The position numbers and the translations under genes are program-made. This document shows positions 1-43,261 of a stretch of 43,261 bases of DNA, piece by piece. How positions within the stretch are numbered: the first letter of the stretch is position 1; every line of letters starts with the position of its first letter. This DNA is from Ignavibacteriota bacterium (GTDB taxonomy: Bacteria > Bacteroidota > Ignavibacteria > UBA10030), in assembly GCA_003162695.1 (NCBI GenBank), contig PMML01000078.1:1-43261 (forward strand), given 5' to 3'. The notes beneath the pieces were generated by a model that saw only the letters and a program-made list of their open reading frames with translations, searched no databases and was not told the DNA's origin.

Positions 1-120
1 GGCTTCTTCTATATTTTCCTGAGTACGATGAACAACCTGCCATCGGCGGCGTTCTTCTCTGTTTTTAACATGCCCTTTTACTTCCTGCTTGAAAGTGCAC
101 AGGAAAAAGCGTATCTATAA
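1..120 (+). CDS. C-terminal fragment of a hydrophobic (membrane) protein, truncated by window edge
   Basis: Frame 1 is open from base 1 to taa at 118-120: GFFYIFLSTMNNLPSAAFFSVFNMPFYFLLESAQEKAYL*. Confidence 0.55.
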   Translation, partial: GFFYIFLSTMNNLPSAAFFSVFNMPFYFLLESAQEKAYL

Positions 121-210
121 AGCATTAAACGGCATTGTATTGCATACAGACAGAGTTTCCCAATAGACGCCAGAAGTCAGGCTTCGGAACGGATCGGAAA
201 GGAATTATCA

Positions 211-1131
211 ATGCAAATTCATGTTTCTCTTCTTGCAGTAATATTCATCCTTTGTTCGGCCGTTTCAGCGGCGCAGCCATCCACACACGATGTCGTCTTT
301 CTCAAAAACGGCGATATCATCAGGGGGAACATTATCGAGATCATGCCGGAAAAGTCGATTAAAATTGAAACGGCAGACGGCAGCATTTTTGTTTATCAAA
401 TGTCGGAAATCGACAAGATCAATAAAGAATCCGCACAAGCGGATGAACCGGGAAAAGGGGCATCGTTCAGTCTCTTCGGTGGTCCCGCAGCGGGAACAGG
501 AAACTTTGAAGCTGAAGGAGGAACGACCTTTCCTGCATGGATTAATAACATACTTAATTCCGGCCCTTTGCAAAACCCCGGTTTTCCTGGAACCGGATGT
601 GCACGGGAAGGTGTCGCAGCTGGTCTGCAATTTTGTACAGGCGGAGCGGTCGGCTGGGTCATCAATGCCGTATACGCACGAAACAATCTTTCACACAATC
701 CCGACTGGAGATCTCCGACTTCACAGTCAAGCTACACGACGGTCAGTCTGGAAACCGATAAATGGACGTCACTTCTTGTCTTAACCGGAATAACAATTGG
801 AACAAATAACTCTTCGCCCGTTAATTTCTTTGTTGCACCCCTTGTCGGCGCAATATATGCAACGAGCCCGAACATCACGGCAACGATCTCGGAATCCGGA
901 ACGACAAATATAATTAAACTGGAGTCCGCTCCAAGTACAGCTCTGGTGTACGGCGGAGAATTGGAATTTACGTTTTGGAGACATCTGGTTCTGGGAGTTC
1001 GATATATATATAGTGAGCCGAAATACGATATCCCGTATACGACAAGCATGGGAACTTCTTCTCAGAGCGGAAGGATTTCCCATACGCAGAGCACATCGCT
1101 CATTTTGCCGTATATCGGATTTTCGTTTTAA
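211..1131 (+). CDS. Secreted/outer-membrane beta-barrel-like protein with N-terminal 'LKNGDIIRGNIIEI' motif
   Basis: ORF 306 aa, signal peptide ending AVSAAQ, VVFLKNGDIIRGNIIEIMPEKSIKIETADG motif, terminal aromatic (GFSF*). Confidence 0.75.
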   Translation: MQIHVSLLAVIFILCSAVSAAQPSTHDVVFLKNGDIIRGNIIEIMPEKSIKIETADGSIFVYQMSEIDKINKESAQADEPGKGASFSLFGGPAAGTGNFEAEGGTTFPAWINNILNSGPLQNPGFPGTGCAREGVAAGLQFCTGGAVGWVINAVYARNNLSHNPDWRSPTSQSSYTTVSLETDKWTSLLVLTGITIGTNNSSPVNFFVAPLVGAIYATSPNITATISESGTTNIIKLESAPSTALVYGGELEFTFWRHLVLGVRYIYSEPKYDIPYTTSMGTSSQSGRISHTQSTSLILPYIGFSF

Positions 1132-1322
1132 ACTACGCGGACATTCCAAAACACGACCGCTGCAATCAGAGAACGGGCGGCGCAGCAGCAGGATTTTTTA
1201 CGCAAAACCGCGAGGGGTAAAAGTGCACCCACCCGGCAGCAAAAGCAGCTAAAAGCATAAAAGATGAGTTCGCACCCTCTTTCCTTGCATTTATTCGGGA
1301 ATTGTCCCAAATTTCATTCATT

Positions 1323-3140
1323 ATGATAGAACGCAGTTTATTCATTCTCTTTTTTCTTTTCTTTCCCGCACGCTTGTTCGCACAGTATGCCGATACCGTT
1401 CGCGTGCCGGCCCGGGATGCATTATTTTTAAACGTGCAAATGCCGGCGCAGGATACAACGCAATGGTACGGCCCTAAGCTGCGTTTTGCCGCATGCACAT
1501 GCCCCGATGCAAAAGCATTCGTTAACGGAAAGCAGCTTAAAGTGTACGCGAGCGGAGCATTTGCCGGACTGCAAAATTATTCATTCGGAACGAATATTTT
1601 GCGTCTGACAGTTCGATCCGCAAACGGTGATTCTCTCTGGCATGAATTTGTCATCAACCGTCCGGAACCGATGAAGGATTCGCCGCATGATACACTGGTC
1701 ATCGATAGTGCCCTCATGCAGCCTTCCGAGGACTTCTGGCTCATGGCGGGAGATATGCTCGAAGTGCGGTTCAAAGGAAGTCCCGGATGGGAAGCGTGGT
1801 TTGAAATTCCGGACGTTCAATCCGATATTCCAATGCATGAATTGTCCGTAAAGGAAGCGGACGGATTTACCGGAGTGTATTGCGGGCGCTATTTGATAAC
1901 GCCGCAGGACGAAGTTCACGACGCGCGGATTATTTTTCATTTGAAAAAAAGTTTCTGGCACAAAGAGCGTGCATATTCAAAAGGAAAAATTTCCATCCTG
2001 CCGAAAGAACTTCCCCGTGTCGCAGAGCTCACGGGAAAGAGACCGTTTATCAATGCAAGTCTCGGTACGGACAGGCTTGGCGGTGAGAAACTCGGATTTC
2101 TCCAGCCGGGCATACGGCTCATCATTACGGGAAAGCGCGGTTCGCAATATCGCGTTCAGTTGACGCAGACACTGCAGGGATGGCTTCCGGAGGAATTTGC
2201 AAAACTTCTTCCGTCCGGCACCCCGCAGCCGCACTCCGCCGCCGGCACTGTTACCGTTACCGGGCATTCCGATTTTGATCTTGTGACTCTGAATCTTGGC
2301 GAAAAACTTCCTTATACCAGCGAGCAATTGACGGATCCGAACATTCTTACTGTGGATATATACGGATCCGCTTCCAACACGAACTGGATCGGAAATAATC
2401 TTTCTGCAAAAGGAATTAAAAACGTCACATGCAGGCAGATCGCCTCCGATCATTACCGCCTGCTTATTGGGCTCACGCACCCGCATTGGGGGTACGACAT
2501 CGATTATGCCGGGACAACTATGCGAATCAAAATTCGGAGACCGCCCGTTCTTGTCTCGCGCGATTCCGTGTTTGCCGGACTGAGGATTGCGGTCGATGCC
2601 GGTCATGGCGGAGACAGTCATGGTGCGATCGGCGCTACCGGGTCGCTAGAAAAAGATATTACGATTGCCGTCGTACGCCGGCTGGAACAGCTCCTGCGTT
2701 CGAAAGGAGCCTCAATTGTACTAACGCGCACAGGGACCGAAGGGCCGGCGATGGGAGATCGGATTGACAGGATCGTCAACTCCAGAGCCGACCTTCTGAT
2801 AGCCGTGCATTGCAATTCGTGCGGGGATGCATCCGACCCGATTGCAATCCGCGGTACAAGCGCCTATTATAAGTATATCGGATTCAAACCGCTTGCTGAT
2901 GCGGTTTATGCAAAGATGCTCGAATTGCCGCTGCCGCAGTTCGGCGAGGTCGGGAATTTCAATTTTATGTTGAACTCGCTTACGCAGCTGCCGAACGTTC
3001 TTATCGAGACCGCATTTCTCTCCAATCCGGAAGAAGAAATGCTTCTTATGGACGATACATTCCGCGGGCATATTGCGGAACACATCGCTGCCGGAGTCGA
3101 GGAATATCTCCGGAATAATGCGGTTATAAAAGAACGTTGA
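1323..3140 (+). CDS. N-acetylmuramoyl-L-alanine amidase (Amidase_3 family)
   Basis: Signal peptide then C-terminal IAVDAGHGGDSHGAIG...ADLLIAVHCNS...NVLIETAFLSNPEEE motifs; start taken at internal ATG 1323. Confidence 0.9.
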   Translation: MIERSLFILFFLFFPARLFAQYADTVRVPARDALFLNVQMPAQDTTQWYGPKLRFAACTCPDAKAFVNGKQLKVYASGAFAGLQNYSFGTNILRLTVRSANGDSLWHEFVINRPEPMKDSPHDTLVIDSALMQPSEDFWLMAGDMLEVRFKGSPGWEAWFEIPDVQSDIPMHELSVKEADGFTGVYCGRYLITPQDEVHDARIIFHLKKSFWHKERAYSKGKISILPKELPRVAELTGKRPFINASLGTDRLGGEKLGFLQPGIRLIITGKRGSQYRVQLTQTLQGWLPEEFAKLLPSGTPQPHSAAGTVTVTGHSDFDLVTLNLGEKLPYTSEQLTDPNILTVDIYGSASNTNWIGNNLSAKGIKNVTCRQIASDHYRLLIGLTHPHWGYDIDYAGTTMRIKIRRPPVLVSRDSVFAGLRIAVDAGHGGDSHGAIGATGSLEKDITIAVVRRLEQLLRSKGASIVLTRTGTEGPAMGDRIDRIVNSRADLLIAVHCNSCGDASDPIAIRGTSAYYKYIGFKPLADAVYAKMLELPLPQFGEVGNFNFMLNSLTQLPNVLIETAFLSNPEEEMLLMDDTFRGHIAEHIAAGVEEYLRNNAVIKER

Positions 3141-3251
3141 GAGGTTCAACGTGCCTGCCGCACAATGCGGGCAGGCTGCCGTGCTGATGTTCTTTAGTTG
3201 TCAGTTACTCTGTTTGTCTGTTTACGGTTTATTGGCCGCCGGTCTATTCCC

Positions 3252-3299
3252 AATTTGAATTACGTTATCGCGTAACAGCATTTTCAGGACTCCGGCTAG
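3252..3299 (-). repeat. Diverged copy of the same repeat
   Basis: AATTTGAATTACGttatCGCGTAAcagcattttcaggactCCGGCTAG, about 38/48 identical to 18650-18697. Confidence 0.65.
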
Positions 3300-3319
3300 T
3301 TCACAGTTTAAGATTCACC

Positions 3320-3760
3320 GTGTCAATTCAACGCCTCCTGCAGCGAGTATGGCTCGATATTTCTATGCTTTCATTTCTAAAAATTTTTAACCATTCCATA
3401 TATTGCGCCGGTTGGCAAAAGAGAATATCCGTTCGCATTTTATTATCGGTATTTCTTTTACCGGCCATTTGGGATACTTGTGCTTCGCAGGTTCCATCGA
3501 GCGATTCTATCCGGGTTCATTTGGATACGATCGAGGTTGTGCGGCAAAGACCCGACACGTACTCCGCTTCCGGGATTCTTTCGTCACATGACATTCAAAC
3601 GTCTCCCGGTTCTCTGGGACCTGTTTTCGGGACAAAGAACGTTTCCTACTATTCCTGCGCATTTTCCGAACAAAGTGAAAACTATACGCAAAAGACACCA
3701 GTGTACAACACGCTTCCTTTCCTGCCGAATCTCGGAATTCAATACACGTACCGGTGGTAA
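3320..3760 (+). CDS. Hypothetical secreted protein; C-terminus resembles a final outer-membrane strand (GIQYTYRW*)
   Basis: ORF 146 aa, possible start at 3365 (MLSFLKIF...), hydrophobic leader; no recognised domain. Confidence 0.45.
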   Translation: MSIQRLLQRVWLDISMLSFLKIFNHSIYCAGWQKRISVRILLSVFLLPAIWDTCASQVPSSDSIRVHLDTIEVVRQRPDTYSASGILSSHDIQTSPGSLGPVFGTKNVSYYSCAFSEQSENYTQKTPVYNTLPFLPNLGIQYTYRW

Positions 3761-3780
3761 GAACGAATGTTCATTCGTTC
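3761..3780. repeat. 20-bp palindrome GAACGAATG-TT-CATTCGTTC
   Basis: 9-bp perfect arms directly after the stop codon of the 3320 ORF. Confidence 0.6.
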
Positions 3781-3962
3781 GTAGTTCTTTGTGCGCGGTT
3801 CCTGCCTTCCTCGAACAGCTGCATTCAATGGCCTGCAACATACGGCTGCGCCGGTGTTCGTTCGTTTGCAGGTTCCTGAGTTCATTGGTAACTGTTTTTT
3901 CCGTACATTGAAATATAGGAATCAAAGAAAATATCAAACATTTTTATACGGGGATTCATCGT

Positions 3963-5354
3963 ATGCCTCATCAAACTCTCTGGAGCGGACGCTTTAAAGA
4001 ACCGCTGGCGGAAATTGCATTGAATTTTTCCTCTTCCATTGATCTCGATAAACTTCTTTATGCGGAAGATATCGGCGGAAGCATTGCGCACGTGGAAATG
4101 CTCGGCGCATGTAAAATCCTTACATCCTCGGAAATGCGCCGGCTTCGAACAGCTCTTAAAAACATTCAAAAAGAAATTGAAACGGGAAAATTTCAGCTGA
4201 CCGGAGAATTTGAAGATGTCCATTCAGCTATCGAACAGCGCCTGACGCAGAAAGTCGGCCCCCTTGGGGGCAAGCTTCACACCGCCCGGAGCCGCAACGA
4301 TCAGATCGCTCTCGATGAACGGCTCTTTCTCCGCAGCTCTATCAGGGAAATCAGCAAACTGATTGTCAATCTGCAGCGTGTTCTTCTCTACAAGGCGGAA
4401 AAATATTTCGGTGTTCTCATGCCGGGATATACACATACGCAGCGGGCGCAGCCGGTATTGCTTTCCCATCATCTGCTGGCGTACATCTTCATGCTCGAAC
4501 GCGATTTTGAACGCCTGCAGGACTGCCGCAAACGTTTGAATAAATCTCCTCTCGGCGCTGCGGCGTTTGCCGGTACTTCTTTCCCGATCGACCGGCAGAT
4601 GGTTGCCGATAAACTGCAATTCGACGGTATCGTTGAAAACAGCATCGATGCAGTGAGCGACCGCGACTTCATTATCGAATTCATTTCCGCCTGCAGCCTG
4701 ACCATGATGCACCTGAGCCGCTTTGCGGAGGAACTCGTTCTCTGGACGACAAAAGAATTTTCTTTCGCACAAATCAGCGATGCTTATACAACGGGCAGCA
4801 GCATCATGCCGCAGAAAAAAAATCCGGACATGGCGGAACTGGTCCGCGGAAAAACCGGACGGCTGTACGGATCGCTGTTCAATATTTTAACGACCATGAA
4901 AGCTCTTCCGCTCGCTTACAACCGGGATATGCAGGAAGATAAACAGCCTATGTTCGAAGCCGTCCAGACGACGCGGCAATGTCTTTTCATTTTCGCGCAT
5001 GTTCTGGTTCATACGGCATTTGCAAAAGAACACCTGAATGAAGAGCTGCGGACCGATTTTCTGACTGCGACCGATATGGCGGATTACCTTGTAACAAGGG
5101 GAATCCCGTTCCGTGAAGCGCATGAGATAACGGGAAAGATCGTGCAGTATTGCATCGAACATAAAATGTATTTCGGCAATCTTGATCTTGAGACGCTCAA
5201 ACAGTTTTCATCGAAATTTGAAGGCGGTATTTTTGAAGTGATTCTTCCGCAGAAAAGCGTGGAACACAAACAATCGGCGGGAAGCACGAATCCGCATGAG
5301 GTCAGGAAACAGATAGTGTTCTGGACGAAAACACTCGGCAAACGACGTGTGTAA
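3963..5354 (+). CDS. argH: Argininosuccinate lyase
   Basis: ORF 463 aa; LWSGRFKEPL start, TARSRNDQIALDERL, GSSIMPQKKNPDMAELVRGKTGR signature. Confidence 0.97.
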   Translation: MPHQTLWSGRFKEPLAEIALNFSSSIDLDKLLYAEDIGGSIAHVEMLGACKILTSSEMRRLRTALKNIQKEIETGKFQLTGEFEDVHSAIEQRLTQKVGPLGGKLHTARSRNDQIALDERLFLRSSIREISKLIVNLQRVLLYKAEKYFGVLMPGYTHTQRAQPVLLSHHLLAYIFMLERDFERLQDCRKRLNKSPLGAAAFAGTSFPIDRQMVADKLQFDGIVENSIDAVSDRDFIIEFISACSLTMMHLSRFAEELVLWTTKEFSFAQISDAYTTGSSIMPQKKNPDMAELVRGKTGRLYGSLFNILTTMKALPLAYNRDMQEDKQPMFEAVQTTRQCLFIFAHVLVHTAFAKEHLNEELRTDFLTATDMADYLVTRGIPFREAHEITGKIVQYCIEHKMYFGNLDLETLKQFSSKFEGGIFEVILPQKSVEHKQSAGSTNPHEVRKQIVFWTKTLGKRRV

Positions 5355-5357
5355 AAC

Positions 5358-5393
5358 AAAAAGCCGTTTTCAGATTTTTGAAGACGGCTTTTT
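5358..5393. terminator. Bidirectional intrinsic terminator between convergent argH and DUF4139 gene
   Basis: AAAAAGCCGTTTTCA-gatttt-TGAAGACGGCTTTTT, A-tract and T-tract flanks. Confidence 0.85.
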
Positions 5394-5591
5394 CAATTTT
5401 CACTAAAATATAGCAGCAGTTTTTTAAAGAAACTTCCTCAAACGCCGTTGTCACGCCGTTCGATGTCGCCGTCCAATTTTTGAACGTGACTTCTTTCACC
5501 GGCTGTAAGCAGAATCAGGATTCTTCCTTTCCATGTCAATACGGTCCGTGTTTTTCTCGTCAAAGAAATGCGTGAATATGTTCTGCCCTTT

Positions 5592-7073
5592 TTACCAAGT
5601 GTACCTGACCGTATAGGTAATGGTTTTTTCTTCATCCGGCGACAGCGTAACAGGGAATTGGAGCGTTGACTGGTCGACTTTTGTCCACGCCGTGCTGCTT
5701 TGTACAATATCCCATGTACTCCATCGCCATGGATGTTCATAGACGAGGAGTTCGACCGGTTCCGTTTTATGATTGCGCACTTTGATCTGAATCGTTTCTT
5801 CTTCGATATGACCCGTCACAACGGCTTGAAGTGCTTTTTGTACGCGTTCGCCGACAACATCGAATGAATCACCGAGGTAGATACGTATTTCCTCATCTTT
5901 CGGCGTGTGATCGATCTCATCTTCGCCGATGAATTGTTCCTTGCCGTCGCTGTCTTTTTTATACACGCGGATTTTTCCTTTCGGCAGAGGCATGCCGAGT
6001 CCGGATTCTTCGCTGTTTATGAATTTTACAAAAACACCTACTTTTGGATTCGACTGCTGTCCGAATGCCGTCTTTTCACGATATGACGGCTGATTGCGCC
6101 ACATGCGCCATTGATTTGCGATCCCGTCATACACAAGAACTTTTTTTGCGGAAACGTGCGGCGCAGTGACAAGCTCGATCTGCTTTGTTTCGTTGTTGAC
6201 AATATCCGTCCGCCGCTGCAGAGTGTACAATTTGTATTCGAACAATTCTTTTTGTTGAAATTGCTGATCCTCCTGTGCGAGCATTGCATTGAATGCCTGT
6301 TTCTGCCGGGGAGCGGCATTGGATTCCCGGGAAATATTGACATCGCCGGCGACGAGTTTTAATCCTGCATTTTCGAATGTCGTCCCGGAATGATTGACCA
6401 CCGTCACCCATCCGTTGAGATCGACTGCATCGTCGTGTTCTCCCAGTAATGCAACATAATCGCAATGCCATGCAATCTGGCCTGCAAGATAGCTGATTCC
6501 GATTTTTTGCGTTCCCGATTTCTCGCTTTTCATCAGCCACCGAAGTTGAGGTTTCAAAATTAATCCTTCGGGCAAAGCCGGCAGGACGAGCTTTCCATCC
6601 GGGTTTACTTCGATCTTTCCATTGATCTCTGCAATCATGTTTCCCGCGGCAGCGTACGATCCGTTTTCCGGCAGCGCCTGCCAGCCGGTCGACAATAGTT
6701 TTCCTTTGACGCTGTATTCTTTTTTCTCGTCGGGCGCAATTCGGATGAACTCCACTTGCTTGCCGATATATTTTTCCAAAAGCTTTGCCTGATGGATAAG
6801 GTCGTACTGGTAGCTCTGTTCCAGAACCTTGATGCCCGAACGGTCCGGCAGACTCGAAAGCTGGAGTGACGTCGCGTCGATCGTTGCGGGAATATCCGGA
6901 AGAACGACTTCGTTCATGCCCTGAGATAAATCGACATTGCGTACTTCATGTATCAATGCAAGATTTTGATTATAAATAGTCAGATCGACGGTGAGCCGAT
7001 CTCCTGCCGGCTGCTGTGCCGCTGCTGTTCCTGCAGCGAGAAGGAAGAAGACGATACGATGTATACGATGCAT
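5592..7073 (-). CDS. DUF4139 domain-containing secreted protein
   Basis: Start at cat 7071-7073 (MHRIHRIVFFLLAAGTAAAQQ...); DUF4139-like sequence LTVDLTIYNQNLALIHEVRNVDL...; C-terminal VTLSPDEEKTITYTVRYTW. Confidence 0.8.
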   Translation of the reverse strand: MHRIHRIVFFLLAAGTAAAQQPAGDRLTVDLTIYNQNLALIHEVRNVDLSQGMNEVVLPDIPATIDATSLQLSSLPDRSGIKVLEQSYQYDLIHQAKLLEKYIGKQVEFIRIAPDEKKEYSVKGKLLSTGWQALPENGSYAAAGNMIAEINGKIEVNPDGKLVLPALPEGLILKPQLRWLMKSEKSGTQKIGISYLAGQIAWHCDYVALLGEHDDAVDLNGWVTVVNHSGTTFENAGLKLVAGDVNISRESNAAPRQKQAFNAMLAQEDQQFQQKELFEYKLYTLQRRTDIVNNETKQIELVTAPHVSAKKVLVYDGIANQWRMWRNQPSYREKTAFGQQSNPKVGVFVKFINSEESGLGMPLPKGKIRVYKKDSDGKEQFIGEDEIDHTPKDEEIRIYLGDSFDVVGERVQKALQAVVTGHIEEETIQIKVRNHKTEPVELLVYEHPWRWSTWDIVQSSTAWTKVDQSTLQFPVTLSPDEEKTITYTVRYTW

Positions 7074-7117
7074 AATGACCTCGCTCAATAAATGATCACA
7101 AAAATAGCAAACTCGAT

Positions 7118-8044
7118 CTACGAACGCAATGAGGAACGCTTTTTTACAAGCGCATCCCAGCACTTGATGAGCAGCGGCGCAGCGGCAAGCGCGAGAAAAG
7201 CGGTCAAAATGCCTGCAACAGCATCCGTTATATAATGATAACGGCAGTAGAACGTGGAACAGTAGAGCGTTAAAACAACCGGCGACAGAATCCAGAATAA
7301 TGTCCGGTGATACCGGTACGCCATAGCCCACATGATAGTTGCCGCAGCTGTGTGCGGACTCGGAATCGATCCGCCGGCAAAATGAAGATGTGCGCGAATC
7401 AATTCGCCGAGGCAGGTAAAGAAATAGCCATCCAGCGGTACTGTAAAGGAATTCCGTACTGAATGATACATCGGACTTGCCACCGGGAAAAGGATAAATC
7501 CGATATCGCAAAGGATATTCGTCAGTCCAAGCGTGAAGAAATAATCTTCCATCGCACGCTCTCCATGCCGCATATAAATGATGCCGCACAGAACAGGGTA
7601 GAGCGGGATATACACGACATAGGAAAACATCATCCATTCGGTCAGCGGGGCTGAATATATTCGCTGCAGCCACACGTTCACCTGCACACCGAACAGCATG
7701 TGCTCGAATGCCAGGATATCGTCATCGAACCAGCGGTCGTGAAAAATCATTTGCAGTTTATCGACGGCACCGAAGAGATAGGCATAAGCCAGCATGACCG
7801 GCATCATGCGAAGAAAAAATTTCCAGAATTCTCCGGAAGTACGGTCGCTCAAACGGTTCAATACAATGTAAACGATACCGACAGTGATGTTTTTAAGAAC
7901 CAGGATCCACCACGATTCCACCCGCTTGAAGAACAGGACGGAAAGGAGAGAAAAGAAAAACAATGATCCGAGAATAAGGGCGTCCGCAGCCCGCAGCGAA
8001 ACCGCGCCGATACGAAGCCGTTGAGTTGTCATAGGGGAGAACAT
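7118..8044 (-). CDS. PAP2 superfamily membrane phosphatase (inositolphosphotransferase/Aur1-like)
   Basis: GGSIPSPHTAAATIMWAMAYR and CRYHYITDAVAGI PAP2 motifs, multiple TM segments. Confidence 0.8.
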   Translation of the reverse strand: MFSPMTTQRLRIGAVSLRAADALILGSLFFFSLLSVLFFKRVESWWILVLKNITVGIVYIVLNRLSDRTSGEFWKFFLRMMPVMLAYAYLFGAVDKLQMIFHDRWFDDDILAFEHMLFGVQVNVWLQRIYSAPLTEWMMFSYVVYIPLYPVLCGIIYMRHGERAMEDYFFTLGLTNILCDIGFILFPVASPMYHSVRNSFTVPLDGYFFTCLGELIRAHLHFAGGSIPSPHTAAATIMWAMAYRYHRTLFWILSPVVLTLYCSTFYCRYHYITDAVAGILTAFLALAAAPLLIKCWDALVKKRSSLRS

Positions 8045-8785
8045 CTAATGAAACAGGATAAAATAATCGAGGGTAATGCCGAGGATCCAATGTGTCAGGA
8101 TCGCGGGATAGAGAGAGCGCGAGCGAAAAACGAGAATCCCCCAAAAAAAAGCTCCGAGAATGGCGCTGTAAATTTCAACATCCGGTTTTCCGATATGAAC
8201 GATACAGGAGAGCGCCATCTGAACAAGGATTGCGCCCCAATCGCCGAATCGGGAACGGAGCCCGAATTGCATGAAGCCGCGGAAAAAAACTTCCCAGCCG
8301 ATATAAAACAGCAGATACCCTGCTGCATGAAATGCAAAACTCGAAGCCGATTCTCCTGCGCCTTTAAACAGCGGATATTCCGCTATAAATTGCGGATCCT
8401 TTGAGGAAAAATACGAGAGCGCAGCCATGATCAATCCTGCTGCGGCAACTGCAGGAATCCAGAATTTCCAATCCCCGATTTGCAGCCCGTAATCCGAGAG
8501 GTTCTCTTTGAAAACCTTTTTCACGACGATAATCGAAACGATCCCCATGAGGAAAAACGCGGAGAGATACGTATACCATTCTGCCGTCATGGAGATGTTG
8601 CTGAAGAGTAGAAAGCCGGAAGTGAGATGCCGGAAATAGAATGCCTGTGAGCCGTAATATTTCCACGTTGTCAGAAGCAGCGCTGCAAGGAGCAGTATAA
8701 CGGTCGGTTTTTTATCTTCGCGTGAGTACAAACGCAAAAGCGAATTCCACGTGGTATATTGATTCATCCGGTGTTCCGAGTTCAT
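8045..8785 (-). CDS. CPBP-family (Abi/Rce1-like) intramembrane metalloprotease
   Basis: GWEVFFRGFMQFGLRSRFG and SCIVHIGKP, SLYPAILTHWILG; abuts the downstream PAP2 gene. Confidence 0.75.
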   Translation of the reverse strand: MNSEHRMNQYTTWNSLLRLYSREDKKPTVILLLAALLLTTWKYYGSQAFYFRHLTSGFLLFSNISMTAEWYTYLSAFFLMGIVSIIVVKKVFKENLSDYGLQIGDWKFWIPAVAAAGLIMAALSYFSSKDPQFIAEYPLFKGAGESASSFAFHAAGYLLFYIGWEVFFRGFMQFGLRSRFGDWGAILVQMALSCIVHIGKPDVEIYSAILGAFFWGILVFRSRSLYPAILTHWILGITLDYFILFH

Positions 8786-8838
8786 GTAACTTTCTGGAGC
8801 TATTATCTCGACTGCGGCCTTCCTGCCGGTTTCGTTGT

Positions 8839-9258
8839 CTAACTTGATTTTTTCAAACCTGCTTTTGTTGTCATGCTGTCTAATACCCCGATGAGCAGGC
8901 TGGAAAAATTATCAATCGTAATTTTCGATTTTATGATAATAGCGATATTTTCCTCTTCTTTGCATTTTTCCGTCATCTCATCGAACGGATACGCAGTAAC
9001 GATCACGGCCGGTGTTAGTATGTTCTGTTCCCTTATCCATTTGATGATCTCCAGGGCATTATTCCCGGGAAGAAGATAATCAAGCATGAACACATCGAAT
9101 TGTTCTGAAGCGATTTTTATTTTAGCGTATTCGGCATTAATGCAAAGAGTGCATAACGCACCCGCTTTTTTGAGAACCGACTGCAGAAAGATTCTATAGA
9201 CGTAATCATCTTCTACGACAAGAATTTTCTTGCCTTGAAGTGTTGATTGGGCGGGCAT
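8839..9258 (-). CDS. Response regulator receiver-domain protein
   Basis: Start cat 9256-9258 preceded by aaggagagag; KKILVVEDDYVYRIFLQSVLKKAG...FDVFMLDYLLPG...TPAVIVTAY...IKSKIT. Confidence 0.85.
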   Translation of the reverse strand: MPAQSTLQGKKILVVEDDYVYRIFLQSVLKKAGALCTLCINAEYAKIKIASEQFDVFMLDYLLPGNNALEIIKWIREQNILTPAVIVTAYPFDEMTEKCKEEENIAIIIKSKITIDNFSSLLIGVLDSMTTKAGLKKSS

Positions 9259-9381
9259 AACTCTCTCCTTATTGCCTTCAATATACGTTATACTACGCAA
9301 AACCTTTCTGAAAAACAACCGCTGGAAAAGGCCGCTGCCAGCCTTTGTTGCGTTTAACACTCTACTCTCCTATCTTTCTTT

Positions 9382-10437
9382 ATGTCGACTTTGGAAGAAC
9401 TCGGATGTACTCCGGAAATTCTGCAGCACGCAGAGAAACATATTAAAAAAGGATTCTCACTCGCCCGCGTTGTGGAAGAGCACCGGCAGCGTTACAGCAT
9501 TCAGAATGAACGGTTCGAAATGACCGCCCGCATCGCCGGCCGCATGATGTATCGTGCCAAAAGCCGGAACGATTATCCTGCCGTTGGAGATTGGGTCCTT
9601 GCATCCGGATATGAAAATCGGGAGCAAGCAGTCATTCAGTATATTCTTCCCCGCACAACTCTTCTCGAGCGAAAAGCACCGGGTAAGCGGACGGAAAATC
9701 AAATCATAGCGACAAACATCGATGAAGTTTTTATCGTTCTTCCTCTCGATCAAACGTTCAATCCTGGTAAACTCGAGCGCGCACTCGTTCTTGTCCGGGA
9801 AAGCGGGGCATTGCCTGTGGTTGCGTTGAGCAAAATAGATCTCTGTCCCCCGGAAAAGCTCCCCTCCATTCTTACGGAAGCGCAGACCGCCTGCGGCCGG
9901 ATTCCCCTGATCGCATATTGTGCATTTGATGCCGGCTCACTTCGCGATCTTTGCTTGCTTATCCGGCCAAAAAAAACATATTGCCTCATCGGTCCTTCCG
10001 GGTCCGGAAAATCGACATTGATCAACATTCTCATCGGCAGCGAAATTCTTCCGACCGGCGAGGTTCGCTCCTTCGATGCAAAGGGGCGTCACACGACCTC
10101 GGCCCGGCAGCTTCTTGTCCGAGCCGCCGGAGGAATTTTTATCGATACTCCGGGAATAAGGGAAATCGGTCTCTGGGAGACGGGTTCCGGTCTTCAGGAA
10201 ACCTTCGACGATATCGATCAGCTTGCACAGGAGTGCCGTTTCCGCGACTGCACACATAATCACGAACCGCTGTGCGCCGTTCGGCGTGCCGTCGAAGAGG
10301 GATCGCTTTCCCCCGGCCGGCATGAACATTATCTTCATTTGCAAAAAGAACTGCATCGTCTCGATTCTAAAATCGTTCAGGGAAGAGGGAAAAAGACTTC
10401 CCAAAAGGACAGGAAATCGGCGGGGCGACGATCATAA
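9382..10437 (+). CDS. rsgA: Ribosome small subunit-dependent GTPase A
   Basis: Circularly permuted GTPase: ATNIDEVFIVLPL, ALSKIDLC, GPSGSGKSTLIN, FIDTPGIREIGL, C-terminal CRFRDCTHNHEPLCAV zinc motif. Confidence 0.95.
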   Translation: MSTLEELGCTPEILQHAEKHIKKGFSLARVVEEHRQRYSIQNERFEMTARIAGRMMYRAKSRNDYPAVGDWVLASGYENREQAVIQYILPRTTLLERKAPGKRTENQIIATNIDEVFIVLPLDQTFNPGKLERALVLVRESGALPVVALSKIDLCPPEKLPSILTEAQTACGRIPLIAYCAFDAGSLRDLCLLIRPKKTYCLIGPSGSGKSTLINILIGSEILPTGEVRSFDAKGRHTTSARQLLVRAAGGIFIDTPGIREIGLWETGSGLQETFDDIDQLAQECRFRDCTHNHEPLCAVRRAVEEGSLSPGRHEHYLHLQKELHRLDSKIVQGRGKKTSQKDRKSAGRRS

Positions 10438-10629
10438 TTCCTTGACTTTACCGACATTTCTGGTACTTTGAAATACGATTCATTTCAGAATGACAGATCT
10501 TTTTGTTGGTATTTGTGCACGAGAAAAAGCACACTTGCGCCGCTCCATTAAAATGGTCTTTATTGCGGCCAAGCCGGGTATGCGTTCGACTCTGCACGTA
10601 GAGATGATTATTTTTCGGAATACGATACG

Positions 10630-13488
10630 ATGGAGTCGACTTTTGCGGTACTGGCTGAGGCTTTGCACGGTGAAATCGATCAGCTGAATTCCTTGCAGCG
10701 AAACGTTGTTCTGTGTGAAGGGGAGTGTCGAGGAACCTTTGCAGGCTGGACCTATTATCGGTTTGAAGCGCCGGAAGAAATTTTTTTCCGGCCGGTAGAA
10801 CACGCCGTCTTTACCTTCGGTCAAAAACATTCCTTCCAAATTCCAGGGACTATTATAGAAACGGACAATCAATTCGTCACGGTGGCATTGCCGCAAGACT
10901 TCGGTCCGGTCATTCCCGAAATTCGATGTTTGCTGCAATATGAAAACGAAATCCGTCCGATTCTGAACATTCTCTCCGGGCCTGACTGCAAAACCCCCCT
11001 GACATCGTTTCTCTTAAATCCGAATTCATCCGAAAATATGCATTTTGTCGGGTTCGAACAGCCGCACTTTCCGGAAAACACGCCTCCGCATCAATGCGAT
11101 GCGGTAAGGAAAATTTTCGATAACAGAGTGACTATGCTCTGGGGACCGATTTCCTCCGGGAAGACGCATATCGTTGCCCTTGCTGCCGCCAATTACCTTT
11201 TAATGGGAAAAAGCGTTCTTATAGCAGCCCCGGCGAACGATTATATCGATGCTGCATTTTTAAAAACCATATCGCATGGAATATCGCTGGGCCTGCCGAT
11301 GGAAAAAATCGCCTGCCGTTTCGGTCTTCCCTCGGCCGGATTTTTTAAGGAAGTAATGCCGTATTCTTTTTCGCATCAACGAGAGCAGCTGAAAAACGAA
11401 AAAAGGAATATCTTTCAAGAGAGGACGACTCTCCTTCGGACATATTGGAATGTGCGGAAGCAGGAAGCATTGCATGAGGATTTTTATTTGAAGATCCAAT
11501 CCCTTCGAGCTCTTCTGGGTGATGCACGCCGGCAGGCCGAACAAATCGGCGAAGAAATAACGCAGTGGACAGCCGTCATCGGCAGTAAAGGAAATGCATC
11601 TTTTCTTGAGCGCGTCAAATCGGGATTTTCGAACGAAGAGCTGCTCGAGGCACAGCAGAAACTCGCTTCCTGCCAGCAGCGCTTGAAACAAATCCGTTCG
11701 TTCGAACAAACTGTAACGAACGATATTACGGCGGCCGAGCTGGAAGCTCCTATTTCCGCAGAAGAATGGAAGCATTACCGGGAGGCACACAAACGCATCG
11801 ATGAACTCGGCGGTGTCGAGACAGTTACACAAAGTGTCGAACAATTTATTGCCGTCGACGAAAAGGCTCTCCTGGAATCCAAACAGTTGACTGCTGCCAG
11901 CACTGCCGCTCTCTTTACGGATACAGCCCTCCGCGGCCGCCGGTATGATATGATCGTCTTAGAAGAAGCACAGCGTGTTGATATGCCGACGCTTGTTGCG
12001 CTCGCTTCGCTTGCAAAAGAAAAGTTCATTGCTGCCGGCGACCCGTTCCAGGTAGAATCCGACTCGATTACAAACACGAAAGCCGCACAGCGGTGGCTGC
12101 AAACGGATGTTTTTCTTCATGCCGCCAATACAAAAGAACTCCACCGGCTGTTCGATTGGTCGAAAGAAAACCAGCAATGGTCCATCCAGCTCCAAACCCA
12201 TTATGCATCGGCGCCTAAAATATCGGAATTTATGGCTTCTGTTTTATATGACAATACGATCGGCGTTATTCCTCCGGCAAATCCGAAAGGGAAAATTTAT
12301 TTTATCGACACTTCCGGTCTCGGGTCTGCATGCAAACAGTATGCAGGCAAGAAAAGAATATCGCCGTATAATGAACAGCAGACAAAAATCGTTTTGGATT
12401 GTATCATTCATGCGCTTCTGGATGAACATCGATCGGCGGATGAAATCGGCGTCATCGTGCCTTTTGTCGGTCCCACGCTCTATACCAAACTGAAGGCGCG
12501 GATTTTTGGAATGCGCAACATTGAAATCGGCACACCGCAGAGTTTTTGCGACCGCCGAAAACCGGCCATAATTTTCGATACAACGATGGCCGGTGTCGAC
12601 TATACCATGCGCTCTCTCGATGATAAAAAAGTCGGCGAACATAAAATTATCAAGCTTCTAAATACAATACTTTCCTGTGCATCCGAAGATCTTTATATTA
12701 TCGCCGACATGACGCATTTTAGGACCGTGTATAAAGATCGTCTCATCACGCGTCTCTTGATCCTTCTGCAGGCATCTGCAGATGCGCTGCAGCCGTCGTT
12801 TGCAAGCGTAAAGAAAAAATACGACGCACTCGGAATAGAGCAGTATGCCGAACTATTTTCGAACGGGAAAAGGAATATCCATACTCCTCCGCCGGAAAAA
12901 AGCGCTCCCATCGAAGAAGATCATGAGTTGGCGATTCATATGAAAATGATGTCGGCTAAAAAAAGCGGAGGGCAATCGCATCCGCATACCGGAACCGTTG
13001 AAAAGGATACCTACAACGCTGTCTGTCGTTCGCTCGGGTACAGATTTGACATCAACCTCCTTTCGCAATTTATCGGTGGTTCCACGCTCATGAAGAGTTC
13101 ATTTTCCTCTCTCATGGCTGCCCGGCGGCTGCCTTTCTATGCGTGTGAAAATGAAAAAACTTTCCGCAGCGCTCTCGAACAATGGAACCTGCTGCTCTAT
13201 ACATTGACGGGCAATGCAAATCCGGAATCTTCTTTTTTTTCAGAAAAGACACCCGAAGCACGGATCCGATTCGATATCCATCAGATCCATACATTTTTTT
13301 CATCGGACATTGAAATGATTCTGCAGGATGGAAAACAAAAAAGAGCATCCGAAATTTCCCGTATTTTTCAGGAAATGATCGGGAAGAACCAGCCCGGTAC
13401 ACCCGGCGAGTGGTCTGCCGCCTATATCTGTCTGCTTTCGCGCATCGAGACGTATCTTGCATGGATTTCAGAGCAGATTCGCCGCTGA
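10630..13488 (+). CDS. Upf1-like superfamily 1 helicase-related P-loop protein with degenerate C-terminal motifs and a C-terminal extension
   Basis: Walker A WGPISSGKTH, motif Ia VLIAAPAND, motif II IVLEEAQ, motif III AAGDPFQ, motif IV IGVIVPFVG, degenerate V (IGTPQSFCD) and VI (NTILSCASEDLYIIAD). Confidence 0.8.
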   Translation: MESTFAVLAEALHGEIDQLNSLQRNVVLCEGECRGTFAGWTYYRFEAPEEIFFRPVEHAVFTFGQKHSFQIPGTIIETDNQFVTVALPQDFGPVIPEIRCLLQYENEIRPILNILSGPDCKTPLTSFLLNPNSSENMHFVGFEQPHFPENTPPHQCDAVRKIFDNRVTMLWGPISSGKTHIVALAAANYLLMGKSVLIAAPANDYIDAAFLKTISHGISLGLPMEKIACRFGLPSAGFFKEVMPYSFSHQREQLKNEKRNIFQERTTLLRTYWNVRKQEALHEDFYLKIQSLRALLGDARRQAEQIGEEITQWTAVIGSKGNASFLERVKSGFSNEELLEAQQKLASCQQRLKQIRSFEQTVTNDITAAELEAPISAEEWKHYREAHKRIDELGGVETVTQSVEQFIAVDEKALLESKQLTAASTAALFTDTALRGRRYDMIVLEEAQRVDMPTLVALASLAKEKFIAAGDPFQVESDSITNTKAAQRWLQTDVFLHAANTKELHRLFDWSKENQQWSIQLQTHYASAPKISEFMASVLYDNTIGVIPPANPKGKIYFIDTSGLGSACKQYAGKKRISPYNEQQTKIVLDCIIHALLDEHRSADEIGVIVPFVGPTLYTKLKARIFGMRNIEIGTPQSFCDRRKPAIIFDTTMAGVDYTMRSLDDKKVGEHKIIKLLNTILSCASEDLYIIADMTHFRTVYKDRLITRLLILLQASADALQPSFASVKKKYDALGIEQYAELFSNGKRNIHTPPPEKSAPIEEDHELAIHMKMMSAKKSGGQSHPHTGTVEKDTYNAVCRSLGYRFDINLLSQFIGGSTLMKSSFSSLMAARRLPFYACENEKTFRSALEQWNLLLYTLTGNANPESSFFSEKTPEARIRFDIHQIHTFFSSDIEMILQDGKQKRASEISRIFQEMIGKNQPGTPGEWSAAYICLLSRIETYLAWISEQIRR

Positions 13489-13586
13489 GGAGTTTTTTCC
13501 TCCGGATTAAAGCAGCCTCGCTTCGTTCTGCTTGAACGACGACCAATCAACGATTATATTCAAGAGTCCAACGAAAGGTATGCTGA

Positions 13587-14900
13587 GTGTCTCTCTGGCA
13601 AATATTGGGCGATAGTCTTGTTGTCGTCTTTTTTGTTTTCCTGAACGGCTTTTTTGTGGCAACCGAATATGCCATCGTAAAAGTACGTTTCACGCAAATT
13701 GAACCGCTGGTAAAACGCGGGAACCGCCGGGCCAAAATCGCTGAAGAGATTCTTTCCCACATGAGCATGTACCTCTCGGCTACACAGCTTGGCGTTACGA
13801 TGACAAGTCTTGCGCTCGGCTGGATCGGCGAACCGCTGGCAGCAAAAATGCTGAGTCCTCTCTTTTATATAATCGGCATGACGCAGATTTCGATGATAAA
13901 GGCTGTATCCTTCGGCATCGCCTTCTCTCTGATTACTGCAGTACATATTATAGTCGGCGAGCAGGCGCCGAAATTCCTCGCTATCCAGAAAGCGGCGCCG
14001 ATTATCCTGACTGTTTCCTATCCTTTCCGGCTGTACTATCTTATCTTCCGTCCGATCATTCTTCTTCTCAATACGGCATCCAACGCTCTTTTGCGCGCTG
14101 TGGGATTGCGCACGACGCTTCATAAAGAAGTGGAACATTCGGAAGAGGAACTTCGGCTTATTCTTGCACAGGACAGGAACGCTTCGACTCTTTCCCGGAT
14201 GATCGTACTGCGTGCAATGGATTTCCGCCAAAAACTTGCGCGGCACGCCATGGTTCCGCGTACCGGCATCGTCGCTTTATCTGCTGAAGCTTCGTGGCAG
14301 GAAAATCTGAAGATTATCCGTGCCAATAAATATTCCCGTTTTCCGGTTTTCAAAGGAGGCATCGATAATATTGTCGGCATCGTCTATACGAAGGATATCT
14401 TTAAACAGGACCTCCATCACCAGACCGGTTTTTCTCTGCAATCCGTCTTGCATGATGCTGTATTTCTTCCGGAGACAGCGTTATTGGAACATGTGCTCTC
14501 GACGATCCTTCAAAAGAAAGTTCATATGATTATTCTTGCCGACGAGTACGGAGGAACGGCCGGACTTATTACTCTGGAAAATGTACTGGAAGAACTTGTC
14601 GGCAATATTCAGGACGAGTACGACCGCGAAGCGCCGGATCTGACAAAAATAAGCGAAAATGAATACTTGATCGACGGCTCGATAACGACAAACGATATCG
14701 AACGGATGTTCGATGTGGAACTCTCGCCGTTCGATATCCGCACAATCGGAGGATTTGCCATCGAACAGCTCGGCCATTTTCCTGTAAAAGGAGAACGTTT
14801 TCGGGCAGGCAATCTGGAAATTATAGTAGAGAAGGTCGTTGAAAATACGGTGTCTTCGGTCCGCGTCAAGCGTCTTCCGCCTCCTTCCGATCAGACATGA
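13587..14900 (+). CDS. CNNM/HlyC-CorC family transporter-like protein (DUF21 + CBS + CorC_HlyC)
   Basis: GTG start; FLNGFFVATEYAIVKVR, CBS pair, MIILADEYGGTAGLITLENVLEELVGNIQDEYD. Confidence 0.9.
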   Translation: MSLWQILGDSLVVVFFVFLNGFFVATEYAIVKVRFTQIEPLVKRGNRRAKIAEEILSHMSMYLSATQLGVTMTSLALGWIGEPLAAKMLSPLFYIIGMTQISMIKAVSFGIAFSLITAVHIIVGEQAPKFLAIQKAAPIILTVSYPFRLYYLIFRPIILLLNTASNALLRAVGLRTTLHKEVEHSEEELRLILAQDRNASTLSRMIVLRAMDFRQKLARHAMVPRTGIVALSAEASWQENLKIIRANKYSRFPVFKGGIDNIVGIVYTKDIFKQDLHHQTGFSLQSVLHDAVFLPETALLEHVLSTILQKKVHMIILADEYGGTAGLITLENVLEELVGNIQDEYDREAPDLTKISENEYLIDGSITTNDIERMFDVELSPFDIRTIGGFAIEQLGHFPVKGERFRAGNLEIIVEKVVENTVSSVRVKRLPPPSDQT

Positions 14901-15805
14901 GCAGAGACGAAGAATCCGCACCTGTTTCCGGTCCGGCCGGTGAAATTTTCATCGGGATGGGGGGCTGGGAGATTCCGTCGTTCGGTAATGTCTTTTACCC
15001 GCCGAATGCCGGCCGCGGGTTCCGTAAACTCGAATACTACGCGCAATTTTTCGACCTTGTTGAAGTCAATGCGACCTTTTACACGGTCGCGCTTTCTCCC
15101 GTGCAGGCACAGCGATGGATCGAAGATGTGCAGGCCAATGAACGTTTTCTCTTCACGGTCAAACTGTTCCGCGGATTTACGCATACTTTCGATGCTGCCG
15201 CAAAGGATGCGCTTAAGACTCAATATCTACTTGAATCTCTTGCCGGTGCAAAAAAATTAGGATGCCTGGTTGCGCAATTTCCGGTTTCCTATGCAAGAAC
15301 CAAAGAACATCAGGATTATTTCCTAAAACTTCAGAATGCGTTCGGGGAATTCGGATTATTCATCGAACTGCGGCACCGTTCGTGGGACAACAAGGATTTT
15401 TACGATTTTTGCACGGTGAAAAAACTGCATCTTGTTTCCGTTGATCTTCCAGCTCTTCCCGAATTTATGCCGTTCCAGCCCTCTGTTCGGCAAACAGAAC
15501 GATATTTCCGTATGATGGGAAGAAATGCACAGGGATGGAAATCCGGCGGAAAAAGCGGCCGGTACGATTACGATTATTCAAAAGAAGAATTGGAAAATTT
15601 GTACGATCACATTCTCAGAGAAGAACATCATACGCAGCGGACGTATGTAGTTTTTCATAACGATACGAAGATAAATTCCCTGGTCAATGGTTTGGACTTG
15701 AAACGCCTTTTAAAACCCGGCCGGCGTTTTCCCGCTCCGGAAAACTTACTGTTAAAATTTCCCCAGCTGCGGGAATTTTGCACAGCAGTGAACTGCAAAC
15801 TGTAA
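14897..15805 (+). CDS. DUF72 (YecE-like) family protein
   Basis: ATGA overlap with the upstream CDS; IFIGMGGWEIPSF...FYPP...YYAQFFDLVEVNATFY...FTVKLFRGFTH; IELRHRSW. Confidence 0.9.
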   Translation: MSRDEESAPVSGPAGEIFIGMGGWEIPSFGNVFYPPNAGRGFRKLEYYAQFFDLVEVNATFYTVALSPVQAQRWIEDVQANERFLFTVKLFRGFTHTFDAAAKDALKTQYLLESLAGAKKLGCLVAQFPVSYARTKEHQDYFLKLQNAFGEFGLFIELRHRSWDNKDFYDFCTVKKLHLVSVDLPALPEFMPFQPSVRQTERYFRMMGRNAQGWKSGGKSGRYDYDYSKEELENLYDHILREEHHTQRTYVVFHNDTKINSLVNGLDLKRLLKPGRRFPAPENLLLKFPQLREFCTAVNCKL

Positions 15806-15908
15806 ACGGTGAACAAAAACCACTAAACAGTAAAACTAAAGAACTGAATAACCGAATAACCAATCAACGTTGAACCTCAACACTTTGAACCTCAGCACGT
15901 CGAACCGA
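15806..15908 (+). repeat. Modular low-complexity intergenic element (aacagtaaa / aactgaataaccgaataacc / cacgttgaacctcagcacg)
   Basis: Shares module words and module order with 21926-22036, 27923-28042 and 31651-31779. Confidence 0.65.
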
Positions 15909-18440
15909 TTACATCATTCCCTGCGGATCGACATCGATAATCATTTTTACTTTTTTCAAAAAAAGCGGAGAATCTTCATATTGTTTTTTAGCATTGCGCA
16001 GCATGGTGCGAAGAGCGATGCCGGAGGGATCCTTTGATTTAAGATTTTTGATTACGATGTGTTTGCGGTAAAGATTTTTAATTTTCGAAATTGCCGCGTC
16101 TGCCGGTCCGAGCACAAGAGAGTGTCCGCTGCCCGCGAGCCGGGAGAGAATGTCTTTAAATCTTTGCGCATGACGCTGAACTTCGTTTTCCTGTTCTCCG
16201 TTAAATTCGATCAGAACAATCCGTGAAAAGGGAGGATAATTCAGGTCGCGCCTGTATTCCAGTTCTTCGTTGTAAAATCCGAGAAAATCGTGCGTGGCGA
16301 CATGTTTGAGACTGTAATGATTCGTTTGGAGAGTCTGTATGACCACCTCACCGGCGAGCGTGCTCCTGCCTGCTCGTCCTGCTACCTGTGTGAGAAGTTG
16401 AAATGTATGTTCCGAAGCGCGGAAATCGGGGAGCAGCATCTGCGTATCTGCGGAAACAACACCTACCAGCGTAACGCGCGGAAAGTCCAGCCCTTTGGCC
16501 ACCATTTGTGTTCCCAGGAGAATATCAGCCGCGCCGCTTCCGAATTGTTCGAGGATTCGATGATGCGCCCCTTTATGCGTGGTCGTGTCCCTGTCCATAC
16601 GCAGAATTATTGCCGCCGGAAACCCGGCTTTCAACTCTTCTTCTATCTGCTGCGTGCCGAAAGCATGCATGCGCAATTCCGTGCTGCCGCACTTCGAACA
16701 AACAGCCGCCGGTTTTTTTGTATATCCGCAGTAATGACATCGCAAATGCTTTTTTGTCGCGTGATAGGTCAGGGATACCTCGCAACTGCCGCATTTTTCC
16801 ACGAACCCGCAGTCGTAACACTCGATGATATGCGAAAACCCCCGCCTGTTTTGCATCAAAATAATTCCTTCCTTTTTCTTCAGCCGGATCCCGATCTGAT
16901 CGTGCAGGAGTTTTGAAATAGATCTATCCGGCAGCTTCTTTGGAAAAGGCTTGCCGCTTTTTTTGATTTCCTCTTTGAGGTCTTCGTATGCCTGCCTGCG
17001 GTCCTGCGCGATATCGACGATCCTGACTTCCGGAAGCTGTGCCGTGTCGACACGATGAGGGAGTTCGATAAGCGTATATTTTTTTTGCTGTGCGTTAGAA
17101 TAACTCTCGATGGACGGGGTTGCGGAGCCGAGAACAACGACAGCATTAGCCTGCAGCGCGCGAACAATGGCGACATCACGTGCGTTGTAACGCGGCACTG
17201 CATCGAATTGTTTATAGGAACTTTCATGTTCTTCGTCGACGACAATGAGTCCGATATTTTTTAAAGGCGCGAAGATCGCCGAGCGCGGGCCGATGACAAT
17301 CTTAACCCGGTCTTTCTGTGCAAGCCTCCATGTGTCGTAGCGCTCGCCGGATGACATTTGACTGTGCATGACGGCGACATCGGCGCCGAAATGCGACTTA
17401 AACCGGCGGACAGTCTGCGGGGTCAGGGAAATTTCCGGTACCAGAACGATGGCGGTTTTCCCGAGTGCGAGAACATTCCGGATCGCTTCGATGTAAACCT
17501 GTGTTTTGCCGCTGCCGGTAATGCCGTGCAGGAGAAACGCTTTGTAAGAGGCGGCATCGACCGCTTTTCTAATTTCCGTAAGTGCACACTGCTGGTCGGG
17601 ATTCAATGTAATATCTTCCGGCGGACCGAATATGTCGTATTCGGAGGAACGGACAACTTCACGTTCACTGAAGACAGCAAACCCTTTTTTTACAAGCGTT
17701 TTGAGCGTCGAAAGAGACAGGGAATTTTTTTTCAAAAAATCGGCGGCTGCAAGTTCTTTCGCACCGACTGCGCTCTCAGCCCGGAGGAGTAAGAGTAAAT
17801 TGCGCTGTCGTTCGTTCAAGGTTTCCTGCAGGGCAGCTTCTGCACCTTCGGCAGTGCATCGTACCGTGCGTTCGGTTTTAGTTTTGGCTTTCGGTGTATC
17901 GATGCTTTCTTCTAAAGATATCCATCCGTGCTGCTGCATGCCCGTGAGAATGCCGACGATCGATTTGACACGGGAACGTTTCTGCAGTACGGACAAGGAA
18001 ATATGCGGCGTGTCTTTGAGCACCTGAAGGATGGCATGCTGTGACCGGGCCGAGCGTTTGGTTTTTTCCAAAAGTGTTTCGATGGAAGAAGCAAGAAGTT
18101 GAACCGATCTTTTGCTCTCCTGCGAAAGTCCCTGCGGGGTTGCAGCGCGGAGAACTTCTCCCCACGGTGCCATATAATATTCCGCTATCCATTCCGTGAG
18201 AGAGAGCATTTCCGCCGAAAACGCCGGCTCGTCGTCAAGAATGTCTTGAATCGGCTTGAGTCCCTTGACTAAGGTGGTTTCCGGAAGTCCTACGATAACA
18301 CCGGTGAGTGTCTTTTTTCCGAACGGAACTATTGCCCGCCTGCCGGGCTGTGCAAGAGAAGAAAGCTCGGGTGGAACAAGATACGTAAACGTTTTATCTA
18401 ACGGAACCGGCAGAGCAATATTTGCTAAAAGACCGTTCAA
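15909..18440 (-). CDS. priA: Primosomal protein N' (replication restart helicase)
   Basis: LHGITGSGKTQVYIEAI, LIVVDEEHESSYKQ, zinc-binding CYDCGFVEKCGSCEVSLTYHATKKHLRCHYCG...CSKCGS, GTQMVAKGLDFPRVTLVGVVSAD. Confidence 0.97.
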   Translation of the reverse strand: MNGLLANIALPVPLDKTFTYLVPPELSSLAQPGRRAIVPFGKKTLTGVIVGLPETTLVKGLKPIQDILDDEPAFSAEMLSLTEWIAEYYMAPWGEVLRAATPQGLSQESKRSVQLLASSIETLLEKTKRSARSQHAILQVLKDTPHISLSVLQKRSRVKSIVGILTGMQQHGWISLEESIDTPKAKTKTERTVRCTAEGAEAALQETLNERQRNLLLLLRAESAVGAKELAAADFLKKNSLSLSTLKTLVKKGFAVFSEREVVRSSEYDIFGPPEDITLNPDQQCALTEIRKAVDAASYKAFLLHGITGSGKTQVYIEAIRNVLALGKTAIVLVPEISLTPQTVRRFKSHFGADVAVMHSQMSSGERYDTWRLAQKDRVKIVIGPRSAIFAPLKNIGLIVVDEEHESSYKQFDAVPRYNARDVAIVRALQANAVVVLGSATPSIESYSNAQQKKYTLIELPHRVDTAQLPEVRIVDIAQDRRQAYEDLKEEIKKSGKPFPKKLPDRSISKLLHDQIGIRLKKKEGIILMQNRRGFSHIIECYDCGFVEKCGSCEVSLTYHATKKHLRCHYCGYTKKPAAVCSKCGSTELRMHAFGTQQIEEELKAGFPAAIILRMDRDTTTHKGAHHRILEQFGSGAADILLGTQMVAKGLDFPRVTLVGVVSADTQMLLPDFRASEHTFQLLTQVAGRAGRSTLAGEVVIQTLQTNHYSLKHVATHDFLGFYNEELEYRRDLNYPPFSRIVLIEFNGEQENEVQRHAQRFKDILSRLAGSGHSLVLGPADAAISKIKNLYRKHIVIKNLKSKDPSGIALRTMLRNAKKQYEDSPLFLKKVKMIIDVDPQGMM

Positions 18441-18628
18441 TGTGCTGATGTGTCCGCCTGAATGACTGCCAACCCGCTGCGCATTTTGGCGGGCGTCAGC
18501 AGTCGGCGTCGCCGCAATGCGGGCAGGCTGCCGTTCAGAATTAGTTCTTTGGTTTGCCGGTTACTTTGTTTTTCTGTTCGCTGTTTTCTGTTTACAGCTC
18601 GCTCTTTGCCATTAACCATTTACTATTT

Positions 18629-18697
18629 GCAGTTTATCCGCCTACTCCTAATTTGAATTACGCTGCCGCGTAATGACATTCTAAGGCCTCCGGCTAC
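18629..18697 (-). repeat. Palindrome-containing dispersed repeat, copy 1 (69 bp)
   Basis: 67/69 identical to the reverse complement of 27854-27922; internal ATTACGC-tgcc-GCGTAAT hairpin. Confidence 0.85.
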
Positions 18698-18700
18698 AAT

Positions 18701-19870
18701 TTACTGCTGTTGGATTTCCCGTTCCAGTTTTGCATACACTTCGCGTAAAGGAAGTTTATGCTGCTGGGCGATCCGTTTACATTCTTCGAATTCAACGTGC
18801 AGGTGTTCTTTTCCTTCATGGAGGACTGCTTTCACATTGACGCTTCCGAATGAAGTGTCGATGTTGCGCATTTGACGCGGCAGTTTTTTCCGCCCGACGG
18901 GCTGGAGACGCACCCCGAGAGTCGTCGTTTCGCTAAAAAGAACGGCAAGAAGAGTGTCGATTCGAGCGCGCTCCACAAGGGTCGAAAGGATCATACCGGC
19001 ACGCCCTTTTTTCATAAGGATCGGAATCAAATAGGCATCAAGCGCGCCTGCGGACAGAAGCTGCTCGATCACATACGGATACAATTCCGGATTCATATTG
19101 TCGATATTGGTTTCGATACTGACAAGGTCTTCTGTCGAATATTCCGGAGCAAGCTCGCCGATGAGCAGGCGTAACAGGTTCGGCACTTCGGAAATTTCGC
19201 GCCCGCCGGCACCATAGCCGATCCGCTCCACTGTCATATTTTCCGAGGCAAGCATTCCATCAGACAAAGTCCGGATGATTGCAGCGCCTGTCGGTGTCGC
19301 AAGTTCGTACGGAATGCCGGTGAGCACAGTCGGGTAGCCTTTTAATATCTCCATCGTAGCGGGAGTCGGTATGGGCAGTTTCCCGTGCTGCGAATTGACA
19401 AATCCGCCGCTGCCTGTTTTTACGGGGGAAGAATAAATACGCTGAATACCGAGTTTTTCGATGCAGATGGCGGCGCCGACGATATCGATAAGCGAGTCGA
19501 TGGCGCCGACTTCATGAAAATGAACTTTTTCGATATCCGTATTGTGAACCGTTGCCTCCGCCGCGGCAACCGTGCGGAAAATTTTCTTCGCACGTTCTTT
19601 GACGGCGCCGTTCAGTGTCCCGCGGTCGATCAGTTCCTCGATGTCTTTTAAATGCCGGTGGTAATGGGGCTGTTCGGAAATTACAACATCGACTTTAACG
19701 GCGACGATGCCGTTGCGTTCGATATGGCGCGCTTGCAATTCGAAGCCGGACAACTGCAGTCCGCTCAGTTCTTGAATGAGATCATTGACGGCGATGCCGG
19801 CGCTGACGAATGCGCCGAGCGTCATATCGCCGCTGACGCCGCCGATTGTATCGAAATATGCAGTTTTCAT
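18701..19870 (-). CDS. larC: Nickel pincer cofactor biosynthesis protein LarC (DUF111)
   Basis: MKTAYFDTIGGVSGDMTLGAFVSAG...VHFHEVGAIDSLIDIVGA...ETNIDNMNPELYPYV. Confidence 0.9.
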   Translation of the reverse strand: MKTAYFDTIGGVSGDMTLGAFVSAGIAVNDLIQELSGLQLSGFELQARHIERNGIVAVKVDVVISEQPHYHRHLKDIEELIDRGTLNGAVKERAKKIFRTVAAAEATVHNTDIEKVHFHEVGAIDSLIDIVGAAICIEKLGIQRIYSSPVKTGSGGFVNSQHGKLPIPTPATMEILKGYPTVLTGIPYELATPTGAAIIRTLSDGMLASENMTVERIGYGAGGREISEVPNLLRLLIGELAPEYSTEDLVSIETNIDNMNPELYPYVIEQLLSAGALDAYLIPILMKKGRAGMILSTLVERARIDTLLAVLFSETTTLGVRLQPVGRKKLPRQMRNIDTSFGSVNVKAVLHEGKEHLHVEFEECKRIAQQHKLPLREVYAKLEREIQQQ

Positions 19871-19936
19871 TTTTTATGTCCGGAAATATAAAATGATGCG
19901 GCGATGCACGAATGCATCGATTGTGCAAAAGACAAA

Positions 19937-21211
19937 TTACAGAACGCGTTCGAGATGTGCAAGAAATCGTTCGGTGGCGCCGATATTTTCTTTAACCAGG
20001 GTCAGTGCGATTGTTCCGGCGTCGATACGATCTTCGTTTTGATCGAAAAAGCGGTGCAGGAGGGCAAGGCAATTCGTCTCATCCACAACAAATCCGCCGC
20101 CGCGCCTGACAAGCTCGATTGCTTCCTGTGAATTCATATAGCGGGGACCGTAGAGAATCGGGATACCGTACACAGCCGGCTCCAGAACATTATGGATTCC
20201 CTGGCGGAAACTTCCGCCGACATAGGCGGCCTGCGCGTAGCGGTAGAGAGGCATGAGAATGCCGACACTGTCGACAAGAATGACCTGCTCGCCGTTATAA
20301 GCGTTCATTTCTGAAAATCGAATCGGCTTTTGGCCGTTCTCCAGCTGCCGTTCGATTTGCTCAAGGGCATCGACGGTCGGTTCATGCGGTACAATGACAG
20401 CGAGAAAATTTTTATCTTCCAGCAGCATTTTTTTTATCGCCGGAAGCAGCACCTCTTCGTCTTCCGGCCACGTGCTTCCGGCGACCAGGACTTTCTTCCC
20501 GGCAAGAATATGATCGGAAATCAGCTTTTTCTGGCGTGCTTCGGCGCTCCGCTCCCATACCTGATCGTACCGCGTTTCACCGATCGCTTCGATATGCGGT
20601 TTAGAAAGATCGAACCGGCGGAATGTCGCGGCATCGCTTTCGGAAACACACAGGATGGAAGTAAACTGATCGTATAAGTAATGATGGAAATTCTTTATTA
20701 ACGGCAGGAAGCGGGAAGAGGTGCTCCGCATGGTCGCGTTTGCGATAAATGTCGGAATATTTCTCGCGTGCAGTTCCCACAAATGGTTCGGCCAGATATC
20801 GTAGCGTACCATTACCGCAGCGGTAGGTTGAACGAGATCGAGAAACCGTTTTGCATTGCTGCGGCTGTCGAAAGGGATATAGGAAATAATATCGGCAAGC
20901 TTGTAATTTTTTGAGTGATCGTATCCTGAAGGAGAAAAGAATGTGACAATAATATGGAGGTCGGTATATTTCCTTCGAAGCGCGGCGATGATCGGCTTTG
21001 CCTGTTCAAATTCTCCCATCGAAGAGGAATGAAACCAGATGCGCCGTTTATGAGTAAGTTTTTGAACGTTCCGTTCGAGCTGCTCGAAAAGATGTTTCCG
21101 GCCTTGAATGCCGCGCCGGACCTTCGGATTGACTATCCCGGCTATTGCTGCTCCAAGCCGGAAAACTCCGATGAAAAAGCCGTTATAAAAAAAATACCAA
21201 AATGCCTGCAT
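19937..21211 (-). CDS. waaA: 3-deoxy-D-manno-octulosonic acid transferase
   Basis: RIWFHSSSMGEFEQAKPII...DIWPNHLWEL...VLVAGSTWPEDEEVLLPA...AYVGGSFRQGIHNVLEPAVYG. Confidence 0.93.
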   Translation of the reverse strand: MQAFWYFFYNGFFIGVFRLGAAIAGIVNPKVRRGIQGRKHLFEQLERNVQKLTHKRRIWFHSSSMGEFEQAKPIIAALRRKYTDLHIIVTFFSPSGYDHSKNYKLADIISYIPFDSRSNAKRFLDLVQPTAAVMVRYDIWPNHLWELHARNIPTFIANATMRSTSSRFLPLIKNFHHYLYDQFTSILCVSESDAATFRRFDLSKPHIEAIGETRYDQVWERSAEARQKKLISDHILAGKKVLVAGSTWPEDEEVLLPAIKKMLLEDKNFLAVIVPHEPTVDALEQIERQLENGQKPIRFSEMNAYNGEQVILVDSVGILMPLYRYAQAAYVGGSFRQGIHNVLEPAVYGIPILYGPRYMNSQEAIELVRRGGGFVVDETNCLALLHRFFDQNEDRIDAGTIALTLVKENIGATERFLAHLERVL

Positions 21212-21373
21212 ATACTCGAAAGATTAATGAGAAATAGGTTCGCGCGCCAGTGCTTTCCGCATCAAACTGGAAACCTATTGTAGAAAAACTTTGATGGAAT
21301 TGCAAGATCAACAAATGGGAAACTGTGAACTTTAAAAACAAATTAACGGATGGACCAAACAACCGATTACCAA

Positions 21374-21925
21374 TTAACTTTTAAAATTTTCAGCGATTAT
21401 TTTGCGTATGTCTTTGAAAACAAACCAGAGACCGATACCAAGACCGGCCGTGCAAAGAAGTATGCCGGAAATGTTGACGAATGAGGCGACTGTCTCCGCA
21501 TCTTCCATCATGTCGAGCCTTTGAAAAATCCAATGCCAGTCGTGCAGCAGGTGACGGGAAATCAAGCGAAGCTGCTGGTATGGCGCATCGCCGATGTAAA
21601 TGGAAACGTTGACGGTGCTTTGTCCCATCCAGTACAGCGTAAAAGGAAGCGTACGCAAATTATTTTTTCCGAATACTATAACAGCCGCAGCGGGAATGAT
21701 AATTTGAAACAACGATCCTCCCATAAAATAAAGCAGTTCGCCGAATATGCGAAAGACCAGATGGCCGGCTTCATGTATAAAAAGGTCGATCGTATCGATA
21801 GTCCAAACAACGAACGGCATATGAGCACGTCCCGGAAATGTCTGATAGTCCGTTGCAAGATAATATGTGAAATGAGCAAGTACTGCAATCAGGCAGGCAT
21901 AGAGAATAAGTTTGAAAGTACGCAT
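21374..21925 (-). CDS. Multipass membrane protein with HExxH motif (putative membrane metallopeptidase-like)
   Basis: Start cat 21923-21925 (MRTFKLILYACL...); DLFIHEAGHLVFRIFGELLYFMGG, 4-5 hydrophobic segments. Confidence 0.65.
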   Translation of the reverse strand: MRTFKLILYACLIAVLAHFTYYLATDYQTFPGRAHMPFVVWTIDTIDLFIHEAGHLVFRIFGELLYFMGGSLFQIIIPAAAVIVFGKNNLRTLPFTLYWMGQSTVNVSIYIGDAPYQQLRLISRHLLHDWHWIFQRLDMMEDAETVASFVNISGILLCTAGLGIGLWFVFKDIRKIIAENFKS

Positions 21926-22036
21926 AATGGACAGTGAATTGTAAACAGTAAATTTTAAATGGAAACTAAGCACCAAGCACTAAGAACTTCGAACCGCAGT
22001 ACGTTGAACAGCAGCACCGCAGCACGTTACATGTTT
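21926..22036 (+). repeat. Modular low-complexity intergenic element
   Basis: gtaaacagtaaattttaaatgg / actaagcaccaagcactaagaacttcgaacc / gcagtacgttgaacagcagcaccgcagcacgtt. Confidence 0.65.
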
Positions 22037-23704
22037 TTACACCGGCAGCTTCGGTTCCGCAAATATCGTTTTCTCCCGTTCGACCGTTACGGTTCCGGAA
22101 GGAGCGCCTTTCGGCTTGCGCACATATTTCCCCTCGCACATTGTTACCGGAACGAGTTTGGAATTTTTCATCTTGCTGTAATATGCGGCGATTCCTGCGG
22201 CTTGTTCGATGGCCTGTTTGGAAACCTCTCCTTTTCCCGTTCCGGCTTTCAGCGTTACGTGCGATCCGCCGACGCCGCGCGCGTGGAACCACAAATCGTT
22301 CTTTGCCGTGTGGCGGGTCGTCAGTAAATCGTTGTTGTCGCTGCTTTTCCCCGCCCAGACCTGAAATCCGCCTGTGACCGTAAAGACCCGAAAGGGAACC
22401 GGTTCTTGTTTTTTGGTATGCCCCTGCCTGTCGATGCGTATGCCGAGTTCCGCAAAGAGCGGCGCATGTTCGTGAAGGATGGCGTGCACATCCTCTGTTG
22501 TTAAAGCTTGCTCTAAGGATTCAAGAAGAGGGAGAATGCGCCGGTGCTGCTGCTGCAGTGCCTCCCGCCGCATCGATTGCTCTTCAATAGTGCTTCGGAT
22601 TTTGTGAGCCTTTTGAAAAAACCGCTCGGCATTTTTTGCCGGCGTTAAATGAACATCCAGCGGAATTTCGATGACATCGCCGGAACCGGTCAGCACGTCT
22701 TCTACAAGAGCTTCAGCTTCTCCCTTTTGAATATGGTATAAATGTGCCGTCAAAAGTTTGCCAAACCGTTCGTACCGATCTGCGTCTTCAGCCGGAAAAG
22801 CTTCGCCGGATATTTTTTTCAGGGTGCGTTCTATCCGGTCCAGTTCCTTGTTCAAAGCTCGAAGGACGAGTTCTTTCTCCTGAACATTCTGTTCGCTTTT
22901 TTGAGAAATCGATAAAAAGATATGAACAGCTTCGGACACGGAAGAAAAAATCTGCGTGCGTAAATCTCCGAATTGCCGAAGCGGAATCAGTGCCATTCGA
23001 ACCGGGATCTGCCCGTCAAAATATATTCTCGGGGATGGTGCAGCGATGAGTTCTTCATGCAGCGTTTGAGCGGTATGAAAAATCCGTTCCATCTCATTCC
23101 GGGTGAACGTCTCCGGCAGCGCTGTTTCGGCAAGGCCGGAGCGCAGAAGAATTTCCCGGTTGAGCAGCGCCCCGAACTGCGGGAATATTTTTTTCATGAA
23201 TTGCGGCAGTGTCAGGTCTTTATACTGATCCGGTGTATGGGCAGGGGAATCGAGGTCGAAAGAAATGTGCCGCGCTGCCGGCAGCGTATAAACGGTTGTG
23301 ATGATTTCATTCTTGCGGAGAAAAGCATCGACGATAACGCTCTTTGGCGAGACCAGCAGGACGTTTCCTTTCACTCCGAACATTTGAGCAATGATGCGGC
23401 TGCCGTCTTCCAACTCCAGAAAAATCTGACGATCACTTTCGTCGATCGCAACGCTGCGGATCGTCGAGCCGCATGCCGACCGGAATAGGTCGACGGAATT
23501 TTTTTTCGCTCGTGCATAACTGTTTTGAAGGTAAAAAGCATTGTGAGATCCTTCGCAGTTGATGATGAGTACGCCGGGAAAATCACAAAATGTTACGACA
23601 AGCTCTCCACGGTCCTGTGTAAAGAGCGACTCCAGGATTTTTCCGGAAACGGCATTTTGTATTTCAAGCGCGAGCGCGCGCAATGTATAATAGTGGGCAA
23701 TCAT
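22037..23704 (-). CDS. rqcH: NFACT-family ribosome quality-control protein (RqcH/Rqc2 homologue)
   Basis: Start at internal ATG (MIAHYYTLRALALEIQ); IDESDRQIFLEL (DR pair); NFACT-R WAGKSSDNNDLLTTRHTAKNDLWFHARGVGGSHVTLK. Confidence 0.85.
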   Translation of the reverse strand: MIAHYYTLRALALEIQNAVSGKILESLFTQDRGELVVTFCDFPGVLIINCEGSHNAFYLQNSYARAKKNSVDLFRSACGSTIRSVAIDESDRQIFLELEDGSRIIAQMFGVKGNVLLVSPKSVIVDAFLRKNEIITTVYTLPAARHISFDLDSPAHTPDQYKDLTLPQFMKKIFPQFGALLNREILLRSGLAETALPETFTRNEMERIFHTAQTLHEELIAAPSPRIYFDGQIPVRMALIPLRQFGDLRTQIFSSVSEAVHIFLSISQKSEQNVQEKELVLRALNKELDRIERTLKKISGEAFPAEDADRYERFGKLLTAHLYHIQKGEAEALVEDVLTGSGDVIEIPLDVHLTPAKNAERFFQKAHKIRSTIEEQSMRREALQQQHRRILPLLESLEQALTTEDVHAILHEHAPLFAELGIRIDRQGHTKKQEPVPFRVFTVTGGFQVWAGKSSDNNDLLTTRHTAKNDLWFHARGVGGSHVTLKAGTGKGEVSKQAIEQAAGIAAYYSKMKNSKLVPVTMCEGKYVRKPKGAPSGTVTVEREKTIFAEPKLPV

Positions 23705-23883
23705 AATGGTTATCAACACCAGGTACAAAAATCCTCAAAATTGCTTGAAATAGCAATTTTATTGTGGATAACTCGTGAACAGATATGTGAAAAGTTTGTG
23801 AAAAACAATATCTTGCCGAACCCTCTATTTTTCCGTACCTTTCTTAGTCAAAACAGATTGAAAGGAATATCGTGGTTTGCAGT

Positions 23884-24753
23884 ATGACCGGCTTCGGACG
23901 CGCCGAGGTCAGCAAAAACGGCGTTACTGCCGGGGTTGAAGTTCGCAGCGTCAACAGCCGCTATCTCGATCTTACGTCAAGATTACCCAGGCAGCATACG
24001 CAGCGTGAACGCGAACTGAAAGACCTGATTCGCGGATTTCTGAGCCGGGGATCGATAAATATAACGGTTAAGCTGGAACGGGAATCGAACGGCAAGTCTG
24101 CCTTGAGGGTCAATACAGATGCCGCTCGATCGTATTATAAACTTCTGAACGATTTGCGCAAGAGCGTTCATTTGACTGAAAAAGTGAAATTAGAGCACCT
24201 GCTGAGTTTTTCAGAAATTCTCGAGCCGGTTGACGAAGAAGAGACCGGTGAGCAGGAATGGGACGTCATACAGGAGGCGGTAAAGTCGGCATTTGAGAAC
24301 TTGAATGTTATGCGCAAACAGGAAGGGCGCGAACTTGCCGCCGATCTGTCCAAACGTATACTATGGATGAGCGGTATGGTCGATCAGGTGGAAAAACTTT
24401 CAAAAGAACGGATTCCGGAAGAACGGAAAGAATTGCAGAACCGCATCACAGAGCTTGTGCAGGATAAATTTGTCATCGATCAGAACCGGCTCGAACTGGA
24501 AATCGCTCTCATAGCGGATAAACTCGATGTCACCGAAGAATGCGTGCGGTTCCGGAGTCATAACAAGTTTTTTCTCGAAGCCATGGACAAAGGGGAAGCA
24601 GTAGGGCGGAAATTAAATTTTCTGGTGCAAGAAATGAACCGCGAAGCAAATACCATCGGATCTAAAACGTGCGATGCAGCCATCGCCCATCTCGTGGTTG
24701 ATGTGAAGGAAGAACTGGAAAAAGTTCGCGAACAATTGCAGAATATCGAATAA
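23884..24753 (+). CDS. yicC: YicC/YloC-family endoribonuclease
   Basis: MTGFGRAEV...EVRSVNSRYLDLTSRLP; C-terminal GRKLNFLVQEMNREANTIGSKTCDAAIAHLVVDVKEELEKVREQLQNIE. Confidence 0.95.
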   Translation: MTGFGRAEVSKNGVTAGVEVRSVNSRYLDLTSRLPRQHTQRERELKDLIRGFLSRGSINITVKLERESNGKSALRVNTDAARSYYKLLNDLRKSVHLTEKVKLEHLLSFSEILEPVDEEETGEQEWDVIQEAVKSAFENLNVMRKQEGRELAADLSKRILWMSGMVDQVEKLSKERIPEERKELQNRITELVQDKFVIDQNRLELEIALIADKLDVTEECVRFRSHNKFFLEAMDKGEAVGRKLNFLVQEMNREANTIGSKTCDAAIAHLVVDVKEELEKVREQLQNIE

Positions 24754-24806
24754 GAACGTCCGGTTCTTTGGTATTCCGCGGGAGGAATTCAAAGAACATC
24801 AGGTGT

Positions 24807-25388
24807 ATGGTTTTCATGGCAAAAATAAAACTCATTCTGCTTTCTGCACCGAGCGGCAGCGGTAAAACGACCATTGCGAGAGAGATTTTGAGCCGTCATC
24901 CGGATATGCTGTTTTCCGTTTCCGCTACTACACGGCCTATTCGCATCGGCGAGACGGAGGGAAAAGATCATTTTTTCATGACGAAAGAAGACTTTCTGCG
25001 CCGTCGTGAAGCAGGGGGACTGGTCGAATGGGAAAAAATTTACGGCAATTATTATGGCACCCTCAAAAGCGAAATCGACCGTGCGCTCTCTCTCGGACAA
25101 ACAATGCTGTTCGATATCGATGTCAAAGGTGCGTTGTCGATTCATCGGCAATTTTCCGGCGACACGGCGATGATCTTTATCAAGCCGCCGAATTTTGAGG
25201 TACTAAAAAATCGCCTCGAAGAACGCAGGACGGAAAATCCGGAAGCGCTCAAGCAGAGACTCGATCGTGTGCAGATGGAACTGGAACAAGGAAACGCGTT
25301 TGATTATCAGGTCGTCAATGAAGATTTGCAGAAGGCGATCGAGGAAATCGATTCCATAATCATTCGCTGTACAACTGAGAGAAAATAA
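24807..25388 (+). CDS. gmk: Guanylate kinase
   Basis: LILLSAPSGSGKTTIAREIL...FSVSATTRPIRIGETEGKDHFFMTKEDF...WEKIYGNYYGT; start at internal ATG. Confidence 0.95.
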   Translation: MVFMAKIKLILLSAPSGSGKTTIAREILSRHPDMLFSVSATTRPIRIGETEGKDHFFMTKEDFLRRREAGGLVEWEKIYGNYYGTLKSEIDRALSLGQTMLFDIDVKGALSIHRQFSGDTAMIFIKPPNFEVLKNRLEERRTENPEALKQRLDRVQMELEQGNAFDYQVVNEDLQKAIEEIDSIIIRCTTERK

Positions 25389-25420
25389 AGAGTAACGTTC
25401 ATTATCAAAGGAGCATCACA

Positions 25421-25783
25421 GTGGCAGTAAAACCTGTTGCAATTAAGGAATTCACGGAATGTGCAGCCAATGTCTACGAGGCAGTTATTGTTGCATCGAA
25501 GCGTGCACGCCAGATTCACGACGACGTGAAAATCGAATTGGCGCAGCGGCTGGAAACCATTAAAGCGCTGACCGCGGCGCCGGAAACGGAAGACGATCTT
25601 GAAACGACCGTCGCAAACCCGGATCAGCTTAAAATCAGTTTGGAATTCGAAAAACGTCCGAAAGCGACCGAACTCGCATTAGATGAGTTAAGGGAAGGGA
25701 AAATCGCCTATCGCTATAAAGAGCCGATCGATTTTCTGACCAAAGAAGCAAAAGAAACCAAAGAAACTCCAGCAGAAGAATAA
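25421..25783 (+). CDS. rpoZ: DNA-directed RNA polymerase omega subunit-like
   Basis: GTG start; VYEAVIVASKRARQIHDD, conserved position between gmk and coaBC. Confidence 0.8.
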   Translation: MAVKPVAIKEFTECAANVYEAVIVASKRARQIHDDVKIELAQRLETIKALTAAPETEDDLETTVANPDQLKISLEFEKRPKATELALDELREGKIAYRYKEPIDFLTKEAKETKETPAEE

Positions 25784-25785
25784 CC

Positions 25786-27003
25786 ATGCCGCGCCTCGAC
25801 GGCAAACATATTCTTGTCGGCGTTACGGGTGGAATTGCGGCATATAAAGCCGCATACCTCGTGCGGGAGTTTATGAAAGCGGGAGCCGATGTCAAAGTCA
25901 TGATGACCGAAGCAGCGGCGCGTTTTGTCGCTCCTCTCACGTTTTCTGCGCTTTCCAGAAACCCGGTTTTTACGGATTTGTGGACCGTCAACCAATCTTC
26001 GGAATCCGATATCAGCACGCAGCATATCGATCTTGCCAACTGGGCTGATGTTCTGGTTATCGCACCGGCATCGGCAAACACCATTGCAAAGCTCACACAC
26101 GGGCTGTCCGATAATACGGTAACGGTCGTTGCGCTTGCGTCGGCGCGTCCGGTCGTCCTGGCGCCGGCGATGGATGCGGAGATGTACCTGAACTCGATTA
26201 CGCAAAAAAATCTTGCCGTTTTAAAGGAACGCGGATATTTCGTTCTTCCCGCTCCCTCGGGCGAACTTGCGAGCGGCTTGCGGGGTCCCGGCCGGCTGCC
26301 TGAGGTTGAAGCGATTGTCCAGGCCGTTGCCGCAATTCTGGATCATGCGCACCGGGATTTTCAGAAGAAAAAAATCCTTGTAACTGCCGGACCCACCTAC
26401 GAAGCGATTGACCCGGTGAGGTTCATCGGCAACCGGTCCTCCGGGAAAATGGGATTCGCAATCGCCCATGCAGCAGCACAGCGCGGTGCCGAAGTGATTC
26501 TTATTGCCGGACCCGTGCACCTGGAAACGCCGCGCAATGTCAAGCGGATCGACGTCGAATCTGCGGACGATATGCTGCAGGCGGTTAGAGCGAATGCGAA
26601 AAAATCCGACGTTATCGTTATGGCGGCAGCGGTAGCGGATTTTACTCCCGTCAGGAAAGAAAAAAACAAAATTAAAAAAGAAGGCGGCGGAGCTCCGCTG
26701 GATCTGAGACTGCTGCCTACGAAAGACATTTTGAAAATGCTCGATACGAAGAAGCGGAAGGCGGTCGTTGTCGGGTTTGCGCTCGAGACTGCAAATGAAA
26801 TCGAGAATGCTAAAAAGAAACTCAAGTCCAAAAATCTCGACCTGATCGTTTTGAATGTATACAATCAAAAAAACCGAGTTTTCGGATCCGATGTCAATAC
26901 GGTTACACTCATCGACCGTACAGGGGGGAATAAAACATTCGAGAAACTTTCCAAATTTGACGCCGCGCACCGCATTCTCGACACGGTAAAAACATTCTTA
27001 TAA
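25786..27003 (+). CDS. coaBC: Bifunctional phosphopantothenoylcysteine decarboxylase/phosphopantothenate-cysteine ligase
   Basis: KHILVGVTGGIAAYKAAYLVREF...ILVTAGPTYEAIDPVRFIGNRSSGKMGFAIA. Confidence 0.97.
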   Translation: MPRLDGKHILVGVTGGIAAYKAAYLVREFMKAGADVKVMMTEAAARFVAPLTFSALSRNPVFTDLWTVNQSSESDISTQHIDLANWADVLVIAPASANTIAKLTHGLSDNTVTVVALASARPVVLAPAMDAEMYLNSITQKNLAVLKERGYFVLPAPSGELASGLRGPGRLPEVEAIVQAVAAILDHAHRDFQKKKILVTAGPTYEAIDPVRFIGNRSSGKMGFAIAHAAAQRGAEVILIAGPVHLETPRNVKRIDVESADDMLQAVRANAKKSDVIVMAAAVADFTPVRKEKNKIKKEGGGAPLDLRLLPTKDILKMLDTKKRKAVVVGFALETANEIENAKKKLKSKNLDLIVLNVYNQKNRVFGSDVNTVTLIDRTGGNKTFEKLSKFDAAHRILDTVKTFL

Positions 27004-27028
27004 TTTCACGTCACGTACGGAATATGTT

Positions 27029-27850
27029 ATGCCGAATAAAGATGAGCTCCGGATACTGATTGCCGATACGGAAAAGTTTTTCAAACAGCAGCAGGAATTA
27101 TACGGCGATACGATATTTATAAAACAGCCGGAGGCGCCGTTGCATCCGGTCAATTTCAATACGGAAAATATGAAAAAAAAACAAACTAATCCTCCGGCAG
27201 AAACGGATATTTTTGGAAATGCACCGGAAAAATATATTGCTGCACAACCGAAAGGCCTGTCCGCATTGCCGGATGAAGCCTGGGCATCTGCATCGGATCT
27301 TCCGTCTCTCAACGGAATGATCAACACTTGCATGAAATGTTCGCTCGGGAAGACACGGAAAAAATTCGTTTTCGGCGTCGGCAATCCGAAAGCGGATGTC
27401 GTTGTTGTCGGTGAAGCGCCGGGAGCGGATGAGGACGAAAAGGGAGAACCCTTCGTCGGGCGCGCCGGTCAGCTCCTGACCAAGATACTGGAGGCGGTTC
27501 AGTTCAAGCGTGAAGAAGTTTTTATCTGTAATATTCTCAAATGCCGTCCGCCGAATAACCGCGACCCACAGCCGGAGGAAATAGAATGCTGCGAACCGTA
27601 TTTGTGGAAACAGCTGGAAATTATAAAACCGAAAATGATTCTCTGTGCAGGACGTATCGCAGGGCAGTCGCTTCTGAAAACCAAGGATTCTCTCGGAGAT
27701 TTGAGGGGAAAAATGCACGATTACCGCGGCATTTCGCTGATGGTCACCTACCATCCGGCGGCCTTGCTCAGGAATCCGAATTGGAAAAGGCCATGCTGGG
27801 AGGACGTACAACAGTTCCGGAAATTGTACGAACAAATGAAAAAGCAGTAA
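27029..27850 (+). CDS. Family-4 (4Fe-4S) uracil-DNA glycosylase
   Basis: CMKCSLGKTRKKFVFGVGNPKADVVVVGEAPGADEDEKGEPFVGRAGQLLTKIL...CNILKCRPPNNRDPQPEEIECC. Confidence 0.93.
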   Translation: MPNKDELRILIADTEKFFKQQQELYGDTIFIKQPEAPLHPVNFNTENMKKKQTNPPAETDIFGNAPEKYIAAQPKGLSALPDEAWASASDLPSLNGMINTCMKCSLGKTRKKFVFGVGNPKADVVVVGEAPGADEDEKGEPFVGRAGQLLTKILEAVQFKREEVFICNILKCRPPNNRDPQPEEIECCEPYLWKQLEIIKPKMILCAGRIAGQSLLKTKDSLGDLRGKMHDYRGISLMVTYHPAALLRNPNWKRPCWEDVQQFRKLYEQMKKQ

Positions 27851-27853
27851 ATG

Positions 27854-27922
27854 GTAGCCGGAGGCCTTAGAATGTCATTGCGCGGGAGCGTAATTCAAAT
27901 TAGGAGTAGGCGGATAAACTGC
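27854..27922 (+). repeat. Palindrome-containing dispersed repeat, copy 2 (inverted relative to copy 1)
   Basis: gtagccggaggccttagaatgtcattgcgcgggagcgtaattcaaattaggagtaggcggataaactgc. Confidence 0.85.
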
Positions 27923-28042
27923 AAACAGTAAATAGAAGTAAATAGCAAAAAAACAAAGTAACCGATAGACCAACTAACTGAACAACTGAATAACCGAACA
28001 ACGGCAGCACGTTGAACCGCAACACGTCAGCACTTTAAAAGA
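27923..28042 (+). repeat. Modular low-complexity intergenic element
   Basis: acagtaaatagaagtaaatag / aactaactgaacaactgaataaccgaacaac / ggcagcacgttgaaccgcaacacg. Confidence 0.65.
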
Positions 28043-29206
28043 ATGGACAAACAGCAAAAGCGATTTATTTCCAATTTACGCAAAGCATGGCGGGATGAGA
28101 TGGTAAGCGCCAAAAACTATCGCTCGCTTGCGGAACAGGAAAAAAATCCGGAACGCAAAGCGATTCTCGATCGAATGGCGCAAGCGGAAGACCGTCATGC
28201 AGACCGGTGGCTGAAGCGTCTGCAGGAGCTTGGAGAAAAAACGAATACTTTCGTCGAATCCCCGGCAGAAATGCTGCGGCGTCATGTGCTGATGAAAAGT
28301 TCTCCGGAAACTGCGGCACAAATGCTGGAGACAGGGGAAGCAGAAGCGGATAAGCTGTACGAAACGATGATAGCGGCGGCAGAGAACGACTCCGACCGTC
28401 AGGCTTTGCTGGAAGCACAGCGCGAAGAAAATGCTCACAGCATGATGCTGCAGGAAATGTCCCGTCCGCGCGTGAGCATGCATCCGCAGAGCAGATTAGA
28501 CCGGATTCTCGGCCGCGAGCACTGGCATGTGACTGCAGGCGGATGGATCGGTCAGGCGATTTACGGGGTCAACGACGGCCTCGGCGCTGCATTCGGCGTC
28601 GTAAGCGGCGTGGCGGGAGCGACGTCGGCGAACGGGCAGTTTATTTTATTGAGCGGGCTTGCCGCAGCAATCGCATCCGCGCTTTCGATGGGAAGCGGCG
28701 CGTACCTTGCTTCAAAATCCGAACGTGAAGTCTATCAGGCGGAACTGGACCGGGAGCGGCAGGAACTCGAGGAAAAACCGGAAGAAGAAATGGAAGAGCT
28801 GGAACTATTTTATCAGCTCAAAGGATTCTCACCGGATGAAGCGAAAAAAATGGTGCGCAAGCTTGCCGAACAGCCTGATCAACTGCTCAAAACACTTGCG
28901 CACGAGGAACTCGGATTGTCGGAACAAACATTTCCGAATCCCATGCGTTCGGCGGTCAGCGCAACCATCAGCACGGCTATCGGCGCTCTTGTGCCGGTGC
29001 TTCCTTTCTTTTTCTGGACCGGACTGAAGGGATTGGTTATTTCGTTGATCGTCAGCACACTTGCCCATTTTACAGTCGGCGCGTCGAAAGTGCTTGTGAC
29101 CGGGCGCTCGTGGATCAAGAGCGGACTGGAAATGACCGCCGTCGGATTGGGCGAGGCAATGATTACATATGCAATAGGTCTGCTTCTTGCACCTGCGTTA
29201 GGATAA
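28043..29206 (+). CDS. Ferritin-like (rubrerythrin) + VIT1/CCC1 fusion, MbfA-like membrane ferritin/metal exporter
   Basis: N-terminal four-helix ExxxxxxxxH residues (RDEMVSAKNYRSLAEQEK, AEDRHADRW); C-terminal GVNDGLGAAFGVVSGVAGA and multiple TM. Confidence 0.88.
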   Translation: MDKQQKRFISNLRKAWRDEMVSAKNYRSLAEQEKNPERKAILDRMAQAEDRHADRWLKRLQELGEKTNTFVESPAEMLRRHVLMKSSPETAAQMLETGEAEADKLYETMIAAAENDSDRQALLEAQREENAHSMMLQEMSRPRVSMHPQSRLDRILGREHWHVTAGGWIGQAIYGVNDGLGAAFGVVSGVAGATSANGQFILLSGLAAAIASALSMGSGAYLASKSEREVYQAELDRERQELEEKPEEEMEELELFYQLKGFSPDEAKKMVRKLAEQPDQLLKTLAHEELGLSEQTFPNPMRSAVSATISTAIGALVPVLPFFFWTGLKGLVISLIVSTLAHFTVGASKVLVTGRSWIKSGLEMTAVGLGEAMITYAIGLLLAPALG

Positions 29207-29213
29207 ATAAAAT

Positions 29214-30641
29214 ATGCCTGAACAGAAAAAAACAATGGACTTTAATTTATCGCATTCCCTGTCCGTCGAGGGGCGCGTGCCGCCGCAGGCGATGGACGTG
29301 GAAGCGGCAGTGCTCTCCGCCATGCTTCTGGAAAAAGAAGCGATCGCAAAGGCGGTGGAAGTGCTCGACGACAGCGCGTTTTACAAACCGGCGCATCAAA
29401 GCATTTACCGCGCGATGCTCGCACTCTTTGAAAAAAGCGAGCCGGTCGATCTGATTACGCTGACCGAAGAGCTGCGCAGGCGCGGAGAACTGGAAAAGAT
29501 AGGCGGGGAATATTTTCTTGCCGAATTGACTTCACGCGTGACCAGCGCCGCAAATATCGAATACCATGCGCATATCGTCCTGGAAAAAGCGCTCATGCGG
29601 CAGCTCATCGTTGCTTCTTCCGGCGTCATCAACAAGGCATATAGCGAAGCCGAAGATGCCCTCGGGCTGCTCGACGAAGCCGAACAGAGCATTTTCGATA
29701 TTTCCGAACAGCGGATGAAAAAAAGTTTCGTCTCGATGAACGTTGCCGTTCATAAGACGATGGATATGCTGCAAAGCATTCACGGCAAACACAGCGGCGT
29801 GACCGGCGTCCCTTCCGGTTTTGCCGACCTCGACAACCTGACAGGCGGGTTCCAGGCTTCCGATTTAATTATCATCGCCGGGCGGCCTTCCCAGGGAAAA
29901 ACCGCGCTCGTGCTTTCTCTGGCGCGGAACGCCTCTATTATACACGATATTCCGATCGGTATGTTCAGTCTGGAAATGTCCGCGCAGCAGCTCGTGATGC
30001 GCCTGATGTGCGCGGAGGCGCGCGTCGATGCGCATAAGGTTCGTACAGGCCGCCTGCCTGAAGATGAATGGAAAAAACTCAGTACAAGTGTGGGACGTCT
30101 CTACAAGGCTAAATTTTTTATTGACGATACGCCGGCCCTTGGTATTCTGGAACTCCGGGCAAAAGCGCGCCGCTTAAAAGCTGAGCACGATGTCGGTCTG
30201 GTTATTGTCGATTATCTGCAATTGATGCAGGGGCCGCGTTCCCAAAGCCGTGAACAGGAAATCTCCGCTATCTCCCGTTCGCTTAAGGCGCTTGCGAAAG
30301 AACTGAATATTCCCGTGATTGCGCTTTCCCAGCTGAACCGTTCAGTGGAAGCGCGGACGGATAAAAGACCGGCTCTTGCCGATTTGCGGGAGTCGGGAGC
30401 AATCGAACAGGATGCGGACGTCGTTATTTTTGTCCATCGCCCCGAAATGTACGGCATCGATGAGCAGCAGGGCGAAGGAACGGAAGGACTGGCGGAAATT
30501 ATTATCGGCAAACAGCGGAACGGTCCTGTCGATACAATCAAGCTGCAGTTCGTCAAACAGTATGCCCGGTTTGAAAATCGTCTCGGGTTCAGGCCGGATT
30601 CCCTGATGCCTGCTGAACCGGCGGATGAAACGCCTTTTTGA
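29214..30641 (+). CDS. dnaB: Replicative DNA helicase
   Basis: VPPQAMDVEAAVLSAML, LIIIAGRPSQGKTALVLSLARNA, LVIVDYLQLMQGP, VIALSQLNRSVEAR. Confidence 0.97.
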   Translation: MPEQKKTMDFNLSHSLSVEGRVPPQAMDVEAAVLSAMLLEKEAIAKAVEVLDDSAFYKPAHQSIYRAMLALFEKSEPVDLITLTEELRRRGELEKIGGEYFLAELTSRVTSAANIEYHAHIVLEKALMRQLIVASSGVINKAYSEAEDALGLLDEAEQSIFDISEQRMKKSFVSMNVAVHKTMDMLQSIHGKHSGVTGVPSGFADLDNLTGGFQASDLIIIAGRPSQGKTALVLSLARNASIIHDIPIGMFSLEMSAQQLVMRLMCAEARVDAHKVRTGRLPEDEWKKLSTSVGRLYKAKFFIDDTPALGILELRAKARRLKAEHDVGLVIVDYLQLMQGPRSQSREQEISAISRSLKALAKELNIPVIALSQLNRSVEARTDKRPALADLRESGAIEQDADVVIFVHRPEMYGIDEQQGEGTEGLAEIIIGKQRNGPVDTIKLQFVKQYARFENRLGFRPDSLMPAEPADETPF

Positions 30642-30801
30642 CGACAGTAAATAGTAAATGGCAAATGGTAAATGGTTTTTTCTGTTTATTTGTAATCGTT
30701 CAACGTGCATCAGTGCTGCTGTTCGAAGTTCTTCATGCGTAGTTCTTAGTTGTCCATTTACTATTCACTATTTACTATTCACCGTTTACAGTTCACAGTT
30801 T
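30642..30801 (-). repeat. Modular low-complexity intergenic element (reverse orientation)
   Basis: gttcaacgtgcatcagtgctgctgttcgaagttcttcatgcgtagttcttagttgtccatttactattcactatttactattcaccgtttacagttcacag. Confidence 0.65.
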
Positions 30802-31650
30802 ATGAATTACTTCCTTTCCATATTCTCCTTTTTTGTAATCCTCACAGGAACTGCGCCGGCGCAGACGTCCGATACGAACGAAATTATTTGCATATCGAAA
30901 TTTCATTGGGCTGCTGCGAATCATCTGCAGACGAAACCGATCGGCAATGTGATTGCAGAGGTTGGGGAATCGTTTATCGGAACCGATTATGCTGCTCATA
31001 CGCTGGAGTCTGCGGGCGGGGAAAAACTGATCGTCGATTTGCAGACATTGGATTGCGTGACATTCTATGAAAATTCACTCGTTCTGGCGCGTTGTATAAA
31101 AAAAGGAACGGCGACGTACGGCGATTATAAAAAAGAACTGCAGCACGTACGGTACCGGGACGGAATAATCGACGGATATCCGAGCCGCCTGCACTATACC
31201 TCCGATTATTTTTACGACAACGTGAAGAAGGGAATCCTTAAAGACATTACATTTGAACTTGGTGGAGTGCCGTTCAAAAAGAGAATCGATTTTATGTCCG
31301 CGCATCCGGATTCATATCCAGCCTTAAAGAATGATCCGGAATTTGCAGATCGAATAAAAAAGATCGAGGATTCAATTAACTCCAGGCAGATTTTCTACAT
31401 CCCCAAATCGCTCGTCAAGGCAATCGCTTCGAAAATCCGGAGCGGCGATATTCTCGGCATTACGACGAGTCTTGATGGAATGGATTGCTCCCATACAGGG
31501 ATTGCACTATGGAAAGACGGGGAACTCCGCCTTCTGCATGCCCCTGTGCCCGGAGCGAAGGTGCAGATCACTTCGATGCCGCTCTGGGAAAATCTGGCAA
31601 AAAATCATAAACAGACCGGAATTATCGTTATGAGAGCTGTAGAACCATGA
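30802..31650 (+). CDS. DUF1460 (N-acetylmuramoyl-L-alanine amidase-like) secreted protein
   Basis: Start ATG 30802 (MNYFLSIFSFFVILTGTAPAQ); VDLQTLDCVTFYENSLVLAR; DCSHTGIALWKDGELRLLHAP. Confidence 0.85.
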   Translation: MNYFLSIFSFFVILTGTAPAQTSDTNEIICISKFHWAAANHLQTKPIGNVIAEVGESFIGTDYAAHTLESAGGEKLIVDLQTLDCVTFYENSLVLARCIKKGTATYGDYKKELQHVRYRDGIIDGYPSRLHYTSDYFYDNVKKGILKDITFELGGVPFKKRIDFMSAHPDSYPALKNDPEFADRIKKIEDSINSRQIFYIPKSLVKAIASKIRSGDILGITTSLDGMDCSHTGIALWKDGELRLLHAPVPGAKVQITSMPLWENLAKNHKQTGIIVMRAVEP

Positions 31651-31779
31651 TTTAACAGAATATAGAATGCAGAAGACAGATTTCAGAATGTGAATTATAG
31701 AATAAAATCAAATAACCGACGAACCAAAGAACCAATAAACAGAAGCACCGCAGAACATTGAACTGCAGCACGCTTATAC
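31651..31779 (+). repeat. Modular low-complexity intergenic element (diverged)
   Basis: aataaccgacgaaccaaagaaccaataaacagaagcaccgcagaacattgaactgcagcacgc. Confidence 0.55.
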
Positions 31780-32295
31780 ATGAACCCGAAAATAAAGATA
31801 GTGCTCGGTGACATTACAAATCAGCATGTTGATGCGATTGTCAATGCTGCGAACAATTCACTGCTCGGCGGAGGCGGGGTCGACGGTGCGATTCATCGCG
31901 CTGCGGGACCAAAACTGCTTGAGGAATGCCGGACGCTCGGTGGATGCGCAACAGGCGAAGCAAAAATAACGGATGGATACAATCTTCCTGCGCGGTATGT
32001 GATTCATACGGTCGGGCCAATCTGGCATGGCGGCTCCCGGCATGAAGACGAATTGCTGGCAAGCTGTTACCGGCGCTGTTTTGAGATTGCCGCTGAACAG
32101 AAACTTATATCCATCGCATTTCCCTCGATCAGTACCGGTGTCTACGGATTTCCGGTTGAACGCGCTTCCCGCATCGCGCTCAAAGAAATATTTCATGCTC
32201 TGCAAAATAATTCACTGATCGAACAAATTGTTGTCGTTTGCTTCGATCAGCGAACGCTGGATGTTTACACCGGGGCGGAAAAGGAAATGAGATAA
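31780..32295 (+). CDS. ymdB: Macro-domain ADP-ribose deacetylase
   Basis: [35 protein letters not shown]...VIHTVGPIW...[13 protein letters not shown]. Confidence 0.93.
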
Positions 32296-32349
32296 TGCCG
32301 TATGTAACTATTTGTCGAAAAATATAGTTATACTCTAAGAAGAAAACGA

Positions 32350-33342
32350 ATGAAGAAAAACTCAAATATATTTTTCATCTGCATAGCGGTCGTTCTTATG
32401 ACAACCGGGTCTTTTGCACAAAAGCAGGCAATTGCTCCGCGGGACTCCGTTAAGGCGTTCTTCGGCGGAAATAAAATTTTCGTGAATTACGGAAAACCGT
32501 CGATGGAAGGCCGAAAAATATTCGGTGAATTTGTCCCGTATTATAAAGTATGGCGGACCGGCAATGGAGCGGCAACCACATTGACGACTGATGCCGATAT
32601 CGAAATCGACGGAGCTGTGGTACCGCGCGGAATATATTCCCTTTATACGTTTCCTGCAAAAGACAGGTGGAAGCTCATTATCAATAAACAGACCGGACAG
32701 TGGGGAACCGTTTATAATCCGCAATTCGATCTTGCACGTGTCGACCTTGATGTTAAATACCTGAAGTCTTCCGTCGAGGCACTGACTTTCAAAATAGAAA
32801 AGAAATCTGAAGGCGGCGGTATTTTCCGTATCGAATGGGAACAAACCGAACTTTCTGCTGCATTTCAAATAAGCAAAGACGGATTGCTGCCGAGTCCCCG
32901 GGATTCCGTATCCGTAAATCTCGACGGCAAAATCGTCAGCATCGATTACAGCCGTCCTTCGATGCGCGGAAGGAAAATCATGGGAGGAGTCGTTCCGTAC
33001 GGAAAGGTCTGGCGCACAGGCGCAAATGCCGCGACCGGATTGGCAACGGCAGGCGACATCCGTATCGGAAAAATGATTTTGCCCAAGGGTACATATACGC
33101 TCTTTACGATTCCGTCGGCAAAAGAATGGAAGCTTCTCATCAATCGGCAGACTGGACAATGGGGTACCGTGCACAACGCCCGGCTCGACATGCTTGCTCT
33201 GCCGATGAAAATAAAAAAACTTGCTCAGGCTGTGGAAAAATTTACAATTATTATTGAAAAAACCGGGCCTCGAAAAGGACTTCTTCGGCTGTCGTGGGAA
33301 AAGACCGAAGCGTCGATTGATTTTTCATTGCGCGCCGAATAG
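32350..33342 (+). CDS. Secreted protein with two tandem DUF2911 domains
   Basis: Two copies of 'V.Y.(K/R)PSM.GRKI.G..VPY.KVWRTG.NAAT' and 'W(K)L.IN.QTGQWGTV.N'. Confidence 0.9.
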   Translation: MKKNSNIFFICIAVVLMTTGSFAQKQAIAPRDSVKAFFGGNKIFVNYGKPSMEGRKIFGEFVPYYKVWRTGNGAATTLTTDADIEIDGAVVPRGIYSLYTFPAKDRWKLIINKQTGQWGTVYNPQFDLARVDLDVKYLKSSVEALTFKIEKKSEGGGIFRIEWEQTELSAAFQISKDGLLPSPRDSVSVNLDGKIVSIDYSRPSMRGRKIMGGVVPYGKVWRTGANAATGLATAGDIRIGKMILPKGTYTLFTIPSAKEWKLLINRQTGQWGTVHNARLDMLALPMKIKKLAQAVEKFTIIIEKTGPRKGLLRLSWEKTEASIDFSLRAE

Positions 33343-33353
33343 CGGCGCCGAAG

Positions 33354-33593
33354 ATGGGAGAAAAACGTATGCCGGCAAAAATTACGATTAAAACAAACGG
33401 AAGTATCCGCGTTGAAGGCGATTTTGAATTGTATGATGTTGAAGGAAGGAAGTTCGATCTCAGCGGCCGGGAAAAAATTTCGCTCTGCCGCTGTAACCAG
33501 AGTCAGGACAAACCTTTCTGCGACGGTACGCATAAAACCTGCGGTTTTCAGTCCGAGATCATCGCTCGCGTTCTTCCGGCTAAAGAAAAATAA
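33354..33593 (+). CDS. CDGSH iron-sulfur domain protein
   Basis: ISLCRCNQSQDKPFCDGTHKTCGF matches C-x-C-x2-(S/T)-x3-P-x-C-D-G-T-x-H. Confidence 0.93.
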   Translation: MGEKRMPAKITIKTNGSIRVEGDFELYDVEGRKFDLSGREKISLCRCNQSQDKPFCDGTHKTCGFQSEIIARVLPAKEK

Positions 33594-33626
33594 TGTTCAA
33601 ATATCTAAAAAAGTTGTTCGCGCCGC

Positions 33627-33654
33627 TTGACAATCTCTCAGGAAAAGTTATATT
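33627..33654 (+). promoter_or_regulatory. Sigma-70-type promoter for leader ORF/metY-cysK
   Basis: TTGACA (33627-33632), 16-bp spacer, TATATT (33649-33654). Confidence 0.75.
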
Positions 33655-33691
33655 AAAAGAGAGCAGTACCTAAGATAAAAAATTGAAAACG

Positions 33692-33835
33692 ATGAAGAAT
33701 ACATTATCCTTGATGCAGACATCAAAGCCGTTCGCCGGAATGGCGGAGAGTTGTTGCTGTCGCTGTTGTTGTTGTCGGACGCACGTTCGCGCAACGATGT
33801 CGGATAATGGTTGTTCATCGGCCTCCTTATTGTAA
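33692..33835 (+). CDS. Polycysteine leader peptide (47 aa): MKNTLSLMQTSKPFAGMAESCCCRCCCCRTHVRATMSDNGCSSASLL
   Basis: ATG-to-TAA ORF between promoter and terminator upstream of metY-cysK; 7 Cys in 8 codons; below the ORF-track cutoff. Confidence 0.65.
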   Translation: MKNTLSLMQTSKPFAGMAESCCCRCCCCRTHVRATMSDNGCSSASLL

Positions 33836-33926
33836 TATTTTCTCAAAACAAGCTTTTTTACAGGTCGACGGAGCAAAGCCCGATGCGGCCATAACCAGCC
33901 CTTTCTCCAATGGTGCTGATCATTAT

Positions 33927-33949
33927 CCTCAATCGCCGTGCGATTGAGG
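33927..33949. promoter_or_regulatory. Leader-region hairpin CCTCAATCGC-CGT-GCGATTGAGG
   Basis: 10-bp perfect arms, 3-nt loop. Confidence 0.7.
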
Positions 33950-33972
33950 GAATAACGAGATGAGGAAAATTG

Positions 33973-34015
33973 AAAACCTCTTCCGGAAAATTCCCGGAAG
34001 AGGTTTTTCGTTTTT
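33973..34015 (+). terminator. Intrinsic terminator (candidate attenuator) upstream of metY
   Basis: AAAACCTCTTCCGG-AAAATTC-CCGGAAGAGGTTTT (14-bp perfect stem) followed by TCGTTTTT. Confidence 0.88.
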
Positions 34016-34065
34016 ATTCACTTCTGCTTCATAGAAGGACATGAACAAGACAAAAAAGAACATGA

Positions 34066-35517
<1,452 letters not shown>

Positions 35518-35584
35518 TATCGACACCTTGCGAAGGTGGTATCAAAAATTAGCAGAAAACAAAAAATTCATAAAGGAGAATACC

Positions 35585-36502
35585 ATGGCATTAGCAAAAA
35601 ATATTCTGGAAACCATCGGCCGTACGCCGCATGTGCGCGTGAACCGGCTTTTTGGAGACAAGGAAGTATGGATAAAACTCGAACGATCGAATCCGGGCGG
35701 AAGCATTAAAGATCGTATTGCGCTGGCAATGATAGAAGATGCGGAGCGGCGCGGAATTCTGAACAAAGATTCCGTCATCATCGAACCTACATCGGGCAAT
35801 ACAGGAATAGGTCTGGCTTTTGTTGCGGCAGTAAAAGGATATAGAATCATCATCGTTTTACCGGAATCGTTTTCAATAGAGCGGCGGCGCTTGATCAAAG
35901 CATACGGAGCGGAGCTTGAACTGACCCCCCGCGAAAAAGGAATGAAAGGCGCAATCGAACGTGCGACAGAATTGGCGGCTTTAACACCGAATTCCTGGAT
36001 CCCGCAGCAATTTGAAAATTCAGCCAATATCGAGATACACAAAAAAACGACGGCAAAAGAAATTCTTGAAGATTTCCCGCAGGGTATTGATTTCATCATT
36101 ACTGGCGTCGGTACCGGCGGGCATATTACAGCCGTAGCAGAAGAGCTGAAAAAGGTATGGAAGAATCTTAAAGTGTTTGCTGTGGAGCCTGCGCTCTCGC
36201 CTGTTATCAGCGGGGGAAAACCCGGGCCGCATCCGATTCAGGGTATCGGTGCAGGTTTTATACCGAAAAACCTTCATGTCGAAGCGATCGACGGTGTGAT
36301 TCAGGTTACAAAAGAAGAAGCGTATGAGTACGCGCTGCGTACGGCGCGGGAAGAAGGAATTCTTGTCGGAGTCTCATCCGGCGCAGCTTTAGCGGCAGTT
36401 GCCAAGAAACTTCCCGATCTTCGTCCGGGCGGCAGAATTCTAACATTTAATTACGATACCGGCGAACGGTATCTCTCCGTAGACGGACTTTTCCCGGCAT
36501 AA
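35585..36502 (+). CDS. cysK: Cysteine synthase (O-acetylserine sulfhydrylase)
   Basis: [22 protein letters not shown]...[18 protein letters not shown]...[18 protein letters not shown]; aaaggag upstream of ATG 35585. Confidence 0.95.
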
Positions 36503-36520
36503 GAAAAGTTCGTCCATCAT

Positions 36521-36560
36521 CCGGAGCCGGCGGTTTTTCCATCATACTGCCGGTCTCCGG
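36521..36560 (+). terminator. Probable intrinsic terminator after cysK
   Basis: CCGGAGCCGGCGG...CTGCCGGTCTCCGG stem-loop then aatgtttt. Confidence 0.65.
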
Positions 36561-36591
36561 AATGTTTTATCTTACATGAAAGGGAACATCT

Positions 36592-37062
36592 ATGAGCGCA
36601 TCGTCGAATTCGGTCGATCTGAATGCATTAAAATTCAACCAGCTTTCAATTATAGCGCTGACACTTCTCGGTTATATTTTGGATGTCCGGCTGCTGCCTG
36701 GATTCGTTGCTGCATTGATGGTTCTCGGCGGCCTTTTTCCGCAGGCGGCTCTCTTTAAAATACTCTACCGGCGAGCGGCCGTTCCGTTAAACATTTTGAA
36801 GCCGGAAATTTCCGAAGAATCGTCCGCGCCGCATAACTTTGCGCAGCTTTTAGGGGGAGTTGTTCTGACGGCCGGGACCGCTTTATTGTTTTTTGGTTCG
36901 GCGGCAGCCGGCTGGACGCTTGCATGGATCGTTATTCTGCTGGCAGCGGTGAATGTCGGTTTCGGTTTTTGCGCGGGCTGCTTTGTGTACTTTCAGCTTG
37001 CCCGGTTGAATGTCCCCGGATTTCGTTCGGCTCAATCCGGCCAGGTGGGAATATCATCATGA
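36592..37062 (+). CDS. DUF4395 membrane protein
   Basis: VDLNALKFNQLSIIALTLLGYIL...GFCAGCFVYFQLARL. Confidence 0.8.
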   Translation: MSASSNSVDLNALKFNQLSIIALTLLGYILDVRLLPGFVAALMVLGGLFPQAALFKILYRRAAVPLNILKPEISEESSAPHNFAQLLGGVVLTAGTALLFFGSAAAGWTLAWIVILLAAVNVGFGFCAGCFVYFQLARLNVPGFRSAQSGQVGISS

Positions 37063-37466
37063 TCGAAAGACTTGTTCTATCGTTCTTTTTAATAGCTGCA
37101 TTGTCGGCAGCGGCGAAAATCATCCTTTCCTTTTTAGCATGGCGAATGCGCAGAACATTCCTTGTTCACAGGACTTCCGTCCATCATTCCCAGCCGGTCC
37201 TTCTTTATTTTTGGTCGGACCGGTGCTCTCAATGCAAAACGCAGGAACGGGAAATATCCGCCGCACAAAATATTCTTCGTCAATTCGGAAAACAGTTTGA
37301 TATCCGGAAAATCAATGCGCTCGAAGATCGAAAAACTGCGGAATTATACCGCGTTATGACCGTACCGACCGTCATTTTACTGGACGAGGACGAACAGCCG
37401 GTTGCCGTCCATCCCGGATTCACCCGGGCAAAGACGATCTCGGAACAATATCTGCGAAGTGCCTGA
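37059..37466 (+). CDS. Membrane-anchored thioredoxin-like protein
   Basis: ATGA overlap with the DUF4395 gene; VLLYFWSDRCSQCKTQE, VMTVPTVILLDE. Confidence 0.85.
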   Translation: MIERLVLSFFLIAALSAAAKIILSFLAWRMRRTFLVHRTSVHHSQPVLLYFWSDRCSQCKTQEREISAAQNILRQFGKQFDIRKINALEDRKTAELYRVMTVPTVILLDEDEQPVAVHPGFTRAKTISEQYLRSA

Positions 37467-37685
37467 CGATCCTGGAAAAGAGTAAGCTGTTTTTCCGAAG
37501 GCATCCGGAACCTCTGAAACAATCGGAATCATAATAATTTTCATAATCCTCCATCCAATACCGTTATCATGCGAAAAATAGTGCAGCCGTAAAGCGGGAC
37601 ATTTACTTAATTTACGGTATAGAGACTTGTTCATCATAAAGAGATATGGTATTTTGAAGAGTTGAGTTTATAAAATGACGGAGTC

Positions 37686-39542
37686 ATGATGAATAAAGTT
37701 TTTCGGTCAGCCGTGTTATTCTGGATTATTTTCGGATCCGGTATATTCGTACATGCCCAGTCCAGTCTGGTTTCATTAAGCCTGAATAAGCAAAAGTGGA
37801 CGGTCAATGCTGGAGCGAATTTTACAGTCGCTCTCCATGTAAAAATCGAACACGGATGGCATATCAACTCGAACAAACCGAACGATGAATTTCTTATTCC
37901 GGCAGTACTGGCTTCCGGCAATACTTCGTTTCCTGTGGCGGGCATCCGTTTCCCTGTACCGAAAGAAAAAAAACTCGGCATCTCCGAAAAACCGGTTTCC
38001 GTTTTTGAAGACGAGATCAATATGCAGGCCACGATTGCCGTAAAAAAAACGACGACCGGCGGCACGTATTCCATTCCGCTTCGATTTAGTTATCAGGGGT
38101 GCAACGACCGGATGTGTGCGGCCCCGGCGAGCGAAACAATCGAACTTACCCTGGAGGTCAAATCCGGTGCAGACACATCGGCTGAAACTCCTGAAGACTT
38201 TGCGCAAAAGAAAACGGGGGATATAAAGAACGCCGCTTCGATATCGACGCCGTCAAAGATGATGCAAGAGCCGAAAATTTTGCAATCTCAACAATCGCAG
38301 CCTCTTCCCGTTGAAAAACATGCGGAACAAATTTCAAAGAACGACGCATCGATCGCTTCTACATTGGAAAGAAGCGGATTGATACTGAGTCTGATCTTTG
38401 TCTTTATCGGCGGACTTGCGTTGAACCTGACGCCGTGCGTGTATCCGCTTATTCCGATCACCGTCGGCTATTTCGGCGGACAGGCGGAAGGAAAAACAAG
38501 CCGTTTGTTCCTTCTCGGAATATTATATGTTCTCGGCATGGCGCTGACCTATTCAATCATTGGTGTCGTTACTGCCCTCAGCGGGGCGGTGTTCGGCGCG
38601 CTGCTGCAGCAGCCGGCTGTTCTCATCGGCATCGCTCTGCTGTTCGTTGTGCTGGCATTGAGTCAGTTCGGTGTGTATGAATTTAAGCTTCCGGACTCGT
38701 GGGCTGCTAAAGCCGGCGGGGCAAAGAGCGGCGTCTTCGGCGCTTTTTTTATGGGACTGACCATGGGAATTGTCGCGGCGCCGTGCATCGGTCCCTTTGT
38801 GCTCGGGCTGGTAACGTATGTTGCGGCAAAGGGGGATCCGCTCTACGGATTTTTAATGTTTTTCGTTCTTGCTGTCGGACTTGGATTTCCTTATTTGATC
38901 CTTGCGCTTTTTTCCGGAAAGATCAAGAACCTTCCACGTGCAGGGGACTGGATGGTCGGTGTAAAACATATTTTCGGATTTTTACTGACGGGCATGGCCA
39001 TCTATTTTATCGGTCCGCTCCTTCCGGCGGCGGCTGTGCATTATGCGCTTCCGTCCTTTGGCATTCTGGCTGCGTTTATCCTGCTGTTCTTCGATTCGAC
39101 TGCCGCGGGGGTCAAAGGTTTTAGAATATTTAAAATAGCATTCTCCGTGATGGTAATCGTCGTTTCTGTCTATGCATTGATTCCGCAAAAAACTGTTTCG
39201 CCGGTGTGGCGAAGTTTCAACGAAGAGGCGTATGAAGCGTCGATCAGGAATAACGAACGTATGGTTGTAGATTTCTATGCGGATTGGTGCATACCGTGCA
39301 AGGAACTCGATGCGCAGACTTTTTCAGATCCGCTGGTCCGGCAGGAACTGATGCGTTTTTCAAGCTACAAGGTAGACATGACGCAGTCGGCCTCGCCGTC
39401 GACGGAACGACTGCGCACCAGGTTTAAAATTAGAGGCATGCCGACCGTTCTAGTTATAAATGCGCGCGGAGAAGAAGCAGAACGCCTCACCGGCTTCGCG
39501 GGGCCGGAACGGTTTCTGGAAATATTAAAGAAAGCAGAGTAG
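37686..39542 (+). CDS. dsbD: Thiol:disulfide interchange protein DsbD
   Basis: N-terminal DsbD-alpha-like domain, GGLALNLTPCVYPLIPITVGYFGGQ, C-terminal VVDFYADWCIPCKELDAQTF. Confidence 0.95.
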   Translation: MMNKVFRSAVLFWIIFGSGIFVHAQSSLVSLSLNKQKWTVNAGANFTVALHVKIEHGWHINSNKPNDEFLIPAVLASGNTSFPVAGIRFPVPKEKKLGISEKPVSVFEDEINMQATIAVKKTTTGGTYSIPLRFSYQGCNDRMCAAPASETIELTLEVKSGADTSAETPEDFAQKKTGDIKNAASISTPSKMMQEPKILQSQQSQPLPVEKHAEQISKNDASIASTLERSGLILSLIFVFIGGLALNLTPCVYPLIPITVGYFGGQAEGKTSRLFLLGILYVLGMALTYSIIGVVTALSGAVFGALLQQPAVLIGIALLFVVLALSQFGVYEFKLPDSWAAKAGGAKSGVFGAFFMGLTMGIVAAPCIGPFVLGLVTYVAAKGDPLYGFLMFFVLAVGLGFPYLILALFSGKIKNLPRAGDWMVGVKHIFGFLLTGMAIYFIGPLLPAAAVHYALPSFGILAAFILLFFDSTAAGVKGFRIFKIAFSVMVIVVSVYALIPQKTVSPVWRSFNEEAYEASIRNNERMVVDFYADWCIPCKELDAQTFSDPLVRQELMRFSSYKVDMTQSASPSTERLRTRFKIRGMPTVLVINARGEEAERLTGFAGPERFLEILKKAE

Positions 39543-39580
39543 TTTGCGGATAATCAGATTCGCATCGTTCGATCCGTAGA

Positions 39581-39599
39581 GTCCGACTCGTAGTCGGAC
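39581..39599. repeat. Short hairpin GTCCGACT-CGT-AGTCGGAC (REP-like)
   Basis: 8-bp perfect arms; related sequence CGACTCGCAGTCGGACA near 41845. Confidence 0.6.
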
Positions 39600-39676
39600 A
39601 ATTACAAAGCGTTTTTTCACACTCGCCCGTTTATTTCTCCATCCCGATAAAGCACCGGCTTAATCTTGTCATTTTG

Positions 39677-40612
39677 TCATTCTTCATTCTCTTTTGTGTA
39701 AAAATAATACACTGTTAGCAAAATTCCGGCAATACACATTGCGGCAATCACACCGGCCGCTGTCGGCTTGTATGTGAAGACTTCCAATGCCGGACGGTCA
39801 TCTGGCGTCTTGTATAACGCAAGCACGGCAAACAGGTTGTTCACAAAATGCGCCGCCATACCGGGGAAAATGCTTCGACTCCGGTAGAAAAAAAATCCGA
39901 ACAGCACGCCAAGGATAACAAGCGAAAGCAGGTTGATGGGCCGCATGTGATATAATCCGAAGATCACGCCGGTGATAAAGATGCTTTTCATGCCGAGCGT
40001 TCGTTCCAGTGTCCGCTGCACATATCCGCGAAAAAGTATTTCCTCGCAAATTGCCGGTGTAAGGCAGACTACAACGAGAAGCCATATTAATTCTTCGCTG
40101 CTGTACGAAGTGAACAATTGTTCGTTGATGCGCGATAAAAAGTCCGGAATTTTCAGGCGTTCTATAAAAAAATCGCCGATGTAATCGTTGAAAGGCAGAA
40201 CGCAAATCGTAACCGAAGAGGCGAGTATTATCTCGGGAACGGAAAAACGATTGAGCCGCAGATATGAAGCCACATTCGTAGAATGCCAGTGTTTTACGAT
40301 CCACAACGTGGGCAGAAGCATGCAGAGGAATTGAGAAACAAAAACGGCGATGCGCATCGGTCCTTTCATCGCCATTGTCATCCGGGTTAATTGTTCGATG
40401 AAAGTTTTTCCGTGCAGAGATATATGATGCCCGGCGGTATCGATAAGAAAAAATATTACGCCGATAATTGCCTGAGCGTGAAAATACACAACACCGACTA
40501 TCAGAAATCCGAGGAATGCAGCAGCCGCAGAACTTCGTCCGGCCCGCTCCCACGATCCGTCAAGCGCGAGCGGTTCCCGCGGGTTTTGTGTCTCCGCCGG
40601 ATTCACGGTCAC
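39677..40612 (-). CDS. CPBP-family intramembrane metalloprotease
   Basis: TPAICEEILFRGYVQRTLER...FGLYHM...SIFPGMAAHFVNNLFAV. Confidence 0.9.
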   Translation of the reverse strand: MTVNPAETQNPREPLALDGSWERAGRSSAAAAFLGFLIVGVVYFHAQAIIGVIFFLIDTAGHHISLHGKTFIEQLTRMTMAMKGPMRIAVFVSQFLCMLLPTLWIVKHWHSTNVASYLRLNRFSVPEIILASSVTICVLPFNDYIGDFFIERLKIPDFLSRINEQLFTSYSSEELIWLLVVVCLTPAICEEILFRGYVQRTLERTLGMKSIFITGVIFGLYHMRPINLLSLVILGVLFGFFFYRSRSIFPGMAAHFVNNLFAVLALYKTPDDRPALEVFTYKPTAAGVIAAMCIAGILLTVYYFYTKENEE

Positions 40613-41607
40613 ATTCGGTCAAAATCAATCGACGACGGATCTTGCAAGGCCGGGGTCGAATAAGATTGAGCCGGAGCCTGGCTTCTGGCGCGCAGGTCAA
40701 AATACATGACCACAGTATACACCGGAGCAATCAGCAGTGTAAGCAGTGCACTTACACCGGTGCCGATACTGATACCCGGGCCGAATGAAGCTTCAAGGTT
40801 TTTCATTGTCACCGGATCGATTTTGCCGCCGGTTTTTCCCAGAATCGTAAAATATTCTCTGTAGGCATCCCACATGCTGCCGAATGTGATCGGCAGTGAT
40901 ACAATCGTGATGACCAACTGCATGATCAGCGAGAATAAAAACAGGATACCGAAGGTTCTCCACCAATATCCTGTTACCAGATCCCAGCTTCCTCTTAACG
41001 ATTCGACAGCGGTCATATCGTCCACTGCGACGGCAGTCAATGAAAAATACCATTTCAAAAAAACATTTAACATCAGCGGCACAAGACCGATACAACAGAT
41101 CAAAACAAACAGCACCATGAGCAATTTTGAAACGACTGCAAGCATAACTGCGGCGATAATTACGATTATAGCAGCGCCGGCAACAATAGCAATTTTAAGC
41201 AAGGCCTGGCCGATTCCATGCAGCCATCTGCCGCTGAATGTTTCATCGATTGCGTCCGTAACAGAAATGGAATAGGACATCAATTCTTCGCTTACGACAA
41301 CACTAATGGCAATTTCAGCGAGCAGCGATCCAAGCATCAGTAAGAGTGATGCAGCGCCAAAGAACGATAATGTTTCCAGCATCGAAATAAAAACGTCAAA
41401 GATGCTTTCTCCATGTGCATTTTTAATTGTTTCCTGCAAATCTGCGATGGAAGAAGAGAAGTCATCGGCTGCAATCGCCATCAGGATGAGCGGAAGTCCG
41501 AGGAACAATAATGCAATGATGAGATTGCGGAAAAATGTTTTACCGATGAGAGTAAATGTTTTTTCAAAAATATCGCTCAATTCCATCGGAACGATCTGCT
41601 TGCTCAT
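40609..41607 (-). CDS. Multipass membrane protein (DUF975/glycerophosphoryl diester phosphodiesterase membrane-domain-like)
   Basis: VPMELSDIFEKTFTLIGKTFFRNL...VDDMTAVESLRGSWDLVTGYWWRTFGI; ATGA overlap with the CPBP gene. Confidence 0.65.
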   Translation of the reverse strand: MSKQIVPMELSDIFEKTFTLIGKTFFRNLIIALLFLGLPLILMAIAADDFSSSIADLQETIKNAHGESIFDVFISMLETLSFFGAASLLLMLGSLLAEIAISVVVSEELMSYSISVTDAIDETFSGRWLHGIGQALLKIAIVAGAAIIVIIAAVMLAVVSKLLMVLFVLICCIGLVPLMLNVFLKWYFSLTAVAVDDMTAVESLRGSWDLVTGYWWRTFGILFLFSLIMQLVITIVSLPITFGSMWDAYREYFTILGKTGGKIDPVTMKNLEASFGPGISIGTGVSALLTLLIAPVYTVVMYFDLRARSQAPAQSYSTPALQDPSSIDFDRM

Positions 41608-41918
41608 TTAAATTCTCCTCTCTGCAATACAGCGATGAAACATACCGTGACAATGCCATGCCGCATTCTTTGTCCGTCGGCATCGGTTTTTAAGTAAACG
41701 AATTCATCCGTATAGATAATGAGGAAGAATATACGAGATGCTTCATAAAAAAGAAAGGAGTTTTGTCACTGCATGGTGATTTAAATTTCCCTTGTGGAGT
41801 CCTCCATAGGAGTTTGCATAGGCATCACTATGTGACCTGCGGAACGACTCGCAGTCGGACAGATCTTTTGCATGGGTATTTTGATCGCTAAATTTTACGC
41901 AACGGAGTAAAAAATCGC

Positions 41919-41947
41919 TTGACAGCAATCCTCAATTACTGTATATT
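41919..41947 (+). promoter_or_regulatory. Promoter of DUF3795-lexA operon
   Basis: TTGACA (41919-41924), 17-bp spacer, TATATT (41942-41947). Confidence 0.85.
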
Positions 41948-41956
41948 ATTACAGTA
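41937..41956. promoter_or_regulatory. LexA (SOS) operator TACTGTATATTATTACAGTA
   Basis: CTGT-N8-ACAG with TA flanks, near-identical to the E. coli SOS-box consensus; overlaps the -10. Confidence 0.85.
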
Positions 41957-41968
41957 TTCATAATTACA

Positions 41969-41982
41969 GTATAAATTTATAC
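41969..41982. promoter_or_regulatory. 14-bp perfect palindrome GTATAAATTTATAC downstream of the SOS box
   Basis: GTATAAA/TTTATAC arms; embedded in ACAGTATAAATTTATACAG. Confidence 0.5.
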
Positions 41983-41994
41983 AGAGGAGGAAAA

Positions 41995-42291
41995 ATGGAA
42001 TCGCTTATTTCAGCTTGCGGCTTGGATTGCTCCGTATGCCCATGGTACCCGAATACATGCAGCGGATGTTTTTCCGTCAAAGGATCGACCTTCTGGGCCA
42101 AAGAAGCATTGCCGGGCAAAACCTGCGCGTTATTCAACTGCGCGGTTAACGAGAGAGGCTATAAAAACTGCGGCGGGTGTGCAGAATTACCGTGCAAGAA
42201 ATTCGTCGAATTGAAGGATCCCAATACATCTCAGGAAGAGCATCTGGCATCGATTCATGTAAGAGCAGCACGTCTGAAAGGAATACAATGA
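41995..42291 (+). CDS. DUF3795 cysteine-rich protein
   Basis: ISACGLDCSVCPWYPNTCSGC...CALFNCAVNERGYKNCGGCAELPCKKF; gaggagg SD. Confidence 0.85.
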   Translation: MESLISACGLDCSVCPWYPNTCSGCFSVKGSTFWAKEALPGKTCALFNCAVNERGYKNCGGCAELPCKKFVELKDPNTSQEEHLASIHVRAARLKGIQ

Positions 42292-42959
42292 AAACGGCAC
42301 AACAGACAAATCAGAAGAACGCAGTACTGACAAAAATACAGCAGAACGTTTTGAATGTCATCCGCGAATTTATGGAAAACAATTCGTATCCCCCGACTTT
42401 ATCTGAACTCGGACAGGCGCTGCATATTAACATCAATGCAGTCCGGGATCATCTGCATGCACTTGAGCGCAAACAAGTTCTTCGATGCATTCCCAATATT
42501 TCGCGCGGCATCGAACTTCTCCATGCAAAACCGGAAGGGATCCCGATCTATGGTTTTGTTCCGGCCGGTCATCCGTTTATGTCGCAGGAGAATATCGTCG
42601 ATACGTTTGAAATACGCAGATACATCTCTGCTTCGAATAATGTGTTCGGCCTGTATGTTCGGGGTGACAGCATGAAGGATGCCCAGATTGCCACAGGCGA
42701 TCTTCTTTTTGTAGATCCGGATGTTGAGGCGAGAGACGGCAGGATGGTTGTTGCGCTGGTGGAAGGAGAACCGACCGTGAAATGGCTTCAAAAGGAAGGT
42801 TCGACAATCTCACTTGTACCTGCAAACAAAAAGTACAAACCTATCGTCGTGGATAAAAACGATGAGAATTTCAAGATTGTAGGAGTCGTCGTAGGTATGA
42901 TTCGCGCGATGGACAAACTGCGAATCGACAAAATGGTGAATCTTAAAAAGGCGTCATGA
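42288..42959 (+). CDS. lexA: SOS repressor LexA
   Basis: ATGA overlap with DUF3795; wHTH YPPTLSELGQAL...SRGIELL; cleavage site VPAG; catalytic GDSMKD and TVKWL. Confidence 0.93.
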   Translation: MKTAQQTNQKNAVLTKIQQNVLNVIREFMENNSYPPTLSELGQALHININAVRDHLHALERKQVLRCIPNISRGIELLHAKPEGIPIYGFVPAGHPFMSQENIVDTFEIRRYISASNNVFGLYVRGDSMKDAQIATGDLLFVDPDVEARDGRMVVALVEGEPTVKWLQKEGSTISLVPANKKYKPIVVDKNDENFKIVGVVVGMIRAMDKLRIDKMVNLKKAS

Positions 42960-43048
42960 TATCGGTAGAGCTTTATATTGTTGAAGAAGAATGGTTGGGA
43001 GGGAAAAGGCAGGGGGGATAGTTTTTACGGAGTCTCATGATCTTCCCT

Positions 43049-43135
43049 GCAGCCGCGGGCGGTGACCGCGGAGAATTTCTGACGTCACCCGCCTGAATGA
43101 CTGAGTCATCAGTCGGGCAGGGCACCGTCGGCTGC
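43049..43135. repeat. Nested palindromic (REP/BIME-like) structure downstream of lexA
   Basis: GCAGCCG...CGGCTGC outer arms; GGTGAC/GTCACC and CTGAATGACTGAGTCATCAG inner arms; CCGCCTGAATGACTG shared with 18454-18468. Confidence 0.6.
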
Positions 43136-43261
43136 AAAAACAACGGTACATCAAAATACACTAAGTTACAATAAACCACTTGCATTTAATTTGAAAATAA
43201 TATAAGCTACCAGCAGTAAGGGAAATACAAGCGAAGCTCACGGAAGGTGGGCATCAGATTC

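Follow-up and report, generated by a model that had tools for sequence, protein, structure and literature searches.

What does a LexA repressor control when its gene is the second of an operon headed by a gene for a cysteine-rich DUF3795 protein, behind what looks like an Escherichia coli-type operator? We addressed this question for a 43,261-nucleotide contig of an uncultured Ignavibacteriota bacterium (PMML01000078.1, assembly GCA_003162695.1; the whole stretch is hereafter referred to as the window), and compared the locus with 391 sampled genomes of the class, 24 of which carry a LexA of the window type; the relatives named below are Ignavibacteriae/Bacteroidota metagenome-assembled genomes. 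LexA proteins repress their own genes and are released on DNA damage. Our comparison makes it likely that the window holds a LexA-autorepressed two-gene operon, DUF3795-lexA, which derives from the lineage of the LexA/PolB2 mutasome and in which DUF3795 is the only evident co-regulated output.

The lexA product scores 171.4 bits against TIGR00498 (cut-off 111), and its winged helix-turn-helix DNA-binding domain (PF01726, 57.9 bits) and S24 peptidase domain (PF00717, 105.7 bits) both exceed their cut-offs. Its best PDB matches are LexA structures of the E. coli type, and the cleavage site (Ala93-Gly94) and the Ser128/Lys165 dyad, recognized in the original prediction, are intact and invariant across nine aligned LexA sequences. 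Besides this canonical architecture, the window LexA shares with its E. coli counterpart a box over the -10 element and an Asn-Ala pair in the recognition helix, whereas the recognition-helix loop is one residue shorter (NINAVRDHL versus RSPNAAEEHL in E. coli) and differs at further positions. As in canonical LexA systems, a predicted operator lies in the gene's own promoter, and the DNA-binding domain matches PF01726 rather than a CI/XRE-type helix-turn-helix, unlike that of the non-canonical, CI-type S24 LexA of Bacteroidetes. A recA gene is present in the genome. The first gene of the operon, correctly assigned in the original prediction, encodes a protein that matches PF12675 over residues 5-70 (33.9 bits, cut-off 22.6) and overlaps lexA by 4 bp (ATGA). 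This protein is small and rich in cysteine like other members of its family, but differs in being placed directly under a putative LexA operator. An AlphaFold2 model built from two sequences reached a pLDDT of 36 and was set aside.

Table 1 Features of the DUF3795-lexA locus, in window coordinates
Feature	Position	Strand	Basis
-35 hexamer TTGACA	41919..41924	+	Read from sequence; recurs in aligned lexA promoters
Palindrome TACTGTATATTATTACAGTA, spanning the -10	41937-41956		Read from sequence
Predicted LexA box 1, CTGTATATTATTACAG (CTGT-N8-ACAG)	41939..41954	.	Sequence; matrix and model scores
-10 hexamer TATATT, overlapped by box 1	41942..41947	+	Sequence; same register in relatives
Predicted LexA box 2, GTATTCATAATTACAG	41954..41969	.	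15-bp register of ACAG kept in the clade
Putative LexA box 3, GTATAAATTTATACAG	41969..41984	.	Only in three DUF3795-lexA operons
Shine-Dalgarno AGGAGG of the DUF3795 gene	41985..41990	+	Read from sequence
DUF3795 gene (98 residues, 10 Cys)	41995..42291	+	PF12675; orthologues precede lexA in two other genomes
lexA (223 residues, canonical LexA)	42288..42959	+	TIGR00498, PF01726, PF00717; best PDB matches
Possible decayed start of the small gene trailing lexA in relatives (21 codons, MISVELYIVEEEWLGG...)	42956..43021	+	Position; residues YxVEEE

The promoter proved to be as originally described, TTGACA-17-TATATT at 41919-41947 with CTGT-N8-ACAG over the -10, and this 17-bp spacing recurs in the aligned lexA promoters (TTGACA-17-TATATT/TAAATT). 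The original prediction had described a single E. coli-type box; the CTGT-N8-ACAG element at lexA stands, but as read from the sequence it belongs to an array of several overlapping boxes. Two extra ACAG half-sites, overlooked at first, lie at 41966 and 41981 in an exact 15-bp register. Box 2 has an ACAG right half and an imperfect left half and shares one base with box 1; in the later boxes generally, the left halves are GTAT or GTGT in place of CTGT, and adjoining boxes overlap by one base. Across the lexA promoters of the clade with this operator type (the CTGT clade), ACAG or a variant stands 32 and 47 bases past the start of TTGACA, giving two boxes, and the three DUF3795 operons have an additional half-site at 62 (shifted by 1 bp in G024), giving three (41939-41984 in the window). 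The second half-site is degenerate in G024, G309 and G030, and the third is changed in G287 and G309. Because 15 bp corresponds to about 1.4 helical turns, neighbouring dimers, if they share the array, would lie on nearly opposite faces of the DNA. The one-base overlap and the 15-bp period set the operator apart from the boxes of the E. coli SOS system, whose LexA is also distant from this clade.

The bare CTGT-N8-ACAG pattern is weak evidence in itself, because it turns up in 13 of 100 shuffled versions of the window and is not enriched in the 3.38-Mb genome (30 occurrences, against 39 for a reversed control pattern). The genomic sites examined most closely lie within genes, for example those for a purine nucleoside phosphorylase and a peptidase, or precede the gene of a transporter or SPFH-family protein with no link to the SOS response. 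The strict form, TACTGT-N8-ACAGTA, is matched perfectly at a single genomic site, that of the window. A matrix trained only on eight lexA promoters, from genomes outside the window's family, scored this site at 61.1 bits, compared with -2.4 for the best site in the window that does not overlap the array, which argues that the box is real. In a genome-wide search with a model that includes the window sequence, the site had E = 3e-11 and the next match 0.58. That the palindrome is a chance product of AT-rich promoter sequence, or a site for a different regulator, for instance the XRE-S24 protein described below, is scarcely credible: the bare motif is not rare, but the conservation and register of the palindrome hold across genera, the operator switches along with the LexA recognition helix, and the XRE-S24 gene's own promoter carries another palindrome.

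Operator type and recognition helix change together. Recognition helices of the form N(I/L/V/T)NAVR and close variants accompany CTGT operators, QPSA(A/V)R accompanies TAGTATA, and H(V/I)SSM accompanies ACCGTATA. In a LexA tree, all CTGT-type sequences fall into one clade (99/98). This clade groups with the LexAs of TAGTATA and ACCGTATA type and is distinct from E. coli, which sits on a long branch; nothing in the tree points to a shared ancestry with the gammaproteobacterial LexA and its box. Because the CTGT clade stands apart from E. coli and the operator shifts with the helix, the E. coli-type box most likely evolved independently in this clade. Elsewhere in the sample, a LexA on a small contig (L061, G027:C255), from a genome without the window-type LexA, combines a helix resembling that of E. 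coli (SPNAVQEHL) with CTGTATAAACTTACAG in the promoter of its gene, and the LexAs L137-L142 of family f9 pair the helix HVSSM with an operator around TATACCGTATATTTATATACCATA, their genes being followed by a different gene rather than the PolB2 cassette.

The LexAs of the DUF3795-lexA trio, together with that of G309, branch inside the clade of a different family (98/93). Of the 32 genomes sampled from the window's own family, the window genome included, just 3 carry the window-type LexA (29 lack it). Together, these observations suggest horizontal transfer, by which the operon was probably acquired; repeated loss may be an alternative. A phage or viral origin was considered and dropped, as single-protein scans of viral contigs, limited to close relatives, returned no relatives of LexA or DUF3795.

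In several relatives, a small gene comes next after lexA, and then a gene for a RecA-fold protein, a small gene whose product starts MGRT, and a family B polymerase gene, the last confirmed by PF00136. When modelled, the RecA-fold protein finds its matches among RadA/Rad51/Dmc1 structures (E about 1e-10). We had considered this gene as a new ImuA-like component, and discarded the idea since it fits the known iRadA, with its RadA/Rad51 fold and adjoining MGRT-type PPB2. The cassette is that of the PolB2 mutasome operons (iRadA-PPB2-PolB2) already described with lexA, SRAP and DUF72 neighbours (Timinskas et al. 2025, PMC11791011). The relatives agree with that description, in that LexAs of the window's clade head or accompany the cassettes and SRAP and DUF72 genes are neighbours, whereas the window operon has no mutasome genes within the contig and the text available to us does not mention a leading DUF3795 gene. 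The literature accessible to us contained no paper combining a family B DNA polymerase, LexA, ImuA and the SOS response, and none of the papers naming LexA and Ignavibacteria concerned LexA operators, as far as titles and abstracts tell. The cassette also occurs as a separate operon: in genus g21 it has an array like that at lexA, and in L107 (G059) and L099 (G035) it stands under TTGACA-17-TATATT with an overlapping LexA-box array. The model finds the PolB2-cassette promoters of G217 and G282 (E = 3e-8 and 4e-8), both outside the training set, and in related genomes scores strongly only at lexA and the PolB2 cassette. The same array appears to control both lexA and the PolB2 translesion mutasome in relatives, often as one operon. 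Control of the DUF3795-lexA operon by a LexA-type operator is well supported by these comparisons, because the operator is kept at the lexA and PolB2-cassette promoters of the clade, three genomes share the gene order, and the box varies with the recognition helix.

The window ends 302 bp after lexA, and in G024 the order is DUF3795-lexA-small gene-iRadA-PolB2. The mutasome genes might likewise follow lexA in the window genome and be missing from the assembly, and a remnant-like open reading frame at 42956 is in the right position for the small gene. This reading is very unlikely. The resemblance of the remnant is not significant (tblastn E = 2.8), the 302 bp contain none of the iRadA-PPB2-PolB2 genes, and although the small gene of G024 begins about 10 bp after lexA, no intact copy is found in the 302 bp here. 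In G030, moreover, the cassette is absent after lexA although the contig continues, and the 98.7% complete window assembly has a single iRadA, located elsewhere. G024 carries iRadA a second time, on another contig and close to an S24 gene, and the single copy of G030 is also near an S24 gene, on a different contig from lexA. Near the end of the window, a G+C-rich stretch contains an inverted sequence (tgcagccg ... cggctgca, 43045-43140) without an Rfam match; an RNA element was discounted, as nothing in the window matched Rfam.

The single iRadA of the window genome belongs to a PolB2 cassette on another contig (L052, G000:C59), from which the gene of an XRE-S24 repressor runs divergently. The S24 protein matches HTH_3 and Phage_CI_repr, and two boxes of the ACGACA-N4-TGTCGT type, ACGACAAAAATGTCGT (C59:12632) and ATGACATAATTGTCGT (C59:12728), stand between its gene and the cassette, which makes it a probable non-canonical LexA controlling the mutasome. 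It is of the same general type as the CI-type S24 LexA of Bacteroidetes, for which the motif CTAA-N5-TTAG has been mentioned (Sanchez-Osuna et al. 2021, PMC8565304), but its boxes differ from that motif. No box was found upstream of recA or dinB in the window genome, and the boxes at recA and translesion polymerase genes that typify an E. coli-type SOS regulon are lacking there.

In most bacteria LexA governs several genes, and the window LexA might run a wider SOS regulon through boxes that are degenerate or have another spacing; a site with several mismatches would escape detection, as the model is blind to weak or differently built LexA sites. We nevertheless consider this unlikely: recA and dinB have no boxes, the next best model matches in the genome reach only E about 0.6, and the strong scores in related genomes are confined to lexA and the PolB2 cassette. 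The genome-wide box search proposed in the original prediction returned the strict form once, at lexA, and no wider regulon. Because the site at lexA is the only credible one, the PolB2 genes lie elsewhere, and recA and dinB lack a box, the window operon is probably an orphan, self-contained LexA operon. With the cassette separated from it, DUF3795 is left as probably the sole co-regulated product. A regulon of one operon, with DUF3795 as its first gene, is a further difference from the E. coli SOS system.

Whether DUF3795 matters to that operon is the point on which an alternative survives best. DUF3795 could be a passenger that landed between the operator and lexA, repressed by LexA through its position only and without a role in damage, with LexA autoregulation intact. 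This is a serious possibility, if in our judgement not the probable one. Only one small LexA clade has this arrangement, in 3 of the 24 lexA-bearing genomes, so that it is rare but not unique to the window genome, and a 50% identical DUF3795 relative occurs at an unrelated place, between groES and groEL (L146, G146:C50:12162-12440). Conversely, close orthologues are limited to three of the genomes sampled from the class, each time directly upstream of lexA; the two other copies are 80-81% identical, compared with 70-78% for lexA. DUF3795 was not found elsewhere in the window's family, and the third box is restricted to these operons. The literature accessible to us mentions DUF3795 once, in a work whose title concerns another gene. 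We favour DUF3795 as a useful output, a preference rather than a result; it is most likely a small accessory protein that binds metal and is induced by damage, and this is the weakest step of our explanation.

In the mechanism that we propose, LexA dimers would occupy the array of CTGT-N8-ACAG-type boxes, which reaches from the -10 as far as the Shine-Dalgarno region, and would thereby block RNA polymerase. By analogy with the LexA family, DNA damage would lead to RecA-stimulated self-cleavage at Ala93-Gly94 and lift the block, and DUF3795 and fresh LexA would then be made together, coupled through the ATGA overlap. The operon would stem from the LexA/PolB2-mutasome lineage, probably by horizontal transfer, and would here have parted from the polymerase cassette, which lies beside the XRE-S24 gene. 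A bolder reading, which we put forward only tentatively, is that it is a horizontally spread minimal SOS unit, with a convergent E. coli-type operator of overlapping boxes, a regulon limited to its own operon and DUF3795 as a dedicated damage-induced effector or LexA modulator, next to an XRE-S24 repressor that runs the host PolB2 mutasome.

The ACCGTATA, TAGTATA and CTGT clades provide a natural series of LexA operator change in step with the recognition helix, in which an E. coli-type box was apparently reached independently. From relative to relative, the PolB2 mutasome module is found next to S24 repressors of two unrelated types, and DUF3795, a family of unknown function, is placed in what would be a damage-response context.
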